DNA of 64,000 nt from assembly GCA_003112755.1 (NCBI GenBank), contig BFBT01000001.1, forward strand, positions 2,976,001 to 3,040,000, read 5' to 3'. A program made the position numbers and the translations under genes. Positions 1 through 64,000 of this stretch are shown in pieces; positions within the stretch are counted from its first letter, which is position 1, and each line of letters starts with the position of its first letter. The notes below the pieces were generated by a model. It did no database searches. It was not told the DNA's origin and worked only from the letters and a program-made list of their open reading frames with translations. The stretch is from Lawsonibacter asaccharolyticus (GTDB lineage: Bacteria > Bacillota > Clostridia > Oscillospirales > Oscillospiraceae).

Positions 1-944
1 CGCTGATGGCGCTGGACACCGTCAAGCGGACGGTAGAGTACGCCCGCTCCCTGGAGGAAAAGCACGACAAGTGTTTCCGCTTTACGATCACAACCAACGG
101 TGTCCTGCTGGACCAGGACACCATCGACTACATCAACCGGGAGATGTCTAACGTGGTGCTCTCCCTGGACGGCCGGCGGGAGGTCAACGACCACATGCGC
201 CCCACTGTCAACGGGAAGGGGAGCTATGACGTGATCGTCCCCAAGTTCCAGCAGCTGGTCTCTCAGCGGGGGACCAAGGACTACTATGTGCGGGGCACCT
301 TCACCCGGGAGAACCTGGACTTTGCCGACGACGTGGAGCACCTGGCTTCCCTGGGCTTCCGCCATGTTTCGGTGGAACCGGCCAGCGGACCGCTGGACGA
401 CCCCTTCGCCATCAAGGAGGGAGACCTGCCCGCAGTGGAGGCGGAATACGAGAAGCTGGCCCGGCAGCTGCAGGGGAGGAAGGACGTGAACTTCTTCCAC
501 TTCAATGTGGATCTGGCTCAGGGGCCCTGTGTCATCAAGCGGCTGCGGGGCTGCGGGGCGGGCTGTGAGTATGTGGCCATCACTCCTGATGGGGACATCT
601 ATCCCTGTCACCAGTTTGTGGGCAGGGAGGAGTACCGGATGGGCAATGTCCGCTCCGGGGACTTCGATATGGACATCTCCGGGAAGTTCGCGGAGCTGAA
701 CATCTACACCCGGGAGGACTGCCGGAACTGTTGGGCCCGCTTCTATTGCAGCGGCGGCTGCTCCGCCTCCAACCTGCTTGTCAACGGCGACATAAAAAAG
801 CCCAATGCGGTAGCCTGCGAAATGGAGCGTAAGCGGCTGGAGTGCGCCATCGCCCTGCGTGCCATTGCGGCCGGGATGGGAGAGACGGAGAATACAGAAT
901 GTAATAATACGGACTGTAGTCTGTGCGGCTCCTGCGCGGAATAG
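1..944 (+). CDS. scfB: SCIFF-peptide radical SAM maturase (5' truncated by the window)
   Basis: This is the C-terminal 313 or so residues of a radical SAM/SPASM enzyme of the kind that forms thioether cross-links in the six-cysteine SCIFF peptide (ranthipeptide maturation). The frame is open to the window edge and the CxxxCxxC [4Fe-4S]-SAM motif is absent, so the N-terminus lies upstream and the ATG at 6 is internal. Visible: the SAM-barrel stretch TITTNGVLL, then VVLSLDG, then a SPASM domain with cysteines at about 183, 187, 201 (YPCHQF), 239, 242, 248, 252 and 271 counted from the ATG at 6. The protein ends in an extra Cys-rich tail (C299, C304, C307, C310). The SCIFF precursor gene would be expected just upstream, outside the window. 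Family assignment rests on motif pattern and recalled similarity. Confidence 0.85.
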   Translation, partial: LMALDTVKRTVEYARSLEEKHDKCFRFTITTNGVLLDQDTIDYINREMSNVVLSLDGRREVNDHMRPTVNGKGSYDVIVPKFQQLVSQRGTKDYYVRGTFTRENLDFADDVEHLASLGFRHVSVEPASGPLDDPFAIKEGDLPAVEAEYEKLARQLQGRKDVNFFHFNVDLAQGPCVIKRLRGCGAGCEYVAITPDGDIYPCHQFVGREEYRMGNVRSGDFDMDISGKFAELNIYTREDCRNCWARFYCSGGCSASNLLVNGDIKKPNAVACEMERKRLECAIALRAIAAGMGETENTECNNTDCSLCGSCAE

Positions 945-995
945 CAGGAAACACAACATCTGCGGTGCCTGACGGTACAAAATCACTATATTTAG

Positions 996-1034
996 AAAGA
1001 AGGCGGGCCAGCAGACACTGGCCCGCCTTCTTTT
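996..1034 (+). terminator. Intrinsic terminator after the SCIFF maturase gene
   Basis: A perfect stem of about 16 bp (arms 996-1011 and 1018-1033, core GGCGGGCCAG/CTGGCCCGCC) with a 6-nt loop, followed by TTTT. It ends the transcript of the radical SAM gene before the spoIIM promoter. Confidence 0.9.
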
Positions 1035-1112
1035 GTCAACAAAGTTTACATAATCATGTTGACATAAAGTATTGACGGAAATGACGAATTTTCACAAATC
1101 CTTCAAAACCCC

Positions 1113-1141
1113 TTGCGGAAACGGGCGCCGAGCGGTATATT
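1113..1141 (+). promoter_or_regulatory. Candidate sigma-A promoter for spoIIM-xerD
   Basis: TTGCGG at 1113-1118, 17-bp spacer, TATATT at 1136-1141. It lies between the upstream terminator and the SpoIIM start at 1233. The rest of the 945-1232 gap is otherwise featureless. A TTGACA at 1059-1064 has no acceptable -10 partner. Confidence 0.5.
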
Positions 1142-1232
1142 AAGGATAAATTCAGATTCGGTAGGGGGATCCAAGGGTTCCCCGCTTCTATTTTTTTATC
1201 CCGCCTCATAGGCTGACACTGAGGTGAGCGCC

Positions 1233-1856
1233 ATGGGGAGACAGGGAAAGATCATGCTGGATGTGCCGTCTGGGACGTTGGCCGCGATGGCGGTGCTGGG
1301 TATGGCGTTCCTGCTGGGGGGCGGCGCGGGCTGCCTGCTGGGCGGCATGGTGAATGGTGCGGGCGGCAGCGCCCTGTCCGACTATCTCCAGACCTATCTG
1401 ACGCTGGCCCAGGACGGGACGGAGGGAGCCCCGGGCTTTTGGGCGGTGCTGTGGGAGCAGATGCGTTTTCCCCTGGCGGCCCTGCTGATGGGATTCACGG
1501 CGTTGGGGGTGATCGGACTGCCAGTGCTGTTTGCCGTGCGGGGCTTTTTATTTTCCTTTTCCGTGGCCTGCTTCTGCCGCTTGTTCGGCGGGGCGGGGCT
1601 GATCCCGGCGCTGTTCTTGTTCGGGCTGCCGGCGCTGCTGTGGGCGCCAGCCCTCTTCGTGCTGGGGGCCCAGGGGATGCTGGGGGCCTACGGCCTTCTG
1701 CGGCGGGTGACGGGGGACAGCCGCTATCCCCTCAGCTATGACACCGCCTACGGGGTCCGCTGCGCGCTGTGCGGCGGGGCAGTCATGCTGTGTGTGATCT
1801 TGGAGCTGAGCATCGTTCCGGTGCTGGTGGGGGCTTCGGCCCGCTTTGCGCTGTGA
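1233..1856 (+). CDS. spoIIM: Stage II sporulation protein M-like membrane protein
   Basis: A 207-residue polytopic membrane protein (about five hydrophobic segments) resembling SpoIIM, a component of the SpoIID-SpoIIM-SpoIIP peptidoglycan machine that drives forespore engulfment. The GF-TALGVIGLPV segment followed by a long hydrophobic helix and a G-rich turn is typical of the family. The start is ATG 1233 because GAGGTGA at 1221-1227 lies 5 nt upstream; an in-frame GTG at 1224 falls inside that Shine-Dalgarno. The gene precedes xerD, and spoIIM also sits close to xerD (ripX) in Bacillus, which supports the call. The C-terminal half is more diagnostic than the N-terminus. Alternative: another DUF95-type membrane protein. 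Confidence 0.75.
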   Translation: MGRQGKIMLDVPSGTLAAMAVLGMAFLLGGGAGCLLGGMVNGAGGSALSDYLQTYLTLAQDGTEGAPGFWAVLWEQMRFPLAALLMGFTALGVIGLPVLFAVRGFLFSFSVACFCRLFGGAGLIPALFLFGLPALLWAPALFVLGAQGMLGAYGLLRRVTGDSRYPLSYDTAYGVRCALCGGAVMLCVILELSIVPVLVGASARFAL

Positions 1857-1898
1857 CTTGCGGGAGGGCCCGCAATCTGGAATCAGGGAGTTTTGTGT

Positions 1899-2780
1899 GT
1901 GTCGAATCTGTTGGAGGACTATGAGAGCTATCTGACAACTGAAAAGAAGGCCTCGGCCAACACGGTGAGCTCCTATCTGCGGGACGTGCATCAGTTTGCC
2001 CAGGAGATGGAGGAACGGGACGTCCCGCTCGACGAGGTGCTGCCCCGGGACGTGGAGGACTATATCCGGGGCCTGACCCGGCGGGGCAAATCCGCTGCCA
2101 CGGTGACCCGGTCCGTGGCATCCATCAAGTCCTTCTACAACTGCCTGCTGTCAAGGGGACTGGTGGAGAGCAACCCAGCCCGAAACGTGACTGCGGCGAA
2201 GGTGGAGCGCAAGCTGCCCCAGATCCTCACCAGCCGGGAGGTGGAGCTCTTTCTGGAGCAGCCAGACTGCAGTGACCTGAAGGGGTACCGGGACCGGGCC
2301 ATGCTGGAGCTGCTCTACGCCACGGGTATCCGGGTGTCGGAGCTGATCGAGCTGGACGTGGACGACCTGAACCTCTACGCCGGGGTGCTTCACTGTGCCA
2401 GCAAGGGGAAGGAGCGGGTCATCCCCCTTTACCCCGCCGCCATCCGGGCGCTGGAGGAGTATCTGCGCAACGTCCGCCCGCAGCTCATCAACGAGCCGGA
2501 CGAGACGGCGCTGTTCGTCAACATGAGCGGGGACCGGATGAGCCGCCAGGGCTTCTGGAAGCTGATCAAATACTACCAGGAGAAGGCCGGCATCCAGAAG
2601 GACATCACGCCCCACACCCTGCGCCACTCCTTCGCCGCCCACCTGCTGGAGAACGGGGCGGACCTGCGCTCCATCCAGGAGATGATGGGGCACGCGGACA
2701 TCTCCTCCACTCAGATCTACTCCCGGATGCTGAACCACAAGCTGAAGGACGTCTATCAGAAGGCCCACCCCAGAGCATGA
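1899..2780 (+). CDS. xerD: Tyrosine site-specific recombinase XerD
   Basis: Resolves chromosome dimers at dif by strand exchange, normally with XerC. It has an N-terminal SAM-like core-binding domain (about residues 1-90) and a C-terminal catalytic domain. The full set of catalytic residues is present: R145 (TGIRVSEL), K169 (SKGKERV), H239 and R242 (HTLRH), H265 (MMGHADI) and nucleophile Y274 (TQIYSRM), numbered from the GTG at 1899. The length of 293 aa is normal. GTG 1899 is chosen over TTG 1893 because CAGGGAG (1884-1890) gives 8-nt spacing. A 42-bp gap after spoIIM suggests co-transcription. It is housekeeping-type, and no integrase neighbours or attachment sites are seen. Confidence 0.92.
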   Translation: MSNLLEDYESYLTTEKKASANTVSSYLRDVHQFAQEMEERDVPLDEVLPRDVEDYIRGLTRRGKSAATVTRSVASIKSFYNCLLSRGLVESNPARNVTAAKVERKLPQILTSREVELFLEQPDCSDLKGYRDRAMLELLYATGIRVSELIELDVDDLNLYAGVLHCASKGKERVIPLYPAAIRALEEYLRNVRPQLINEPDETALFVNMSGDRMSRQGFWKLIKYYQEKAGIQKDITPHTLRHSFAAHLLENGADLRSIQEMMGHADISSTQIYSRMLNHKLKDVYQKAHPRA

Positions 2781-2813
2781 GCCAGGCCGGATGCAGTTCG
2801 TCCTGGTTTTTGC

Positions 2814-2842
2814 TTGACAGGGCGGCTCCGCTGTGCTACACT
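2814..2842 (+). promoter_or_regulatory. Strong sigma-A promoter of the ABC-F leader
   Basis: TTGACA at 2814-2819, exactly 17 bp, TACACT at 2837-2842. It is among the best promoters in the window. Transcription would start near 2849, giving a leader of about 255 nt before the ABC-F start codon. Confidence 0.8.
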
Positions 2843-2875
2843 GCATGGGAATCCAGAAGAAATGGAGGCGGGAAA

Positions 2876-2896
2876 ATGCGCAATGCCGCTTGCTGA
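2876..2896 (+). CDS. Candidate regulatory leader peptide upstream of the ABC-F gene
   Basis: A six-residue ORF (M-R-N-A-A-C, stop TGA) with a textbook Shine-Dalgarno: GGAGG at 2864-2868, 7 nt before ATG 2876. It starts about 27 nt into the predicted transcript and lies upstream of an intrinsic terminator (3026-3062) and the Lsa-type gene. This is the arrangement of ribosome-sensing attenuators, in which a drug-stalled ribosome on the leader ORF shifts RNA folding. A second mini-ORF (ATG 2902 or 2905 to TGA 2925) lacks a Shine-Dalgarno and overlaps a GGGGC/GCCCC hairpin (2917-2933). Seen: promoter, Shine-Dalgarno, ORF and terminator. Inferred: the regulatory role. Confidence 0.6.
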   Translation: MRNAAC

Positions 2897-3025
2897 ACCG
2901 CATGATGGAAGAGAGAGGGGCCTGAAAAGCCCCGGTTCTGTCATGCCTGAGCAAGAGGGTGTTGTCTTCCCGCTCCGGCTGTTCGTATGGAGCTGCCCCA
3001 GGGGGGCGGCTGTGGATCGTCTGCC

Positions 3026-3062
3026 AAAGCCGTGAGAAGGTGCGCCTTCTTGCGGCTTTTTT
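3026..3062 (+). terminator. Leader terminator (attenuator) before the ABC-F gene
   Basis: Arms 3026-3040 and 3045-3059 pair over 15 bp (two G-U wobbles) around a TGCG loop and end in six T residues. It stands between a consensus promoter and the ABC-F Shine-Dalgarno (3091-3097), so it would truncate the leader transcript unless antitermination occurs. The 5' arm (AGCCG) could instead pair with CGGCT at about 3007-3011, a possible antiterminator. Confidence 0.85.
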
Positions 3063-3104
3063 CATATGCCCCGCCGGCGGCGGGGCGGAAAGGGAGGCAG
3101 AACA

Positions 3105-4628
3105 GTGTCTTTGATCCAAATCGAACATTTGTATTTTACCTATGACGGCGGCAGCGAGCCGGTCTTTGAGGACCTGGACCTACAGCTGGAAACAGACTGG
3201 AAGCTGGGGCTGGTGGGCCGAAATGGCAGGGGGAAGACCACCCTGCTGCGCCTTCTGGAGGGCGGGCTGGAGCACCGGGGGCAGATCCGCACGGGGGGCC
3301 TGGCCTGCCGCCGGTTCCCCTGCGCCGTCCGGGAGACGGAGGTCCCGGTGTCCCAGGTGCTGCGGGATATCTCACCGGAGGCGGAGGAGTGGCAGCTGGT
3401 CCGGGAGCTGTCCCTGCTGGGGCTGGATGAGGAGGTGCTGGAGCGCACCCTCTCCACCCTGAGCGGAGGGGAGCAGACCCGGGTGCTCCTGTCCGCCCTG
3501 TTTCTGGACGAGGGGAGCTGGCCCATGCTGGACGAGCCCACCGACCACCTGGACGAGGAGGGGCGGGAGCTGCTTGCTCAATATCTCAGCCACAGCCGCC
3601 GGGGCTTCCTGCTTGTCTCCCACGACCGGGCGTTTCTGGACCGGTGCGTGGACCATGTGCTGGCCCTGAACCGGACGGGGCCGGAGCTGGTGAAGGGAAA
3701 TTTCTCCGTGTGGTACCAGGAGAAGCAGGACCGGGACCGGCGGGAGCAGGCCCAGAACCAGCAGCTGAAGGGGGAGATCCGCCGACTGGAGCAGGCGGCC
3801 CGCCGGACCTCTGCCTGGTCCGACCAGGTGGAAAAGACCAAATACGCCAGTAAAAATTCCGGACTGCGCCCCGACCGGGGCTATGTGGGCCACAAGTCGG
3901 CCAAGATGATGAAGAGGGCCAAGAGCCTGGAGAGCCGGCAGGAGTCTGCCATCCGGGAGAAGGCGGCTCTGCTCCACGACGTGGAGCGGGCCGAGCCCCT
4001 GAAGCTGGCCCCCCGGGCGTTCCACAGCGCCCGCCTGCTGGAGCTGGACCGCGTCTCCATCGACTACGGGGACGGGCCTGTGTGCGGCGAGGTCAGCTTC
4101 TCCCTGAGCCAGGGGGAGCGGCTGTGCCTGGAGGGGAGGAATGGGAGCGGCAAGACCAGCCTGCTCCGGCTAATCCTGGGGGAGGAAGTGCCCCACACGG
4201 GGACCGTGCGGTGGGCCTCTGGCCTGGAGATCTCCTATGTCTCCCAAAAGGTGGACCATCTGCAGGGAGCCCTTCGGGACTTCCCGGCGGAGGAGGGGAT
4301 AGACGCCACCCAGTTTATGACCATCCTGCGCAAACTGGACTTCCCCAGGGCGGCCTTTGAGGGAGAAATGGGTGCGTACAGCGCGGGCCAGAAGAAGAAG
4401 GTCCTGCTGGCGGCCAGCCTGTGCCGCAGCGCCCACCTGTATGTCTGGGATGAGCCGCTGAATTTTGTGGACCTGTTCTCCCGTATCCAGATGGAGGAGC
4501 TGCTGCTGGAGTACCGGCCCACCCTGCTGTTCGTGGAGCACGACGAGGCGTTCCGGGAGCGGGTGGCCACCCGGCGGGTGTCCCTGTCTGAGCGCGGGCT
4601 GGAAAAAACAGACAAAGATATGAAATAA
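3105..4628 (+). CDS. Lsa-type ABC-F ribosomal protection protein
   Basis: A cytoplasmic twin-ATPase ABC-F protein of 507 aa. It is expected to bind the ribosomal E site and displace drugs from the peptidyl-transferase centre (lincosamides, streptogramin A, pleuromutilins in the Lsa family). NBD1: Walker A GRNGRGKT (38-45), signature LSGGEQTR (119-126), Walker B with catalytic E144 (MLDEPTDHLD). The charged interdomain linker (about 205-305) carries the Lsa-like run KNSGLRPDRGYVGHKSAKMM. NBD2: GRNGSGKT (344-351), degenerate signature YSAGQKKK, VWDEPLNFVD. No membrane domain. The start is GTG 3105, set by AGGGAGG at 3091-3097. Both catalytic glutamates are intact, so it should be active. The upstream leader and terminator suggest drug-inducible expression. 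Lsa subfamily membership is by recalled similarity; substrate range is inferred. Confidence 0.85.
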   Translation: MSLIQIEHLYFTYDGGSEPVFEDLDLQLETDWKLGLVGRNGRGKTTLLRLLEGGLEHRGQIRTGGLACRRFPCAVRETEVPVSQVLRDISPEAEEWQLVRELSLLGLDEEVLERTLSTLSGGEQTRVLLSALFLDEGSWPMLDEPTDHLDEEGRELLAQYLSHSRRGFLLVSHDRAFLDRCVDHVLALNRTGPELVKGNFSVWYQEKQDRDRREQAQNQQLKGEIRRLEQAARRTSAWSDQVEKTKYASKNSGLRPDRGYVGHKSAKMMKRAKSLESRQESAIREKAALLHDVERAEPLKLAPRAFHSARLLELDRVSIDYGDGPVCGEVSFSLSQGERLCLEGRNGSGKTSLLRLILGEEVPHTGTVRWASGLEISYVSQKVDHLQGALRDFPAEEGIDATQFMTILRKLDFPRAAFEGEMGAYSAGQKKKVLLAASLCRSAHLYVWDEPLNFVDLFSRIQMEELLLEYRPTLLFVEHDEAFRERVATRRVSLSERGLEKTDKDMK

Positions 4629-4718
4629 GATTTGCAGTTTTTCCATCCCCTGCACGTATAGAGGCAGGAGAAGACTTGGCAGCCATGGGAGAGGGGGGAG
4701 TCAGGGCAAAAGGCAGGA

Positions 4719-4938
4719 ATGAGTGTGGAAAGACTGTTGCCTCAGATGCTGATGTCCATAGCCGCCACCCTGGTTGGGATCCTGCTGGTCCTCATGGGGC
4801 TGCTGCGCATAGGGAGGTCAATCAAGTTCCACCATCACCATCGGATCTCCCTCCAGCGTTGTCGTGACCATCGACAGAGGCCAGCTGGAGGAATTCCTCC
4901 GCCGATCCGGCTGGGCCCGGTGGCCGATATCTGCATAA
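4719..4938 (+). pseudogene. Small membrane-anchored protein gene, apparently frameshifted
   Basis: Starting at ATG 4719 (AGGCAGG just upstream), the frame encodes a short N-terminus and one transmembrane helix (about residues 10-30, IAATLVGILLVLMGLL), then runs into low-complexity, unlikely sequence. The +1 frame opens at 4813, directly after a TAG, and encodes a plausible tail with GC-rich third positions (SVVVTIDRGQLEEFLRRSG...) to TAA 4936-4938. Removing one G from GGG at 4812-4814 would join both halves into a protein of about 73 aa. Either a real frameshift mutation or a sequencing/assembly indel. Function unknown. Confidence 0.4.
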
Positions 4939-4943
4939 CAGAG

Positions 4944-4970
4944 GGGCTCCCCGGCAGTGCCGGGGAGCCC
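4944..4970. terminator. GC-rich hairpin between convergent genes
   Basis: An 11-bp perfect stem GGGCTCCCCGG/CCGGGGAGCCC around a 5-nt centre, between the small + strand gene and the - strand anti-sigma gene ending at 5006. There is no T tract on either side, so it is at best a weak or RNA-stabilising terminator. Nothing else is recognised in the 4629-5005 gap. Confidence 0.4.
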
Positions 4971-5005
4971 TGACGATGTGGGAAAGTGGGCGGTCCAGAG
5001 CGCAG

Positions 5006-5887
5006 TTAGCGGGAGGCCCGGGGGCAGGCGGTGCCGGTGCCTGACTCCGCAGAGGCTGGAGCGGCCGCCTGGACATAGACGGCGTCGTCCCTGGGGTCCA
5101 GCACGGCCAGTGCAGACAGGGCCTCATCGTCGGCCCTAGTGAGGGACAGGACCAGACGGTTGTTCTTCTCGTCCAGGGCGCAGGAGGACAGCACCGCCTT
5201 CACTGAGGGCTGGGCACAGATCTGCTCCTGGAGCTTGGTGAGGGAGGCGAGGGAGTAGCGGGCCCTGGCAAAGGACACCCCGCCCCCTGCCCAGTCCCGG
5301 ACCTGACTGCGCAGGGCCTGTGTGTCGCAGCCCCGGACCAGCAGGACCACCACATCTCCCGCGCTGTCCAGATAGCCGCCACCGTACCAGTCCGGGTAGG
5401 TGCCGTTGCCGTATTCCCGTTGGATCTCCCGAGTCAGGCGCTCCAGGAGCAGGGCGCCCTCTCCTGCGTCGGCATCGGAAGAGGTCTCTCCCTCCGCGCT
5501 GGGCAGCTGCTGGGCAGGGCAGCCGCCGTCCTGGGCGGAGGCGGGAAGCCGGCTGAGGTCGTACTGCTCCCCCTCCTCCGCGGGGAGGGTGTCCGGTCCA
5601 AGTCCGCTCTCGCTGATGATGAGGCCGGGGCGGGGGGCTGCCTCCTGGGTACTGGCGTCCTGTTCCTGCCCCGCCGCTTCCTCCACCGTCACATAGCTGT
5701 GGAGGGGCGGAGAGAGGAGGGCGTGTCCCAGCGGCAGGGCGGCCGCCAGAAGGAGGCAGGCGGCCAGCACCCAGCACCGGTGGACGGGGCGGCGGACAGG
5801 CCGGGAGAGCCCCTCCTCCAGCGCGGCCCGGGCCGCCGGGCTGGGGATGAGCTGTTCCTTCATCTGAGAAAAGATGGGGTCATTCAT
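5006..5887 (-). CDS. Membrane-anchored anti-sigma factor candidate
   Basis: A 293-aa protein with a short cytosolic N-terminus (about 1-37), one transmembrane helix (about 38-58, WVLAACLLLAAALPLGHALL) and a large extracytoplasmic region. This is the topology of an anti-sigma factor. The gene overlaps the 3' end of the sigma gene by 8 nt (ATG 5887 on the - strand, sigma stop at 5882-5880), so the two are translationally coupled. No zinc-binding anti-sigma (ZAS) HxxxCxxC motif is seen. The extracytoplasmic part is acidic and repeat-free and could sense an envelope signal. Assigned by operon position and topology, not by recognised sequence similarity. Alternative: an uncharacterised surface protein co-expressed with the sigma factor. 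Confidence 0.6.
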   Translation of the reverse strand: MNDPIFSQMKEQLIPSPAARAALEEGLSRPVRRPVHRCWVLAACLLLAAALPLGHALLSPPLHSYVTVEEAAGQEQDASTQEAAPRPGLIISESGLGPDTLPAEEGEQYDLSRLPASAQDGGCPAQQLPSAEGETSSDADAGEGALLLERLTREIQREYGNGTYPDWYGGGYLDSAGDVVVLLVRGCDTQALRSQVRDWAGGGVSFARARYSLASLTKLQEQICAQPSVKAVLSSCALDEKNNRLVLSLTRADDEALSALAVLDPRDDAVYVQAAAPASAESGTGTACPRASR

Positions 5888-6383
5888 GAAAATAGTCTCC
5901 TTTCAGCAGCTCCCGCAGGTGCTCCCGCCCCCGGGACAGGCGCATCCGCACCGCGCCTGGGCGGAGGGAGAGGAGCCGCGCGATCTCCTGGGTGGACAGT
6001 TCTTCAAAGTAGAACAGGTAGAGGGGGACCCTCAGCCCGTCTGGCAGAGAGGAGAGGGCGGACCAGAGCCCGGTCTGTTCCGGGGTCTGGAACTGCACCG
6101 GCGCATCCGCACGCTCCGAGAGGGGGACCACACGCCTCCGCCAGGGGGAGGCGGTCACCCGGCGGCTGAAATTGAGGGTGGTGCGCAGGAGCCAGGCCCT
6201 GCGGTGCTCCTCCTCCCGGAAATGTTTGCCGCACTGGAAATAGGCCAGAAATACCTCCTGAAACACGTCGTCCGCATCCGCCCGGCTGCCGGTCCGAGCC
6301 AGTGCGAAGCCGTACACCATTTTTTCGTACCGCTCCAGGATGGAGGCGAATCCCTCCTCCGGGCTCAGCGGTTGCTCTGCCAT
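5880..6383 (-). CDS. ECF-type sigma-70 family RNA polymerase sigma factor
   Basis: A 167-aa sigma factor with region 2 (YEKMVYGFALARTGSRADADD followed by VFQEVFLAYF; core binding and -10 recognition) and region 4 (LPDGLRVPLYLFYFEELSTQ followed by EIARLLSLRPGAVRMRLSRG; helix-turn-helix). Regions 1 and 3 are missing, as in group 4 (ECF) factors. The start is the ATG at 6383 (- strand) with AAGGGAGG 7 nt upstream; the reading frame stays open about 77 codons further 5' but without coding character. It is followed by an overlapping membrane protein that probably holds it inactive. It points away from ruvC across a 263-bp divergent region. Target genes cannot be read from this window. Confidence 0.85.
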   Translation of the reverse strand: MAEQPLSPEEGFASILERYEKMVYGFALARTGSRADADDVFQEVFLAYFQCGKHFREEEHRRAWLLRTTLNFSRRVTASPWRRRVVPLSERADAPVQFQTPEQTGLWSALSSLPDGLRVPLYLFYFEELSTQEIARLLSLRPGAVRMRLSRGREHLRELLKGDYFHE

Positions 6384-6586
6384 ATCACGACCTCCCTTCG
6401 CATAATACTCCATTTTGCAGGGGGAAATGTCACGGTGGAAGCAGACTTTTTTTTCCAGAGCCCCCATCCCATTTTCCGTTGTACCATACACCCGCCGGGA
6501 AAGCAAGGGAGTGCCTCTTCCCATGCCTCCCGACAGCCGCCCAGTGTGCCGCGGTATCGAAAGAGAGAGGGAAAGTGAAAACAGTC

Positions 6587-6615
6587 TTTCCATTTGGAGA
6601 AAAACATGATACACT
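6587..6615 (+). promoter_or_regulatory. Candidate sigma-A promoter for ruvC
   Basis: TTTCCA (6587-6592), 17-bp spacer, TACACT (6610-6615), 31 bp before the ruvC ATG. The rest of the divergent region 6384-6646 shows no convincing promoter for the sigma-factor gene on the - strand. Confidence 0.45.
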
Positions 6616-6646
6616 TACTTCGTATGTATGGAAGCGGGAGGGGCCC

Positions 6647-7168
6647 ATGATCGTTTTAGGCATCGACCCGGGCGTGGCCACCATCGGATTCGGGGTGGTG
6701 CGTGCGGAGCGTCAGAAAAACACGCTGGTCCAATACGGCGTCATCACCACCCCGCCGGGCATCCCCCTGTCCAGCCGCCTGCTCCAGATCTCTGACGACA
6801 TGGAAGAGCTCATTCGCACCTTCCACCCGGACGAGATGGCGGTGGAGGAACTGTTCTTCACCAAAAACATCACCACCGGCATCGCGGTGGCCCACGGCCG
6901 GGGGGTCATCCTACTCTCGGCGGAGCGGCTGGGGGTCCCCGTCTTTGAGTACACCCCCATGCAGGTGAAGCAGGCTGTGGCGGGCTACGGCGGGGCCGAC
7001 AAGCGGCAGGTCATGCTGATGACCCAGCGCCTGTTGAACATGAAGCAGGTTCCCCGGCCCGACGACGCCGCCGATGCCCTGGCCCTGGCCATCTGCCACG
7101 GCCGTGCCGCCACCAGCCTCCTGAACACCGAACGGGTCTTTGACCCCATGAAATACGACACACGATGA
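6647..7168 (+). CDS. ruvC: Holliday junction resolvase RuvC
   Basis: Endonuclease that cuts Holliday junctions symmetrically as part of the RuvABC resolvasome. It has 173 aa, the usual length. The RNase H-like active-site acids are all present: D7 (GIDPG), E67 (AVEELF), D140 and D143 (DDAADALAL). The start is ATG 6647 with GGGAGGGG at 6635-6642; the frame extends upstream through non-coding sequence. It is first in a ruvC-x-ruvA-(paralogue array)-ruvB order. Confidence 0.95.
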   Translation: MIVLGIDPGVATIGFGVVRAERQKNTLVQYGVITTPPGIPLSSRLLQISDDMEELIRTFHPDEMAVEELFFTKNITTGIAVAHGRGVILLSAERLGVPVFEYTPMQVKQAVAGYGGADKRQVMLMTQRLLNMKQVPRPDDAADALALAICHGRAATSLLNTERVFDPMKYDTR

Positions 7169-7228
7169 AAGAACAGCGGATCAGGAGATAGGACCAGGGG
7201 GACTTGACTCCCGGAAAGGATGGGACCC

Positions 7229-7681
7229 ATGCCTGTCATCGTAAAGCAGCCCGCCCCAGACCTGCCCTACAGTCTCCACGACGCCTATATTCTGGAGGTG
7301 CGGCTGGAGGGGGATACCCTGCGGCTGGTCACCCAGTACGGCTATGTGGAGACAACAGAGCCCTTCGACCAGGTGCAGGGGGATGTGGAGATCACTGGGG
7401 TAGACTGGGACAGCTCCCACGCCTATGTAATGGAGTACCGCGGCGTCCTCTGCGGAAACCGAGGGCCCTTTACCGGCCGGAAAATGGCGGTGGAGGATTT
7501 TTTGAAGACATACCCTCAGGGGACGCTGGACATTATGGACGAGACCTACGGGTACCGCCAGGTGAAGCTGGACGGCTTTCTCAACCTGACCGGCCGCTGC
7601 CTGGAGTTTCGGCTGGAGCTCTATTATAGCGGAGAATTCCGATACCTGCTCAAGGAGCCGGCGCCTGGAGCGGCTGTCTGA
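7229..7681 (+). CDS. Hypothetical protein between ruvC and ruvA
   Basis: A soluble 150-aa protein with no signal peptide or membrane segment. Opening motif SLHDAYILEVRLEGDTLRL, then a beta-rich region and a C-terminal half containing FLNLTGRCLEFRLELYYSGE. Not recognised as a family. The alternating hydrophobic pattern suggests a small beta-sheet domain. Two in-frame starts exist: ATG 7220 and ATG 7229. The later one is preferred because AAAGGATGGG precedes it with better spacing. It sits 60 bp after ruvC and 75 bp before ruvA, so it probably belongs to the same transcript. Codon usage looks native. Confidence 0.65.
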   Translation: MPVIVKQPAPDLPYSLHDAYILEVRLEGDTLRLVTQYGYVETTEPFDQVQGDVEITGVDWDSSHAYVMEYRGVLCGNRGPFTGRKMAVEDFLKTYPQGTLDIMDETYGYRQVKLDGFLNLTGRCLEFRLELYYSGEFRYLLKEPAPGAAV

Positions 7682-7755
7682 ACTGTGTCCGGCGGAGCTG
7701 GATACCGCATCCATATCTCATAACTACTATCTGATCTAATGTGAGGTCCTATCTT

Positions 7756-8364
7756 ATGTTTTATTATCTCAGTGGAACCGTGACCCATATCGAGCCCTAT
7801 CTGGCTGTCATCGACTGCGGCGGAGTGGGCTATGCCTGCCGCACCACCAGCTATACCCTGTCCGCCCTGAAGAAGGGCGATAAGGGAAAACTCTTTACAC
7901 ATCTCAACGTGCGGGAGGATGCCATGGAGCTCTACGGCTTCGCCACCCAGGAGGAGCTGAACCTGTTCCAGCAGCTCATTTCTGTCTCCGGCGTGGGCCC
8001 CAAGGCCGCCCTGTCCATCCTGTCGGCCAGCACCCCGGCCAACCTTGCTCTGTCTATCATTACCGGGGATGAGAAGGCCCTCACCTGCGCCCAGGGCATC
8101 GGCAAGAAGATCGCCCAGCGGGTCATCCTGGAGCTGAAAGACAAGCTGGCCAAGGGCCAGACCATCAACGGGGCGGGGGAGACCTATGGAGGCACCGGGG
8201 TCACCGTCATCCCGGAGAACAAGCTGTCTGAGGCCTCCGCCGCCTTGGCGGTGCTGGGTTACTCCCAGGGGGAGATCAACCTGGCGCTCAAGGGGATCGA
8301 CTTGGACGCCCTTACCCTGGAAGAGGTCATTAAGCAGGCGCTGAAGAAGATGATGAAGGGGTAA
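7756..8364 (+). CDS. ruvA: Holliday junction branch migration protein RuvA
   Basis: Binds four-way junctions as a tetramer and loads the RuvB motor. It is 202 aa: N-terminal OB-fold (FYYLSGTVTHIEPYLAVIDC), two helix-hairpin-helix motifs in the middle (LISVSGVGPKAALSIL and CAQGIGKKIAQRVILEL), a flexible linker, and a C-terminal RuvB-contacting helical domain (SEASAALAVLGYSQGEINLA). The start is ATG 7756, with GAGGT at 7743-7747 upstream; the in-frame GTG at 7741 lies within the Shine-Dalgarno region. Confidence 0.95.
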   Translation: MFYYLSGTVTHIEPYLAVIDCGGVGYACRTTSYTLSALKKGDKGKLFTHLNVREDAMELYGFATQEELNLFQQLISVSGVGPKAALSILSASTPANLALSIITGDEKALTCAQGIGKKIAQRVILELKDKLAKGQTINGAGETYGGTGVTVIPENKLSEASAALAVLGYSQGEINLALKGIDLDALTLEEVIKQALKKMMKG

Positions 8365-8388
8365 AGTTCCAACTGGAGGTGCAGGGAA

Positions 8389-8748
8389 ATGGCCAAGTTT
8401 GAATGTGTGTTTCCAAGCGGCTATTCCTTTAACGATATCCTGCAGTATTTCCATACCCATCTCACCAAAAACCACGGGGAATGCACGGGGAGCAGCGACT
8501 ATTCCTCTGAACGTGCCCGGGTTGCCGTCCGGGTGTATGAGCGATACAGTCTGATGGGGGACAACTATCTAAGCCTGACGCTCACCCTGGTCAATGACGG
8601 CGGGGATACCTTCGCATCCGCTATCTCCGCTGCCGGGCGTGGGGGCGGTCTGGGGATCTCCATTCACTGGGGTGAGGACAAATTTTTGGAGATTTTTTCC
8701 GACGGCGCAAACATGTTCCAGGGGATGAGGGTCCTGGAGAAAGGCTGA
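8389..8748 (+). CDS. DUF6054-like small protein, paralogue 1
   Basis: 119 aa, soluble. First of three intact tandem paralogues between ruvA and ruvB. Shared frame: an N-terminal MAKFECVF-like strand, a helix with FNDILQYFHTHL, then RVAVRVYERYSL (family signature: aromatic/basic VRVYERYS), a strand pair LSLTLTLV, and a C-terminal WGEDKFLEIF helix. The pattern matches what I recall of the DUF6054 family of Clostridia, function unknown. It lies 24 bp after ruvA, so it is probably in the ruv transcript. The family name is moderately certain, the paralogy certain. Confidence 0.7.
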   Translation: MAKFECVFPSGYSFNDILQYFHTHLTKNHGECTGSSDYSSERARVAVRVYERYSLMGDNYLSLTLTLVNDGGDTFASAISAAGRGGGLGISIHWGEDKFLEIFSDGANMFQGMRVLEKG

Positions 8749-8767
8749 AGGGTGCCGGGACGCGGCG

Positions 8768-8878
8768 GCCAAATATGAAAAACACTTCCGCGGCGATTTT
8801 AGACAGGTTTTGACCCTGATCGACCGGGCAGTGATGGACGGCGGCTCCTCTGCCGCGCTGGAGACCGCAGTGGCATGA
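8768..8878 (+). pseudogene. Decayed DUF6054-like copy (N-terminal remnant)
   Basis: Between paralogues 1 and 2 an open frame of 36 codons encodes AKYEKHFRGDFRQVLTLIDR..., the N-terminal strand and helix of the same family (compare MATLEREF and MAKFECVF of the neighbours). There is no start codon; GCG stands where the initiating ATG would be expected, and a stop (TGA 8876) cuts off the whole conserved VRVYERYS half. It is best read as a fourth tandem copy that lost its start and its 3' two-thirds. Confidence 0.6.
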
Positions 8879-8924
8879 GCTGCGGCGAGGCCCGCCCCGT
8901 GGGCGGCCGGAACAGGAGGGGACG

Positions 8925-9296
8925 ATGAAGAAGCTGGAGCGGAACATACCGGGAGTCTACGACTTTGATGAGGTGCTGGACTATCTGCACCGGGGGATCA
9001 TGGACATGCGGACCAATGTGGTGTGGAACCTGATCCAAATGCAGGATACGGTGACCCTGGCGGGCCAGTGGGACGGCCGGCGGGATGGCGTCCGCTGCGC
9101 CTTCCGGGTGTATGAGAAATATATTTATACTCATTCAAGAGGTTACCGCCTTACCCTGACCATGATGCTGGCGGGCCGGGACGGCAGGCTGTTTTTGTCC
9201 GTTGTCCCAGGCGCGTCCCACCAGTATGCTGATATAGCCGGAGTGGATGAGACGATGGACGGGATCAGGACACTGGCGGACCAGCTCACCGGCTGA
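8925..9296 (+). CDS. DUF6054-like small protein, paralogue 2
   Basis: 123 aa. Family features: YDFDEVLDYLHRGIMD helix, CAFRVYEKYIYTHSRGYRLT (equivalent of VRVYERYS), LTLTMMLAG strand. It is the most divergent copy: it lacks the WGEDKF/YGEEAF C-terminal motif found in copies 1 and 3 and carries VDETMDGIRTLADQLTG instead. ATG 8925 follows GGAGGGGACG. Role unknown. Confidence 0.65.
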   Translation: MKKLERNIPGVYDFDEVLDYLHRGIMDMRTNVVWNLIQMQDTVTLAGQWDGRRDGVRCAFRVYEKYIYTHSRGYRLTLTMMLAGRDGRLFLSVVPGASHQYADIAGVDETMDGIRTLADQLTG

Positions 9297-9318
9297 GTCC
9301 GCCGAAGGAGGAGACACG

Positions 9319-9675
9319 ATGGCAACGCTGGAGCGTGAGTTTTCCGCCCGCTGGGGCGTGGACGAGGTCTTCCGCTATTTCCGGGACGGGATCCTGGCGG
9401 GGAGCCAGTCTGTTACCGACGGGGGAGGGAGTGTCTATGAGACAGAGGGGGCGCGCTTTATTGTCCGGGTGTTTGAGCGGTTCAGCCTGACAGACTGGGA
9501 TCTGGTCTCGCTGAGCCTGCTGCTGGCCGACCTGGGGGACGGCAGGATCCGGCTCACAGGGATCACCGCCGGCTGCGGCGGGCTGGAGAAGCTATGGACC
9601 TATGGCGAGGAGGCCTTTTTGAAGAAGCTGACGAAGCTGGCAGACGGGTTCGATGCCGCCCACCCACAACAGTAG
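9319..9675 (+). CDS. DUF6054-like small protein, paralogue 3
   Basis: 118 aa. It carries the family frame most clearly: VDEVFRYFRDGILAGSQSV, ARFIVRVFERFSLTD, VSLSLLLADLG, then YGEEAFLKKLTKLADGF at the C-terminus. The start is ATG 9319 with GAAGGAGGAG immediately upstream; the frame runs further 5' inside copy 2 but without a ribosome-binding site. It is separated from copy 2 by 22 bp. The stop is TAG 9673-9675, after which the same frame stays open for another 51 codons (next entry). Confidence 0.7.
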   Translation: MATLEREFSARWGVDEVFRYFRDGILAGSQSVTDGGGSVYETEGARFIVRVFERFSLTDWDLVSLSLLLADLGDGRIRLTGITAGCGGLEKLWTYGEEAFLKKLTKLADGFDAAHPQQ

Positions 9676-9831
9676 GGGAGAGGGCGCCCTCTGCTGGCGG
9701 CCGCTGGCACCTTGCTAGAGGTCATCAGCGCCGAGCCGCCTAAGATCTTTTTCGACGGCTTCGGCATGGAGCTCCCGGAGGGGGCCTATCGGGAATATCC
9801 CAAATGCGACCTGCTGTACGACCTGCCCTGA
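9676..9831 (+). pseudogene. Orphan coding-like stretch downstream of paralogue 3
   Basis: Directly after the TAG of paralogue 3 the same frame continues to TGA 9829-9831 with good codon character (TLLEVISAEPPKIFFDGFGM, then a tail ending LLYDLP). No ATG or GTG with a Shine-Dalgarno starts it; a TTG at about 9712 gives only about 39 aa. It does not resemble the DUF6054-like neighbours. It may be the 3' end of a lost gene, or a cryptic small ORF. The remaining bases to ruvB (9832-9882) hold only the ruvB ribosome-binding site. Confidence 0.35.
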
Positions 9832-9882
9832 CCGGCGGGGCGCGTGCGGCCGGGATCGGACCAATGAACAGGAAGTGGACCT

Positions 9883-10956
9883 ATGGCCATTGATTTTTCC
9901 AATACAGAATTTGAAGCGGAGGGGCTGGAGGAGCCCCTGGTGACCACCTCCCTCACCCGGGAGGACGAGGGAGAGTACTCCCTGCGGCCCAAGACCCTGC
10001 GGGAGTACATCGGCCAGGAGAAGGCCAAGGGCAACCTGGAGGTGTTCATTCAGGCGGCCAAGATGCGCCATGAGCCCCTGGACCATGTGCTGCTCCACGG
10101 CCCCCCTGGACTGGGCAAGACCACCCTCAGCGGCATCATCGCCAATGAGATGGGGGTGAACGTGCGCATCACCTCCGGCCCAGCCATCGAGAAGGCGGGG
10201 GACCTGGCCGCCCTGCTTACCAACCTGAACGAGAACGACATCCTCTTTGTAGACGAGATCCACCGCCTGAACCGGGCGGTGGAGGAGGTGCTCTACCCTG
10301 CCATGGAGGACTACGCCATCGACATCATCATCGGCAAGGGGCCCTCAGCCAACTCCATCCGCCTGGACCTGCCCAGGTTCACCCTCATCGGGGCCACTAC
10401 CCGGGCCGGACAGCTGTCCGCCCCCCTGCGGGACCGATTCGGTGTGACGCTGCGGCTGGAGCTTTACAGTCCGGAGGAGCTGGCCCTGATCGTCACCCGT
10501 TCCGCCGGCATCCTGGAGGTGCCCATCGAGCCGGAGGGAGCCATGGAGATCGCACGCCGCTCCCGGGGGACGCCCCGCATCGCCAACCGGATGCTCCGCC
10601 GGGTGCGGGACTTCGCCCAGGTGCGGGCTGGGGGCGTCATCACCCGGAACGTGGCAGACCAGGCCCTTACCGCCCTGGAGATCGACCATCTGGGGCTGGA
10701 CGCCATCGATCACCGGATGCTTCGCAGCATTATGGAAAACTACCGGGGCGGCCCGGTGGGGCTGGAGACCCTGGCCGCCACCATCAACGAGGAGGCGGTC
10801 ACCCTGGAGGACGTGTATGAGCCCTACCTGATGCAGCTGGGCTTCCTCACCAGGACCCCCCGGGGCCGCTGCGTCACTCCCAAGGCCTATCAGCACCTGG
10901 GGCTGCCGATGCCCGGGGGCGCGGGCGGCGGCGGACTGGACCAGCTGAGCTTCTAA
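9883..10956 (+). CDS. ruvB: Holliday junction branch migration DNA helicase RuvB
   Basis: Hexameric AAA+ motor that drives branch migration with RuvA. It is 357 aa, of normal length with a slightly long N-terminus. Walker [10 protein letters not shown] at 73-81, Walker B FVDEIH at 122-127, sensor 1 GATTR, arginine-rich RDRFG segment, sensor 2 RGTPRIANR, and a C-terminal winged helix ([20 protein letters not shown]). ATG 9883 follows AGGAAGTG. It is separated from ruvA by 1.5 kb of small genes, whereas the two are usually adjacent. Confidence 0.95.
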
Positions 10957-10976
10957 ATCGGAAAGGGGAGAGGACC

Positions 10977-11354
10977 ATGGGCTTTTGGCTTTTCTGCACC
11001 GCCTCGTCCCTGCTGATCCCGCTGGTGATGCTGTTTTTTGGCCGGCGTTTTTTGACAAAGCCGCCCAAGAGCATCAACTCCCTCTACGGTTACCGCACCG
11101 CACGATCCATGAAAAATCAGCAGACCTGGGACTTTGCCCACCGGGTGTGCGGGAAGCTCTGGTCTCGGGCGGGGGCTGTCATGCTTCCTCTGAGCCTGCT
11201 GGCTATGCTGCCTGCCTTGGGGCGGGGCACAGAGGAGACCGGGATGTGGTGTATTCCGGTGACAGGGGTGCAGCTGGCAGTGCTTGTGGGCAGTATGTTC
11301 CCTGTGGAGCGGGCATTGAAGGAAAACTTTGATCAATTCGGAAGAAAGAGGTAA
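10977..11354 (+). CDS. SdpI-family membrane protein
   Basis: A 125-aa membrane protein with hydrophobic segments at about 2-20, 60-80 and 88-110. Between the first two it has the SdpI/YhfL-type motif INSLYGYRTARSMKNQQTWD. SdpI of Bacillus is an immunity/signalling membrane protein, but most family members are uncharacterised, so no specific role is claimed. It is followed 6 bp later by glmM, whose Shine-Dalgarno lies inside this gene's end. Confidence 0.7.
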   Translation: MGFWLFCTASSLLIPLVMLFFGRRFLTKPPKSINSLYGYRTARSMKNQQTWDFAHRVCGKLWSRAGAVMLPLSLLAMLPALGRGTEETGMWCIPVTGVQLAVLVGSMFPVERALKENFDQFGRKR

Positions 11355-11360
11355 TCATAT

Positions 11361-12719
11361 ATGGGTAAACTATTCGGAACTGACGGCATCCGGGGCGTGG
11401 TCAACGCCGGTCTGGATGCGGACTTGGCTTATAAGGTGGGCCTGGCGGCGGCGGAGGTGCTGGCCAAGGGAAAACAGCCGGGGGAGAAGCCCCTGGTCAC
11501 CATCGGCAAGGATACCCGCATCTCCGGCGACCTGCTGAAGGGCTCCCTCATCGCGGGGCTGTGCACCGCGGGGGCCGACGTGCTGGACCTGGGCACCCTG
11601 CCCACCCCCGGCGTGGCCTGGGTGACGGTGGACGAGGGGGCGGATGCGGGCATCGTCATCTCCGCCAGTCACAACCCCTTCGAGCACAATGGCATCAAGA
11701 TCTTCAACGGCCAGGGCTTCAAGCTGTCCGACGAGCTGGAGGAGAAGATCGAGGAGATCGTCCTCTTCGGCCACAACGACGTGCCCCGAAAGACCCATGG
11801 GGAGATCGGCAAAGTGAGTTATGTGGCCCCCAAGGCGTCAGAGGACTACATCGACCACCTGGAGTCCACCATCGACTCCACTCTGGGCGGCCTGCGCATC
11901 CTGGTGGACTGTGCCAATGGTGCCGCCTCCGCCACCGCCGCCCGCCTGTTCGACCGCTTCTCCAAGCTGCGCACCGACGTCATCAACGCCGACCCGGACG
12001 GGGTCAACATCAACGAAAAGTGCGGTTCCACCCACATGGACGCCTTGGCCGCCATGGTCAGGGCTGGGGGCTATGACATCGGCATCGCCTTTGACGGCGA
12101 CGCAGACCGCTGCCTGGCAGTGGATGAGCGGGGGGAGCTGATCGACGGCGACCAGATCATGGCGGCATGCGGCCTGGACATGAAGCGGAAGGGGAAGCTG
12201 CCAGGAAACGCAGTGGTGGCCACCGTCATGTCCAATCTGGGGCTGCATCTGTTCGCCAAAGAGCACGGTATGGACCTGGAGTGCACCTCCGTGGGCGACC
12301 GCAACGTGCTGGAGCGTATGCTGGAGAAGGGCTACGCCATCGGGGGAGAGCAGTCGGGACACATGATCTTTCTGGAGCACGCCACCACCGGAGACGGGCA
12401 GCTCACCGCCCTCCAGGTGCTCGCTCTGCTGAAGGAGAGCGGGAAACGGGCCTCTGAGGTGTTCGGGATCTGCCAGCGGTATCCCCAGGTGCTCATCAAC
12501 ATCCCGGTCGCCGACAACGACAGGAAAAAGGCCGTTATGGCCAGCCAGGCCCTGGCCGATGCCGTGGCTGCGGAGGAGGAGAAGCTGGCCGGCGAGGGCC
12601 GGGTGCTGGTGCGCCCCTCGGGCACTGAGGCCCTGATGCGGGTCATGGTGGAGGCCAGGGATCAGGATACGGCCCAGGCGGCGGCGCAGCGGCTGGCGGA
12701 CCAGATCGCCGCCCTGTGA
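11361..12719 (+). CDS. glmM: Phosphoglucosamine mutase GlmM
   Basis: Converts glucosamine-6-phosphate to glucosamine-1-phosphate for peptidoglycan precursor (UDP-GlcNAc) synthesis. It is 452 aa with all four domains: phosphoserine loop ISASHNP with catalytic S103, Mg-binding loop FDGDADRC, sugar-binding GEQSGH, and C-terminal phosphate-binding RPSGTEALMRVMVE. In many Firmicutes glmM is third in a cdaA-cdaR-glmM operon. Here it is about 32 kb away from cdaA-cdaR and follows an SdpI-like gene instead. No glmS-type ribozyme is seen upstream. Confidence 0.95.
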   Translation: MGKLFGTDGIRGVVNAGLDADLAYKVGLAAAEVLAKGKQPGEKPLVTIGKDTRISGDLLKGSLIAGLCTAGADVLDLGTLPTPGVAWVTVDEGADAGIVISASHNPFEHNGIKIFNGQGFKLSDELEEKIEEIVLFGHNDVPRKTHGEIGKVSYVAPKASEDYIDHLESTIDSTLGGLRILVDCANGAASATAARLFDRFSKLRTDVINADPDGVNINEKCGSTHMDALAAMVRAGGYDIGIAFDGDADRCLAVDERGELIDGDQIMAACGLDMKRKGKLPGNAVVATVMSNLGLHLFAKEHGMDLECTSVGDRNVLERMLEKGYAIGGEQSGHMIFLEHATTGDGQLTALQVLALLKESGKRASEVFGICQRYPQVLINIPVADNDRKKAVMASQALADAVAAEEEKLAGEGRVLVRPSGTEALMRVMVEARDQDTAQAAAQRLADQIAAL

Positions 12720-12804
12720 CAGAAAACTGGAAGGTGTGGAAGTTCGTGACAAGGGGCAGTTTTCCTGCTCTGTGAGACTTTCACAAATCGATTCAAAATT
12801 TTTC

Positions 12805-12833
12805 TTGACAAATCCGTCGGTTTTGTTTATTAT
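12805..12833 (+). promoter_or_regulatory. Consensus sigma-A promoter for the SigH-like gene
   Basis: TTGACA (12805-12810), 17 bp, TATTAT (12828-12833). The predicted start of transcription (about 12840) falls within the AGGAG (12838-12842) that serves the ATG at 12852, so the mRNA would have an extremely short 5' leader. Confidence 0.8.
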
Positions 12834-12851
12834 GTATAGGAGCCATAGTAT

Positions 12852-13472
12852 ATGGATTTGGTGCAGTCCCAAACACAGTCTTACTCGGATGAATCGCTCT
12901 GCCGTCTGGCCGCCTCCGGCGACCCGCTGGCAGAGACCGAGCTGGTCGGCCGCTATACACGTCTGGTGCGAGTGTGTGCCCGCCCGCTTTTTCTGGCAGG
13001 CGGCGACAGCGAGGATCTGATCCAGGAGGGGATGCTGGGACTGCTGGCCGCCATCCGCGGCTTCCAGAGCGGCAAGGAGACCTCCTTCCGCACCTATGCG
13101 GAGATTTGTGTCCGCAGCAGGCTCTATGCCGCCGTCCGGGCGGCGCAGCGGGATAAACACTTTCCCCTGAACCATAGCGTCTCATTCGAAACCCCTCTTT
13201 TTGACGGAACCAGCGCACACCTGTTCTCCAGCGAAGAGAGCCCGGAAGATGTTGTCATCGGCAGGGAAGAACTGAGAGAGCGCCTAGACGCTCTAAAGGG
13301 ACAATTATCCGGTTTCGAGGCAGAAATCCTATCCTACTATCTGGGCGGTCTCTCCTGCGCCGAGATCGCCAGCCAGGTCGGGCGCTCCACTAAGTCAGTG
13401 GACAACGCCGTTCAGCGGATCAGGCGAAAGGTGGCGCGGCAACTTTCTTCCGGCGATCTCAGCAAGAGCTGA
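12852..13472 (+). CDS. SigH-like sigma-70 family factor
   Basis: 206 aa. Region 2 contains ARPLFLAGGDSEDLIQEGML followed by GLLAAIRGF, close in pattern to SigH/Spo0H of Bacillus; then a stretch FRTYAEICVRSRLYAAVRAA and PLNHSVSFETPL, again SigH-like. Region 4 has GLSCAEIASQVGRSTKSVDN followed by AVQRIRRKV. SigH directs early stationary-phase and sporulation transcription. Whether this is the true sigH or a paralogue cannot be decided here, because the usual sigH neighbours (rlmB, rpmG-secE) are absent. ATG 12852 is chosen on AGGAG at 12838-12842. It is transcribed from its own strong promoter. Confidence 0.7.
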   Translation: MDLVQSQTQSYSDESLCRLAASGDPLAETELVGRYTRLVRVCARPLFLAGGDSEDLIQEGMLGLLAAIRGFQSGKETSFRTYAEICVRSRLYAAVRAAQRDKHFPLNHSVSFETPLFDGTSAHLFSSEESPEDVVIGREELRERLDALKGQLSGFEAEILSYYLGGLSCAEIASQVGRSTKSVDNAVQRIRRKVARQLSSGDLSKS

Positions 13473-13529
13473 TCGCAAATATTACACCACCCATGAAAAA
13501 TGGGGAACGAGTCAAAGAGAGGGAAAACC

Positions 13530-13811
13530 ATGTACGAAGACAAGATCCTGGTATGCAAAGAGTGCGGCAATGAGTTCACCTTTACCGCCGGTGAGCAGGA
13601 GTTCTACGCGGAGCGCGGCTTCCAGAACGAGCCCCAGCGCTGCAAGGCCTGCCGTGACGCCCGCAAGAACGCGGCCCGTGGCCCCCGTGAGTACTTCACT
13701 GCCACCTGCGCTGCCTGCGGCGGCGAGGCTCGGGTCCCCTTTGAGCCCAAGTCCGACCGTCCTGTTTATTGCAGCGAGTGCTTCGCCAAGATGCGCGAGC
13801 AGCAGGGCTGA
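13530..13811 (+). CDS. Zinc-ribbon protein with four CxxC knuckles
   Basis: 93 aa. CxxC pairs: CKEC (about 9-12), CKAC, CAAC and CSEC, spaced as two treble-clef/zinc-ribbon units, with EFTFTAGEQEFYAERGF between the first two. This is the probable zinc-ribbon (zf-trcl) family found in single copy in many Clostridia; function unknown, possibly nucleic-acid binding or zinc storage. The start is ATG 13530 with AGAGAGGG upstream. Codon bias is strong, suggesting high expression. It ends in its own terminator. Confidence 0.75.
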   Translation: MYEDKILVCKECGNEFTFTAGEQEFYAERGFQNEPQRCKACRDARKNAARGPREYFTATCAACGGEARVPFEPKSDRPVYCSECFAKMREQQG

Positions 13812-13824
13812 TTTCATCCAGGAA

Positions 13825-13856
13825 AAAAGGGCGCCCACCGGGCGCCCTTTTCTCTT
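13825..13856 (+). terminator. Intrinsic terminator after the zinc-ribbon gene
   Basis: Arms AAAAGGGCGCCC (13825-13836) and GGGCGCCCTTTT (13840-13851), 3-nt loop, T-rich tail (TCTCTTTTC). Confidence 0.9.
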
Positions 13857-13981
13857 TTCTACCCTTTCTCAGATGTTGAGGAGCGGGAAGGAGGTCCCGG
13901 GGCTGAGAAGATAGGGGAGCCGTCCTCTTTCTCAGGGAAAGAGACCGCATCTGGAGAAAGCAGAAAACATAAAATTCTCCA

Positions 13982-14010
13982 TTGCAAAAATCCTGTCGAT
14001 AGGATATACT
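13982..14010 (+). promoter_or_regulatory. Sigma-A promoter for the DUF1858 gene
   Basis: TTGCAA (13982-13987), 17 bp, TATACT (14005-14010), 34 bp before ATG 14045. The stretch 13857-13981 upstream holds nothing recognisable. Confidence 0.7.
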
Positions 14011-14044
14011 ATTCTTATTCCAAAGAAAACGGAGGAATTCTGCT

Positions 14045-14248
14045 ATGACCATCACCAAGGACACCATCATCGGTGATATCCTCAACATTGCGCCTCAGAC
14101 CGCCCCCCTCTTTATGGGGATCGGCATGCACTGCCTGGGCTGCCCTGCCTCCCGCGGGGAGACCGTGGAGCAGGCCTGCATGGTCCACGGGGTGGACGTG
14201 GATGATCTGCTCCAGCAGGTCAACGCCATGATCGCCGCCGAAAACTGA
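14045..14248 (+). CDS. DUF1858 (hybrid-cluster-associated disulfide-type) protein
   Basis: 67 aa, a stand-alone DUF1858 domain: TIIGDILNIAPQTAPLFMGI, then GMHCLGCPAS with the conserved CxxC (C29, C32), then a helical tail ending VNAMIAAEN. DUF1858 occurs alone or fused to hybrid-cluster and ScdA-like proteins and is thought to be redox- or metal-related. No partner is adjacent. The gene has its own promoter and terminator, so it is a monocistronic unit. ATG 14045 follows GGAGGAATTCTGCT. Confidence 0.85.
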   Translation: MTITKDTIIGDILNIAPQTAPLFMGIGMHCLGCPASRGETVEQACMVHGVDVDDLLQQVNAMIAAEN

Positions 14249-14255
14249 GCTGCTG

Positions 14256-14290
14256 AAAAAGCGGGGCGGAGCAATCCGCCCCGCTTTTTT
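14256..14290 (+). terminator. Intrinsic terminator after the DUF1858 gene
   Basis: 15-bp stem AAAAAGCGGGGCGGA/TCCGCCCCGCTTTTT with a GCAA loop and a T run (14285-14290). Confidence 0.92.
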
Positions 14291-14320
14291 ATTCATTAAA
14301 CAACAGGGGAGGAAACAGCG

Positions 14321-14917
14321 TTGAAATATACGGTTTTGATGGGGAGCCCCCGGAAGAACGGCAATACCGCCGCTCTGCTGCGGGCATTTATGGAGGAGAA
14401 CCGGGACATGGGGATCGAGCAGGATATGATCTGGCTCTATGACCGGACCATTTTGCCCTGCCTGTCCTGCAAGCAGTGCCAGAGCACGCCCTGGGGGACC
14501 TTCGGCTGTCCCCAGGAGGACGACATGCAGGCCATCTTTGATTCCGTCCAGACCAGTGAAGTACTTATCCTTGCAAGCCCTATCTATTCCTGGTACTGCA
14601 CTCCGCCTATGAAGGCGGTGATGGACCGGCTGATCTATGCACCCAACAAGTATTATGGGCCGGAGGGCCGTCAGCCCGCCCTTTGGAAGCTGAAGCAGGT
14701 GGCTGCTATCGCCAGCTGCGGCTATCACCCCGACCGGGGCGCGGACCTGTGGGACGAGGGGCTGAAGCGCTGGTGCAAGCACGGGGAGATGGACTATCTC
14801 GGCATGCTGTGCCGCCGGGACTTCGGGCCCCAGGAGCCCTTTATGAATGAAGAGCGGGATGAGGCAGCCCGGGACTTTGCCCACGCCCTTTACCTGACGG
14901 TCAGCCTGTCCCTGTGA
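14321..14917 (+). CDS. Flavodoxin-family NAD(P)H-dependent FMN reductase / iron-sulfur flavoprotein-like
   Basis: 198 aa. FMN-phosphate loop GSPRKNGNT (8-16) opens a flavodoxin fold. The segment C47-L-S-C50-K-Q-C53 followed by FGCPQEDDM gives the compact cysteine motif of iron-sulfur flavoproteins, and ASPIYSWYCTPPMKAVMDR is the second FMN-binding loop. It likely moves electrons between NAD(P)H or ferredoxin and small acceptors; substrate unknown. The start is TTG 14321: AGGGGAGGA (14305-14313) lies 7 nt upstream and no ATG is available before the GSPRKNGNT loop. It is followed within 3 nt or by overlap by trmK. Confidence 0.8.
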   Translation: MKYTVLMGSPRKNGNTAALLRAFMEENRDMGIEQDMIWLYDRTILPCLSCKQCQSTPWGTFGCPQEDDMQAIFDSVQTSEVLILASPIYSWYCTPPMKAVMDRLIYAPNKYYGPEGRQPALWKLKQVAAIASCGYHPDRGADLWDEGLKRWCKHGEMDYLGMLCRRDFGPQEPFMNEERDEAARDFAHALYLTVSLSL

Positions 14918-14919
14918 CT

Positions 14920-15636
14920 ATGGAGAAGCGGGCGGAGCTGAGCCCCCGGCTCCAGGGGGTGGCGGAGATGATCCCGGAGGGGGCCCGGCTGGCTGATGTG
15001 GGGACGGATCACGCCTATCTTCCGGCATGGCTGCTCCAGAACGGACGCATCCCCAGCGCCATCGCCTCAGATGTGCGGGAGGGGCCCCTCTCCAGGGCCC
15101 GGGCTACCGCCCGGGCCTGCGGCTGCTTTGAGCGGATGTCCTTCCGCCTGTGCGACGGCCTCTCTGGGATCGCTCCGGAGGAGGTGGACGCTCTGGTCAT
15201 CGCCGGGATGGGTGGGGAGACTATCGCTAATATCTTGGAAGCGGCGCCATGGGTAAAGGGAAAAAACTTTCCAATTATTCTCCAGCCCATGAGCACTCAG
15301 GCGGAGCTGCGGGGCTGGCTGTGGCGCAATGGATTTCTATGCCTACGGGAGAAAACAGTTTTGGAAGGGGAAACCCTTTACAGCATAATTTTGGCGAGAC
15401 AGGGAGGCGCGGTCCCCATGACGCCCGCCGAGGAGTGGGCGGGGCGCCAGTACCCGGGGATGGAGGACCCGCTCCGGGGCCTGCTGCTGGACCACTTGCT
15501 GGGGCGGGTGAGGCGCGCCCTGGATGGGATGGCCCGCTCCCGGGCGCCGGCGGAGGCGCGCCGCAGGGAGCTGGAGCAGGTCCTGGAGGGCCTGATGGAG
15601 ATGCGGAAGGAGTGGGATGCATGGCAGCAGCGATAA
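14920..15636 (+). CDS. trmK: tRNA (adenine(22)-N(1))-methyltransferase TrmK
   Basis: SAM-dependent enzyme that methylates A22 in the D-loop of tRNAs. SAM-binding motifs: LADVGTDHAYLP (motif I), ASDVREGPLS, and the COG2384-typical VIAGMGGETIANIL; then LQPMSTQAELRGWLWRNGF and a coiled C-terminal helix. The length of 238 aa fits. The start is ambiguous: GTG 14914 overlaps the previous stop, ATG 14920 is two codons later; neither has a clear Shine-Dalgarno, so translational coupling is likely. It is followed by nif3 with a 16-nt overlap, the usual trmK-nif3 pair of Firmicutes. Confidence 0.88.
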   Translation: MEKRAELSPRLQGVAEMIPEGARLADVGTDHAYLPAWLLQNGRIPSAIASDVREGPLSRARATARACGCFERMSFRLCDGLSGIAPEEVDALVIAGMGGETIANILEAAPWVKGKNFPIILQPMSTQAELRGWLWRNGFLCLREKTVLEGETLYSIILARQGGAVPMTPAEEWAGRQYPGMEDPLRGLLLDHLLGRVRRALDGMARSRAPAEARRRELEQVLEGLMEMRKEWDAWQQR

Positions 15637-16421
15637 TAGACGTCTACCGGGCTCTGGACCAGTGGGCCCCCTTCGACACCCAGATGGACTTTGACAATGC
15701 GGGCTTCCTGGTGGGCCGGGGAGAGCGGGAGGTCCGGAGGGTCCTGGTGTCTCTGGACATCACGGAGGCGGTGGCGGCGGAGGCCGGCCGCTGGGGGGCG
15801 GAGCTGATCGTCTCCCACCACCCGGTGATTTTTCATCCGGTGAAGGCCCTCACCGACCAGACCAGCACCGGGCGGACCCTGCTCCTGCTGGCGGAACAGG
15901 GTATCGGGGCGGTGTGCGCCCACACCAATCTGGACGCCGCCCAGGGGGGCGTCAATGACTGTCTGGCCCGGGCCCTGGAGCTGGACGGTGTGGAACTGCT
16001 CTGCCGGGACGGGACTGACGGACAGGGGCGGCCCTACGGCATCGGCCGGGTTGGGACGGCCCCTCAGGCCGGCTGTTCCGCCGCTGAATTTGCCACCTTT
16101 ATCAAGGAAAAGCTCTCCGCCTGCAGCATCCGTTTCGTGGAGACGGGCCGGCCGGTGCGCCGGGTGGCGGTGGGGGGCGGCGCCTGCGCCTCCATGCTCT
16201 CCGACGCCCTGGCGGCGGGGTGTGACACTTTCGTCACTGCCGACGTGAAGTACGACCAATACCTGGAAGCAAAGGCCCTGGGCATCAATCTGATGGACGC
16301 GGGCCATTTTGCCACAGAGGATGTAGTGTGCCCAGCGCTGGTGCAGTTCCTCTCCCGGCACTTCCCGAAGGTGGAGGTCCGGCGGACGGAGAGCCACCGG
16401 GAGGCTTATGATTCGGTGTGA
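15621..16421 (+). CDS. Nif3-like dinuclear metal centre hexameric protein
   Basis: 266-aa member of the Nif3/DUF34 family (GTP cyclohydrolase I type 2 homologue), a toroidal hexamer with a two-metal site; biochemical role unsettled. Metal-ligand motifs: IVSHHPVIFHP (H66, H67), AHTNLDAAQGGVN, and C-terminal DAGHFATEDV. The long PII-like insertion of some homologues is absent. The start is ATG 15621 with AAGGAG at 15607-15612; a far longer open frame upstream is a shadow of trmK. Confidence 0.9.
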   Translation: MAAAIIDVYRALDQWAPFDTQMDFDNAGFLVGRGEREVRRVLVSLDITEAVAAEAGRWGAELIVSHHPVIFHPVKALTDQTSTGRTLLLLAEQGIGAVCAHTNLDAAQGGVNDCLARALELDGVELLCRDGTDGQGRPYGIGRVGTAPQAGCSAAEFATFIKEKLSACSIRFVETGRPVRRVAVGGGACASMLSDALAAGCDTFVTADVKYDQYLEAKALGINLMDAGHFATEDVVCPALVQFLSRHFPKVEVRRTESHREAYDSV

Positions 16422-16448
16422 GAAAGGCGAAAAACAGGGAAATTCTAC

Positions 16449-16477
16449 TTGCATTTTGAAAAATACTGTGGTATAAT
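16449..16477 (+). promoter_or_regulatory. Sigma-A promoter for rplS
   Basis: TTGCAT (16449-16454), 17 bp, perfect TATAAT (16472-16477), preceded by an A/T-rich stretch that may act as an UP element. Confidence 0.85.
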
Positions 16478-16571
16478 CCTTTGGTCTGATAACGGGCGGT
16501 CCTCTGCGGAGCCCCAGCGACAGCGGGGCAGACGGCCGGCAAGAGCGCCTATATAAACAGGAGGAATCATT
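16478..16571 (+). promoter_or_regulatory. Possible structured 5' leader of rplS (L19)
   Basis: About 87 nt of transcribed leader before the L19 ATG. A GCCCC(AGC..GC)GGGGC hairpin lies at about 16517-16537, flanked by GGTC/GGCC segments able to close an outer helix, and a clear AGGAGGA Shine-Dalgarno at 16559-16565. L19 leaders are known autoregulatory elements in some Firmicutes. I cannot confirm that this one matches that model. Confidence 0.35.
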
Positions 16572-16913
16572 ATGGATCTCATGCAGGCTTTTACTCAGAA
16601 GCACCTGAAGGCTGAGCCCCCCGTCGTAGAGGTGGGCGACACCGTGCGGGTGCACATCAAGGTCAAGGAAGGCAACCGCGAGCGTATCCAGGTCTTTGAG
16701 GGCACCGTCATCGCCAAGAAGCACGGCGGTCTGGAGGAGACCTTCACCGTCCGCCGCGTGTCCTACGGCGTCGGTGTGGAGAAGGTGTTCCCCGTCCACG
16801 CTCCCTCCATTGAGAAGATCGAGACCGTCCGCCACGGTAAGGTCCGCCGCGCCAAGCTGTACTACCTGCGCGACCGCGTGGGCAAGTCCGCCAAGATCAA
16901 GGAAGCCCTGTAA
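16572..16913 (+). CDS. rplS: 50S ribosomal protein L19
   Basis: 113 aa, full-length L19, located at the 30S-50S interface. Recognised by [51 protein letters not shown] and the basic tail [20 protein letters not shown]. Codon usage is strongly biased as expected for a ribosomal protein. Here it is a single-gene unit with its own promoter and terminator, rather than joined to rimM-trmD. Confidence 0.97.
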
Positions 16914-16921
16914 TCCAACAT

Positions 16922-16955
16922 AAAAAGGGAGCGGTACTGGTACCGCTCCCTTTTT
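16922..16955 (+). terminator. Intrinsic terminator of rplS
   Basis: 15-bp stem AAAAAGGGAGCGGTA/TACCGCTCCCTTTTT, loop CTGG. Confidence 0.92.
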
Positions 16956-17016
16956 ATACCATGGCGGCGGGGAGAGCGGAGCACGCCCTCCGCCGTAGGG
17001 AAGGAGAAGACGAGAG

Positions 17017-17901
17017 TTGAATATTCAGTGGTATCCGGGACATATGACCAAGACCCGACGGCAGATCGAGGCGGACCTGAAGCATGTGGACATCGTGGCG
17101 GAGATCATCGACGCCCGCATCCCCATCTCCAGCCGGAACCCGGACATCGATGCCATCTGCGCCGATAAGCCCCGGCTGATCGTGCTGAACCGGGCAGATC
17201 AGGCCGACCCGGCCCAGAACCGGGCCTGGGGCGAGTATTTCCGGAAAAAAGGATATGCGGTGCTGGAGACTGATGCCAAGACCGGCCGGGGTGTAAACCA
17301 GTTCTCCTCTGTGACCCAGGAAGTGCTGAAGGAGCAGATCTCAAAATGGCGGGAGAAGGGCCAGGTAGGCCGTCCGGTGCGGGCCATGGTGGTGGGAGTC
17401 CCCAACGTGGGAAAGTCCACCTTTATCAATAAGGTGGCCCGGAAGAAGTCGGCTAAGGCGGGGGACCGCCCCGGCGTTACCCGGGGCAAGCAGTGGGTCA
17501 ACGTGGACAGTGCCCTGGATCTGCTGGACACACCGGGCATCCTGTGGCCGAAATTTGAGGACCCGCACACTGGCATGGTACTTGCCTTTACAGGCGCTGT
17601 CAAAGACGAAATCATGGATGTGGAGACCCTGGGCTGTCATCTGATGGCCTATCTTGGGGAGCACTATCCCCAGGTCCTGACCCAGAGTTACAAGCTGCCG
17701 GAAGTTCCTGCCCGCCAGGAGGAGGAAAACGACATCGCCTACGGCTACCGGCTGCTGGAGGCCGGCGCGGCAAAGCGGGGGATGCGCATCTCCGGCGGCG
17801 AGTTGGACACGGAGCGGATGGCTCGGGTCCTGCTGGATGAATACAGGGCCGGGAAGCTGGGACGCTTTACACTAGAGACACCAGAAGGAACGTCTATATG
17901 A
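17017..17901 (+). CDS. rbgA: Ribosome biogenesis GTPase RbgA (YlqF)
   Basis: Circularly permuted GTPase needed for a late step of 50S assembly. The order of G motifs is permuted as expected: G4 NRAD (58-61) before G1 GVPNVGKS (127-134) and G3 DTPG (171-174); the N-terminus IQWYPGHMTK is diagnostic. It is 294 aa with an RNA-binding C-terminal domain. The start is TTG 17017, with AAGGAGA upstream; no ATG precedes the conserved WYPGHM. It is the first of an overlapping rbgA-rnhB-yraN set, as in Bacillus. Confidence 0.95.
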   Translation: MNIQWYPGHMTKTRRQIEADLKHVDIVAEIIDARIPISSRNPDIDAICADKPRLIVLNRADQADPAQNRAWGEYFRKKGYAVLETDAKTGRGVNQFSSVTQEVLKEQISKWREKGQVGRPVRAMVVGVPNVGKSTFINKVARKKSAKAGDRPGVTRGKQWVNVDSALDLLDTPGILWPKFEDPHTGMVLAFTGAVKDEIMDVETLGCHLMAYLGEHYPQVLTQSYKLPEVPARQEEENDIAYGYRLLEAGAAKRGMRISGGELDTERMARVLLDEYRAGKLGRFTLETPEGTSI

Positions 17902-18533
17902 GCAGCCTGGAGAAAAGGAAGGAAGGCATGGGACCGGGAGAGTATGAACAGAAAGCAGTGGAGGCCGGCTTTGTCCGGGTCTGCGGCTGTGACGAGGCGG
18001 GGGCCGGACCTCTGGCCGGACCGGTGTACGCCGCGGCGGTGATCCTGGCCCAGGGCGCGGACATCCCCGGCCTGAATGACTCCAAGAAGCTGACAGAAAA
18101 AAAACGGGAGGCGCTCTTTCCACTCATCCAACAGAGTGCGCTGGCCTGGTCGGTAGCCCGGGTGGAGGCTGAGGAGATCGACCGGACCGATATCCTCAGC
18201 GCGCGGATCAGGGCCATGCAGCTGGCCATAGAAGGGCTCTCCCTCCGCCCGGATTTTGCCCTGATCGACGGAAACCGGGACCACGGGCGCTCTGCCGCCA
18301 TTACCGTTCCCCACTGGTGCGTGGTGAAAGGGGACAGCATCTCGCCCTCCATCGCCGCCGCCTCCATTCTGGCCAAGGTGAGCCGGGACCGCTTCATGCT
18401 GGAGATGGCGGAGCGCTATCCACAATACGGGTTCGAGCGGCACAAGGGGTACGGGACCCGACTGCACTATGAGATGCTGCGCCGGTACGGCCCCAGTCCC
18501 ATCCACCGCCGCACCTTTTTAAAAGATCTGTGA
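17898..18533 (+). CDS. rnhB: Ribonuclease HII
   Basis: Cleaves the RNA strand of RNA-DNA hybrids and single ribonucleotides in DNA. 211 aa. Active-site opening GCDEAGAGPLAGPV (D32, E33), the ALIDGN acid, and SPSIAAASILAKVSRDR helix; GYGTRLHYE near the end is typical. Its ATG overlaps the rbgA stop (ATGA), indicating coupled translation. Confidence 0.95.
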   Translation: MSSLEKRKEGMGPGEYEQKAVEAGFVRVCGCDEAGAGPLAGPVYAAAVILAQGADIPGLNDSKKLTEKKREALFPLIQQSALAWSVARVEAEEIDRTDILSARIRAMQLAIEGLSLRPDFALIDGNRDHGRSAAITVPHWCVVKGDSISPSIAAASILAKVSRDRFMLEMAERYPQYGFERHKGYGTRLHYEMLRRYGPSPIHRRTFLKDL

Positions 18534-18898
18534 GCGGGGGAGAGAGCAGGCTGCTGGGCCGGTGGGGAGAGGCTCTGGCGGCGGAGGAGCTGCGCCGGCG
18601 CGGGTGCCGCCTGGTGGAGGCCGGCTGGCGCTGCCGGTTTGGCGAGGTGGACCTGATCGCGGAGGAGGGGCCTTTCCTCTGCTTTGTAGAGGTCAAGCTG
18701 CGGAAGGACGGACGGGTGGCCCAGGCGCGGGAGTTCGTGGACCGGAGGAAGCAGGAGAAGCTGCGGACCACGGCCCAGCTCTATCTGGCGGAGCATCCCA
18801 CGCAGCTCCAGCCCAGGTTCGACGTGGTGGAGATCTACGCGCCCCAGGGGCTGGCGACCAGGGCCCCGGAGATCTATGTCATCCCTGACGCTTTTTGA
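18530..18898 (+). CDS. YraN-family (UPF0102) endonuclease-like protein
   Basis: 122 aa. Restriction-endonuclease-like fold with the D-(E)xK set GEVDLIAEEGPFLCFVEVKL, preceded by GRWGEALAAEELRRRGCRLV. The family is nearly universal beside rnhB, and its role (probably DNA recombination or uptake) is not settled. The start is GTG 18530, overlapping the rnhB stop. Last gene of the unit. Confidence 0.9.
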   Translation: MSGGESRLLGRWGEALAAEELRRRGCRLVEAGWRCRFGEVDLIAEEGPFLCFVEVKLRKDGRVAQAREFVDRRKQEKLRTTAQLYLAEHPTQLQPRFDVVEIYAPQGLATRAPEIYVIPDAF

Positions 18899-18956
18899 CG
18901 TCCCCCTGCCCCAATCCGGAAAATGGGCGGGGCCCGGGGGGAGAAAATCGGGGAGA

Positions 18957-18979
18957 AGGGGAGACTGCCCCTCTTTTTT
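18957..18979 (+). terminator. Weak terminator after yraN
   Basis: A short AGGGG/CCCCT stem with 6-nt loop followed by CTTTTTT. The stem is only 5 bp, so termination is probably partial. Confidence 0.4.
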
Positions 18980-18990
18980 GCGACAAACGC

Positions 18991-19019
18991 TTGACCGGAG
19001 AGAAAAGAACTGGCATAAT
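18991..19019 (+). promoter_or_regulatory. Sigma-A promoter for thrC
   Basis: TTGACC (18991-18996), 17 bp, CATAAT (19014-19019), leaving a leader of about 75 nt before ATG 19101. No T-box or other riboswitch structure is recognised in that leader. Confidence 0.65.
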
Positions 19020-19100
19020 AAAGCATTGGATTGAATAGCGGGGCGAGGCGGCCCTGTGGTCTTGATGATCGAGATTTGACTGGATAAAGGACTGAGAGAA

Positions 19101-20585
19101 ATGCAGTACATCAGCACACGAGATAAGAACACCACATATCTGGCATCTCAGGCCATCGCCCAAGGGCTGGCCCCGGACGGCGGCCTGATGACCCCGGCGT
19201 ATCTGCCCAAGCTGCCGGGCAAGTCCCTGTCTGACCTGAAGGAGATGTCCTATCAGCAGCGGGCGGTCTATATCATGAAGCTGTTTCTGGACGAGTTCTC
19301 CGTCAAGGAGCTGACGGAGTTCGCTGCGGCGGCCTACGGGCCGGAAAAATTCGACACTCCCGCCGTGGCCCCGGTCCGCGCCCTGGATGACGGAACCTTC
19401 TGCTTGGAGCTGTGGCACGGCCCCACCTGTGCTTTCAAGGACATGGCCCTTCAGATGCTGCCCCATCTGCTCACAGCCTCTCTGGTGAAGACGGAGGAGG
19501 AGAAGACGGTGTGCATCCTGGTGGCTACCTCCGGGGACACTGGGAAGGGGGCGCTGGAGGGCTTCCGGGATGTGGACCGCACCCGCATCCTGGTCTTCTA
19601 CCCCAAGGACGGAGTCTCCGCCATCCAGGAGCTTCAGATGGTCACCCAGGAGGGGAAGAATGTGGGCGTCTGCTCGGTCTTCGGCAACTTTGACGATGCC
19701 CAGACCGGAGTCAAGAAGCTCTTTTCCGACGAGGCGCTCCGCCAGGAGCTGGCCCGCCGGGGGTACTTCCTCTCCTCCGCCAACTCCATCAACTGGGGCC
19801 GGGTGCTGCCCCAGATCGTTTATTATATCTCCGCCTACTGCGACCTGCTGCGGGACGAGAAGATCCAGCCAGACCAGGCGGTGAACGTCTGCGTCCCCAC
19901 AGGAAACTTCGGCAACATCCTGGCCGCCTACTACGCCAGGGAGATGGGGGTCCCGATCGACAGGCTGATCTGCGCCTCCAACAGCAACAATGTGCTCACT
20001 GACTTCATCCGCACCGGCCGCTATGACCGCAACCGCGCCTTCCACAACACCATCTCTCCCTCTATGGACATCCTGATCTCCAGCAACCTGGAGCGGCTCC
20101 TGCTGGCGCTGACCCAGGATGACGAGCAGGTGAAGGACTACATGGCCCAGCTGTCTGCCACCGGGACCTATCAGGTCAGCGACCGGGTGAGGGAGAAGCT
20201 GCAGAAGCGGTTCGCTGGCTATTTCTGCGACGACGCGGAGACCAAGGCCGTGATCGGCCGCATCTATCAGAAGTACGACTACCTCATCGACCCCCACACC
20301 GCCGTGGCCTTCGACGCCCTGGAGCAGTACCGGAGCGAGACGGGGGACCAGACCCCCTGCATCGTGGTCTCCACCGCCAGTCCCTTCAAGTTCTGCGACA
20401 GCGTCCTCAGCGCCCTGGGCGAGGAGGAGAAGCAGAACGGGCTGGAGCTGCTGGACGAGCTGAGCGAAAAGACCGGGATGCCCGCCCCCAAGCCGCTGTC
20501 ATCCCTCCGGGACAAGGAGATCCGCTTCACACAGACCGTGGAAAAGGACCACATGGTGGACGCGGTGCTGGGGATGCTGGAGTAA
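19101..20585 (+). CDS. thrC: Threonine synthase
   Basis: PLP enzyme converting O-phosphohomoserine to threonine. 494 aa, the long ThrC form (compare yeast and E. coli) with an N-terminal YISTRDKNTTYLASQAIAQG segment. PLP lysine K113 in GPTCAFKDMALQ; phosphate-binding loop VATSGDTGKGALEGF; FPTGNFG-like VPTGNFGNILA. It has its own promoter and is followed 3 bp later by a phosphoesterase. No other threonine-pathway genes are nearby. Confidence 0.95.
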   Translation: MQYISTRDKNTTYLASQAIAQGLAPDGGLMTPAYLPKLPGKSLSDLKEMSYQQRAVYIMKLFLDEFSVKELTEFAAAAYGPEKFDTPAVAPVRALDDGTFCLELWHGPTCAFKDMALQMLPHLLTASLVKTEEEKTVCILVATSGDTGKGALEGFRDVDRTRILVFYPKDGVSAIQELQMVTQEGKNVGVCSVFGNFDDAQTGVKKLFSDEALRQELARRGYFLSSANSINWGRVLPQIVYYISAYCDLLRDEKIQPDQAVNVCVPTGNFGNILAAYYAREMGVPIDRLICASNSNNVLTDFIRTGRYDRNRAFHNTISPSMDILISSNLERLLLALTQDDEQVKDYMAQLSATGTYQVSDRVREKLQKRFAGYFCDDAETKAVIGRIYQKYDYLIDPHTAVAFDALEQYRSETGDQTPCIVVSTASPFKFCDSVLSALGEEEKQNGLELLDELSEKTGMPAPKPLSSLRDKEIRFTQTVEKDHMVDAVLGMLE

Positions 20586-20588
20586 GCG

Positions 20589-21275
20589 ATGGCCCTGTAC
20601 GCCATTGGAGATACCCACCTGTCCCTCAGCTCCGACAAGCCCATGGATGTCTTCGGCGGGGGATGGACGGGATATGTGGAGAAGCTGCGGGAGGGACTGT
20701 CCGTGCTGGAGCCCGGGGACACCGTGGTGCTCTGCGGGGATCTGTCCTGGGGCATGAGCCTGGAGGAGGCGAGGCGGGACTTTGCTTTCCTCAGTTCCTT
20801 CCCAGGGCGGAAGCTGCTTTTGAAGGGGAACCATGACTACTGGTGGACCACCGCAGCCAAAATGGACCGCTTTTTCCAGGAAAATGGGTTTTCTTCCTTT
20901 CAACTGCTCCACAACAACAGCCATCTCTATGGAGACATCGCCCTGTGCGGCACCCGGGGCTGGTTCTACGAGGAGGAACGAGGCGGGCACAGTGCCAAGA
21001 TCTTCAACCGGGAGCTGATCCGGCTGGAGGCATCACTGAAGGCGGCGGGGGAGCGGGAGAAATACTGCTTCCTGCACTATCCGCCCCTGTATCAGGGGTA
21101 CCGGTGCCAGGAGATCCTGGATCTGCTCCATCGGTACGGCGTGACCCGCTGCTTTTACGGGCACCTCCACGGGGGGAGCCACCGCCTGGCAGCGGTGGGA
21201 GAGCAGGACGGCATCCAGTTCCGGCTGGTCTCCGCGGATTATCTGCGGTTTCAACCAGAAAAAATCTGCGATTGA
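20589..21275 (+). CDS. Metallophosphoesterase (calcineurin-like)
   Basis: 228 aa. All metal-ligand motifs of the binuclear family: GDTH (7-10), GDLSWG, GNHDYWW, FLHYPP and GHLHGG. The DYWW and LSWGM signatures place it in the YpbG/Icc-like Firmicutes group whose substrate is unknown. It is co-transcribed with thrC by position (3-bp gap). No signal peptide, so cytoplasmic. Confidence 0.85.
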   Translation: MALYAIGDTHLSLSSDKPMDVFGGGWTGYVEKLREGLSVLEPGDTVVLCGDLSWGMSLEEARRDFAFLSSFPGRKLLLKGNHDYWWTTAAKMDRFFQENGFSSFQLLHNNSHLYGDIALCGTRGWFYEEERGGHSAKIFNRELIRLEASLKAAGEREKYCFLHYPPLYQGYRCQEILDLLHRYGVTRCFYGHLHGGSHRLAAVGEQDGIQFRLVSADYLRFQPEKICD

Positions 21276-21297
21276 GCGGAAAAATCAAAAATATCTC

Positions 21298-21326
21298 TGG
21301 TCAAACAGAGCCACATCTGTTAGAAT
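21298..21326 (+). promoter_or_regulatory. Candidate promoter for tig
   Basis: TGGTCA (21298-21303), 17 bp, TAGAAT (21321-21326). The -35 is weak, but the spacing and A/T-rich surroundings are right. No CtsR- or HrcA-type operator is evident. Confidence 0.4.
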
Positions 21327-21396
21327 ATCCAGGCGAAAGTAAAAAGGCGGGCTGTTCCCAACAGGGGACCAGGCGCCTACAGGAGGAAAAGGAAAC

Positions 21397-22827
21397 ATGA
21401 AGGTCACCAACGTGGAAAAGAAAGAAAAGAGCACCGTGGAGCTGACCATCCAGGTGGAAGCTCAGGAGTTTGAAGACGCCGTTCAGAAGGCTTATCTGAA
21501 GAACCGCGCCCATATCAGCGTGCCCGGCTTCCGGAAGGGCAAGGCCCCCCGCAAGATCATTGAGGGGATGTACGGCTCCGGCGTGTTTTATGAGGATGCC
21601 ATCAATATCGTCTACCCCGGCGCCTATGAGGAAGCTGTGAAGGAGCAGGGCCTGGACGATGTGGGTTACCCCCAGACAGAGGTAGTGGAGGTCGGCAAGG
21701 AGGGCTTTACTTTCAAGGCCCTGGTCTCCGTCCGTCCCGAGGTGAAGCTGGGCCAGTACAAGGGCCTCACCGCCCCCAAGGCTGAGCCGGCCGTCACTGA
21801 CGAGGACATTGAGAACGAGCTCAAGCCCTACATCACCCGCGCCACCCGCCTGGTCAGCGTGGACCGGGAAGCCCAGAACGGGGACACCGCCGTCATCGAC
21901 TTTGAGGGCTTTGACAACGGCGTGGCCTTCGAAGGCGGTAAGGGAGAAAATTACAGCCTGGAGCTGGGCTCTGGTTCCTTTGTCCCCGGCTTCGAGGAGC
22001 AGATCGTGGGATTGAAAGCCGGCGACGAGAAGGAGCTGAACATCACCTTCCCCGAGGACTATGTGCCTGACCTGGCCGGAAAGGCCGTGATCTTCAAGGT
22101 GAAGGTCAAGGAGGTCAAGGAGCACCAGGCCCCCGTGGTGGACGACGAGTTTGCCAAGGACGTGTCCGAGTTCGAGACGCTGGAGGAGTTCAAGAAGAGC
22201 CTGGGCGACAAGCTGCTGGACAGCAAAACCAAGTCCGCCCAGCAGGAGTATGAGAACGCTGTTATCGAGCAGCTGGTGGGCAACATGGAGGCTGACATCC
22301 CCGATGCCATGGTGGAGGTCCAGCTGGACAAGCTGATGGAGGACTTCTCCATGCGCCTGTCCAACCAGGGCATGAAGATGGAGGACTACCTGGCGATGAT
22401 GGGCGCCACCCCCGAGTCCATGCGCGCCTCTGCCCGCCCCACCGCTCAGCGTCAGGTGGAGGTGGACCTGGCTCTCACCGCTGTGGCCGACGCCGAGAGC
22501 ATCACCATCTCCGACGAGGAGCTGGAGGAAGAGCTGAAGAAGATCGCCGAGGAGTACAAGCTGGAGCTGGATGAGGTGAAGAGAGCCATCCCCGTGGAGG
22601 ATATGAAGCGGGATCTGCGCCTGAGAAAGGCCTCTGAGCTGGTGATGGCCGAGGCCAAGGTGGGGGAGGCCCCCAAGAAGGAAGAGGCCGAGGAGAAGCC
22701 CAAGAAGACTACCCGCAAGAAGAAGGCTGAGAGCGCCGAGGGCGAGGAGGCCGCCGCCGAGGAGAAGCCCAAGAAGACCACCCGCAAGAAGAAGGCCGAG
22801 GAGGCTGAGGAGTCCAAGGCGGAGTAA
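21397..22827 (+). CDS. tig: Trigger factor (ribosome-bound peptidyl-prolyl isomerase/chaperone)
   Basis: Binds ribosomal protein L23 at the exit tunnel and shields nascent chains. N-terminal ribosome-binding domain with [12 protein letters not shown]-type PPIase domain in the middle (about 155-245: [20 protein letters not shown]), then the long helical C-terminal chaperone domain. At 476 aa it is longer than usual because of an added Lys/Glu-rich tail (about residues 425-476) with two near-identical copies of the unit [15 protein letters not shown]. Gene order tig-clpP-clpX-lon is conserved. ATG 21397 follows AGGAGGAAAAGGAAAC. Confidence 0.95.
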
Positions 22828-22915
22828 TTTCCAAGGTTTTTGTGTCCGGAGGTATGCGCTCCGGGCGGGCGGGCATACTATTGGTATCACTGCCCAAGTC
22901 AAAGGAGATCATTCT

Positions 22916-23497
22916 ATGAGTTTAGTTCCTTATGTAGTCGAGCAGACCAACCGGGGGGAGCGTTCCTACGACATCTTCTCCCGACTGCTCAATGACCGGA
23001 TCATCATGCTCTCCGAGGAGGTCAACGACACCACCGCCTCTCTGGTGGTGGCCCAGTTGCTGTATCTGGAGGCCCAGGACCCGGACAAGGAGATCCAGTT
23101 CTACATCAACAGCCCCGGCGGATCGGTGACAGCCGGCATGGCCATCTATGACACCATGCAGTATATCAAGTGCGACGTGTCCACCATCTGCATCGGACTG
23201 GCCGCCTCCATGGGGGCGTTCCTGCTGTCCTCCGGGACCAAGGGCAAGCGGCTGGCCCTGCCCAACGCCGAGATCATGATCCACCAGCCTTCTGCCGGGA
23301 CCCAGGGGCAGATCACCGACATGGCGATCCACCTGAAGCGGCTGGAAGTGGTCAAGAAGCGGATGAACCGCATCCTGTCGGAGAACACCGGCAAGGCCAT
23401 CGAGGTGGTCACCGCCGACTGTGAGCGGGACAACTTCATGACCGCCCGGGAGGCCGTGGAGTACGGCCTGATCGACAAGGTCATCGAACACCGTTAA
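22916..23497 (+). CDS. clpP: ATP-dependent Clp protease proteolytic subunit
   Basis: 193-aa serine protease forming the tetradecameric ClpP barrel fed by ClpX. Catalytic triad S98 (LAASMGAF), H123 (MIHQP), D172 (ERDNF). The N-terminus [20 protein letters not shown] is processed in homologues. AAAGGAG stands before ATG 22916. The 88-bp gap after tig has no clear terminator. Confidence 0.97.
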
Positions 23498-23507
23498 AGG
23501 AAACAGG

Positions 23508-23537
23508 GGAGTGGGAACAGGCTTCTGTTCCCACTCC
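23508..23537 (+). other. Intergenic hairpin between clpP and clpX
   Basis: A perfect 13-bp stem GGAGTGGGAACAG/CTGTTCCCACTCC with loop GCTT. No T tract follows, so it is more likely an mRNA-processing or stability element than a full terminator. It may uncouple clpP from clpX levels. Confidence 0.6.
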
Positions 23538-23572
23538 GATTCCTATCTGAACGCACAACAATGAGGTGCATT

Positions 23573-24889
23573 ATGGCAAGAAACGACGAAAAAAAGTCCA
23601 TCCGCTGCTCCTTCTGCGGCAAGCATCAGGACCAGGTCCGGCGGCTGATCGCCGGCCCGGGCGCCTATATCTGCAACGAGTGTGTCCAGCTGTGCATGGG
23701 CATCCTCAGCGACGATGTGGACCTGCCAGAGGAGGGCTACGCTGGAGAGATCCCTGACGAGATCCCTACGCCCCGGGAGATCCATCAGGTCCTGGACCAG
23801 TATATCATCGGCCAGGATCAGGCCAAGGTGGCCCTGTCAGTGGCGGTGTACAACCACTACAAGCGTATCTATTTTGGAGGCGCGGAGGATGTGGAGCTCC
23901 AGAAGAGCAACATCCTGCTCATGGGCCCCACCGGCTGCGGCAAGACCCTGTTTGCCCAGACCCTGGCCCGAATCCTGAAGGTGCCCTTCGCCATTGCCGA
24001 CGCCACCACTCTGACCGAGGCGGGCTATGTGGGCGACGACGTGGAGAACATCCTGCTTCGTCTGGTGCAGGCCGCCGACTACGACGTGGAGCTGGCGGAG
24101 CGGGGCATCATCTATATCGACGAGATGGATAAGATCGCCCGGAAGAGCGAGAACACCTCCATTACCCGGGACGTTTCCGGTGAGGGCGTGCAGCAGGCCC
24201 TGCTGAAGATCCTGGAGGGCACGGTGGCCAATGTTCCGCCCCAGGGCGGACGGAAGCACCCCCACCAGGAGTTCATCCAGGTGGACACCAAGAACATCCT
24301 GTTCATCTGCGGCGGCGCCTTCGACGGCATCGACAAGATCATCGAGAACCGCCTGGATAAGCGCAGCATGGGCTTCGGCGCCCAGCTTCAGAGCAAGAAG
24401 GAGCGCAATGTGGGCGAATTCCTGAAGGAGATCCAGCCCCAGGACCTGCTGAAATTCGGCATCATCCCGGAGCTGGTGGGCCGCCTGCCCGTCATCACTA
24501 CCCTCCAGTCACTGGACCGGGAGCAGATGATCCAGATCCTCACTGAGCCCAAAAACGCCTTGGTGAAGCAGTATCAGAAGCTGCTGGACTATGACGAGGT
24601 GGTGCTGGAGTTCAGCCGGGAGGCCCTGGAGGCGGTGGCCGACCGGGCGGTGGCCCGGGGCATCGGAGCCCGGGGCCTGCGGGCCGTGCTGGAGGAGGTC
24701 ATGACCAAGATCATGTACAGCGTCCCCTCTGACCCCACCATCGTCAAGGTGACAATCACGGCTTCCTGCGTGACGGACGGGGCCGACCCGGAGATCGTCC
24801 GGGACCCGGAGCGCCGCCAGCGCCCCCGTCTGGGCAAGGCGTCCCTGCGGGCCGAGCGCGGCGGTGCGGTGGGTACCAACGCCGGCTGA
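23573..24889 (+). CDS. clpX: ATP-dependent Clp protease ATP-binding subunit ClpX
   Basis: AAA+ unfoldase that delivers substrates to ClpP. 438 aa. N-terminal zinc-binding domain with C12, C15, C34, C37; Walker A GPTGCGKT (118-125); Walker [11 protein letters not shown]; ClpP-docking loop in RSMGFGAQ (IGF-loop position); sensor 2 [13 protein letters not shown]. The start is ATG 23573, because GAGGTG (23563-23568) precedes it; the ATG at 23561 lies in front of that Shine-Dalgarno. The C-terminal tail is basic and slightly extended ([19 protein letters not shown]). Confidence 0.96.
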
Positions 24890-24988
24890 ATCCCATTTGA
24901 ATGACCATTGCTGCAATGTCCCGCGGAAGCCTATCCTGTGCGGGCCTCCCGGGACTTGCTTTTTATTCCCAGAGAGGAAGTGACGAAC

Positions 24989-27403
24989 ATGGACCATGAT
25001 CCTGTTGCCAGCATCCAGACTCTCCCGGCTATCGCGCTGCGGGGGCTGACTGTGTTTCCCAATGTACTGATCCACTTCGACGTGGGCCGCGCGGCCTCCA
25101 TCAAGGCGATGGAGGCCGCCATGGCTGCCGGAGAGCCGGTGTTCCTGGTGGGCCAGAAGGACATGACGGTGGAGCGCCCCGAACGGGATGACCTGTACAC
25201 AGTGGGCACCCTGTCCAACGTGCGGCAGATCCTCCGCATGCCCGGGGACAACGTGCGTGTGATGGTGGAGGGCATCTCCCGGGCCCGCCTGAGGGACGTG
25301 ACCCAGAGGGAGCCCTATTTGATGGCGGAGATAGAAGCCATCCCGGAGGAGAAGGCGGGCAGGGCCTCGGCCAAGACCGAGGCCCTGATGCGCAGCACCT
25401 ATGAGATGTTCCAAAATTACACGGAGCTCGCCCCCAAGATCTCACCGGACCTGCTCATCAATGTGCTGGCCAGCGACGACCCAGGCTATATCGCGGACTA
25501 TATCGCCCAGAACATCGCCATGCGCAACAGTGACAAGCAGGCCATCCTGGAGGAGCTCCGGCCGGTGCGCCGCCTGGAGCGTATGTACCGCCTGCTGTGC
25601 CGGGAGGTGGAGGTGCTCTCCCTTGACATGGAGATCCAGAGCCGGGCCCGGGAGCAGATGTCGGAGAACCAGCGGGACTACTATCTCCGGGAGCAGATGA
25701 AGGCCATCCAGGCCGAGCTGGGTGAGAGCGAGAACGGGGACAGCGAGACGGCGGACTATCGGAAAAAGATTGCTGAGGCCCAGCTGCCGGAGCCGGTGCG
25801 GGAGAAGCTGGAGAAGGAACTCAACCGCCTGTCCAAGCAGCCCTTCGGCTCCTCAGAGGCCACCGTGATCCGCAACTATCTGGATGTATGCCTGGAGCTG
25901 CCCTGGGGCAAAAAGACCCGGGAACGGGTCAGCGTGGAGGCTGCCCGCAAGGTGCTGGACAAGGACCACTATGGGCTGGAGAAGGTGAAGGAGCGCATCC
26001 TGGAGTTCCTGGCCGTCAAGCAGCTGGCCCCTGAGCTGAAGGGGCAGGTGATCTGCCTGGTGGGCCCGCCTGGTGTGGGAAAGACCTCCATTGCCATGTC
26101 CATGGCCCGGGCCATGAATCGTAAGCTGGCCCGCATCTCTCTGGGCGGCATCAGCGACGAGGCGGAGATCCGGGGCCACCGCAAGACCTATGTGGGGGCC
26201 ATGCCGGGCCGTATCATCAACGCCATCAGCCAGTCTGGGAGCAGCAACCCCCTGCTCCTGCTGGACGAGATCGACAAGCTGGGCTATGACCACCGGGGTG
26301 ACCCGGCCTCGGCCCTGCTGGAGGTGCTGGACGGAGAGCAGAACGCCTCCTTCCGGGACCACTTCCTGGAGGTGCCCTTCGACCTGTCCGATGTGCTGTT
26401 CGTGACCACTGCCAATACCACAGAGACCATCCCACGGCCCCTGCTGGACCGGATGGAGGTCATCGAGCTGAACAGCTATACCGACGAGGAGAAACTTCAG
26501 ATCGCTAAGCGCCACCTACTGCCCAAGGAGCTCAAGCGCCACGGGCTGGCCCGGACCCAGCTGAAGGTGTCTGATGGCGCCATCCGGGAGATGGTGGCCT
26601 CTTACACCCGGGAGTCGGGAGTGCGGGTGCTGGAGCGCAAGATGGCCACCCTGTGCCGAAAGGCCGCCATGAAGCTGGTGGAGGGAACATGCAAGTCTGT
26701 TTCCATTACAGAGCGGGACCTGGAGGAATATTTGGGAGCGCCCCGCTTCCACCCGGAGCGGGAGGCACTCGCCCAGCGGGTGGGCGTAGTTAATGGCCTG
26801 GCCTGGACCTCTGTGGGCGGTGAGCTGCTGGAGGTGGAGGTCAACGTGGTCCCCGGCAGCGGCAAGGTGGAGCTCACCGGCAACCTGGGCGACGTGATGA
26901 AGGAGTCGGCCCACGCAGCCCTCAGCTTTATCCGCAGCCGGGCCTCTCAGCTGGGCATTGACGGAGATTTCTACAAGAACAGGGACATCCATGTCCACTT
27001 CCCCGAAGGGGCGGTCCCAAAGGACGGCCCTTCCGCGGGCATCGCCATCACCACGGCTATGGTGTCCGCTTTGACAGATACACCGGTAAAGCCGGGACTG
27101 GCCATGACCGGCGAAGTAACGCTGAGAGGCCGGGTGCTGGCCATCGGCGGACTGCGGGAAAAAACTATGGCGGCCCTGCGCAACGGCATCAAGACCGTAA
27201 TCGTTCCGGCGGAGAATGAGAAGGACCTGGAGGAGATCGACCAGACGGTCCGCGCCGCCCTCCATTTTATCCTGGTGGAGCAGGTGGACCAGGTGCTGGC
27301 CGCAGCGCTGTCTCTGTCCGGCACCGCCTGTGAGCGGGGCACCGAGCAGGGGGGACCCTTCCCTGCAGGAAAGGGCAGGACGTCCATCGGCCTGAAGCAG
27401 TAA
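24989..27403 (+). CDS. lon: ATP-dependent protease Lon
   Basis: 804-aa homohexameric AAA+ serine protease for misfolded and regulatory proteins. N-terminal LAN domain (TLPAIALRGLTVFPNVLIHF), long coiled-coil (residues about 200-300), Walker A GPPGVGKTS, Walker B LLLDEIDKL, and a C-terminal protease domain with the catalytic dyad S682 (DGPSAGIA) and K725 (LREKTMA). The start is ATG 24989, with AGAGGAAGTG upstream; the 27 codons open before it are non-homologous. The C-terminus carries a short Gly-rich tail beyond the usual end. Confidence 0.97.
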   Translation: MDHDPVASIQTLPAIALRGLTVFPNVLIHFDVGRAASIKAMEAAMAAGEPVFLVGQKDMTVERPERDDLYTVGTLSNVRQILRMPGDNVRVMVEGISRARLRDVTQREPYLMAEIEAIPEEKAGRASAKTEALMRSTYEMFQNYTELAPKISPDLLINVLASDDPGYIADYIAQNIAMRNSDKQAILEELRPVRRLERMYRLLCREVEVLSLDMEIQSRAREQMSENQRDYYLREQMKAIQAELGESENGDSETADYRKKIAEAQLPEPVREKLEKELNRLSKQPFGSSEATVIRNYLDVCLELPWGKKTRERVSVEAARKVLDKDHYGLEKVKERILEFLAVKQLAPELKGQVICLVGPPGVGKTSIAMSMARAMNRKLARISLGGISDEAEIRGHRKTYVGAMPGRIINAISQSGSSNPLLLLDEIDKLGYDHRGDPASALLEVLDGEQNASFRDHFLEVPFDLSDVLFVTTANTTETIPRPLLDRMEVIELNSYTDEEKLQIAKRHLLPKELKRHGLARTQLKVSDGAIREMVASYTRESGVRVLERKMATLCRKAAMKLVEGTCKSVSITERDLEEYLGAPRFHPEREALAQRVGVVNGLAWTSVGGELLEVEVNVVPGSGKVELTGNLGDVMKESAHAALSFIRSRASQLGIDGDFYKNRDIHVHFPEGAVPKDGPSAGIAITTAMVSALTDTPVKPGLAMTGEVTLRGRVLAIGGLREKTMAALRNGIKTVIVPAENEKDLEEIDQTVRAALHFILVEQVDQVLAAALSLSGTACERGTEQGGPFPAGKGRTSIGLKQ

Positions 27404-27417
27404 GAGGGGGAGAGACC

Positions 27418-28005
27418 ATGGCCATCAACTTCCAACAGGCGGAGTTCATCCGCTCCGCCACCGCCCCCAAGGATTTTCCCAGAGACGGGCTCCCCCAGGT
27501 GGCTTTTGCCGGACGCTCCAATGTGGGGAAGTCCTCGGTTATTAACCGGCTGCTGGGGCGCAAAAACTTTGCCCGGGTGGGGGCGGCCCCGGGCAAGACC
27601 GTCCATATCAACTACTTTCTGATCGATAAGACCTTTTATCTGGTGGATCTGCCCGGCTATGGCTACGCCAAGGTCTCCAAGGCAGAGCGGGACCGGTGGG
27701 GCCGCCTGATGGAGGACTACTTCGCGGACCGGGAGCTGATGACCTTCGGCGCCATGATCGTGGACGCCCGTCACAAGCCCACCGCCGATGACTGCACCAT
27801 GGCCCAGTGGTACCGGGACGCCGGCTGCCCTTTTGTGGTTGTGGCCAACAAGCTGGATAAGCTGAAAAAAAGAGAGATCGAGTCCAATCTTCTGACAATT
27901 CGAGAGACGCTGGAGTTGGATGAGTCTGTAAAGTTAATTCCCTTTTCTGCTGAGAAGGGCGAAGGAAAACAGGAGCTTCTGGATTTGATCCTATCGAAAT
28001 TGTGA
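27418..28005 (+). CDS. engB: Ribosome biogenesis GTP-binding protein EngB (YsxC)
   Basis: 195-aa Era-like GTPase required for 50S assembly. G1 AGRSNVGKSS (31-40), G3 DLPGYG, G4 VVANKLDKLK, and the family N-terminus INFQQAEFIRSATAPKDFP. It directly follows lon (14-bp gap), the same lon-ysxC order as in Bacillus. Confidence 0.96.
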   Translation: MAINFQQAEFIRSATAPKDFPRDGLPQVAFAGRSNVGKSSVINRLLGRKNFARVGAAPGKTVHINYFLIDKTFYLVDLPGYGYAKVSKAERDRWGRLMEDYFADRELMTFGAMIVDARHKPTADDCTMAQWYRDAGCPFVVVANKLDKLKKREIESNLLTIRETLELDESVKLIPFSAEKGEGKQELLDLILSKL

Positions 28006-28010
28006 GGAAG

Positions 28011-28050
28011 CACGGCCCCTCTGCGCCCATGCGGGCACGGAGGGGCCGTG
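28011..28050 (+). other. GC-rich hairpin after engB
   Basis: An 11-bp stem CACGGCCCCTC/GAGGGGCCGTG with an 18-nt loop between engB and the hydrolase gene. No T tract. Possibly a partial terminator or stability element. Confidence 0.45.
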
Positions 28051-28094
28051 TGCGTGTTCCCGCTGCGGCGGGGAGAAAAGGGAGGGAAACGGAG

Positions 28095-28907
28095 ATGTTG
28101 GAGCGGAGCTATCAGACGAGACAGGGGACCATCCGATACTGGGTGAGCGCGCCCGGCCCTCGCGGGACCGCGCTGGTCTTTCTGCCGGGCCTGACGGCGG
28201 ATCACCGGCTGTTCCAGATGCAGTTCTCCTTTTTTGCATCCCGCCGGCCCCTGCTGGTGTGGGACGCACCGGGCCACGGGGCCTCCCGCCCATTTGCCCT
28301 GGATTTCTCCCTGATGGAACAGGCAGAGTGGCTCCACGGGATCTTGGTTCGGGAGAGGATGGGAGGGCCTGTATTGATCGGTCAGTCCATGGGGGGGTAT
28401 CTGGCGCAGTGCTTTATGGAGCGATTCCCCGGACAGGCCCGGGGATTTATCTCCATTGATTCCGCCCCGCTTCAACGGAGGTATGTCACGGCGGCAGAGC
28501 TCTGGGCACTGCGGCGCTGCGAGCTGCTCTACCGCTGTTACCCCTGGAGCATACTGCGGAAAGCCGGAGCCAGAGGGTGCGCGGAGACAGCCCAGGGGCA
28601 GACGCTGATGAAGGAGATGATGGACTGTTACAGCAAAAGGGAATTCAGCGCCCTGGCGGGGCACGGGTTTCGGGCTCTGGCGGAGGCGATGGCGGCTGAT
28701 CTGCCGTACAAAGTGGACTGTCCCGCCCTTCTGCTGTGCGGGGAACGGGACCGGGCGGGCCTGACGAGACGGTATAACCGCCGCTGGTCGGAAGAGACCG
28801 GCATCCCCCTGGTGTGGCTCCAGAGCGCGGGGCACAACTCCAACACGGACGTGCCGGATCAGGTCAACTCCATCATCCAGGGCTTCCTCAGGGAACATGG
28901 ACTTTGA
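28095..28907 (+). CDS. Alpha/beta-hydrolase
   Basis: 270 aa, alpha/beta-hydrolase fold. Oxyanion region FLPGLTADHR, WDAPGHGAS, nucleophile S98 in IGQSMGG, acid D219 (GERDRAG), base H247 (SAGHNSN). The last motif has the HNSN form seen in many uncharacterised Firmicutes hydrolases. Substrate unknown; no signal peptide. ATG 28095 is selected by GGGAGGGAAACGG upstream. Nothing adjacent suggests a pathway. Confidence 0.8.
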   Translation: MLERSYQTRQGTIRYWVSAPGPRGTALVFLPGLTADHRLFQMQFSFFASRRPLLVWDAPGHGASRPFALDFSLMEQAEWLHGILVRERMGGPVLIGQSMGGYLAQCFMERFPGQARGFISIDSAPLQRRYVTAAELWALRRCELLYRCYPWSILRKAGARGCAETAQGQTLMKEMMDCYSKREFSALAGHGFRALAEAMAADLPYKVDCPALLLCGERDRAGLTRRYNRRWSEETGIPLVWLQSAGHNSNTDVPDQVNSIIQGFLREHGL

Positions 28908-29071
28908 AACGTGTCGGCGGGGACCTGGCCCGATGGGGAGGCAGAGGCCGCCCTTCTACGGCAGATCCCAGTCATCCTCAAAAGGAAAAATCTTACCCTC
29001 CGGCTTTCTGTAAATTTCCGAAGTTCTCTCTACGCAGCATTTTTGGAAAAAGAGCTGCCTGATTCGCCGTC

Positions 29072-29100
29072 TTGTATTTTCTTTGAGAATCTGGTATGAT
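29072..29100 (+). promoter_or_regulatory. Sigma-A promoter for the M50 protease-scpAB operon
   Basis: TTGTAT (29072-29077), 17 bp, TATGAT (29095-29100). The preceding gap 28908-29071 shows no convincing gene. Confidence 0.65.
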
Positions 29101-29154
29101 AAACAAGTATTTATTTGTCCATGGGTGCCCCATGGACACGGAAGGGAGGCCGCC

Positions 29155-29841
29155 ATGGGGTCGCTGAATGGTTTTCTGGAGCATATGGACTGGTTTCAAC
29201 TGTTTCTGCTGCTGATCGGTGCGGTGGCCTGCCTGTTCTGCATCACCTTCCACGAGCTGGCCCACGGGTTCGCGGCCTACCAGCTGGGGGACCCCACCGC
29301 CAAGGTGAACGGCCGTCTGACGCTGAACCCGATCTCTCATATCGACTGGATCGGCCTGATGCTGCTGCTCACTGTGCGGGTGGGCTGGGCCAAGCCGGTG
29401 CCAGTGGATATGCGGAACTTCCGCCACCCAAAGCGGGACATGGCCATCACCGCCCTGGCCGGCCCTGCGGCCAACTTCCTTCTGGCCACGGCTGCCCTGG
29501 GGGTGGCCTCCCTGATCTATCACTTCGCGCCTCAGGGGACGGTGGCGGCCTATGCCATCTATTTCTTCCTGTATATGGCGGTGCTCAGTGTAGGGCTGGG
29601 GATCTTTAACCTGGTCCCTATCCCACCGCTGGACGGTTCCAAGATCCTGTTCGCCCTGCTGCCCGACCGGATCTACTACCAATACCTGCGCTATGAGCGT
29701 TTTTTTATCCTGGCTGTGGTGCTGCTGGCCTGGATGGGGGTGTTCAGCGTGCCCCTGAGCTTCTGCATGGAGGGCATCGTCCGCGGCCTGTGCGCGGTGA
29801 CCGCCTTCCCGTTCCAGCTGGCGCAGTACTATTTCTTCTGA
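29155..29841 (+). CDS. Site-2-protease family (M50) membrane metalloprotease
   Basis: 228 aa, about five transmembrane helices. Zinc motif HELAH (33-37) in the first long helix; NPISHIDWIGL and the third ligand region NLVPIPPLDGSK place it in the YwhC/YydH group of small S2P-like proteases without a PDZ domain. It may cleave membrane-bound regulators, but no substrate is known. The start is ATG 29155, preceded by GAAGGGAGG. It lies immediately before scpA, a conserved Firmicutes arrangement. Confidence 0.88.
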   Translation: MGSLNGFLEHMDWFQLFLLLIGAVACLFCITFHELAHGFAAYQLGDPTAKVNGRLTLNPISHIDWIGLMLLLTVRVGWAKPVPVDMRNFRHPKRDMAITALAGPAANFLLATAALGVASLIYHFAPQGTVAAYAIYFFLYMAVLSVGLGIFNLVPIPPLDGSKILFALLPDRIYYQYLRYERFFILAVVLLAWMGVFSVPLSFCMEGIVRGLCAVTAFPFQLAQYYFF

Positions 29842-29861
29842 GAGGCATTGGGGGGAACGCT

Positions 29862-30668
29862 TTGGACAGTCCGATCTACCACCTGGAAGGGGTGGTCAAG
29901 GCCAAAACAGAGGACATGGAGGACTTTGTCGGCCCCCTGGACCTGATCCTTCACCTGCTGAGCAAAAACAAGATGGAGATCAAGGACATTCAGATCTCTC
30001 TGATTCTGGACCAGTATCTGGCCTGGATGGCCGCCCGCAAGGAGATGGACCTGGAGGTAGCCAGCGAGTTTGTCACCATGGCCTCCCAGCTGGTCTATAT
30101 CAAGACGAGGATGCTCCTCTCCATCCACGACGAGGAGGCCCTGAGCGAGATGGAGCAGCTCATTGCCAGCCTGGAGGAGCACCAGCGCAATGAGAACTAT
30201 CTGAAGATCAAGGAGATCGCCCCCCTGCTGGACCGGCGGTACAGCTATGGGAGAGACTTCATCACCAAAGTGCCGGAGACCATTCAGCCGGACAGGACCT
30301 ACCGCTATGTCCACGACAGGGAGGACCTGAAAAAGGCTATTCTGTCTGTCCTGTCCAGGGCGGACCACCAGCTGCCGCCCCCAGTGGCGGCCTTTCAAGG
30401 CATCGTGGGGCGGGAGCCATACCCCGTGTCGGAAAAGGCAGGGGAGATCATCCGCCGGCTGCTCCGGACCGGGGTCACCCGGTTCCGCGCCCTGTTCCAG
30501 GGCAACCGCAGCCGCTCCGAGGTGGTGGCCACCTTCCTGGCGGTGCTGGAGCTGTGCAAGGCCCACCGCCTGCGGCTGGCCGGGACGGAGGAGGACTGTA
30601 CCATCACCTCCACCCAGGGGGAGCAGGGGGACCATTTAGAGGTCACAGCGGATTCCTTTGAATTTTAA
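29862..30668 (+). CDS. scpA: Segregation and condensation protein A
   Basis: Kleisin subunit of the bacterial SMC complex; links Smc heads with ScpB. 268 aa. N-terminal VKAKTEDMEDFVGPLDLILH and LLSKNKMEIKDIQIS, central acidic linker, C-terminal winged helix that ends with FLAVLELCKAHRLRL. The start is TTG 29862: GGGGGAA lies 5 nt upstream and the protein then begins LDSPIYHLEG. Confidence 0.93.
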   Translation: MDSPIYHLEGVVKAKTEDMEDFVGPLDLILHLLSKNKMEIKDIQISLILDQYLAWMAARKEMDLEVASEFVTMASQLVYIKTRMLLSIHDEEALSEMEQLIASLEEHQRNENYLKIKEIAPLLDRRYSYGRDFITKVPETIQPDRTYRYVHDREDLKKAILSVLSRADHQLPPPVAAFQGIVGREPYPVSEKAGEIIRRLLRTGVTRFRALFQGNRSRSEVVATFLAVLELCKAHRLRLAGTEEDCTITSTQGEQGDHLEVTADSFEF

Positions 30669-30686
30669 CAGGATGGGAGAAGAGGC

Positions 30687-31322
30687 ATGGAACTGAAGGA
30701 GCTGGAGGCCGCGCTGGAGGGGGTCCTGTTCGCCGCCGGGGAGCCGGTGGGGGTGGAGCGCCTGTGTCTGGGGCTGGAGGTGGATCGGGCCACCATGGAC
30801 GCAGTGGCCCAGCGGCTGATGGACCGGTACAGCTATGAGCGGCGGGGTATCCGCCTGGTGCGGCTGGATACCAGCTACCAGCTGTGCTCTGCTCCGGAAT
30901 TCGCTCCCTATATCCGCAAGACTTTGGAGAATCGGAAGCCGGCGCGGCTGTCCCAGCCTGCGCTGGAGGTGCTGGCGGTGATCGCCTACTACCAGCCGGT
31001 GACCCGGGCCTATGTGGACCAGATCCGGGGGGTGGACAGCGCCTATACGGTGGGACTGCTGCTGGAGCGGGAGCTCATTGAGGAGTGCGGTCGGCTGGCC
31101 GTTCCCGGGCGGCCCATCCTGTACCGCACAACGAAAAATTTCCTGCGCTCCTTTGGGCTGTCCAGCCTGGAAGAGCTGCCTGAGCTGCCGGATGCCTCCC
31201 AGGAGAGCGGACAGCTGACCCTGGAGCTGGAGGCGGCGGTAGCCCGTTTGAGGGCGGAGGAGAGTGGGCAGACTGTCCAAGAGGATGGGGCAGCTCACCC
31301 GGCCCAGGAGGAGACGGAATGA
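30687..31322 (+). CDS. scpB: Segregation and condensation protein B
   Basis: Dimeric winged-helix partner of ScpA in the SMC condensin. 211 aa: LEAALEGVLFAAGEPVGVER at the N-terminus, LSQPALEVLAVIAYYQPVTR and GVDSAYTVGLLLERELIEEC in the core, and YRTTKNFLRSFGLSSLEELP near the end. An acidic C-terminal tail follows. Confidence 0.95.
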   Translation: MELKELEAALEGVLFAAGEPVGVERLCLGLEVDRATMDAVAQRLMDRYSYERRGIRLVRLDTSYQLCSAPEFAPYIRKTLENRKPARLSQPALEVLAVIAYYQPVTRAYVDQIRGVDSAYTVGLLLERELIEECGRLAVPGRPILYRTTKNFLRSFGLSSLEELPELPDASQESGQLTLELEAAVARLRAEESGQTVQEDGAAHPAQEETE

Positions 31323-31927
31323 GGGGGTGGATCGTTCTGGCGGCGGTCCTGCTGCTGTTGTTCCTGCTGGGGCAGCTGCGGCTGGGCGCGGTGGGGGAGT
31401 ATGGTCCCGGAGGCGCCGGAGCCTGGTTCCGGGCGGGGCCTGTCCGCATCCGCCTCTACCCGAGGAGGCGCTCAGGGCCTTCGAAAAAGGAGAAGGCGCC
31501 CAAGCCCGGGAAGGAGCACCCTGCGGGGGAGGCACGCGGCGGCGGACTTTTGGAGCTGATGAAGGAGCTGCTGCCCCTGGCCTTGGAGGCGGCGGGCTGT
31601 TTCCGCCGCAGGCTGCGGGTGGATCAGCTGGAGCTGAAGCTCACCATCGGCGCGGCGGACCCAGGAGACGCAGCTATCCGATATGGACAGGCCAACGCCC
31701 TGCTGGGAAGCATCTGGCAGCCCCTGACAGAGGCGTTCCATGTGGAGGAGGGCCGGGCTCGGGTGGAGGTGGACTTCACCGCGGCGGCCCCGGTGCTGAC
31801 GGGGCAGGTGTCCCTGTCCCTGAAGCTGTATCAGCTCCTGTGGCTGGGGCTGCACTTCGGCCTGCGGGCCCTGAGTACCTATGTGAACCATCGAAATCGG
31901 CATAAACAGCAGAGAGAGGCGGTTTGA
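31319..31927 (+). CDS. DUF2953-type membrane protein
   Basis: 202 aa. One N-terminal transmembrane helix (about 4-22), a basic Lys/Arg/Pro-rich stretch (48-75), then a C-terminal domain with LRVDQLELKLTIGAADPGDA and ARVEVDFTAAAPVLTGQVSL. The order (ScpB, DUF2953, YtfJ/GerW) is conserved in sporulating Clostridia, which suggests a sporulation link, unproven. ATGA overlap with scpB. Confidence 0.75.
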   Translation: MRGWIVLAAVLLLLFLLGQLRLGAVGEYGPGGAGAWFRAGPVRIRLYPRRRSGPSKKEKAPKPGKEHPAGEARGGGLLELMKELLPLALEAAGCFRRRLRVDQLELKLTIGAADPGDAAIRYGQANALLGSIWQPLTEAFHVEEGRARVEVDFTAAAPVLTGQVSLSLKLYQLLWLGLHFGLRALSTYVNHRNRHKQQREAV

Positions 31928-31929
31928 AT

Positions 31930-32355
31930 ATGGAAAAACAGCATCCCATCAATGAAATGATGAGCACTACAATGGAGAAGATCCGCAGCATGATGGACGC
32001 CAACACCATCATTGGCGACCCCATCCAGACCGGGGAGGTCACCCTGATCCCGGTTTCCAGGCTGTCCTTTGGATTTGCCAGCGGCGGGAGCGACTTTGTG
32101 ACCAAAAATCAGAAACCCGGGGCTGAGAACACCTTTGGCGGGGGCAGCGGCGCCAGCGCGAAGATGGAGCCGGTGGCCTTCCTCATCATCAAGGGGGACA
32201 GCGTCAAGCTGCTCCCGGTCGATCCACCTCCCGCCACCACGGTGGACCGGGTCATCGAGGTGGTGCCTGAGGTGGTGGAAAAGGTCACCGATTTCCTGGA
32301 AAAGCAGAAAAAAGCAGACGAGCCCCCGGAGGGAACGGACCACTTTGTGGTGTGA
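31930..32355 (+). CDS. ytfJ: GerW-family sporulation protein (YtfJ)
   Basis: 141 aa. Recognised by HPINEMMSTTMEKIRSMMDA, NTIIGDPIQTGEVTLIPVSR, LSFGFASGGSDF and the C-terminal VEKVTDFLEKQKK. GerW proteins are forespore-expressed and needed for normal germination in Bacillus. ATG 31930 is preferred to TTG 31924 for its spacing from GAGAGGCGG. Its place directly after DUF2953 supports the call. Confidence 0.85.
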   Translation: MEKQHPINEMMSTTMEKIRSMMDANTIIGDPIQTGEVTLIPVSRLSFGFASGGSDFVTKNQKPGAENTFGGGSGASAKMEPVAFLIIKGDSVKLLPVDPPPATTVDRVIEVVPEVVEKVTDFLEKQKKADEPPEGTDHFVV

Positions 32356-32376
32356 CCGCACTGATCTGACAGAATT

Positions 32377-32390
32377 TGCCGGATCCGGCA
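32377..32390. repeat. 14-bp perfect palindrome upstream of the DD-carboxypeptidase gene
   Basis: TGCCGGATCCGGCA in the 98-bp gap between ytfJ and the carboxypeptidase gene. No promoter of sigma-A type is obvious beside it. It could be an operator or an RNA hairpin core. Confidence 0.4.
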
Positions 32391-32453
32391 GGGAGAGAAA
32401 ACCGGCGGCCCGGAAAATACTAAGGTCACTTTGTTTGATGGAAGGTGACCATA

Positions 32454-33554
32454 TTGAAACGACTGCTGGCGGCGGCGCTGGCCGCTGGATCTATGCTCTG
32501 CCAGGTGCCCACTGCCCAGGCGGTGGGCACCTCCGCGTCCTCTGCCGTCCTGATGGAGGCAGAGAGCGGCCGGGTGCTCTATGAACAAAACGCCCACGAG
32601 GAAAGGCTCATCGCCAGTATCACCAAGCTGATGACCGCCCTGGTGGCGCTGGAGTCCGGCCACGACCTGGAGGAGACCGTCACAGTGGGGGAGGCCTGCA
32701 CCCGGGCAGAGGGTTCCTCCCTCTATCTGCGCCCAGGGGAGGAGATCTCGCTGAAGGGGCTGCTCTACGGGGTGATGCTGCGCTCCGGGAACGACGCAGC
32801 GCTGGCAGTGGCGGAGCACTGCGGGGGCAGCGTGGAGGAGTTCGTTGGGCGGATGAATGAAAAGGCGGCCCAGTTGGGGATGGTGAACAGCCATTTCGCC
32901 AACCCCAACGGGTTGAACGCGGAGGGGCATTACTCCTCTGCCTACGACATGGCCCTGCTGGCCCGGGCCTGCCTGGAGAACGAGGCACTGGCGGAGATCG
33001 CCGCCACCAAGAGCGCCACTGTGGACGGCCGGGTGCTGACTAACCACAACAAGCTGCTGTGGCAGTACGAGGGCTGCATCGGCCTGAAAACGGGCTATAC
33101 AGAAAAGGCGGGGCGGACCCTGGTGTCCGCGGCCCGGCGGGGCGGGATGACGCTGATCGCGGTGACCCTCAACGACCCGGATGACTGGCGGGACCATACC
33201 GCCCTGCTGGACTACGGATTTTCCACCTATGCCCCGGTGACGCTGACAGAGGAGGGAAAGGCCGTGGCACGGCGGCCCGTGTCCGGCAGCCTGGTCCCCT
33301 TTGTGGAGATCCAGGCGGCAGAGACGGTGCGGATCCCGGTGTGTGAAGAAGACAAAATCGACTGGGAACTCCAGTGGGACCAGGAGGCGCTGGAGGCTCC
33401 TCTCCGGGCCGGCGGCAGTGCGGGCCGGATGATCTGCCGGGTGAACGGCGAGGAGGCGGCCTGCGTGCCTCTGGTGTTCGCCCAGGATGTGGACCGTGCG
33501 CTCCAGCCTCCTGGTGGGATCTGGACTCGGCTTATGGAGCTTTGGAAGAGATAA
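32454..33554 (+). CDS. D-alanyl-D-alanine carboxypeptidase (DacF/DacB-type PBP)
   Basis: Trims pentapeptide stems of peptidoglycan. 366 aa with an N-terminal signal peptide (about 1-23, ending TAQA). Class-C PBP5 motifs: SITK (S55, K58), SGN (111-113), KTG (212-214). After the penicillin-binding domain comes a C-terminal beta domain; the end lacks a clear amphipathic anchor helix. The start is TTG 32454, with AAGGTG just upstream; a GTG at 32445 falls inside that site. Sitting between GerW and RluB it resembles the sporulation dacB/dacF context, so a cortex role is possible. Confidence 0.88.
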   Translation: MKRLLAAALAAGSMLCQVPTAQAVGTSASSAVLMEAESGRVLYEQNAHEERLIASITKLMTALVALESGHDLEETVTVGEACTRAEGSSLYLRPGEEISLKGLLYGVMLRSGNDAALAVAEHCGGSVEEFVGRMNEKAAQLGMVNSHFANPNGLNAEGHYSSAYDMALLARACLENEALAEIAATKSATVDGRVLTNHNKLLWQYEGCIGLKTGYTEKAGRTLVSAARRGGMTLIAVTLNDPDDWRDHTALLDYGFSTYAPVTLTEEGKAVARRPVSGSLVPFVEIQAAETVRIPVCEEDKIDWELQWDQEALEAPLRAGGSAGRMICRVNGEEAACVPLVFAQDVDRALQPPGGIWTRLMELWKR

Positions 33555-33576
33555 AGAAAGAGAGGGGGGAGTCAGC

Positions 33577-34290
33577 ATGGAGGAGCGCCTGCAAAAGCTG
33601 CTGTCAGCCTGCGGGCTGGCCTCCCGCCGAACGGTGGAGCAGTGGATCGAGGCGGGGCGGGTCACCGTCAATGGGACGAAGGCACGGCTGGGGGACAAGG
33701 CGGACCTGGACCGGGACCGCATCGAGGTGGATGGCCGGCCGGTCCGGCCCGGCGGAGACCGGCTGTATCTGATGCTGAACAAGCCTCGAGGGTATGTGAC
33801 CACCCTGTCTGACGAGAAGGGGAGAAAGACGGTGGCGGAGCTGGTCTCCGGATGCGGACGGAGAGTGTGGCCGGTGGGGCGGCTGGACTTGGACTCCGAG
33901 GGGCTACTCCTGCTGACCGACGACGGGGAACTGACCCAGAAGCTGCTCCACCCCAGTCATCAGGTGGAAAAAGAATATCTGGTGTGGGTCACTGGGGACG
34001 TGAGCCGGGGGCTGCCGGTGCTGTCCGGCCCCATGGATCTGGACGGCGTGCCGCTGTCCCCGGCCAAGGTGCGGCGGGGGAGGACCAGCGGAGGAGTGAC
34101 CCAGCTATCCATCACCATCTGTCAGGGGAAAAACCGGCAGGTCCGGCGCATGTGCGGTCAGGCGGGTCTGAAGGTGCTGCGCCTGAAACGGGTCCGGGAG
34201 GGAGGGCTCTGCCTGGACCGGACCCTGGGGCCCGGAAAGTGGCGGAGACTGGAGCAGAGCGAGGTGGCCGCCCTGCTGCAAAAGCCCTGA
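33577..34290 (+). CDS. rluB: 23S rRNA pseudouridine synthase RluB family
   Basis: 237 aa. N-terminal S4 domain (ERLQKLLSACGLASRRTVEQ), then the RsuA/RluB catalytic domain with GRLDLDSEGLLLLTDDG, nucleophile D104; C-terminal QGKNRQVRRMCGQAG. It modifies 23S rRNA near helix 90. ATG 33577 follows AGAGGGGGGAG; the frame opens further upstream inside the previous gene without coding value. Confidence 0.92.
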   Translation: MEERLQKLLSACGLASRRTVEQWIEAGRVTVNGTKARLGDKADLDRDRIEVDGRPVRPGGDRLYLMLNKPRGYVTTLSDEKGRKTVAELVSGCGRRVWPVGRLDLDSEGLLLLTDDGELTQKLLHPSHQVEKEYLVWVTGDVSRGLPVLSGPMDLDGVPLSPAKVRRGRTSGGVTQLSITICQGKNRQVRRMCGQAGLKVLRLKRVREGGLCLDRTLGPGKWRRLEQSEVAALLQKP

Positions 34291-34321
34291 TTTTTTGCCC
34301 CGTACCGGATAGAACATAAAT

Positions 34322-34354
34322 TTTTTGCAAGATAAAGTTTTTATCCTGCAAAAA
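34322..34354. repeat. A/T-rich inverted repeat upstream of the RpiR gene
   Basis: TTTTTGCA-a-GATAA, five-base centre, TTATC-c-TGCAAAAA; arms of 14 nt with one mismatch. It ends 4 bp before the -35 box of the RpiR-gene promoter. It may be an operator for autoregulation, or the remains of a terminator for rluB. Confidence 0.5.
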
Positions 34355-34358
34355 TGGC

Positions 34359-34387
34359 TTGCTTTTTTCCGGGAAACAAGGTATCAT
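34359..34387 (+). promoter_or_regulatory. Sigma-A promoter for the RpiR-type regulator
   Basis: TTGCTT (34359-34364), 17 bp, TATCAT (34382-34387), next to the inverted repeat at 34322-34354. Confidence 0.65.
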
Positions 34388-34439
34388 AAGGAGCTGAAAC
34401 AGCTGGTTTCCTCAAAGAGAAAAGCAGGAGTTGACCGAG

Positions 34440-35303
34440 ATGAATCGAGACATTTTGACTGTGATCCAGGAAAATATGAGCACCTTCTCCAAAGGGCAGA
34501 AGCGGATCGCCAACTATATCCTGGAATCTTATGACAAGGCGGCCTTTATGACCGCCAGCCGCCTGGGCAAGACCGTCAGCGTCAGCGAGTCCACCGTGGT
34601 CCGTTTTGCGGCGGAGCTGGGCTATGATGGCTATCCCAGCATGCAGCGTTCCCTGCAAAAAATGATCCGGAACCGCCTGACCTCCGTCCAGCGCATCGAG
34701 GTTTCCAATGACCGGATCGGAGATCAGGATCTGCTCTCCAGCGTCCTCCAGTCGGACATCGAAAAGATCCGCCTCACCCTGGAGGAGGTGGATCGCCAGA
34801 GCTTTGACCGCGCGGTGGACGCCATCGTCTCCGCACGGAAGATCTACATCATGGGTGTGCGGTCCTCCGCCTCCCTGGCCACCTTCCTCAGCTTCTATTT
34901 CAATCTGATTTTCGACAATGTGATCTCTGTGGCGGCCAACACCGCCAGCGAGGTCTTTGAGACCATGCTCCGGGTGGGGGCGGAGGACGTGGTCATCGGC
35001 GTGAGCTTTCCGCGGTACTCCAGCCGCACCGTCCAGGCCATGAACTTCGCCCGGGACCGGGGCGCCACCACCATTGCCATCACGGACAGCGAGGCCTCGC
35101 CCCTGGCCCCCATCTCCAACTACACACTGAAGGCCCGCAGCGATATGGCCTCCTTCGTGGACTCCCTGGTGGCCCCACTCAGCCTGGTCAACGCCCTGCT
35201 GGTGGCGGTGAGCCGGAAGAAAAATGACGACCTGGCCCATACCTTCCAGACCCTGGAGGACATCTGGGATGAGTACGGGGTCTATGAGAAGGTGCAGGAC
35301 TGA
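34440..35303 (+). CDS. MurR/RpiR-family transcriptional regulator
   Basis: 287 aa. N-terminal HTH_6 domain (FSKGQKRIANYILESYDKAA, ASRLGKTVSVSESTVVRFAA), then a SIS sugar-phosphate-binding domain (IYIMGVRSSASLA; VVIGVSFPRYSSRTVQAM; TIAITDSEASPLA). The family senses phosphosugars. No sugar operon is adjacent; the next gene is an FAD oxidoreductase and then cell-envelope and lipid genes. ATG 34440 is used (AGCAGGAG 9 nt upstream); TTG 34431 is too close to the Shine-Dalgarno. Confidence 0.88.
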   Translation: MNRDILTVIQENMSTFSKGQKRIANYILESYDKAAFMTASRLGKTVSVSESTVVRFAAELGYDGYPSMQRSLQKMIRNRLTSVQRIEVSNDRIGDQDLLSSVLQSDIEKIRLTLEEVDRQSFDRAVDAIVSARKIYIMGVRSSASLATFLSFYFNLIFDNVISVAANTASEVFETMLRVGAEDVVIGVSFPRYSSRTVQAMNFARDRGATTIAITDSEASPLAPISNYTLKARSDMASFVDSLVAPLSLVNALLVAVSRKKNDDLAHTFQTLEDIWDEYGVYEKVQD

Positions 35304-35306
35304 ACG

Positions 35307-36620
35307 ATGGCCGATGAACTGATCGTGGTCGGCGGCGGGGCCGCCGGCATGATGGCCGCCATTTCCGCTGCGGAGACGGGAGCGGCCGTCCGGCTACTGG
35401 AGCGCAACCCCAAGGTAGGGCGCAAGCTGTACATCACCGGCAAGGGCCGGTGCAACGTGACCAACCACTGTCCGCCGGAGGAGGTGCTGGCCAGCACGCC
35501 CCGGAACGGCCGGTTCCTCTACGGGGCCGTGACCCGTACGCCGCCGGCGTGGGTGGAGGACTTTTTCACCGGCCTGGGGGTCCCGCTGAAGGTAGAGCGG
35601 GGCAACCGGGTCTTTCCGGTGTCGGACCGGGCGGCGGATGTCATCGACGCCCTGTTTTTTCATATGAAAAAGCTGAATATCCCGGTGACGCAGGCCCGGG
35701 CCTCCCAGATCTGTCTGGAGGAGGGACGGGTGTCCGGGGTGGAGACCGATTGCGGCTTCTTTCCCTGCCGGGCTGCGGTCCTGGCCACTGGCGGTTGCTC
35801 CTATCCGGCCACCGGCTCTACCGGCGACGGATATGAGATGGCCCGGGCCTTGGGCCATACTGTGGTCTCGCCCGTTCCATCCCTGGTCCCCTTGGAGGCA
35901 GAGGAGGACTTCTGCGGAAAAATGCAGGGCCTGGCGCTGAAAAATGTGTCCCTCCGGGTCAAGAACCAGAAGGGGAAGGTGGTCTATCAGGAGCAAGGGG
36001 AACTGCTGTTCACCCATTTTGGCCTCTCCGGTCCCCTGGTGCTCAGCGCCAGCGCCCATATGCGGGACTTTGCCAGGGAGCAGTACACCTGTGTCATCGA
36101 CCTGAAGCCGGCTCTGGAGGAACAGAAGTTGGACGCCCGGCTGGTCCGGGAGCTCTCGGAGCAGGCCAACCGGGACTTTCAGAACGTCCTGGGCAGTTTA
36201 GTGCCCAGGCTGATGGTGCCCACCGTCATCGCCCTCACCGGCATCCCCGGGGACCGAAAGGCCCACGACATGACCAAGGGGGAGCGCCGCCGCCTGCTGG
36301 AGGTCCTGAAGGGCCTTGTGATCCATATCCGGGGCCCCCGGCCCATTGCGGAGGCCATCATCACCTCCGGCGGGGTGAAGGTGGGGGAGATCGACCCCAA
36401 GACCATGGGGTCGAAAAAGGTGCCCGGCCTGTTCTTCGCCGGGGAGCTGATCGACGTGGATGCTTATACAGGGGGCTTCAACCTCCAGATCGCCTGGGCC
36501 ACCGGCCGGGCGGCAGGGGAAAGCGCCGCCCGGACCTGCCTGGGGCAGGACCTGGGGGAGCAGGGGCCTGAGTACCGTCGGACCGGAGCGGAGAATCAAT
36601 CAAATTTTGGAGCGAAATAA
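35307..36620 (+). CDS. HI0933/YhiN-family FAD-dependent oxidoreductase
   Basis: 437 aa. Dinucleotide-binding VVGGGAAGMMAAISAAETG at the N-terminus, GKGRCNVTNHCP (family hallmark), ATGGCSYPATGSTGDGYEMA, and C-terminal GLFFAGELIDVDAYTGGFNL. Such proteins are annotated as aminoacetone-oxidase-like, but their physiological substrate is uncertain. It lies 3 bp after the regulator and 3 bp before cmk, so all are probably one transcript. The order with cmk, plsC and ispH-rpsA is typical of Clostridia. Confidence 0.9.
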   Translation: MADELIVVGGGAAGMMAAISAAETGAAVRLLERNPKVGRKLYITGKGRCNVTNHCPPEEVLASTPRNGRFLYGAVTRTPPAWVEDFFTGLGVPLKVERGNRVFPVSDRAADVIDALFFHMKKLNIPVTQARASQICLEEGRVSGVETDCGFFPCRAAVLATGGCSYPATGSTGDGYEMARALGHTVVSPVPSLVPLEAEEDFCGKMQGLALKNVSLRVKNQKGKVVYQEQGELLFTHFGLSGPLVLSASAHMRDFAREQYTCVIDLKPALEEQKLDARLVRELSEQANRDFQNVLGSLVPRLMVPTVIALTGIPGDRKAHDMTKGERRRLLEVLKGLVIHIRGPRPIAEAIITSGGVKVGEIDPKTMGSKKVPGLFFAGELIDVDAYTGGFNLQIAWATGRAAGESAARTCLGQDLGEQGPEYRRTGAENQSNFGAK

Positions 36621-36623
36621 GAA

Positions 36624-37301
36624 ATGCAGGAAAAAAGCGTTGCCATCGACGGCCCCGCCGGGGCCGGAAAGAGCACCCTGGCCCGGGCCCTGGCCCGGGA
36701 GCTGGGGTATTTGTATGTAGACACGGGGGCCATCTACCGCACGGTGGCCCTGCGGGCCTGGGAGGCAGGGGCGGACCCATCCGACCCGGAGCAGATCGCC
36801 CCTCTGCTGAAGGGGCTGGACCTGCGCATGGATTATGGGGCAGATGGTGTACAGCGGATGTACTTGTCTGGACGTGACGTGACAGAGGCTATCCGGGTCC
36901 ACCAGATCTCCGGACTGGCCTCCCAGGTGGCTGCCCTGCCCCCGGTGCGGGACTTCCTGCTGGACTTTCAGCGCCGTCAGGCCATGGAGCACGACGTGGT
37001 CATGGACGGCCGGGACATCGGGACGGTGGTGCTCCCTCACGCGGGGGCAAAGGTCTTCCTTACCGCCGCGCCGGAGGCCCGGGCCCGCCGCCGCCTGCTG
37101 GAACTGAAGCAGCGGGGACAGGAGACGGAGCTGGAGACCGTTCTCCGGGACATCGTCCAGCGGGATGAACAGGACCGGAACCGGGCGGTGGCCCCTCTCC
37201 GTCAGGCGGAGGACGCTGTGCTGTTGGATACCACGGAGCTGGGACTGGAGGAGAGCCTGAAGGCCCTGATCTCCCTGGTGAAAGGGAGGCTGGCTCAATG
37301 A
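36624..37301 (+). CDS. cmk: Cytidylate kinase
   Basis: Phosphorylates CMP/dCMP. 225 aa. P-loop DGPAGAGKST (9-18), DTGAIYRTVAL, MDGRDIGTVVLP and the lid region TAAPEARARRRLLELKQRGQ. It overlaps plsC by 4 nt. Confidence 0.96.
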   Translation: MQEKSVAIDGPAGAGKSTLARALARELGYLYVDTGAIYRTVALRAWEAGADPSDPEQIAPLLKGLDLRMDYGADGVQRMYLSGRDVTEAIRVHQISGLASQVAALPPVRDFLLDFQRRQAMEHDVVMDGRDIGTVVLPHAGAKVFLTAAPEARARRRLLELKQRGQETELETVLRDIVQRDEQDRNRAVAPLRQAEDAVLLDTTELGLEESLKALISLVKGRLAQ

Positions 37302-37897
37302 GTACAGAACAGTTCTACCGATTCCTCTATCTCGTCGTCTGGCCCTTTTTCAATCTGTTCCATCCGGTACGCACCGTGGGGCGGGAGCACATCCCAGAGG
37401 GGGCGGCGGTGATCTGCCCCAACCATACCGCCCTCAGCGACCCGTTTTTTGTGGCTTTCGCCTTTCAGAAAAAGAACCCTCTGCGGGTGATGGCCAAGAT
37501 CCAGCTGATGCGGGTGCCCGTGATCGGCTGGCTGCTGGGCAAGGCGGGCATCTTCGGAGTGGACCGGGGCCATGCGGACATGCACGCGGCCAAGACGGCT
37601 CTGCGCTGCCTGAAAGAGGGGCACAAGCTGCTCATCTTCCCCGAGGGGACCCGCGTGGAGGAGGGGGAGAACGTGGACGCCAAGGCGGGAGCGGCCATGT
37701 TTGCCACCCGGACGGGAGTGCCCATCGTCCCCATGTACATCCCGGCGCAGAAGCACTGGTTCCGCCCTACCACCGTGGTGATCGGCGAGCCTTACTATCC
37801 CCAGATCCAGGGGCGGCGGGCCACGGCGGAGGAAAATCAGGAGATCGCCCGTGAGATCATGCGGCGCATCCACGCACTGGGGGGACTTCCCCAGTGA
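37298..37897 (+). CDS. plsC: 1-acyl-sn-glycerol-3-phosphate acyltransferase
   Basis: Second acylation in phospholipid synthesis. 199 aa. HX4D motif NHTALSD (H43, D48), substrate loop FPEGTR (114-119), N-terminal hydrophobic segment (FYRFLYLVVWPFFNLF). ATGA overlaps join it to cmk before it and ispH after it. Confidence 0.93.
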   Translation: MSTEQFYRFLYLVVWPFFNLFHPVRTVGREHIPEGAAVICPNHTALSDPFFVAFAFQKKNPLRVMAKIQLMRVPVIGWLLGKAGIFGVDRGHADMHAAKTALRCLKEGHKLLIFPEGTRVEEGENVDAKAGAAMFATRTGVPIVPMYIPAQKHWFRPTTVVIGEPYYPQIQGRRATAEENQEIAREIMRRIHALGGLPQ

Positions 37898-39840
37898 AGA
37901 TAAGGATCGCAAATTCGGCCGGCTTCTGCTACGGCGTGCGCCGGGCGGTGGAGCTGGCGGAGGGGGCCGCCCGGTCCGGCGAGCCCTGTGTGATGCTGGG
38001 TCCCATCATCCACAACCAGGACATGATGGACCATCTGGCCCGCCATGGCCTGCGGGCGGTGGTCAGGCCGGAGGAGGTCCCGGAGGGGAGCGAGGTCATC
38101 ATCCGCTCCCATGGGGAGGGCCGCGCTGTCCACGAGGGTCTGCATGCCCGGGGCGTCCGCATCCTGGACGCCACCTGTCCCAATGTTACCCGTATCCATC
38201 AGATCGTGGCCCGGGCTGAGGAGCAGGGGAGGCAGCCCATCATCATCGGAACCCGGGACCACCCGGAGGTGCTGGCCATTGCGGGCTGGTGCTGCCGCCC
38301 GGTGGTCCTGTCTGGAGCGGAGGAGCTGGAAAACTGGCTGGCGGAGGACCCGTCCCGACGCCAAATGCCACTCACTTTTGTGTCCCAGACCACGGCCATC
38401 CGCAGGGTTTGGGATTCCTGCGTGAAAAAAGCAAAAAAAGAGTGTACAAACGCAGAATTTTTTGATACAATATGTGGAGCGACATCAAAACGCCAGGAAG
38501 AGGCCGTCCAGCTGGCCGCCCAGTGCGGCGCGATGGTGGTCATCGGCGACCGCCAGAGCTCCAATACCAGGAAGCTGGCGGAGCTCTGCCGGGAAGTCTG
38601 TCCATCTGTCCAGCTGATCGAGCGGGCAGATGACCTGGAGTTGTCTCCTCTGCGGGGGACAGAGACTGTCGGTATCACTGCGGGCGCATCCACGCCTGCG
38701 TGGATAATAAAGGAGGTCTGTGACAAAATGAGCGACGAAATCATGGAGATCGAGGAATCCTTCGCTGACATGCTGGAGAGATCGATCAAAACTTTGAATA
38801 CGGGGGATAAGGTAACTGGCGTTATCACTGGGATCACGCCGACTGAGATCTATGTGGATCTGGGCACCAAGCACGCCGGCTACATTCCCGTATCCGAGCT
38901 GACTGATGACCCCACCGCCAAGGTGGAAGATCTGGTCAAGGTAGGGGACGAGATCGAGACCTTTGTGGTCCGCGTCAACGACCAGGAGGGTGTTGTCACC
39001 CTGTCCAAGAAGCGCCTTGACGTGGTCAAGGGCTGGGAGGACGTGGAGGCCGCCCAGGAAGAGCAGACTGTCATGGAGGGCGTCGTCACCGAGGACAACA
39101 AGGGCGGCGTTGTGGTGTCCGTAAAGGGCGTGCGGGTCTTCGTTCCCGCTTCCCAGACCGGTCTGCCTCGGGAGACTCCCATGTCCGAGCTGCTGAAGAA
39201 GAAGGTCCGCCTGGTCATCACCGAGGTGAACCGTGCCCGTCACCGCGTGGTGGGCTCCATCGCCAAGGTGCAGCGCGCCGAGCGCGCCGCCGCCGCAGAG
39301 AAGGTCTGGGCCGAGATCGAGGACGGCAAGCACTACACCGGCGTGGTGAAGTCCCTGACTTCCTACGGCGCTTTCGTGGACATCGGCGGCGTGGACGGCA
39401 TGGTCCACATCTCCGAGCTGTCTTGGAGCCGCATCAAGCACCCCTCCGAGGTGGTCTCGGTGGGCGACACCGTGGATGTGTATGTGATCTCCGCCGACAA
39501 GGAGAAGAAGAAGATCTCCCTGGGCATGAAGGACCACAGCCAGGACCCCTGGACCGTGTTCACTTCTCAGTACCAGGTGGGCGACGTAGCCAATGTCCGC
39601 ATCGTTAAGCTGATGACCTTCGGCGCCTTTGCCGAGATCGTCCCCGGTGTGGACGGCCTGATCCACATTTCTCAGATCGCTGACCACCGCATCGAGAAGC
39701 CCGGCGACGTGCTGGCTGAGGGAGAAAAGGTGGACGTGAAGATCACCGACATCGACATGGAGAACAAGAAGGTCTCCCTGTCCATTCGTGCACTGCTGGA
39801 AGAGCCCGAGGCTGAGGAGGACGCTCCTGCCGAGGAGTGA
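37894..39840 (+). CDS. ispH-rpsA: IspH-ribosomal protein S1 fusion (4-hydroxy-3-methylbut-2-enyl diphosphate reductase / S1)
   Basis: 648 aa. Residues 1-275 are IspH, the last MEP-pathway enzyme, with [4Fe-4S] ligands C12 (GFCYGVRRA), C95 (DATCPN), C194 (TICGAT) and proton-relay E125 (HPEV). Residues about 300-632 hold four S1/OB RNA-binding domains (starting near 303, 391, 478, 562), ending in an acidic tail. This fusion is known in Clostridia. Oddly, TAAAGGAGG at 38708-38716 precedes an in-frame ATG at 38728 (M279), so a free 370-aa S1 could be made from the same mRNA. The first start is GTG 37894, overlapping the plsC stop. Codon bias is strongest in the S1 half. Confidence 0.95.
   Translation: MKIRIANSAGFCYGVRRAVELAEGAARSGEPCVMLGPIIHNQDMMDHLARHGLRAVVRPEEVPEGSEVIIRSHGEGRAVHEGLHARGVRILDATCPNVTRIHQIVARAEEQGRQPIIIGTRDHPEVLAIAGWCCRPVVLSGAEELENWLAEDPSRRQMPLTFVSQTTAIRRVWDSCVKKAKKECTNAEFFDTICGATSKRQEEAVQLAAQCGAMVVIGDRQSSNTRKLAELCREVCPSVQLIERADDLELSPLRGTETVGITAGASTPAWIIKEVCDKMSDEIMEIEESFADMLERSIKTLNTGDKVTGVITGITPTEIYVDLGTKHAGYIPVSELTDDPTAKVEDLVKVGDEIETFVVRVNDQEGVVTLSKKRLDVVKGWEDVEAAQEEQTVMEGVVTEDNKGGVVVSVKGVRVFVPASQTGLPRETPMSELLKKKVRLVITEVNRARHRVVGSIAKVQRAERAAAAEKVWAEIEDGKHYTGVVKSLTSYGAFVDIGGVDGMVHISELSWSRIKHPSEVVSVGDTVDVYVISADKEKKKISLGMKDHSQDPWTVFTSQYQVGDVANVRIVKLMTFGAFAEIVPGVDGLIHISQIADHRIEKPGDVLAEGEKVDVKITDIDMENKKVSLSIRALLEEPEAEEDAPAEE
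38708..38730 (+). promoter_or_regulatory. Internal Shine-Dalgarno and start codon inside ispH-rpsA
   Basis: TAAAGGAGG (38708-38716), 11 nt, ATG (38728-38730) at the junction of the IspH and S1 parts. The codons ATA ATA AAG there are rare ones in this GC-rich gene set, suggesting selection for the ribosome-binding sequence. Confidence 0.55.
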
Positions 39841-39866
39841 TTCAGCCCTAATCCTATTTTACCATG

Positions 39867-39906
39867 AAAAACAGCTCCCTCTGCCACGGCAGAGGGAGCT
39901 GTTTTT
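39867..39906 (+). terminator. Intrinsic terminator after ispH-rpsA
   Basis: A 19-nt arm pair AAAAACAGCTCCCTCTGCC/GGCAGAGGGAGCTGTTTTT with a 2-nt centre (effective loop about 4-6 nt). Confidence 0.93.
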
Positions 39907-40039
39907 CTGATCCGGTCCTGTAGGGCACTGCACCAGGGTCCCTGACCGGGGGGAGGCCATATGGACCAGAAAGCCGCTCATCCGGGGGATAAAAAGCAGC
40001 CGAATGGAGGTATTATGGTGGATTTTTCATAAAATTTAC

Positions 40040-40068
40040 TTGCAAGAGAGGGAATAGATTGGTATAAT
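40040..40068 (+). promoter_or_regulatory. Sigma-A promoter for the carD-like gene
   Basis: TTGCAA (40040-40045), 17 bp, perfect TATAAT (40063-40068). The stretch 39907-40039 upstream has no other recognised feature. Confidence 0.85.
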
Positions 40069-40114
40069 AAGACTGGAAAATCAGAAATTCTGGTCTATTT
40101 TGGAGGTGAGACTG

Positions 40115-40591
40115 TTGTTTCAGGTAGGGGATAAGATCGTCCATCCCATGCACGGAGCAGGTATCGTAGAGAGTATCGTCCAAAAGAAGGTAAACGGTGT
40201 GATGCGGGATTACTATGTGTTGAAGCTCCCGGTGCGTGCGATGGTGGTCATGATCCCCACAGACAACAGTGAAGAGATCGGGGTGCGCCCCATCGTGGAC
40301 CGGGAGCAGGCCGACCAGGTGCTGGCGGCCATCCCCGGCATAGAGGTGGACATGACCCAGAACTGGAACCGACGGTACCGGGAAAATCTGGAGCGCCTGA
40401 AGAGCGGGAACCTGCTGGAGGTGGCCCGGGTGGTGAAGGGGCTGATGCTCCGGGAGCTGGAACGGGGGCTTTCCACTGGGGAGCGGAAGATGCTCCACTC
40501 GGCTAAGGAGATCCTGATCTCAGAGATCGTACTGTCCCAGAGCTGTACCTATGAGGATGTGGAAGCGCGCATAAATACGGCGCTGAACTAA
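40115..40591 (+). CDS. CarD/CdnL-family RNA polymerase-binding regulator
   Basis: 158 aa. N-terminal RID (Tudor-like) domain that contacts the RNAP beta lobe: FQVGDKIVHPMHGAGIVESI and YYVLKLPVRAMVVMIPTDN; C-terminal helical domain with LSTGERKMLHSAKEILISEI. CarD proteins stabilise open promoter complexes, often for rRNA genes. The start is TTG 40115 because GGAGGTGA (40102-40109) lies 5 nt upstream; TTG 40100 and GTG 40106 are before or in that site. A terminator follows 24 bp after the stop. Confidence 0.92.
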   Translation: MFQVGDKIVHPMHGAGIVESIVQKKVNGVMRDYYVLKLPVRAMVVMIPTDNSEEIGVRPIVDREQADQVLAAIPGIEVDMTQNWNRRYRENLERLKSGNLLEVARVVKGLMLRELERGLSTGERKMLHSAKEILISEIVLSQSCTYEDVEARINTALN

Positions 40592-40614
40592 TATGCTGGG
40601 AGAGAAGCGCGGGC

Positions 40615-40641
40615 AAAAAGGGACCGGATGGTCCCTTTTTT
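40615..40641 (+). terminator. Intrinsic terminator between carD and ispD
   Basis: AAAAAGGGACC / GGTCCCTTTTTT, 11-bp stem, GGAT loop, six T residues. It lies just upstream of the ispD ribosome-binding site (40647-40656) with no promoter in between, so ispD depends on read-through. Confidence 0.9.
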
Positions 40642-40661
40642 CAGGCAGGAAGGTGAACCGA

Positions 40662-41396
40662 TTGGCAGGAATTTGGAAACGATTGGCCCAGAGAAAGGGC
40701 AGAGGGGTGCCCATCTGCTCGGTGGTGATCCCAGCGGCAGGGTCCTCCTCCCGGATGGAGGGGATCGACAAGATCCTGGAACCCCTGGGGGAACTCCCGG
40801 TGCTGGTGCGCACCCTTCAGGTGTTCCAGAGCTGCGATCTGGTCCATGAGGTGATCGTGGTCACCCGGGAGGATCTGATCGTCCCCGTGAGCCAGCTGTG
40901 CAGGGATTTTATGCTGGATAAGGTGACCAAGGTGATGGTAGGAGGCGCTGAGCGGGTTCTCTCCGTCCGAATCGGGGTGCAGGAGGCCCGACGGGACGCG
41001 GCGCTGATCGCCATCCATGACGGGGCGCGGCCGCTGCTGAGCCGGGAGGTGCTGGAGGAAGTGCTGAAAAAGGCTGCGGTTACCGGAGCGGCGGCGCCGG
41101 CCATTCCCATGGTGGATACCATCAAGCGGGCAGAGCGGGGCGTTGTGGTGGAGACGATGGACCGCTCCAGCCTGTGGGCGGTCCAGACGCCCCAGGTCTT
41201 TGAGGCGTCCCTGATCCGGGCGGCCCTTGAAAAGGCGGTGGCGGACGGGGAGACTCTCACAGATGACTGCGCCGCTGTGGAGCGGATCGGGATGAAGGTC
41301 TCCCTCACTCGGGGAGACAGGGAGAACATCAAGCTGACCACCCCCTTCGACCTGATGGTGGGGGAGGCGATCATCCGGCAGAGGGAGGGATATTGA
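40662..41396 (+). CDS. ispD: 2-C-methyl-D-erythritol 4-phosphate cytidylyltransferase
   Basis: Third enzyme of the MEP isoprenoid route; couples MEP to CTP. 244 aa. Nucleotide-binding VVIPAAGSSSRMEG, then DGARPLLSREV, and AAPAIPMVDTIKRA, WAVQTPQVFEASLI, TDDCAAVERIG typical of IspD. The start is TTG 40662, set by AGGAAGGTGA; the frame is open 23 codons further without a Shine-Dalgarno and across the terminator. The stop is directly followed by ispF. Confidence 0.94.
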   Translation: MAGIWKRLAQRKGRGVPICSVVIPAAGSSSRMEGIDKILEPLGELPVLVRTLQVFQSCDLVHEVIVVTREDLIVPVSQLCRDFMLDKVTKVMVGGAERVLSVRIGVQEARRDAALIAIHDGARPLLSREVLEEVLKKAAVTGAAAPAIPMVDTIKRAERGVVVETMDRSSLWAVQTPQVFEASLIRAALEKAVADGETLTDDCAAVERIGMKVSLTRGDRENIKLTTPFDLMVGEAIIRQREGY

Positions 41397-41873
41397 GTGA
41401 CACGGATCGGACAGGGATACGATGTGCACCGCCTGGCAGAGGGCCGGAAGCTGATCCTGGGGGGAGTGGAGATCCCCTATGAGCGGGGGCTCCTGGGCCA
41501 TTCGGACGCGGACGTCCTCACCCACGCAGTGATGGACGCCCTGTTGGGCGCGGCGGCACTGGGAGACATCGGTTGCCACTTTCCGGACAGCGACCCGGCC
41601 TACGCCGGAGCGGACAGTCTGGCCCTGCTGGACCAGGTGATGCAGCTGCTCCATGCGGAGGGATGGCAGGTAGAAAATGTGGATGCCACAATCCTGGCCC
41701 AGCGGCCTAAATTAGCGCCCTATCTGGGTGGTATGGCGGATCATCTGGCCGCTCATATGGGAGTGGAGCTGGGACAGGTGAATGTCAAAGCGACCACAGA
41801 GGAGGGGCTTGGCTTCACTGGAAGTGGAGAGGGGATGGCTGCCCATGCGGTCTGCCTGCTGACAAAAGAATAA
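41397..41873 (+). CDS. ispF: 2-C-methyl-D-erythritol 2,4-cyclodiphosphate synthase
   Basis: Cyclises CDP-ME-2-phosphate in the MEP pathway. 158 aa, trimeric enzyme. Zinc ligands D9 and H11 (GYDVHR), H43 ([10 protein letters not shown]), the HSDADV loop, and C-terminal [20 protein letters not shown]. The start is GTG 41397, abutting the ispD TGA. With ispD and ispH nearby, three MEP genes cluster here. Confidence 0.96.
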
Positions 41874-41882
41874 CGGAAAATG

Positions 41883-41917
41883 GAGCGCGGGCACCGGAAA
41901 TTCCGGTGCCCGCGCTC
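41883..41917. terminator. Bidirectional hairpin between ispF and the convergent dehydrogenase
   Basis: 17-nt arms GAGCGCGGGCACCGGAA/TTCCGGTGCCCGCGCTC around a single base. No T run on the + side; on the - side CCATTTTCC follows. It probably serves both convergent transcripts. Confidence 0.65.
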
Positions 41918-41946
41918 TGTGAAGAGAATAGCAAGGAGGTGTAGGA

Positions 41947-43125
41947 TCAGAAATCGATGCGGCGGCCTTCCTCGGCGGACTGATAGGCGGCGTACATGAT
42001 CTTGGTGGTCTCGTAAGCCAGAGCAAAATCAGAGGAGGGCGTCTTATCGTAGGCAATGGTCTCCATGAAGTCCTGGAGCTCACCCATGTAGCCGCGAATG
42101 ATCTCATCGGAGACAAAAGCCTTGTTCCAGCCCAGCTTGGCGGGCAGCATCTCGGAGATGTACACATCATCCAAGCCCTCTTCATCCAGGAAATAGGTGT
42201 TCAGGATGTCAGTGGGGGTGATGTTGCACATCAGGGAGCTGTCGTTGCTGTAAACCTCGATGTAGTTCTTGGTGCCGCCCAGTACGGTGTCACTGGCGAT
42301 GGTCAGGCACTTGGTCCCGTCGGAGAAGGTAACGGTGACGGCGGCGTAGTCCTCCACGTCTTCGGGACGGGCGGCGATGTGGCGGTGCTCATGCTCGCTG
42401 AGGCAGGCAGTGGTGACGCCCACGTCGGCGGAGACACTCTTGACAGTAATGGTCTCTCCCCGGGCCAGGGCCTCCTGCTGCTTCAGCCACAGCATGCCAG
42501 TGAGGGGATGGGTACCGGTGCGGACCAGGATGCCGCCGCCAGTCTTGTTCCACTTGCCAGCCACGGGGGAGCTGGAGCCTTTCAGGCTCTCCTCACCCTT
42601 CATGAACAGCACCTTGCTCTTCTTGGCGCGGATGATCTCAGCGGCCTTCTGGACCGGAGTGGCATAGACGAAGTTCTCGGCGTACAGGAACTTCTTGTCG
42701 GTAGAGTCCACCACTTCCTTCAGCTCATCCATGATGGCCATGACCTCTCGATACATCTTGGCCTTCTCGGTCCTGCCCACATTCTCCTCGCCGGGCTTGC
42801 CGAAATAGCCGGTGAGAGGCTTCTCACAGATGACATGCTTGCCGGCCTTCAGGGCCTTGATGGCCATGGAGCAGTGGAGGAAAGGAGGGGTGACGATGTC
42901 GATGACATCGATCTCCGGGTCTGCCAGCATATCGTCAAAGTTAGTGATGGCCTGCTCATAGCCATAGCGCTCCTTGACCTGATTGGCCAGATCCAGGTTC
43001 AGGTCACAGACGGTCTTAAGGCGGATGGGCACTCCACTGACCTTTTCATAGCCGTTGCCGTGGAGATGCGCGGCATAGCCGGCTCCGATGGTGCCGATGA
43101 CCACGGGTTTTACCTGCTTGTTCAT
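41947..43125 (-). CDS. Gfo/Idh/MocA-family NAD(P)-dependent oxidoreductase
   Basis: 392 aa. N-terminal Rossmann fold with GTIGAGYAAHLHGNGYEKV, DVIDIVTPPFLH, and the EKP motif (HVICEKPLTG); C-terminal alpha/beta substrate domain with GGGILVRTGTHPLTGMLWLK. Family members oxidise sugars, inositols or amino-sugars; no transporter or pathway gene is adjacent, so the substrate cannot be inferred. The start is ATG at 43125 (- strand) behind AAGGAGGAAC; the open frame upstream includes the promoter region. It is one of few - strand genes here, with a strong promoter of its own and convergent to ispF. Confidence 0.88.
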   Translation of the reverse strand: MNKQVKPVVIGTIGAGYAAHLHGNGYEKVSGVPIRLKTVCDLNLDLANQVKERYGYEQAITNFDDMLADPEIDVIDIVTPPFLHCSMAIKALKAGKHVICEKPLTGYFGKPGEENVGRTEKAKMYREVMAIMDELKEVVDSTDKKFLYAENFVYATPVQKAAEIIRAKKSKVLFMKGEESLKGSSSPVAGKWNKTGGGILVRTGTHPLTGMLWLKQQEALARGETITVKSVSADVGVTTACLSEHEHRHIAARPEDVEDYAAVTVTFSDGTKCLTIASDTVLGGTKNYIEVYSNDSSLMCNITPTDILNTYFLDEEGLDDVYISEMLPAKLGWNKAFVSDEIIRGYMGELQDFMETIAYDKTPSSDFALAYETTKIMYAAYQSAEEGRRIDF

Positions 43126-43185
43126 AGAAAGTTCCTCCTTCATGATTTGTGAAAGGCTCACGGGCTTTTCAGATTTGATAGACTC

Positions 43186-43214
43186 AATATAGGGGAAATC
43201 ACACAAAAAGTCAA
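43186..43214 (-). promoter_or_regulatory. Strong sigma-A promoter for the Gfo/Idh/MocA gene
   Basis: On the - strand TTGACT (43214-43209), 17 bp, TATATT (43191-43186). An A/T-rich TTCAA/TTGAA inverted repeat lies just upstream of the -35. The remainder of the divergent gap to 43378 shows no clear promoter for the + strand gene. Confidence 0.8.
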
Positions 43215-43378
43215 ATGATGCTTTTTCATTCAAAATTGAAAAAATTTAATGCAGGGCAGGCGCATCCAGACCGCAGTATCCGGCAGCCCGCTGCCAGCAT
43301 ACATTGTATTGAGAGGGTATCCCCTCCCGGCCGCGCCGTCGGCTGCGGCCACCCGTACTCCAGGAAAGGAACTATGCC

Positions 43379-43633
43379 ATGCTCTATTATCTAATCGTGT
43401 GCCGATCCCTGACTTACGCACAGCGGACCGCCTCCGCCCTGGAGCGGGCAGGGATCACGGCTCATATCATGCGCTCCCCTAAAAGCATCGCGGGGGAGGG
43501 GTGCAGTCATTCCGTGAAGGTCTCTCAGCGGAATCTGCCCGATGCGTTAAGAATACTGCACCGAACAGAGCTGGACCCCCGCCGGGTCTATATCACGGCG
43601 GGAGACGGCAGCTACAAGGAGGTGCAGCTGTGA
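43379..43633 (+). CDS. DUF3343 putative Se/S carrier-like protein
   Basis: 84 aa. Small alpha/beta protein: YYLIVCRSLTYAQRTASALE with C8, then GITAHIMRSPKSIAGEGCSH with C42, both conserved in this family. DUF3343 proteins are proposed to carry persulfide or selenium from a cysteine desulfurase. The next gene overlaps by 4 nt and is exactly such an enzyme. ATG 43379 follows AGGAAAGGAAC. Confidence 0.85.
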   Translation: MLYYLIVCRSLTYAQRTASALERAGITAHIMRSPKSIAGEGCSHSVKVSQRNLPDALRILHRTELDPRRVYITAGDGSYKEVQL

Positions 43634-44760
43634 TCTATCTGGACAGCGCGGCCACCTCTCTGCAAAAGCCGCCTGCGGTCGCCCGCGCCTGCTCCTACGC
43701 CATCTCACATTATGCCAGTCCGGGCCGAGGTGGTCACAAGCCGGCCATGGACGCAGCAGCAGCGGCCTTTGCCTGCCGGGAGGCGGCAGCCCGCCTGTTC
43801 CAGGTCCCCAAGCTGGAACAGGTGGTCTTTACCAACAATGCCACCCACGGCCTGAATATCGCCATAAAGGCCCTGGTCCGTCCGGGAGGGACAGTGGTCA
43901 TCTCCGGATATGAGCACAACGCGGTCACCCGGCCGCTCCACGCCATCCCGGATGTGACGGTCCGGGTGGCGGCCGGACAACTGTTCCGGCCGGAGGAGAC
44001 CGTGGAGGCATTCCGAAAGGCCCTGACCCCGGAGGTGACTGCGGCTGTATTCACCCATGTATCCAATGTGTTTGGAATGATCCTCCCCATCCAGGAGCTG
44101 GCCCGGCTTTGCCGGGAACGGGGGGTCCCCTTCATCCTGGACGCGTCCCAGTCAGCGGGCTGCCTCCCGGTCCATCTGGAGGAACTGGGGGCAGCCTTCA
44201 TCGCCATGCCGGGCCACAAGGGGCTGTACGGCCCCCAGGGGACCGGTCTTCTGCTCTGCGGACAGACCCCGCCGCCTCTGCTGGAGGGGGGCACGGGAAG
44301 TGAATCCATCCGGCAGGAGATGCCGGACTTCCTGCCCGACCGTCTGGAGGCGGGGACCCACAACATCGCCGGGATCGCCGGGCTGCTGGAGGGACTGCGC
44401 TTCGTGGAAAAGCAGGGGGTACAGTCCATCGGCAGCCATGAGCGGGCCCTGACCGTCCAGATGGGGGAGTCTCTCGCCCAACTCCCGGGGGTGGAGGTGT
44501 TCCGGAGCAAAGACCCCAGCCAGCAGGCCGGAGTACTCTCCTTCCGGGTATCGGGGATGGACTGTGAGGAGCTGGGGGAGGCGCTGGGCCGCCGGGACAT
44601 CGCCCTGCGTTCCGGGCTCCACTGCGCCCCGCTGGCCCACCGGACAGCTGGGACACTGGAGACCGGGACCGTGCGGGCCAGCGTCTCCGCCTTCAACGTC
44701 CCCCAGGAGATCCCACGCTTCGTCCGAGAGCTGAGGCAGATCCTCACCGAAAAGCCGTAA
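43630..44760 (+). CDS. Cysteine desulfurase (class V aminotransferase fold)
   Basis: 376 aa. PLP lysine K197 in MPGHKGLYGP, PLP-Asp and Gln in ILDASQSAG, catalytic C332 in SGLHCAPLAH, N-terminus IYLDSAATSLQKP. It belongs to the SufS/CsdA-like selenocysteine lyase branch. GTG 43630 overlaps the DUF3343 stop with AAGGAGG upstream, so the pair is translationally coupled. Likely job: mobilise sulfur or selenium onto the DUF3343 carrier. No selD, selA or suf genes are visible here, so the end use is open. Confidence 0.9.
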   Translation: MIYLDSAATSLQKPPAVARACSYAISHYASPGRGGHKPAMDAAAAAFACREAAARLFQVPKLEQVVFTNNATHGLNIAIKALVRPGGTVVISGYEHNAVTRPLHAIPDVTVRVAAGQLFRPEETVEAFRKALTPEVTAAVFTHVSNVFGMILPIQELARLCRERGVPFILDASQSAGCLPVHLEELGAAFIAMPGHKGLYGPQGTGLLLCGQTPPPLLEGGTGSESIRQEMPDFLPDRLEAGTHNIAGIAGLLEGLRFVEKQGVQSIGSHERALTVQMGESLAQLPGVEVFRSKDPSQQAGVLSFRVSGMDCEELGEALGRRDIALRSGLHCAPLAHRTAGTLETGTVRASVSAFNVPQEIPRFVRELRQILTEKP

Positions 44761-44776
44761 GACCTTACAAGGCGTC

Positions 44777-44816
44777 AAATGCCAGAGATCTTGAAGAGAG
44801 ATCCCTGGCATTTTTT
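44777..44816 (+). terminator. Intrinsic terminator after the cysteine desulfurase
   Basis: Arms AAATGCCAGaGATC (44777-44790) and GATCcCTGGCATTT (44800-44813), one mismatch, 9-nt loop, six T residues. Confidence 0.88.
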
Positions 44817-44937
44817 CTGTCCGGCTCCTGCCGGAACGGCCGGAGCCCAGGGCAGGTCCTGCCCTGTAGCCTATCCGGCGTCAGGGGTGACGGGAGACAT
44901 ATTCATGAAATTTTCATTCTTTCCTTCTCGTTTCATG

Positions 44938-44966
44938 TTGCCAACTTCCGCGGAATATCGTATAAT
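44938..44966 (+). promoter_or_regulatory. Sigma-A promoter for cdaA-cdaR
   Basis: TTGCCA (44938-44943), 17 bp, TATAAT (44961-44966), inside an A/T-rich patch. The stretch 44817-44937 before it has no gene. Confidence 0.82.
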
Positions 44967-45021
44967 TATCAAATAGGTAATTGGGCAGACCCATGCGGGC
45001 CTTTTGAAAAGAGGAGATTCC

Positions 45022-45894
45022 ATGAGCGAACTCATACAGAGGATGCCGGCAGTCGTTCAGACCATTCGCCTGTCCGACCTGGTGGATATCGCGATCCTGT
45101 CTATCGTCATATACAAACTACTCTGGATGGTGCGGAAGACCAGCTCTGGGCGGGTGCTCCGGGGGATTATGATCGTGGTGGTGGCCATCTGGGCCTCTGC
45201 CGAGTTCAACTTATACGCCACCAGCTTCGTGCTCAACCGGGTAGTGGAGTACGCCATTCTGGTGCTGGTCATCCTGTTTCAGCCGGAGATCCGCCGCTTT
45301 TTGGAGCGGGTAGGCAGCAGCAGGATGAGCAAGGTCTTCGTCCAGCCCCCAGAGGCCGCCCACGACATCGACAGCGCCATCTCCCAGACTGTGGAGGCAT
45401 ATACCTCCCTGTCCAAGGACAAGGTGGGGGCGCTGATGGTCTTTGAGCGGGCCAACCTGTTGGACGAGGTCATCAAAACCGGCACGGCGCTGGACTGTGC
45501 CGTCTCCAGCGAACTGCTGAAGAACCTGTTCTGGAACAAGGCGCCACTCCATGACGGGGCGGTCATCGTCCGTAACGGCCGCATCGTGGGGGCTGGCTGC
45601 ATGCTGCCCCTCTCAGGCAACACCAACCTCAGCCGTGACCTGGGGATGCGCCACCGGGCAGGCATCGGCATGAGCGAGCACTCTGACGCGGTGGTAGCCA
45701 TCGTCTCGGAGGAGACCGGTTCCATCTCGGTGGCGGTGGGCGGCATGCTCAAGCGCCACCTGGCCCCTGAGACCCTGGACCGCCTGCTACGTAATGAACT
45801 GAAGACGGACGAGGATGACGGGGAGAAGAAGAGCGACCTCTTCCCCCTGGTCGCCGCCCTGTTCAACCGAGGGAAAAAGGAGGGGACAGAATGA
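45022..45894 (+). CDS. cdaA: Diadenylate cyclase CdaA
   Basis: Makes the essential second messenger c-di-AMP from two ATP. 290 aa. Three N-terminal transmembrane helices (about 21-38, 47-62, 72-87), then the DAC domain with DGA (178-180, PLHDGAVIV) and RHR (210-212, LGMRHRAG). ATG 45022 is set by AGAGGAGA; TTG 45004 is upstream of that site. Followed by cdaR with ATGA overlap. Confidence 0.96.
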   Translation: MSELIQRMPAVVQTIRLSDLVDIAILSIVIYKLLWMVRKTSSGRVLRGIMIVVVAIWASAEFNLYATSFVLNRVVEYAILVLVILFQPEIRRFLERVGSSRMSKVFVQPPEAAHDIDSAISQTVEAYTSLSKDKVGALMVFERANLLDEVIKTGTALDCAVSSELLKNLFWNKAPLHDGAVIVRNGRIVGAGCMLPLSGNTNLSRDLGMRHRAGIGMSEHSDAVVAIVSEETGSISVAVGGMLKRHLAPETLDRLLRNELKTDEDDGEKKSDLFPLVAALFNRGKKEGTE

Positions 45895-47120
45895 TCCAGC
45901 GTATCCAGAACAGCAAGTGGGTCTTTGTCCTGATCTCCGTCTTTTTGGCCGTGATCTTCTGGATGTACGTCCGCAACGACCTGGACCCCCCGGGGAGCCG
46001 GACGATCTACAACGTACCAGTGACCCTGACGGGAGAGACTATCCTGGAGAGTCAGGGGCTCACTATCACTGCGGTCTCTGACACGGCGGTGGACCTGAAG
46101 ATCACCGCCCCTATCAGTATCCTGAACAAGCTGAGCAACCGCAATCTCAGCGTGACCGTGAACGTGTCCCAGTGTACCGAGGGGGAGCAGATCCTCCAGT
46201 ATGACGTGAACTGGCCCCGGGACGTGAGCACAGCGGAGATCACCAAGGAGTCTCAGGAGCCTGCCGCTATCACCGTTATGGTGGCACGGCTGTACTCCAA
46301 GACCTTTGAGATCCAGCCCGTGCTGAAGGCCAGTATCGCCCCGGGCTACCAGGCGGGCCAGATCACCATCAGTCCAGAGACCGTGACCATCAGTGGCTCG
46401 GAGGAGGCGGTCTCCAGGGTGGCGAAGGTGGAGGCGGTGCTGGAGGGCGAAGAGCTCAACACCCGCTTCTCCGGCAATGTTCCTCTCGTCCTGCTGGACG
46501 CAGAAGGGAACGAGCTGACCGATTTGGAGATCAACATGGACACAGATACCACCTATGTGACCATGCCGGTCTATGTGGTGAAGGAAGTTAAGCTGACCGT
46601 AGACTACACGCCGGGCGGCGGTGCCACCGGCGAGGATGTGACCTCGGCCATCATCTTCCCGGACTCTATCACCATCGCCGGCTCAGAGGAGGACGTGTCC
46701 AAGGTAGAGGAGATCTCGCTGGGCAGTATCGACCTGTCCAAAGTGGTGGGGACCAACAGCTTCACCCTACCCATCGAGCTGGACTCCAGCCTGGAGAACG
46801 TCAGCGGCATCACAGAAGCCGTCGTCACGGTGACCATATCCGGCCTGTCCACCCGTACCTTCAACGTGACCAACATCGATTATGACAATGCACCGGAGGG
46901 CTATCATGTGGAGGTGGCTACCGAGTCCTGCTCTGTGGTGGTGCGGGGCAGCGAGGAGCGCCTGGAGGACATCTCCGCCAGCCAGCTGCGCATCGTGGCA
47001 GACCTGTCCAATGTGATGACGGTGGGCTCCGTCTCCGTCCCAGCCAGAGTGTATCTGGACTATAACAGTGAGGTAGGCGTCATTGGAGAGTACTCTGTTG
47101 TGGTCAACATCAGCAGATAG
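45891..47120 (+). CDS. cdaR: YbbR-domain regulator CdaR
   Basis: Membrane-anchored regulator of CdaA. 409 aa. One N-terminal transmembrane helix (about 9-25, WVFVLISVFLAVIFWMYV) followed by about four extracytoplasmic YbbR repeats (each with a VTI.G.EE. signature, e.g. VTISGSEEAVSRV and ITIAGSEEDVSKV). In many Firmicutes glmM is next; here it is not. Confidence 0.93.
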   Translation: MIQRIQNSKWVFVLISVFLAVIFWMYVRNDLDPPGSRTIYNVPVTLTGETILESQGLTITAVSDTAVDLKITAPISILNKLSNRNLSVTVNVSQCTEGEQILQYDVNWPRDVSTAEITKESQEPAAITVMVARLYSKTFEIQPVLKASIAPGYQAGQITISPETVTISGSEEAVSRVAKVEAVLEGEELNTRFSGNVPLVLLDAEGNELTDLEINMDTDTTYVTMPVYVVKEVKLTVDYTPGGGATGEDVTSAIIFPDSITIAGSEEDVSKVEEISLGSIDLSKVVGTNSFTLPIELDSSLENVSGITEAVVTVTISGLSTRTFNVTNIDYDNAPEGYHVEVATESCSVVVRGSEERLEDISASQLRIVADLSNVMTVGSVSVPARVYLDYNSEVGVIGEYSVVVNISR

Positions 47121-47162
47121 TAAAAACGGTTTTTGAGGCAAAACTTTGGAGGCAGCAGCATC

Positions 47163-47588
47163 ATGAGTCAAAATGCCATTGTAAAAAAAGTGGTCCATCC
47201 CGGTGTGGTGGAGGTGTCCCTTATGCGCCAAATGGAGTGCGGCCTGAGCTGTTCCAGCTGCGAGGGATGCCCCCAGCGCCCCAAGGAGGAGATCCTGGCC
47301 CTGGCCTCTGATCCGCAGGGGGGGGCCAAGCCGGGGGACTGGGTGGAGGTGGAGCCCGCCTCCGGCAGCGCCATCGGCTTCGCCCTTCTGGTCTTTTTCC
47401 TCCCCTGCGTCTTTCTTCTGGGGGGATACCTCATCGGCAGACTTCTGGGTCTGGGAGACGGGGGTTCCATCGGAATGGCAGCCGCGGGGCTGGTCCTGGG
47501 CTTCGTTCCGGCGGTCCTGATCAACCGGACCATCACCCGGCGGAAGACCCCGGAATTCACCGTGCTGGGGTATCTTCACAGCGTGTGA
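47163..47588 (+). CDS. RseC/SoxR-reducing-system-like membrane protein
   Basis: 141 aa. N-terminal soluble part with cysteine cluster CGLSCSSCEGC (RseC-like [Fe-S] motif), then two transmembrane helices (about 73-93, 100-125). RseC acts with the Rnf electron-transport complex in proteobacteria to keep SoxR reduced; in Clostridia the domain often stands alone. No rnf genes lie nearby. ATG 47163 with GGAGG at 47148-47152. Confidence 0.75.
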   Translation: MSQNAIVKKVVHPGVVEVSLMRQMECGLSCSSCEGCPQRPKEEILALASDPQGGAKPGDWVEVEPASGSAIGFALLVFFLPCVFLLGGYLIGRLLGLGDGGSIGMAAAGLVLGFVPAVLINRTITRRKTPEFTVLGYLHSV

Positions 47589-47598
47589 GGAGAGCCCT

Positions 47599-48471
47599 GT
47601 GTTTGGATATGTCCGGCCTGTCCGGGAGGAACTGAAGTGTAAAGATTTTGACCTTTATCGTGCCACATACTGTGGGCTCTGCCGGGAACTGCGGCGGAAA
47701 TACGGCCTGCTGGCACCCATGTTCCTCAATTTTGATTTCACCTTTCTGGCCCTGCTGCTCTGGCCGGCAGAACAGCGGTTCGTCCCCTGCCGCGGCAGGT
47801 GCCACGCCAATCCGCTGGCCAGAAAGGAGATGTGTCCCGCTGATCCGGCCCTGGAGGCGGCGGCGGACGAGAGCATCATCCTAACCTACTGGAAGCTGCG
47901 GGATTCTGCTCGGGACGACGGCCCCTTCAGCGGCCTGCCAGCCAGAGGGCTGGCCCTGCTCCTAGCTCCCGCCTACCGAAAGGCGGCGGTCTGCCGGCCG
48001 GAATTTGACCGGACAGTCCGTTCCTGCCTGGAGGAGCTGACAGGGCTGGAGGCAGAAAACTGCCCCTCAATCGACCGGACGGCCGACACCTTCGCCCGCA
48101 TCCTCCAGGCAGCCGCGCCCCCCTCTGAGGACCGGAGCCGGGATCGGGCGCTGGAGCAGCTCCTCTACCACTTGGGGCGGTGGATCTATCTCATCGACGC
48201 CCGGGACGATCTGGAGGAGGACCGCGCCTCCGGCTGCTATAACCCTGTCCGCGCCCGATATGGGGAGGGAGGGGACGACCAGGCGCTGGCCCTGACTCTG
48301 GAGCACTCCCTAAATTTGGCCCGCTCCGCGTTCTGCGTGCCGGACTTTGGCTGCCGAACCCCTGTGCTGGAGAATATCCTCTATTTGGGGCTCCCCATGA
48401 TCCAGCAGGCCGTCTTTGATGGCAGCTGGTCCCGTCTGAAAAAAGAAAAGATTTGGAGAAAACCTACATGA
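47599..48471 (+). CDS. DUF5685 family protein
   Basis: 290 aa. Starts [20 protein letters not shown] and has the family cysteines YCGLCREL, C64/C68 (PCRGRC) and C79; helical throughout ([29 protein letters not shown]). Possibly a metal-binding helical bundle; function unknown. GTG 47599 after GAGGAGAG. It overlaps the start of the J-domain gene by 4 nt, and the DUF5685/DnaJ pair seems conserved in Oscillospiraceae (from memory). Confidence 0.75.
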
Positions 48472-49088
48472 ACGATCCGTACAGTGTTTTGGGGGTCAGC
48501 CCCAATGCCAGCGATGAAGAGATCAAAAAGGCCTATCGTGAGCTCGCCCGGAAGTACCATCCGGACAATTATCAGAACAATCCCCTGGCCGATCTGGCTG
48601 AGGAGAAGATGAAAGAGATCAACGAGGCCTATGAGACCATCACCAAGCAGCGCAGCGGAGGTGGGGGCTCTTATCAACGTCCGTCCGGCGGATACGGCGG
48701 GCAGAGCTATGGCGGCGGATACCAATACAGTCATCAACAGAGCGGCTCCGCCAACCCTACCTACGCCCGCATCCGGAACCTGATCAACAGCGGAGATCTG
48801 GGGACGGCGGAGCGCCTGCTCAACGAGGTGCCCCAGAAAAACGGGGAGTGGTATTTCCTTTCCGGCAGCATCGCCTACCGGAAGGGCTGGCTGGATGAGG
48901 CGATGCAGAACTACTCCCTGGCCTGCCAGATGGACCCAGGGAACATGGAGTACCGCCAGGCCCTGGCCATGATGCAGCAGGGGGGACAGGCATACCGCCC
49001 CTACGGATACAGCGGAGGGATGGACGGTCTGGACTGCTGCACCAGCCTGCTGTGCCTGAACTGCCTGTGCGGAGGGGGGCACTGCTGA
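48468..49088 (+). CDS. J-domain protein with Gly-rich linker and Cys-rich C-terminus
   Basis: 206 aa. N-terminal J domain (about 1-60) with HPD at 31-33, Gly/Tyr/Gln-rich linker (65-98), a TPR-like helical segment (100-175), and an unusual C-terminal Cys cluster ([20 protein letters not shown]). The J domain should stimulate a Hsp70 (DnaK) ATPase; the tail may bind metal or become lipidated or palisade-like at a membrane, but there is no direct evidence. No zinc-finger domain of canonical DnaJ is present. Confidence 0.8.
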
Positions 49089-49089
49089 G

Positions 49090-49614
49090 ATGGCCTCTTT
49101 TCACACCACCAGCCGCCGCACCGCGGTTGCCGGGGTCCTGGCAGCTGGGAGCCTGGCCGTGCTCTGGCTGGCCTGTATGGTTCCGTCAGGGCGCATCGGC
49201 CTGACCGGCGCGGCCGGTCTGTTCCCGGTGGCCGCGGTGCTGGCCGCCGGACGGGCGGCGGGCTATCTGTGCTGGGCCGCATCCGCCCTGCTGGGGCTGT
49301 TCCTGCTGCCGGACAAGGGGGTCGCTCTGCTCTACCTGATCTTCTTAGGGCTCTACCCGGTAGTCAAAAACAACATCGAGGGCCTGCGGCGCCTGCCCCT
49401 GGAGTGGCTGTGCAAGCTGGCCTGCTTCAACGCGGCCCTGTCCCTCTTCTGGTTCGCGCTGCGGGCGCTGTTCCTGCCCGATCCCCCTGTGTGGCTGGGG
49501 GAGAGGACCTGGCTGCTCTATCTGGCAGGGAATCTGATCTTCGTCCTCTATGACGTGGGCCTGTCCCGCCTGATCGCGCTGGTGATGGCCCGGATGCCGG
49601 GGCGCCGCCGCTGA
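49090..49614 (+). CDS. Hypothetical polytopic membrane protein
   Basis: 174 aa, about five hydrophobic helices (14-34, 36-54, 57-75, 80-95, 105-125, 135-160) with short loops. Not recognised. The size and helix number resemble ECF transporter S components or DUF2232-type proteins, but no signature motif is seen. It is 2 bp after the J-domain gene, so co-translated. Confidence 0.6.
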   Translation: MASFHTTSRRTAVAGVLAAGSLAVLWLACMVPSGRIGLTGAAGLFPVAAVLAAGRAAGYLCWAASALLGLFLLPDKGVALLYLIFLGLYPVVKNNIEGLRRLPLEWLCKLACFNAALSLFWFALRALFLPDPPVWLGERTWLLYLAGNLIFVLYDVGLSRLIALVMARMPGRRR

Positions 49615-49642
49615 AATCAAAATAAGGAAGTGAACCGCACCA

Positions 49643-50521
49643 ATGGTGAAAAGCATGACCGGCTACGGCCGGGCGGAGCAGAGCCTGAACGGGCGTACCA
49701 TCACGGTGGAGCTCCGTTCCGTCAATAACCGATATCTGGATTGCTCTATCCGCATTCCCAGGCTCTATCTGTTTGCGGAGGATGGGCTGAAGTCTCAGGT
49801 CCAGAGTTCCATTTCCCGGGGAAAGGTGGATGTCTTCGTCACAATAGACAGCGCAGGCGCCGCCGGCGTGAAGGTCTCCATCAATCGGCCGGTGGCGGAC
49901 GGATACTGCGCTGCCCTGCGGGAGTTGGCCCAGAGCTATGGGCTGTCCGATGACATCTCCGTCTCCCTGCTCTCCCGATTTCCCGATGTGCTGCTGGTGG
50001 AGAAGGAAGAGGAGGATGCGGAGCAGGTCGCCCAGGACATCAGTGCCGTCATGGAACAGGCGCTGTCCGACTTTGACCGGATGCGCAGCCGGGAGGGCCA
50101 GAAGCTATCTGATGACATCCTGACCCGGGCGGACACCATTGAACGCCTGGTCACCCTGGTGGAGGAGAGATCCCCCCAGACCGTGGAGGAATACCGGGCT
50201 CGTCTGGAGGCTAAAATGAATGAGGTGCTGGCCAACACCCAGCTGGACCCGGCCCGCATCCTCACAGAAGCGGCCATCTTTGCTGACAAGGTGGCGGTGG
50301 ACGAGGAGACGGTGCGCCTGCGCAGCCACCTGGGGCAGCTGCGGCACATGCTGGCTCAGGGCGGAGCCACCGGGCGCAAGCTGGACTTTCTGATCCAGGA
50401 GTTCAACCGGGAGGCCAACACCATCGGCTCGAAGTGCAGCGACATCGAGATCGCCCGCTATGTGGTGGATATCAAGGCTGAAATCGAGAAGATCCGGGAG
50501 CAGGTCCAGAACATCGAATGA
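49643..50521 (+). CDS. YicC/YloC-family endoribonuclease
   Basis: 292 aa. N-terminus [38 protein letters not shown], and a C-terminal DUF1732 domain with [40 protein letters not shown]. Homologues cleave RNA, including sRNAs in E. coli. First gene of the yicC-remA-gmk-rpoZ-priA block shared with Bacillus. Confidence 0.93.
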
Positions 50522-50534
50522 GGGGGCGGGACAT

Positions 50535-50801
50535 TTGAAGCTCATCAACATCGGATTTGGCAATATGATCTCCGCCGGCCGGCTGGTGGCTATCGTGTCG
50601 CCGGATTCGGCCCCCATCAAGCGCATGGTGCAGGAGGCCCGGGACCGGGGCACGCTCATCGATGCCACCTACGGCCGCCGGACCCGGTCGGTGCTCATCA
50701 TGGACAACGACCATCTGGTTCTCTCAGCGCTTCAGCCGGACACTGTGGCCAGCCGTCTGGAGAGCCGGGAGGCCCCTGAAGCAGAGGAGGATGAGGAATG
50801 A
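50535..50801 (+). CDS. remA: RemA-family DNA-binding regulator (DUF370)
   Basis: 88 aa. [20 protein letters not shown] then [20 protein letters not shown]; forms ring-shaped assemblies that wrap DNA and activate matrix/osmoprotection genes in Bacillus. The start is TTG 50535, downstream of GAGGGGGCGGG; an acidic C-terminal tail (EAEEDEE) is longer than usual. Confidence 0.9.
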
Positions 50802-51415
50802 CCAAAAAGAAAGAGAAGGGACAGCTCATCGTTTTGTCCGGTCCATCCGGTGTGGGTAAGAGCACCGTGATCGCAGAGCTTTTGGGCCAGCGGAAGGGGA
50901 TCTATTTCTCTGTGTCCTACACCACCCGCCAGCCCCGGGTGGGAGAGGCAGACGGGATCAACTACAACTTCGTCTCCCGGACGGAGTTCGAGAGGATGAT
51001 CGCGGACCAGGAGCTGCTGGAATACGCGGAATATGTGAACAACTACTACGGCACCTCCCTGAAGATGATCCAGGAAAAACTGAACGCCGGCATCGACGTT
51101 CTGCTGGACATCGAGGTGCAGGGGGCGGCAAAGGTTCGGGCCCGATGCCCTGAAGCCATCTTTATCTTTATCATCCCGCCCTCCTTTGAGGAACTCTCCC
51201 GCCGTCTCCACAACCGGAACACGGACAACGAGGACGTGATCGCCGGCCGGCTGGAGAAGGCGAAGATAGAGTTCCGGGAGATCCCGACCTACGACTATCT
51301 GGTGATCAACGACAAGGTCTCCAACGCAGTGGAGGAAATCGAGGCCATCCTGGTGGCCAATGAGTGCCGGGTGGACAACCGCAGAAACATTTTGAAAGGG
51401 GAATTTTCGTTATGA
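50798..51415 (+). CDS. gmk: Guanylate kinase
   Basis: Phosphorylates GMP/dGMP. 205 aa. P-loop [10 protein letters not shown] (14-23), GMP-binding [20 protein letters not shown], and YYGTS. ATGA overlap with remA and rpoZ. Confidence 0.96.
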
Positions 51416-51606
51416 TGCTTTATCCTGCTATGAGAGATCTGCTGGCTAAGGTGCCCAGCCGCTATCAGCTGGTCAATGTGGTGGCCTGCCGCGCCCGGCA
51501 GATTGCCAGCGAGGCGGAGACCGCCGGCGTCCCTCTGGACGACAAACCGGTGAGCATTGCCATCCGCGAAGTAGCGGAGGGTCAGCTGGACGTGTCTGAA
51601 TCGTAA
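51412..51606 (+). CDS. rpoZ: RNA polymerase omega subunit
   Basis: 64 aa, the short omega of Firmicutes. KVPSRYQLVNVVACRARQIA is the family signature. The gene overlaps the gmk stop (ATGA; an alternative ATG lies 3 nt later). Position after gmk is conserved. Confidence 0.9.
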   Translation: MMLYPAMRDLLAKVPSRYQLVNVVACRARQIASEAETAGVPLDDKPVSIAIREVAEGQLDVSES

Positions 51607-51689
51607 GCAGGCGGTGAGGAGCAAGCGGAGGGAGGCTTCCCACGCTTGCTTTGCCTTGTACAGAAGAGGAGGGGATCGGTATCGGGAGA

Positions 51690-54149
51690 GTGGTGGCCAA
51701 GGTGGCGGTATCCAAAGCGATCTACGCCATCGACAAGCCCTATGACTATCTGGTCCCTCCGGAGCTGGAGGGACAGGTACTGCCCGGGATGCGGGTGGCC
51801 GTCCCTTTCGGGAGCGGAAACCGTGGGTCGGATGGCATCGTGCTCTCCCTGGAACGGCAGGAGGAGAACACACCCACACTGAAGCCGGTGCTGTCCTGTC
51901 TGGACGACGCTCCCGTCCTGGATGAAAAGGGGATCCAGCTGGCCCTGTGGATGCGGGAGCGGTACTTCTGCACTGTCAGCGACGCGGTGAAGGCCATGCT
52001 CCCGGCGGGGATGTACTTTGCCCTGCGGGACAGCGTGACCTTAGTCCCCGGGCTGGAGCCGGAACAGATCTGGGATCTGCTCTCGGACGCTCCAGCTGCC
52101 GCCAGGCTGGCGGAGATGCTCTGCTGCTGGGGGGGGAGCGGGGACATGACCCAGATCCACACCGCCTTTGGCGCCAAGGACCCCACCCCCGCCATCCGGG
52201 TCCTTCTGGACCGGAAGATCGCGGTACTGGAGACCAGCGCCCAGCGGGTGGTGGGGGACAAGACAGAGCGGCTGGCCGTGCTGAATATGCCGGCAGAGGA
52301 GGCCATGGAGCTGGTCGCCTCCAGACGGAAGCGAGCTCCCCTGCGCTACGCGGTGACGGAGCTCCTCTGCACTCTGGGGGCGGCCTCCACCAAGGAGCTT
52401 TGCTATTTTACCGGCGCCTCTCCCGCCACGCTGCGATCTCTGGAAAAGAGCGGCATCCTCACCCTGGAGAAGCATGAGGTGCTCCGGAGGGTCCGGGTAG
52501 AGGACGTGGAGCCCGCCGGACCGGTGGAATTAAATCAGGAGCAGGAGGCGGCCTTCCGCGGCCTGGACCGGTTCTGCCTCCGGGGGGAGGCGGGCGCCGC
52601 CCTGCTGTACGGCGTCACCGGCAGCGGAAAGACCCAAATCTATATCCGCCTGATCCAGGAGGTGCTGGCCAGGGGGCAGACCGCCATGGTACTGGTCCCG
52701 GAGATATCTCTGACGCCCCAGCTGCTGCGGGTGTTCGCCTCCCACTTTGGGGAGCTGGTGGCGGTGCTCCACAGCTCCCTGCGCAGCGGAGAGCGGTACG
52801 ACGAGTGGAAGCGGGTCCGTTCCGGCGCGGCCCGGGTGGTGCTGGGCACCCGTTCCGCTGTTTTTGCCCCTCTGGACCACATCGGGCTGATCGTGCTGGA
52901 CGAGGAGCAGGAGAGCAGCTATAAATCAGAGAACGCCCCCCGCTACCATGCCAGGGACGTGGCAAAATACCGCTGTGTCCAGCATAGAGCGGTGCTCCTT
53001 CTGGGCTCAGCCACCCCGGCGGTGGAGTCCATGTACCAGGCCAGGGAGGGGCGCTACCGTCTGTTTACCCTGAGCCAACGCTTCAACCAACAGGCCATGC
53101 CGCAGGTCCGCATTGTGGATATGAAGCGGGAGCTGCGGGCGGGGAACTGCACCGCCATCAGTGCGGAGCTGCGCCGGGAGCTGGCCTGCAACCTGGAACG
53201 CGGGGAGCAGAGCATCCTGTTCCTGAACCGCCGGGGCAGCAGCCGCATGGTCTCCTGCGGGGAATGCGGACAGGTCCCGGAGTGCCCACGATGCTCGGTG
53301 CGGCTGACCTACCACTCCGCCAACGGAAGGCTGATGTGCCATTACTGCGGCTATTCTGAGCCCCTTCCTCCTGCGTGTCCTTCCTGCGGCGGCAGGATGA
53401 ACTTCATCGGTGTGGGGACCCAGCGGGTCCAGGAGGAACTGGAGGCACTGTTTCCCGGGATCGAGATCCTCCGCATGGATGCGGATACCATCTCCGCCGC
53501 CCACCCCCACGAGGAGCTTCTATCCCGATTTCAGAAACAGCGCGTCCCCATCCTGGTTGGGACCCAGATGGTGGCCAAAGGGCTGGACTTTGACAATGTG
53601 ACCCTGGTGGGGGTGGTGGACGCAGATATGTCCCTCTATGCCGCCGACTTCCGCGCCGGGGAGCGCACCTTCTCTCTGATCACCCAAGTGGTGGGCCGGG
53701 CCGGCCGCGGGGAGAAGCGGGGGAGAGCGGTGATCCAGACCTACACCCCGGACAACGACGTCATCCGTTTCGCCGCCGGCCAGGACTATGACAGCTTCTA
53801 TGAGCAGGAAATCCAGCTGCGCCGCCTGCGGGACGAGCCGCCCTTTCGGGACATCCTGGTGCTGACCGCCTCCGGCCCCGACGAGGCGGGGGTACTCCGG
53901 GTGTGCACCCGGCTGAGGCAGTTTTTGGAGAGAGAGCTCCCCAAACTGCCCGATCAGTCCTTCCGCCTGCTGGGTCCCGCGCCGGCAGTCATCGCCAGAG
54001 TCAACAACCGGTATCGATACCGCCTCACACTGGTCGGACAGGACAGCCGCCCTCTCCGTTCCCTGATCGCCGCCCTCCTCCGGGCGGTGCGGCAGGACCG
54101 GGAGAGCCGGGGGACTTCTGTATTTGCCGACCTGAATCCCATGGATTGA
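51690..54149 (+). CDS. priA: Primosomal protein N' (replication restart helicase PriA)
   Basis: 819 aa from the chosen GTG. N-terminal 3'-binding domain (KVAVSKAIYAIDKPYDYLVP), Walker A GVTGSGKTQI, DEEQ helicase box (LDEEQESSYKS), zinc-binding cysteines in CGECGQVPECPRC and CHYCGYSEPLPPACPSC, and VGTQMVAKGLDF, QVVGRAGRG motifs V-VI. It reloads the replisome at stalled forks. The start is uncertain: homologues begin near KVAVSKA, so GTG 51690 is used; TTG 51651 would add 13 residues but has no good Shine-Dalgarno spacing. coaBC, usual between rpoZ and priA, is missing here. Confidence 0.94.
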   Translation: MVAKVAVSKAIYAIDKPYDYLVPPELEGQVLPGMRVAVPFGSGNRGSDGIVLSLERQEENTPTLKPVLSCLDDAPVLDEKGIQLALWMRERYFCTVSDAVKAMLPAGMYFALRDSVTLVPGLEPEQIWDLLSDAPAAARLAEMLCCWGGSGDMTQIHTAFGAKDPTPAIRVLLDRKIAVLETSAQRVVGDKTERLAVLNMPAEEAMELVASRRKRAPLRYAVTELLCTLGAASTKELCYFTGASPATLRSLEKSGILTLEKHEVLRRVRVEDVEPAGPVELNQEQEAAFRGLDRFCLRGEAGAALLYGVTGSGKTQIYIRLIQEVLARGQTAMVLVPEISLTPQLLRVFASHFGELVAVLHSSLRSGERYDEWKRVRSGAARVVLGTRSAVFAPLDHIGLIVLDEEQESSYKSENAPRYHARDVAKYRCVQHRAVLLLGSATPAVESMYQAREGRYRLFTLSQRFNQQAMPQVRIVDMKRELRAGNCTAISAELRRELACNLERGEQSILFLNRRGSSRMVSCGECGQVPECPRCSVRLTYHSANGRLMCHYCGYSEPLPPACPSCGGRMNFIGVGTQRVQEELEALFPGIEILRMDADTISAAHPHEELLSRFQKQRVPILVGTQMVAKGLDFDNVTLVGVVDADMSLYAADFRAGERTFSLITQVVGRAGRGEKRGRAVIQTYTPDNDVIRFAAGQDYDSFYEQEIQLRRLRDEPPFRDILVLTASGPDEAGVLRVCTRLRQFLERELPKLPDQSFRLLGPAPAVIARVNNRYRYRLTLVGQDSRPLRSLIAALLRAVRQDRESRGTSVFADLNPMD

Positions 54150-54171
54150 TTATGCAAAGGAGAAATGTTTC

Positions 54172-54663
54172 ATGGCGCTTCGAGAGATCATCAAAAAGGG
54201 GGACCCTGTCCTCGAGAAACACTGCCATCCGGTCACACGCTTCGATCAAAAGCTGTGGGATCTGCTGGACGACATGCGGGAGACCCTGGCCCAGGCCAAC
54301 GGGCTGGGCCTGGCCGCGCCCCAGGTGGGCATCCTGCGCAGAGCGGTCCTGGTGGTCAACGACCAGGAGGAGATGCTGGAGCTGATCAACCCTGAGATCA
54401 TTGCCAGCGAGGGGGAGGAGGACGGCCTGGAGGGCTGCCTCTCCGTGCCCGGTTACTGGGGCTATGTGAAGCGTCCCGCATGGGTGAAGGTCCGGGCCCA
54501 CGACCGGAACGGAAATGAGTTTGAGACTGAGGGGACAGGCATGACCGCCCGGTGCTTCTGCCACGAGCTGGCCCACCTGGACGGACAGCTCTACACGGAT
54601 CTGGCCGACCGGATCTACACCACCGAGGAGCTGGACGCCATGCTGGAGGAGCAGGGGAAATGA
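54172..54663 (+). CDS. def: Peptide deformylase
   Basis: Removes N-formyl from nascent proteins. 163 aa. Motif 1 GLGLAAPQVG, motif 2 EGCLS with metal ligand C89, motif 3 CHELAHLDG (H131, E132, H135). Motif 3 departs from the usual QHExDHLxG: Q is C and D is A, though the metal-binding HExxH is intact. ATG 54172 follows AAAGGAGAAATGTTTC. Overlaps fmt by 4 nt. Confidence 0.94.
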   Translation: MALREIIKKGDPVLEKHCHPVTRFDQKLWDLLDDMRETLAQANGLGLAAPQVGILRRAVLVVNDQEEMLELINPEIIASEGEEDGLEGCLSVPGYWGYVKRPAWVKVRAHDRNGNEFETEGTGMTARCFCHELAHLDGQLYTDLADRIYTTEELDAMLEEQGK

Positions 54664-55589
54664 CGATTCTCTTTATGGGCACCCCGGATTTCGCTGTCCC
54701 GTCCCTAGAGGCTCTGATTGCCGCAGGACACACCATCTGCGGCGTATTCACCCAGCCGGACCGGCCGAAAAACAGGGGAATGAAGCTCCAGGCACCACCT
54801 GTAAAGCGAATAGCCCTTGCACATGATATTCCTGTTTTCCAGCCTGTTACTCTCAAGGACGGCACTGCCCTGGAGGAGATCCGCCAGCTGTCCCCTGAGC
54901 TGATCGTAGTGGCGGCCTACGGCCGTCTCCTGCCCCGGGAAATTTTGGAGCTGCCGGCCAATGGATGCATCAATGTGCACTCCTCCCTGCTCCCCAAGTA
55001 CCGGGGGGCTGCCCCCATCAATTGGGCGGTGCTCAACGGTGAGGAGGAGACCGGTGTCACCATCATGTATATGGCCCAGGAGCTGGATGCGGGGGACATC
55101 ATCGCCCAGGCGTCCACCCCGATCGATCCCGAAGAGACGGTGGAGTCGGTTCATGATCGGCTGGCCGGGCTGGGCGCCCGGCTGCTGGTCCAGACAGTGT
55201 CCCGGCTGGAGGCCGGAACGGCGGAGCGTACCCCCCAGGACGGGGAACGGGCCACCTATGCGCCCATGCTTTCCCGGGAGCTCTCTCCCATTGATTGGAC
55301 CCGCCCGGCCCGTGAGATCCACGACCAGATCCGGGGGCTGATCCCCTGGCCTGCCTCCAGCACCGACCTGCTGGGTGCTGGTGTGGTGAAGGTGTTTGGC
55401 GGTCGAGAGACCGGGGAGTCCACCAGCCGGCGGCCCGGCACCATCCTCTCTGCCGACAAACGGGGCATCCGGGTCGCCTGTGGAGATGGAAAGGTGCTCT
55501 GCTTGACAGAACTTCAGGCGCCTGGCAGTCGACGGATGTCTGCGGCAGACTATTTGAGAGGACACCCTATTTCGGCGGAAGAGGATTGA
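54660..55589 (+). CDS. fmt: Methionyl-tRNA formyltransferase
   Basis: 309 aa. N-terminal formyl-THF domain with ILFMGTPDFAVPSLEAL, catalytic NVHSSLLPKYRGAAPI (N-H), and ELDAGDI (D); C-terminal tRNA-binding OB domain. The start is ATG 54660, overlapping the def stop, with GGAGGAGCAGGGG upstream. Ends with DYLRGHPI, typical. Confidence 0.95.
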   Translation: MTILFMGTPDFAVPSLEALIAAGHTICGVFTQPDRPKNRGMKLQAPPVKRIALAHDIPVFQPVTLKDGTALEEIRQLSPELIVVAAYGRLLPREILELPANGCINVHSSLLPKYRGAAPINWAVLNGEEETGVTIMYMAQELDAGDIIAQASTPIDPEETVESVHDRLAGLGARLLVQTVSRLEAGTAERTPQDGERATYAPMLSRELSPIDWTRPAREIHDQIRGLIPWPASSTDLLGAGVVKVFGGRETGESTSRRPGTILSADKRGIRVACGDGKVLCLTELQAPGSRRMSAADYLRGHPISAEED

Positions 55590-55619
55590 GACCCATTCAA
55601 AAGCGGGAGGTGAAGCCCT

Positions 55620-56960
55620 GTGGATGCCCGAGAAACGGCGCTCCTCACCCTGAACGCCTGTGAGAGGCAGGGGGGATGGTCGGACGGCGCCCTGAAAAAG
55701 CAGATATCGGCGGCCGGATTGGACAGCCGGGACGCGGCGCTGGCCACCCAGCTGTGCGCCGGTGTTTTGCAGAACCAGATGCTCCTGGACTTCTATCTGG
55801 CCCATTTCTCCAATCTCCCCCTCAAGCGGATGGAGGGGCGGGTGGTCCAGGCCCTGCGCCTGGGGGCCTACCAGATGCTCTTTCTGGACAGGATTCCCCA
55901 CAGCGCAGCGGTCAACCGGTCCGTAGAGCTGACCCGAGCCTACTGCAAGAACCCCCGGGCGGCGGGGATGGTCAACGGCATCCTCCGCAGTCTGGAGAGG
56001 AGCCTGGAGCGTCTGCCCACCATCCCCCAGCGGGACCCGGTGGAGTACCTGTCCATCCTGTACAGCCATCCGGCGTGGATGGTGCGGGAATTCCTGCTGA
56101 CTCTGGGGAACGACGGCGCTGCGGCCCTGCTGCGGGCCAACAATGCGCAGCCTGCCACGGCGGCCCAGGTGAACACCCTGAAGATCAACGCCCGGGAGCT
56201 GCGCCTGCGCCTGGAGGAGCGAGGGGTTCGGGCAGAGGAACACCCCTGGCTGACAGACTGTATCCTCCTGTCTGGGACCGGGAATCTGGAGGAGCTGCCG
56301 GAGTTTCAGGCGGGTCTCTTCTACATCCAGGACCCAGCTTCCCGGCTGGCGGTGGCGGCAGCAGGCCCTGCCGCGGGGATGCGGGTGCTGGATGCCTGCG
56401 CGGCGCCCGGCGGCAAGTCCTTTGCCGCAGCTATCGCCATGGGGGGCAGGGGAACGGTGTGCTCCTGCGACCTGCACCCCCACAAGAAAAAGCTGATCGC
56501 CAACGGCGCGGCCCGTCTGGGCCTGGACTGCGTCACGCCTATGACGGCGGATGCCTGCGTCCACCGCCCGGAGTGGGAGGGTGCCTTTGATCTGGTGCTT
56601 GTGGACGCCCCCTGTTCCGGTCTGGGCGTCATTCGGAAGAAGCCGGACATCCGCTACAAGGACCCGGAGCCCCTGGCAGCCCTTCCCAGCGTACAGCGCC
56701 GAATCCTGGAGAACGTCTCCTCCTATGTGCGGCCCGGTGGGACACTGCTCTACTCCACCTGCACGCTGCTACGGCGGGAAAATGAGAATGTGGTGTCCGC
56801 CTTCCTGGAGGCGCACCCCCAGTTTGGACCCGAGCCCTTCCAGCTGCCTGGCGTCCCCGGAGCGGAGGGGAGCAGCTGGATGCTGACGCTGTGGCCCCAC
56901 ATACAGGGGACGGACGGCTTCTTTATCAGCCGCATGAAAAAGAGGGAGGAAGCCCTTTGA
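55620..56960 (+). CDS. rsmB: 16S rRNA (cytosine(967)-C(5))-methyltransferase
   Basis: 446 aa. N-terminal NusB-like domain (RETALLTLNACERQGGWSDG...), SAM site DACAAPGGKS, catalytic cysteines in DAPCSGLGV and LLYSTCTL. GTG 55620 follows GGGAGGTGAAGCCCT. No zinc peptidase gene (often between fmt and rsmB in Clostridia) is present. Confidence 0.94.
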   Translation: MDARETALLTLNACERQGGWSDGALKKQISAAGLDSRDAALATQLCAGVLQNQMLLDFYLAHFSNLPLKRMEGRVVQALRLGAYQMLFLDRIPHSAAVNRSVELTRAYCKNPRAAGMVNGILRSLERSLERLPTIPQRDPVEYLSILYSHPAWMVREFLLTLGNDGAAALLRANNAQPATAAQVNTLKINARELRLRLEERGVRAEEHPWLTDCILLSGTGNLEELPEFQAGLFYIQDPASRLAVAAAGPAAGMRVLDACAAPGGKSFAAAIAMGGRGTVCSCDLHPHKKKLIANGAARLGLDCVTPMTADACVHRPEWEGAFDLVLVDAPCSGLGVIRKKPDIRYKDPEPLAALPSVQRRILENVSSYVRPGGTLLYSTCTLLRRENENVVSAFLEAHPQFGPEPFQLPGVPGAEGSSWMLTLWPHIQGTDGFFISRMKKREEAL

Positions 56961-58018
56961 TCGATCTCAAATCCATGACGCCGGAGGAGCTGGCCGCCTG
57001 GTTCCGGGAGCAGGGGGAACCCGCCTTCCGGGCCAAGCAGGTGTTTCAGTGGCTCTATCGAGGTGCCGTCTCCTTTGACGAAATGACCGACCTCCCCAAG
57101 GTCCTGCGGCAGAAGCTGGAGGAGCACTGTTTTCTTACAGCTCCCCAGGTGGCCAGAAAGCAGGTCTCTGCCCAGGATGGCACCATCAAATACCTGTGGA
57201 GGCTGTCAGACGGAAACTGTATCGAGACAGTTTTGATGCGGTATAAGCATGGGAATACTGTGTGTATCTCCTGTCAGGTGGGCTGCCGGATGGGCTGTGC
57301 TTTCTGCGCTTCCACCCTGGGAGGCAAGGTACGGGACCTTACGCCGGCAGAGATGGTGGACCAGGTCCTCTTCACCCAGTTGGACAGCGGGGAGCCGGTC
57401 TCCAACATCGTGCTGATGGGGATCGGGGAGCCCCTGGACAATATGGATACGGTGCTGAAGTTCCTGACACTGGTCAACCAGCCCAATGGTCTGAACATCG
57501 GCATGCGTCACATCTCCCTGTCTACCTGCGGGCTGGCGGATCAAATTGACAAACTGGCCCAACATAGGTTACAATTAACACTATCGGTCTCCCTCCACGC
57601 GCCGGACGATGAGACCCGCTCCCGTCTGATGCCGGTGAACCGGAGCGTGGGCGTGGAAAAGCTGATGGCAGCCTGCCGGCGGTATTTCCAGACCACTGGA
57701 CGGCGCATCTCCTACGAATATGCAATGATCGACGGGGTCAACGACTCTGACTGGCAGGCTGATCTCCTGGCTCGGCTGCTGAAGGGGACACCCGGCCATG
57801 TCAACCTGATCCCGCTCAATGATGTGGAGGAGAGTCCACTGAAGCCCAGCCGCAGGGTGGCCGCTTTTCAGCGGCGCCTGGAGGGGCACGGCGTGACCGT
57901 TACGGTGCGCCGCAAGCTGGGAGGCGATATCGACGCCTCCTGCGGCCAGCTGCGCCGAAAGGCCATGGCTCAGACACTCGGCCGGAATGACGGCAGGAAA
58001 GAGGCAGATATTCCATGA
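56957..58018 (+). CDS. rlmN: 23S rRNA/tRNA (adenine-C2)-methyltransferase RlmN
   Basis: Radical SAM methyl synthase acting on A2503 of 23S rRNA. 353 aa. [4Fe-4S] motif C110xxxC114xxC117 (CRMGCAFC), MGIGEPLDN, and the C-terminal methyl-carrying cysteine in DASCGQL. The start is TTG 56957, overlapping the rsmB stop, with GGGAGG upstream. Confidence 0.95.
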   Translation: MIDLKSMTPEELAAWFREQGEPAFRAKQVFQWLYRGAVSFDEMTDLPKVLRQKLEEHCFLTAPQVARKQVSAQDGTIKYLWRLSDGNCIETVLMRYKHGNTVCISCQVGCRMGCAFCASTLGGKVRDLTPAEMVDQVLFTQLDSGEPVSNIVLMGIGEPLDNMDTVLKFLTLVNQPNGLNIGMRHISLSTCGLADQIDKLAQHRLQLTLSVSLHAPDDETRSRLMPVNRSVGVEKLMAACRRYFQTTGRRISYEYAMIDGVNDSDWQADLLARLLKGTPGHVNLIPLNDVEESPLKPSRRVAAFQRRLEGHGVTVTVRRKLGGDIDASCGQLRRKAMAQTLGRNDGRKEADIP

Positions 58019-58737
58019 ATGTATGGGGGATCACCCACCGGGGAATGGTACGAGAGCAGAACCAGGATGCGTTTGCCTGCCGGACCCTGCCGGACGGCCG
58101 GATCATTGCGCTGGTCTGCGACGGCATGGGCGGCGCCCGGGCGGGCAACATCGCCAGCACCATGGCGGTGGAGCTCTTTATGGAGGAATTCCTTTCACGA
58201 AAGGAGGACGAGTCTGACCGGGTCCGGATGGAGCGGGCGGCATCCCGCGCCAATGACGAGGTCTTCCACCGCTCTAATGTGGACATGGAGTGCTCCGGGA
58301 TGGGCACCACCCTGGTGGCAGCCCTGGCGGGGCCCCACGAGACAGTTATCCTCAACGAAGGGGACAGCCGAGCCTATCACGTCACCCCAGAAGGCATCAC
58401 CCGGGTCACCAGGGACCACTCGCTGGTGGAAGATCTGGTGGAACGAGGGGATCTGACCCGAGATCAGGCCAGAGTCCATCCTCATAAGAATCTCATCACC
58501 CGCGCCTTGGGGGCGGAGTCCCATCTTCGGGCGGACTGTTTCTATCTTCAGGCCCTGCCCGGCCACTACCTGCTGCTGTGCAGCGACGGCTTGAGCAATG
58601 TAGTGACCGACCAGGAGTTGCTCTATGAGGTGATCCACGGCGGGGAGGCGGTCACCTGCTGTGAGAGGCTGCTGGATATCGCCCTGAAACGGGGCGCGCC
58701 GGACAACGTGACGGCGGTCCTGATTCAGTACGAATAA
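58015..58737 (+). CDS. stp: PP2C-type Ser/Thr protein phosphatase (PrpC/Stp)
   Basis: Reverses phosphorylation by PrkC. 240 aa. PPM metal-binding motifs: REQNQDAF, VCDGMGGA, LNEGDSRAY, LCSDGLSN and GAPDNVT. ATGA overlap with rlmN; the kinase gene follows 24 bp later. Confidence 0.95.
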   Translation: MNVWGITHRGMVREQNQDAFACRTLPDGRIIALVCDGMGGARAGNIASTMAVELFMEEFLSRKEDESDRVRMERAASRANDEVFHRSNVDMECSGMGTTLVAALAGPHETVILNEGDSRAYHVTPEGITRVTRDHSLVEDLVERGDLTRDQARVHPHKNLITRALGAESHLRADCFYLQALPGHYLLLCSDGLSNVVTDQELLYEVIHGGEAVTCCERLLDIALKRGAPDNVTAVLIQYE

Positions 58738-58761
58738 CAGCGACAAAGGAGGCGATTTACC

Positions 58762-60777
58762 ATGGATCAATACATAGGTAAATTACTCGATAATCGATAT
58801 GAGATCCTGGAGATCATCGGCACCGGGGGCATGGCCCGGGTGTACAAGGCACGCTGTCACCGGCTCAACCGGCTGGTGGCCATCAAGATCCTTCGGGAAG
58901 ATCTGGCCCAGGACGCGGAGTTCCGCCGCCGCTTCCACGACGAGTCCCAGGCCGTAGCCATGCTTTCCCACCCAAACATCGTGGCCGTTTATGACGTCAG
59001 CCGCTCCTCCGACCTGGAATACATCGTGATGGAACTGATCGACGGTATCACCCTGAAGCAGTATATGCAGAAAAAGGGGAACAAGCTGAACTGGCGGGAG
59101 GCACTCCACTTTATCACCCAGATCGTCAAGGCATTGGGGCACGCCCACAGCCGGGGCATCATCCACCGGGACATCAAGCCCCACAACATCATGGTGCTGC
59201 GGGACGGCAGCGTGAAGGTGGCCGACTTCGGGATCGCACGGGTGGCTTCAGGCGGGCACAGCACCCTGACTCAGGAGGCGCTGGGCTCCGTCCATTATAT
59301 CTCCCCCGAGCAGGCCAGAGGGAGCCATATTGACGCCCGCTCCGACCTGTACTCTGCGGGGGTGGTGCTCTATGAGATGATAACTGGCCGCCTGCCCTTT
59401 GAGGGGGACACTCCGGTCTCCGTGGCCATCCAGCACATCAATTCCATCCCACTCTCCCCCCGTGAGCTGGACCCTACCATCCCAGAGGCGCTGGAGGCCA
59501 TCACCATGAAGGCCATGGCTCCCAACCCGGACAACCGATATCCCTCCGCAGACGCGATGCTGGCCGACTTGGAAGAGTTCCGTAAGAACCCCAGCATCAA
59601 CTTTGACTACGACGTGAGCGAGTTCGTGCCCGAGGAGCCGGAAGAGGGCGCCATGACTCAGATCCGCACGCCCCATACGCCGGTGCGCAGCCGTGTGCCG
59701 GAGCCTGAACCCCGCAGGCGCCGCTACGAGGAGCCGGAGGAGGAAGAGGAGGAGCCGGAGAACCGTCCCAGGCGCCGGGACCGCCGGCGGGGAGGGACAA
59801 ACTGGCCCATCATCGCGGCCATCGTTGTCATCCTGGCCTTTGTGGCGGGACTGTTCTACTTCATGTATCAGTTCTTCATCTCCTCCATTCTGATGCCCTC
59901 GCCGGACTATACCATCCCCAAGCTGACGGGCTACACCTATGAGGAGGTCCTTCAGGACCCGGAGCTGAGACAGGAGTTCAACATCGTCGTTGGCCAGACG
60001 GTGGAAAGCGAGGAGGCTGCGGGGACGATCCTCAGGCAGGACCCTGCTGCCGGGAGCACCGTGAAGTCCAACAACGCAGAGATCACGGTGACGGTGAGCG
60101 GTGGACCTGAGGTGATCCAGATGATCGATGTCACCAACCAGGAATATCTGAAGGCCCTGGCCACCCTGCGGGACATGGGGCTGAGCGTGGAGGCCCCCGA
60201 ATATCAGTTCGATGATGAGGTGCCCGCCAACTATATCATCTCCTATACCCCTGCGGAGGGGACCGAACTCAAGGCGGGGGACAGCGTCCATCTGGTGGTT
60301 AGTAAGGGGCCTGAGGCGTCCAAGGTCACGCTGATCTCTTTCGCGGACATGGCCCAGAGCGACGCGGAGAGCCGGATCCGTCTGATGAACCTGGAGGTGG
60401 GTGAGATAGAGCATGTCTCCAGTGAAACAGTACCGGAGGGAAAGGTAGTGGAACAGTGGCCGGAGGCTGGTACAGAGGTGGAAGAGGGGAGCAAGGTCAA
60501 CCTTACCGTCAGTACAGGGCCTGAGAACCCGGACATTCCTCAGACATCAACCAAGACACTCACCATCAACCTGCCGGTGGTGGATGAGACGGACCCTGTC
60601 CAGTCCATCAATGTGATGGTCACCAGCGACGACGGAAAGGAAGTTTATAACCGGGATGTAAACCCTCTTATGGAAGTGGCTGTGTCAGTACCGGTCAGTG
60701 GGACAGGGAAAGTGACATACAACGTCTATTTCAATGGGAGATTGGACCACGGCGTCACGGTCAACTTTGACGAGTGA
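58762..60777 (+). CDS. prkC: PASTA-domain Ser/Thr kinase PrkC (Stk)
   Basis: 671 aa. Hanks-type kinase domain (1-275): G-loop GTGGMARVYKA, K42, HRD with D137, DFG with D155. Juxtamembrane Glu/Arg/Pro-rich stretch (290-345), transmembrane helix (348-373), then three PASTA repeats (about 384-448, 453-516, 521-586) that bind muropeptides, and a Ser/Thr-rich C-terminal beta domain (590-671). In Bacillus PrkC triggers germination in response to muropeptides. Paired with stp and rsgA, as in Bacillus. Confidence 0.95.
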   Translation: MDQYIGKLLDNRYEILEIIGTGGMARVYKARCHRLNRLVAIKILREDLAQDAEFRRRFHDESQAVAMLSHPNIVAVYDVSRSSDLEYIVMELIDGITLKQYMQKKGNKLNWREALHFITQIVKALGHAHSRGIIHRDIKPHNIMVLRDGSVKVADFGIARVASGGHSTLTQEALGSVHYISPEQARGSHIDARSDLYSAGVVLYEMITGRLPFEGDTPVSVAIQHINSIPLSPRELDPTIPEALEAITMKAMAPNPDNRYPSADAMLADLEEFRKNPSINFDYDVSEFVPEEPEEGAMTQIRTPHTPVRSRVPEPEPRRRRYEEPEEEEEEPENRPRRRDRRRGGTNWPIIAAIVVILAFVAGLFYFMYQFFISSILMPSPDYTIPKLTGYTYEEVLQDPELRQEFNIVVGQTVESEEAAGTILRQDPAAGSTVKSNNAEITVTVSGGPEVIQMIDVTNQEYLKALATLRDMGLSVEAPEYQFDDEVPANYIISYTPAEGTELKAGDSVHLVVSKGPEASKVTLISFADMAQSDAESRIRLMNLEVGEIEHVSSETVPEGKVVEQWPEAGTEVEEGSKVNLTVSTGPENPDIPQTSTKTLTINLPVVDETDPVQSINVMVTSDDGKEVYNRDVNPLMEVAVSVPVSGTGKVTYNVYFNGRLDHGVTVNFDE

Positions 60778-60778
60778 T

Positions 60779-61657
60779 ATGGCAGAAGGAATGATTTTAA
60801 AAGCCCTCAGCGGCTTCTACTATGTGGACGACGGGACTCAGCTGTTCGCCTGCCGGGGGCGGGGGAAGTTCCGCCATGAGAAGGTGACCCCTCTGGTGGG
60901 TGACCGGGTGCTGTTTACCCCGCTGGAACACGGGAGCGGCTCGCTGGACGGGATTCTCCCCAGAAAGAATGAGTTCCAGCGCCCGGCGGTGGCCAACGTG
61001 GACCAACTGGTCATCATCGTGTCCCAGGCGGTCCCTGCCACCGATCCCTTCCTCATTGACCGCGTGATCTCCATCGCGGAGCGCCGGGGATGTGACAGCG
61101 TCATCTGCGTCAACAAGTGGGACTTGGTGCCGGGGGAGGACCTGTACCAGATCTATACCTCCGCCGGCTTCACCACCCTGAAGGTGAGCGCGGAGACCGG
61201 CGAGGGGATCGAAGAGCTGCGGCAGGTCATTTCTGGAAAGGTGTCTGCCTTCACAGGAAATTCCGGCGTCGGTAAGTCCAGCATCCTAAATGCACTGGAG
61301 CCTGGGATCGCCCTGCAGACAGGGGAGATCAGCGAAAAGCTGGGGCGGGGTCGGCACACCACCCGCCATGTGGAGCTCTACCGGCTGAGCGGCGGGGCTC
61401 TGGTGGCCGACACCCCGGGGTTCTCCTCCTTTGATACGGACCGCATGGAGCTTTGCCGCAAGGAGGAGTTGGAGGGCTGCTTCCGGGAGTTTGCCCCTTA
61501 CCTGGGAAAATGCCAGTTTACCGGCTGCTCCCATGTGAAGGAGAAGGGCTGCGCGGTGCTGAAGGCGGTGGAGGCCGGAGCGATCCAGCCCAGCCGCCAC
61601 GCCAGCTATATACGCCTGTACGACCAGGCCAAGCAGATCCCGGACTGGGCGCGATAA
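60779..61657 (+). CDS. rsgA: Ribosome small-subunit GTPase RsgA (CpgA)
   Basis: Circularly permuted GTPase in 30S maturation. 292 aa. OB fold, G4 VNKWDL before G1 GNSGVGKSS, G3 DTPGFSSF, and a C-terminal zinc knuckle GKCQFTGCSHVKEKGC. Start at ATG 60779 just after the prkC stop; a second in-frame ATG is at 60791. In Bacillus rpe and thiN sit between this gene and spoVM; here the next gene is spoVM itself. Confidence 0.94.
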   Translation: MAEGMILKALSGFYYVDDGTQLFACRGRGKFRHEKVTPLVGDRVLFTPLEHGSGSLDGILPRKNEFQRPAVANVDQLVIIVSQAVPATDPFLIDRVISIAERRGCDSVICVNKWDLVPGEDLYQIYTSAGFTTLKVSAETGEGIEELRQVISGKVSAFTGNSGVGKSSILNALEPGIALQTGEISEKLGRGRHTTRHVELYRLSGGALVADTPGFSSFDTDRMELCRKEELEGCFREFAPYLGKCQFTGCSHVKEKGCAVLKAVEAGAIQPSRHASYIRLYDQAKQIPDWAR

Positions 61658-61685
61658 AATTTTATCAGTGGAACAGTGACACATC

Positions 61686-61744
61686 GCCTCCCCGTGCATA
61701 GACTGGATTAGCCGGAAAACGGCCAGTCTATGCGGAGGGGAGGC
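61686..61744 (+). promoter_or_regulatory. Long hairpin overlapping the spoVM ribosome-binding site
   Basis: Outer arm GCCTCCCC (61686-61693) pairs with GGGGAGGC (61737-61744), inner arm GCATAGACTGG (61696-61706) with CCAGTCTATGC (61723-61733). The SD (GGAGGGGAGG, 61734-61743) is within the 3' arm, so translation of read-through rsgA transcripts into spoVM would be blocked. TTTCTT follows, so it may also act as a terminator. A CATAGACT inside the 5' arm resembles a SigE -10. Confidence 0.7.
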
Positions 61745-61750
61745 TTTCTT

Positions 61751-61822
61751 ATGGGCATCGTCGTGGTACGTTCTCCCAGATGTCTGCGGGGTCTGCTGCG
61801 GAAGCTGTTTGGCCTGAAGTGA
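61751..61822 (+). CDS. spoVM: SpoVM, spore coat anchoring peptide (23 aa)
   Basis: A 23-codon gene with GGAGGGGAGG 7 nt before ATG 61751. The peptide (MGIVVVRSPRCL, then RGLLRKLFGLK) aligns without gaps to Bacillus SpoVM at its key positions: basic residue 7, P9, basic residue 10, L12, G14, R17, G21. SpoVM is an amphipathic helix that senses forespore membrane curvature and anchors SpoIVA. In Bacillus it lies downstream of the same prpC-prkC-cpgA cluster, and here a SipL-like gene and spoIVA follow. Missed by length filters; identification is by sequence pattern plus synteny. Confidence 0.88.
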   Translation: MGIVVVRSPRCLRGLLRKLFGLK

Positions 61823-61862
61823 TCCCGGGGCCCAGGGGGCACTGAGTCCTTTTCTGAGGGTG

Positions 61863-61891
61863 GCATATTTGTCCCTGCCTGTACATATAGT
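61863..61891 (+). promoter_or_regulatory. SigE-type promoter for the SPOCS/LysM gene
   Basis: GCATATT (61863-61869), 14 bp, CATATAGT (61884-61891), matching the mother-cell SigE pattern (ATATT, CATAnAnT). A GC-rich hairpin (about 61917-61940) sits in the predicted leader before ATG 61968. Confidence 0.75.
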
Positions 61892-61967
61892 GGTCCCAAA
61901 GCGGAATGGCTGACCCGGCGCGGCGGCCCAGGCCGCGCCGACTCGATTTGTAAGGGAGAGGACGATT

Positions 61968-63488
61968 ATGGAGCTTGAGCTCAAACGAGATGCGATCCAC
62001 TGCTTTGAGACCGTAGCAGACGTCACCATCTGTCAGGAGGAGACCCAGGAGGCTATCGTTCCGGATGCCTGTCCGGACATTCTGCGCATCGTTGAGGTAT
62101 GCGGTCAGGCGTGCCTCACAGGAAAACAGGCCCGGGAGGGAATGGCCACCGTCTCCGGCATGGTGCGCGCCTCGGTGCTGTATCTGCCGGAGACGGGGGG
62201 ATGTCTGCGCCATATGGAGCTCAGCGTCCCCTTCACCTGCCAGGTCGAGGCCCCCGGCCTGACCTCCCAGGGGACCATTTTGGCCGATCCCCGCCTGCGG
62301 TGGGCGGAGGCCCGGGTGCTGAATCCCAGAAAGATCCTGCTCCGGGTGGACCTGGCCGTGGAGATCAGGGCCTGCCAGCCCTGTGAGCGCACCATATGCC
62401 AAGGGGTAGAGTCGGCGGAGGAACATGGTATCCGCCAGCTCCAGGAGGAGCAGACCACCGATCAGATCATAGCCGTGCAGGAAAAACCCTTTACATTTAC
62501 AGATGGTGTGGACTTGGGGCTATCAGAGGGTGGTGAGCTGCTCAGCCTCCGGGGAGAGCCATCCTGTGAGGAGAGCCGCCTCATTGGTAGCAAGCTGATC
62601 TTCAAGGGCAGTGTGGAGCTCCACGCCCTCCTGCGGGACGCGGACGGGACCCTTCGGACAGCCAGGGAGTCCATGCCCTTTTCTCAGATCATCGAAGTTC
62701 CTGGGGCCGGAGAGGACGCGGAATGTGAGGTGCGGGTCGTCCTTACCGATCTGAATGCCCCCGCCATTGGGACAACGGTGGGCTCTGCCGAGGTGACGCT
62801 GGAGCTCCTGGCCCAGGCGGTGGTGAGGAGCCAGCGGCCGGTCACCATGCTTCAGGATATTTACAGCACCGGATGGATGCTGGAGGTCCAGACCGAGGAA
62901 CACACCATGCGCCAGGTGGTGGATCAGTCCATTCGGCCCCAGAGCGTCCGTGAGATCCTGGAGACCACCACCCTGGTACGAAACGCCATAGACGGGTGGC
63001 TGTCCCTAGGGGAGATCCGGCAGAGCCGGGAGGGCGACCAGATGATCCTTTCGGCAGAGGTACTCATCACGGCCCTGTATCTGGATGACGGGGAGGAGCT
63101 TCAGTCTATCCAGCGCACCGTCCAGACGGACTGCAGGCTGGACTGCCCGGTCCAGGCGGTGTGTCAGTGCTGGTGTACCGCCCCAGGCGAACTGGCCGTG
63201 GTGCCGGCGGCCGGCGGACTGGAGGTGCGCTTCACTCTGGAATTCCACTGCCTCTGTCTGGCGGAGCGCAGGCAGGCCGCTATCTCCTCCGCGCGTCTGG
63301 GGGAGGAACGGGCCAAGCCGGACGGGACACAGCCCTCGGTGGTGCTGCGTATGGCCGCTCCGGGAGAGCGGCTGTGGGACATTGCGAAAGCGTACGGTAC
63401 TACCACAGAGGAGATCACCCAAGCCAATGAGCTGGAGGAGGGCTGCCTGCCCACGGGCAGGATGCTCCTGATCCCCCGGGTACGCTGA
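61968..63488 (+). CDS. SPOCS/DUF3794-LysM protein, SipL-like (SpoIVA-interacting)
   Basis: 506 aa. Three SPOCS/DUF3794 units (for example ETVADVTICQEETQEAIVPD and the segments from 165, 320), and a C-terminal LysM domain (about 460-504: GERLWDIAKAYGTTTEEITQ followed by ANELEEG and LLIPRV). Clostridioides SipL has the same SPOCS-LysM layout and binds SpoIVA through LysM to tether the coat. Position between spoVM and spoIVA, and a SigE-type promoter, fit that role. ATG 61968 follows AAGGGAGAGGACG. Monocistronic with its own terminator. Confidence 0.88.
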   Translation: MELELKRDAIHCFETVADVTICQEETQEAIVPDACPDILRIVEVCGQACLTGKQAREGMATVSGMVRASVLYLPETGGCLRHMELSVPFTCQVEAPGLTSQGTILADPRLRWAEARVLNPRKILLRVDLAVEIRACQPCERTICQGVESAEEHGIRQLQEEQTTDQIIAVQEKPFTFTDGVDLGLSEGGELLSLRGEPSCEESRLIGSKLIFKGSVELHALLRDADGTLRTARESMPFSQIIEVPGAGEDAECEVRVVLTDLNAPAIGTTVGSAEVTLELLAQAVVRSQRPVTMLQDIYSTGWMLEVQTEEHTMRQVVDQSIRPQSVREILETTTLVRNAIDGWLSLGEIRQSREGDQMILSAEVLITALYLDDGEELQSIQRTVQTDCRLDCPVQAVCQCWCTAPGELAVVPAAGGLEVRFTLEFHCLCLAERRQAAISSARLGEERAKPDGTQPSVVLRMAAPGERLWDIAKAYGTTTEEITQANELEEGCLPTGRMLLIPRVR

Positions 63489-63498
63489 TCTCATCGGC

Positions 63499-63543
63499 AA
63501 GGAGCCGGACCGGGCCTGTCGGCCTGCGGTCCGGCTCCTTTTT
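63499..63543 (+). terminator. Intrinsic terminator after the SipL-like gene
   Basis: Arms AAGGAGCCGGACCG (63499-63512) and CGGTCCGGCTCCTT (63527-63540), 14-nt loop, T5. Confidence 0.9.
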
Positions 63544-63575
63544 CAAACAAAGGCTGGAAAAGCTATGCGGCAAGG

Positions 63576-63604
63576 TCATATTCCACAGCTTATCCCCATA
63601 CACT
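63576..63604 (+). promoter_or_regulatory. SigE-type promoter for spoIVA
   Basis: TCATATT (63576-63582), 14 bp, CATACACT (63597-63604), a perfect match to the SigE -10 pattern. It is 42 bp before the spoIVA start. Confidence 0.85.
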
Positions 63605-63646
63605 GTAAGGAAATCACCGGCTTGCTCGGCCGAAGGAGGAATTTCA

Positions 63647-64000
63647 GTGGAAGATCGCAAAATCTACGAGGATATCGCGCTTCGGACCGAGGGCGATATC
63701 TATATCGGCGTCGTGGGGCCGGTCCGGACCGGAAAATCCACATTTATCAAGCGGTTCATGGAGACGCTGGTCATCCCCAACATTGAAAATGTGTACCGCC
63801 GGGAGCGGGCCAGGGATGAACTGCCCCAGAGCGGCTCCGGGCGTACCATCATGACGGCGGAGCCCAAATTTGTCCCGGAGGAAGCGGTAGCTGTCACAAT
63901 GGAGGGGGGCGCCGCCTTCCAGGTCCGGCTTATCGACTGCGTGGGCTACATGGTGGAGGGAGCGGTGGGACATCTGGAAGGAGAGACCCAGCGGATGGTG
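63647..64000 (+). CDS. spoIVA: Stage IV sporulation protein A (3' end outside the window)
   Basis: First 118 codons of spoIVA, an ATPase that polymerises on the forespore surface to form the coat basement layer. Walker A GPVRTGKST (24-32), N-terminus EDRKIYEDIALRTEGDIYIG, and DELPQSGSGRTIMTAEPKFV, all hallmarks of the family. The start is GTG 63647, with GAAGGAGGA 7 nt upstream. The frame is open to the window end. Confidence 0.95.
   Translation, partial: MEDRKIYEDIALRTEGDIYIGVVGPVRTGKSTFIKRFMETLVIPNIENVYRRERARDELPQSGSGRTIMTAEPKFVPEEAVAVTMEGGAAFQVRLIDCVGYMVEGAVGHLEGETQRMV

Follow-up and report, generated by a model that had tools for sequence, protein, structure and literature searches.

A leader that, judged by comparison with its relatives, is a real attenuator precedes the Lsa-type ABC-F gene of the window (the whole stretch of 64,000 nucleotides that was analysed). 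It is part of a widespread RNA family, of a known kind but apparently undescribed, whose design recurs before many related genes of Gram-positive bacteria. We consider it quite probable that the leader attenuates transcription by sensing whether a ribosome has become stuck where a minimal leader ORF begins. The novel part of the finding is a form of the leader in which that ORF consists of a start codon followed directly by a stop codon (a start-stop).

The leader, its gene and its relatives

The first-pass annotation had described a promoter, a six-codon ORF (MRNAAC) with its own Shine-Dalgarno (SD) sequence, a small GC hairpin, a terminator and the ribosome-binding site (RBS) of an Lsa-type ABC-F gene. 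Each of these could be located in the sequence, together with further hairpins and the gene itself:

2814-2842, forward strand: promoter TTGACA-17-TACACT with an extended -10 TG (promoter scan; similarly placed promoter-like sites in relatives)
2864-2868, forward strand: SD of the leader ORF, GGAGG (sequence; aligned in relatives)
2876-2896, forward strand: leader ORF M-R-N-A-A-C-stop, ATGCGCAATGCCGCTTGCTGA (sequence; relatives)
2886-2893, forward strand: strand s1, CCGCTTGC, the 3' part of the ORF and the 5' arm of helix P3 (alignment, covariation)
2900-2946, forward strand: hairpin P4, GCATGATGGA ... TTCTGTCATGC, with a GC-rich tip at 2917-2933 (fold, covarying pairs)
2951-2958, forward strand: strand s2, GCAAGAGG, the 3' arm of P3 (covariation, swap test)
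2967-2976, forward strand: putative anti-SD strand, TTCCCGCTCC, which pairs with the leader SD in the predicted fold
2973-2980, forward strand: CTCCGGCT, a candidate partner of the terminator 5' arm (duplex of -14.4 kcal/mol)
3020-3025, forward strand: TCTGCC, which may mask the ABC-F RBS by pairing with GGCAGA (3096-3101) (fold of the window alone)
3026-3062, forward strand: intrinsic terminator, a 15-pair stem and a T run (terminator scan; hairpin in relatives)
3092-3097, forward strand: SD of the ABC-F gene, GGGAGG (sequence)
3105-4628, forward strand: Lsa-type ABC-F gene with a GTG start, 507 aa (sequence, family models, structure relatives)

The leader ORF begins 7 nt past its SD, and the GTG start at 3105 lies 7 nt past GGGAGG. 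Between 2400 and 4800 the scan found the promoter at 2814-2842 as the sole promoter-like site (shuffles expect 0.2), and the stem of the terminator (stem 3026-3059, T run 3057-3062) is the longest among the seven terminator-like sites in the same interval (1.3 expected). The leader folds 5.6 sd better than its shuffles (z -5.6), and in the predicted fold the SD, the ORF and the small GC hairpin form one long interrupted hairpin. The small hairpin of the first-pass annotation accordingly exists at 2917-2933, but its separateness from the ORF does not hold, as it is the tip of the longer, ORF-containing hairpin. A GC-rich inverted repeat, CCCCGCCGGCGGCGGGG, occupies 3069-3085, between the terminator and the ABC-F gene.

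The top NCBIfam match of the window protein is the Lsa family NF000167, at 630.5 bits and below the curated cut-off of 750, and the broader ribosomal protection ABC-F model NF000355 is passed at 451.8 bits (cut-off 380). Its best solved relative is Lsa(A) of Enterococcus faecalis (7nhk). Lsa proteins act on drugs that block the peptidyl transferase centre (PTC), namely the lincosamides, streptogramin A and the pleuromutilins.

Related loci were chosen by similarity, at least 30 of them from one search and the best 80 of 384 from another, and yielded 105 loci with distinct genes, or 103 after minus-strand loci had been re-oriented; two of these, L014 and L038, are the same locus, which leaves 102, and counts given per 89 or 103 include that locus twice and correspond to 88 and 102 when corrected. 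In four of the related loci the upstream DNA spans less than 250 nt. Leaders laid out in the same way, recognized by pattern and inspection, were found in 88 of the 102 loci, among the matches listed. In 71 of 86 loci the ORF is preceded, at a distance of 40-85 nt, by a promoter-like site (at least 9 of 12), versus 6 of 86 letter-shuffled ones. The ORF has six codons in 62 of the 89 leaders, seven in 16, eight in one and five in one (L068, which is ambiguous); the short forms comprise one ORF of four codons, four of three, two of two and two of a single codon. By a simple rule, a terminator-like hairpin is present in 80 of the 89 relatives, among which those of L050, L074, L087 and L103 resemble other hairpins, and several of the nine leaders that fail the rule show a hairpin missing the loop or tail criterion. 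Both a short ORF with its own SD, located between promoter and gene, and an intrinsic terminator between that ORF and the gene are conserved, as in an attenuator. The first-pass annotation had staked its proposal on conservation of the short ORF and the terminator in relatives, and the proposal survived that test; conservation, together with the covariation described below, lends good support to its central claim, that an Lsa-type ABC-F gene is under ribosome-mediated attenuation.

Searched at gathering and at relaxed thresholds, Rfam 15 gave no family in the window, and Rfam gave no match in the loci of six relatives. The open-access literature that we searched contained no account of the present leader family, nor of a drug sensor built on a start-stop. 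The likeness to other ABC-F attenuators that had been suggested is apt in design. In Bacillus subtilis vmlR, as described in PMC9226507, the uORF also lies in an anti-antiterminator hairpin and is followed by a further hairpin and an intrinsic terminator; a hairpin partly hides the SD of the gene, and the gene downstream is again an ABC-F gene. That leader responds to lincomycin, and its uORF encodes Met-Ile-Asn (MIN) (PMC9226507). It differs in subfamily (ARE2) and in having a tripeptide, whereas the ORF of the present family has 1-8 codons and its 3' half, in the longer forms, is a pairing strand. The Clostridioides difficile gene cplR, which according to PMC10201436 is induced by lincomycin and retapamulin, likewise has a very short uORF, MR[I/M], and a terminator, but the cplR SD lies inside the terminator stem and there is no hexapeptide. 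E. faecalis lsaA is a member of the same ARE3/Lsa group of ABC-F genes and has a predicted uORF with the consensus MAGN (PMC10201436), which, in a comparison of uORF sequences, is unlike the leaders found here. Listeria lmo0919 (vgaL) is described as an ABC-F attenuator with a short uORF (PMC10201436, PMC12421871), but it belongs to subfamily ARE1, and Lmo0919 is far from the window protein (120.8 bits, versus 414.4 bits for LsaA).

RNA pairing and the leader peptide

For the study of covariation 78 elements were aligned without regard to structure, 11 of the 89 being excluded (two duplicates, one truncated and eight short or odd). The strand s1 starts 10 nt from the A of the AUG, and its CTTGC core lies 13 nt downstream. 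When s1 is set against s2, 92.8% of the cells of P3 are paired, compared with 86.6% after shuffling, a level reached by none of 500 shuffles (which, like the swap tests given below, ignore kinship), and slid versions of the pairing attain at most 68.4%. Cells changed on both sides number 68, compared with 24.5 after shuffling (0 of 500 shuffles reach this). Two of the five measures taken of P3 give a less clear excess, namely the pairs with a double change (5 versus 3.0, reached by 18 of 500) and the number of pair types (11 versus 9.9, reached by 77 of 500). RNAalifold predicts 17 pairs in two helices from the same alignment, with compensatory changes in 15 of the 17. By alignment and covariation, then, a hairpin that contains the uORF is present, and it would act as an anti-antiterminator.

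The same pairing bears on the peptide, which had been put forward as a new drug-sensing hexapeptide. That proposal is unsupported. In the 78 ORFs of six or seven codons, codon 6 is TGC in 72 and never TGT (all 72 Cys codons are TGC), and codon 5 reads NCT for the most part, both of which the s2 strand demands. The Cys is gone where changes in s1/s2 hit codon 6, as in the leaders MRHISR (L104), MRNSHR (L017), MRNSLR (L023) and MRNTLG (L022). Leaders with an early stop (MRN in L080, MR in L099 and L112) retain s1, and those of 2-4 codons as well as the start-stops retain both s1 and s2. In a tree of 130 protein rows (FastTree, rooted at the midpoint, with the ambiguous L068 leader excluded from the labels), 9 rows have an ORF shortened to 2-4 codons, and at least five changes are forced by well-supported branches. 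Residues kept in every lineage independently of pairing, which an arrest peptide of the ErmCL kind should display, were not found. Because truncated and start-stop leaders exist, and because Cys is lost together with changes in s1/s2, the hexapeptide is not the conserved sensor on this evidence, and its sequence is probably for the most part a by-product of RNA pairing.

It is improbable, in our estimation, that the leader acts as a sequence-specific arrest peptide whose nascent residues stall the drug-bound ribosome at codon 5 or 6. Codon 5 specifies Ser, Thr or Ala in 68 of the 78 ORFs and Pro in just 3, even though no base of P3 is less well paired than the first base of this codon, and pairing alone leaves the rarity of Pro unexplained. 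A penultimate Ser, Thr or Ala favours arrest by phenicols and oxazolidinones, and a drug-specific context preference at codon 5 is conceivable. Certain residues at a defined position are known to matter for arrest (PMC8987054). Protection from phenicols and oxazolidinones, however, is ascribed to other ABC-F subfamilies (PMC10201436). Residues 4-6 are, moreover, largely fixed by the pairing, the ORFs of 2-4 codons and the start-stops end before those residues while the RNA is kept, and the Cys yields to changes in s1/s2.

Most likely, the sensor is a ribosome that is kept on the AUG or immediately past it, and not a particular peptide. A ribosome held at this position has also been proposed for vmlR and cplR; drugs of this PTC-blocking class are described as stalling ribosomes early with little context (PMC10201436), and stalling at the start codon is described for the are5sc and tiaA leaders (PMC12421871).

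A proposed switch governed by a held ribosome

The mechanism that we propose builds on the features that emerge from sequence comparison: the position of the ORF, the helices P3 and P4, the terminator, the association with Lsa-type genes, the early truncations and the start-stops. Translation of the leader ORF, the inducing drugs, the extent of the ribosome footprint and the antiterminator are its putative elements. With no drug present, a ribosome would quit the ORF at once, and the strand carrying the SD and the ORF would pair downstream, through P3 and the SD:anti-SD helix; this anti-antiterminator would let the terminator form and keep the ABC-F gene off. A PTC drug (a lincosamide, streptogramin A or a pleuromutilin) would keep the ribosome on the AUG or immediately past it, where its footprint would cover the SD and s1. 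The freed strand of s2 and anti-SD could then pair with the arms of the terminator, and RNA polymerase would read on.

The antiterminator is the weakest step of this explanation. Throughout the family s2 also matches the 3' arm of the terminator, and in tests that ignore kinship this match outperforms swapped partners at 60 of 71 loci; the pairing of the anti-SD strand with the terminator 5' arm beats the swaps in 50 of 71, and that of the whole middle region with the 5' arm in 36 of 71, which is no better than swapped partners. Since the s2 and anti-SD pairings can nest, the freed strand could occupy the whole terminator. When a ribosome footprint of approximately -15 to +16 of the AUG was masked, the mean predicted probability of the terminator fell from 0.93 to 0.58 over 71 loci, and in 26 of the 71 it was not above 0.5. 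When the mask was applied before the 3' arm had been made, the mean sequestration of the 5' arm rose from 0.32 to 0.62 (up in 58 of 71 loci, down in 9), a modest excess over the 0.54 of shuffled sequences, with the locus's own sequence better in 52 of 71. For the window alone, equilibrium folding predicts little switching: the terminator probability passes from 0.97 to 0.92 with the ribosome in place, and the sequestration of the 5' arm from 0.57 to 0.49 (shuffled control, 0.39). Replacement of the terminator by an antiterminator when a ribosome is held is, on these tests, moderately supported for the family and unsupported by equilibrium folding for the window.

The pairing of TCTGCC with GGCAGA, which is weak in relatives, might add a second, translational layer. 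It is quite unlikely that control is mainly of this kind, with TCTGCC at 3020-3025 hiding the SD of the gene until induction and termination being secondary. The predicted fold of the window does place this pairing over the SD, and cplR is described as having both layers, with the uORF essential and termination not (PMC10201436); against this, the middle region fits the gene RBS only weakly better than swapped partners (48 of 71 loci), and the terminator is conserved. Amino-acid attenuation for cysteine, to which the Cys codon conserved in most leaders might point, was rejected as next to impossible, as there is a single Cys codon, the gene encodes a ribosomal protection factor, and several lineages lack the Cys and others have a start-stop as ORF.

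Distribution of the family and the start-stop leaders

A covariance model (R1) built from the leader elements was searched in whole genomes. It recognizes one place in the genome of the window, the element itself (80.7 bits), 46 places in 393 genomes of the class and 31 in 398 genomes of the phylum (three of them repeats). Five of the resulting 74 distinct places share training-set sequence, and 67 immediately precede a gene whose protein is 43-100% identical to that of the window. Two others precede decayed remnants of lsa (L154, 91 bits; L164, 66 bits). One place (L278, 40.4 bits), with the leader MIIFSCK and a terminator, precedes a gene for an ABC-F protein 27% identical to that of the window and outside the Lsa group; the best specific models for this protein, Msr and CplR, score below their cut-offs. 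Two places precede genes that are not of the ABC-F type, both in a single genome of the phylum (G658) and both with terminators: L175 (within L289; 39.9 bits, MIITIC) and L287 (within L288; 28.9 bits, MIVTTC). The genes behind them code for a protein of 405 aa that has a SnoaL_3 domain and for a nucleotidyltransferase-like protein of 347 aa (Pfam Polbeta, 21 bits, below the cut-off), and might possibly be unrecognized drug-resistance genes. The matches L285 and L286, near threshold, were set aside as probably due to chance.

A related gene is present in 141 plasmid records, four of which were inspected. An element (822-963, 76 bits, leader MYNFSC) precedes lsa(E) on the one lsa(E) record inspected, the Enterococcus faecium plasmid pEf37BA (L148), and an element of 26 bits with an AUG-TGA leader precedes the lsa gene of a Paenibacillus plasmid (L150); R1 gave no match on the plasmid lsa(B) (L149) or the Priestia lsa (L151). 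On pEf37BA the terminator and lsa(E) lie approximately 150 nt apart, with a possible additional small ORF in between. A Clostridia-like source of lsa(E) is hinted at by the grouping of its protein with that of L069 (Clostridiaceae), with full FastTree support. Judging from the titles of the records and from the family search, one RNA family appears to control the genes for Lsa-type ribosome protection in Clostridia, Negativicutes and Paenibacillaceae.

The start-stop form was followed in Paenibacillaceae, where the gene was found (at E 1e-120) in 85 of 104 genomes and the element, by rule, in 75 of the 93 upstream regions examined, one of them from a plasmid. When the AUG nearest s1 is taken as the start, 60 of the 75 elements, many from genomes that are close kin, are start-stops (TAA in 38, TAG in 17 and TGA in 5), and four of the 60 (L150, L196, L222 and L227) have another AUG a few bases before it. 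The 18 regions without an element by the rule include two start-stops recognized by eye (AUG-TGA in L179, AUG-TAA in L202). All 19 start-stop rows of the protein tree fall in one group of 28 that lies among hexapeptide leaders. In 55 of the 60 start-stops (including L232, L237 and L254) the AUG follows the SD after 11-13 nt, versus 6-8 nt in most other leaders. Start-stop sites have been described in E. coli and Campylobacter, where PMC11955535 does not present them as drug sensors, and the default minimum of uORF4u, nine nucleotides (three codons), would miss them (PMC10219788).

Our tentative reading, to which we give somewhat less than an even chance, is that in Paenibacillaceae the drug is sensed by a ribosome that forms no peptide bond, the hexapeptide ORF having shrunk to the smallest possible ORF while the initiating ribosome served as the sensor throughout. 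With a drug bound in the peptidyl transferase centre, the release factor would be slow to free formyl-methionine, and the unreleased initiation complex would flip the leader RNA. Drugs of the class on which Lsa proteins act slow the release of formyl-methionine; our search of open-access papers returned nothing on this effect.

It is also possible, if on the doubtful side, that the AUG-stop is untranslated and that the stop is kept as a structural accident, its URR pairing with UUA of s2. For 52 of the 60 start-stop elements the predicted fold pairs all three bases of the stop, and the long gap after the SD, the alternative AUG of four leaders and the close kinship of many of the genomes are in keeping with such an accident. 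The idea that the stop is kept without pairing in L205, L222, L249 and L260 was rejected, at least two of the three bases being paired in all but L222. Against a structural accident, all three stop codons are used, TGG, which could pair as well, is absent among the 75 elements, the SD and AUG persist, and in 9 of the 15 elements that are not start-stops the frame, its stop lost, runs on to the same ...SC-stop.

The natural series of leaders from hexapeptide to start-stop provides a ready experiment on whether such leaders read a peptide or the position of a ribosome, and the presence of the leader on an enterococcal plasmid makes the inducibility of lsa(E) directly testable. The covariance model can be used to find further genes under the same control. 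If sensing by an initiating ribosome at a start-stop is true, the leader would mark resistance genes that have gone unrecognized, for example the nucleotidyltransferase-like and SnoaL-like genes that follow it in one genome.
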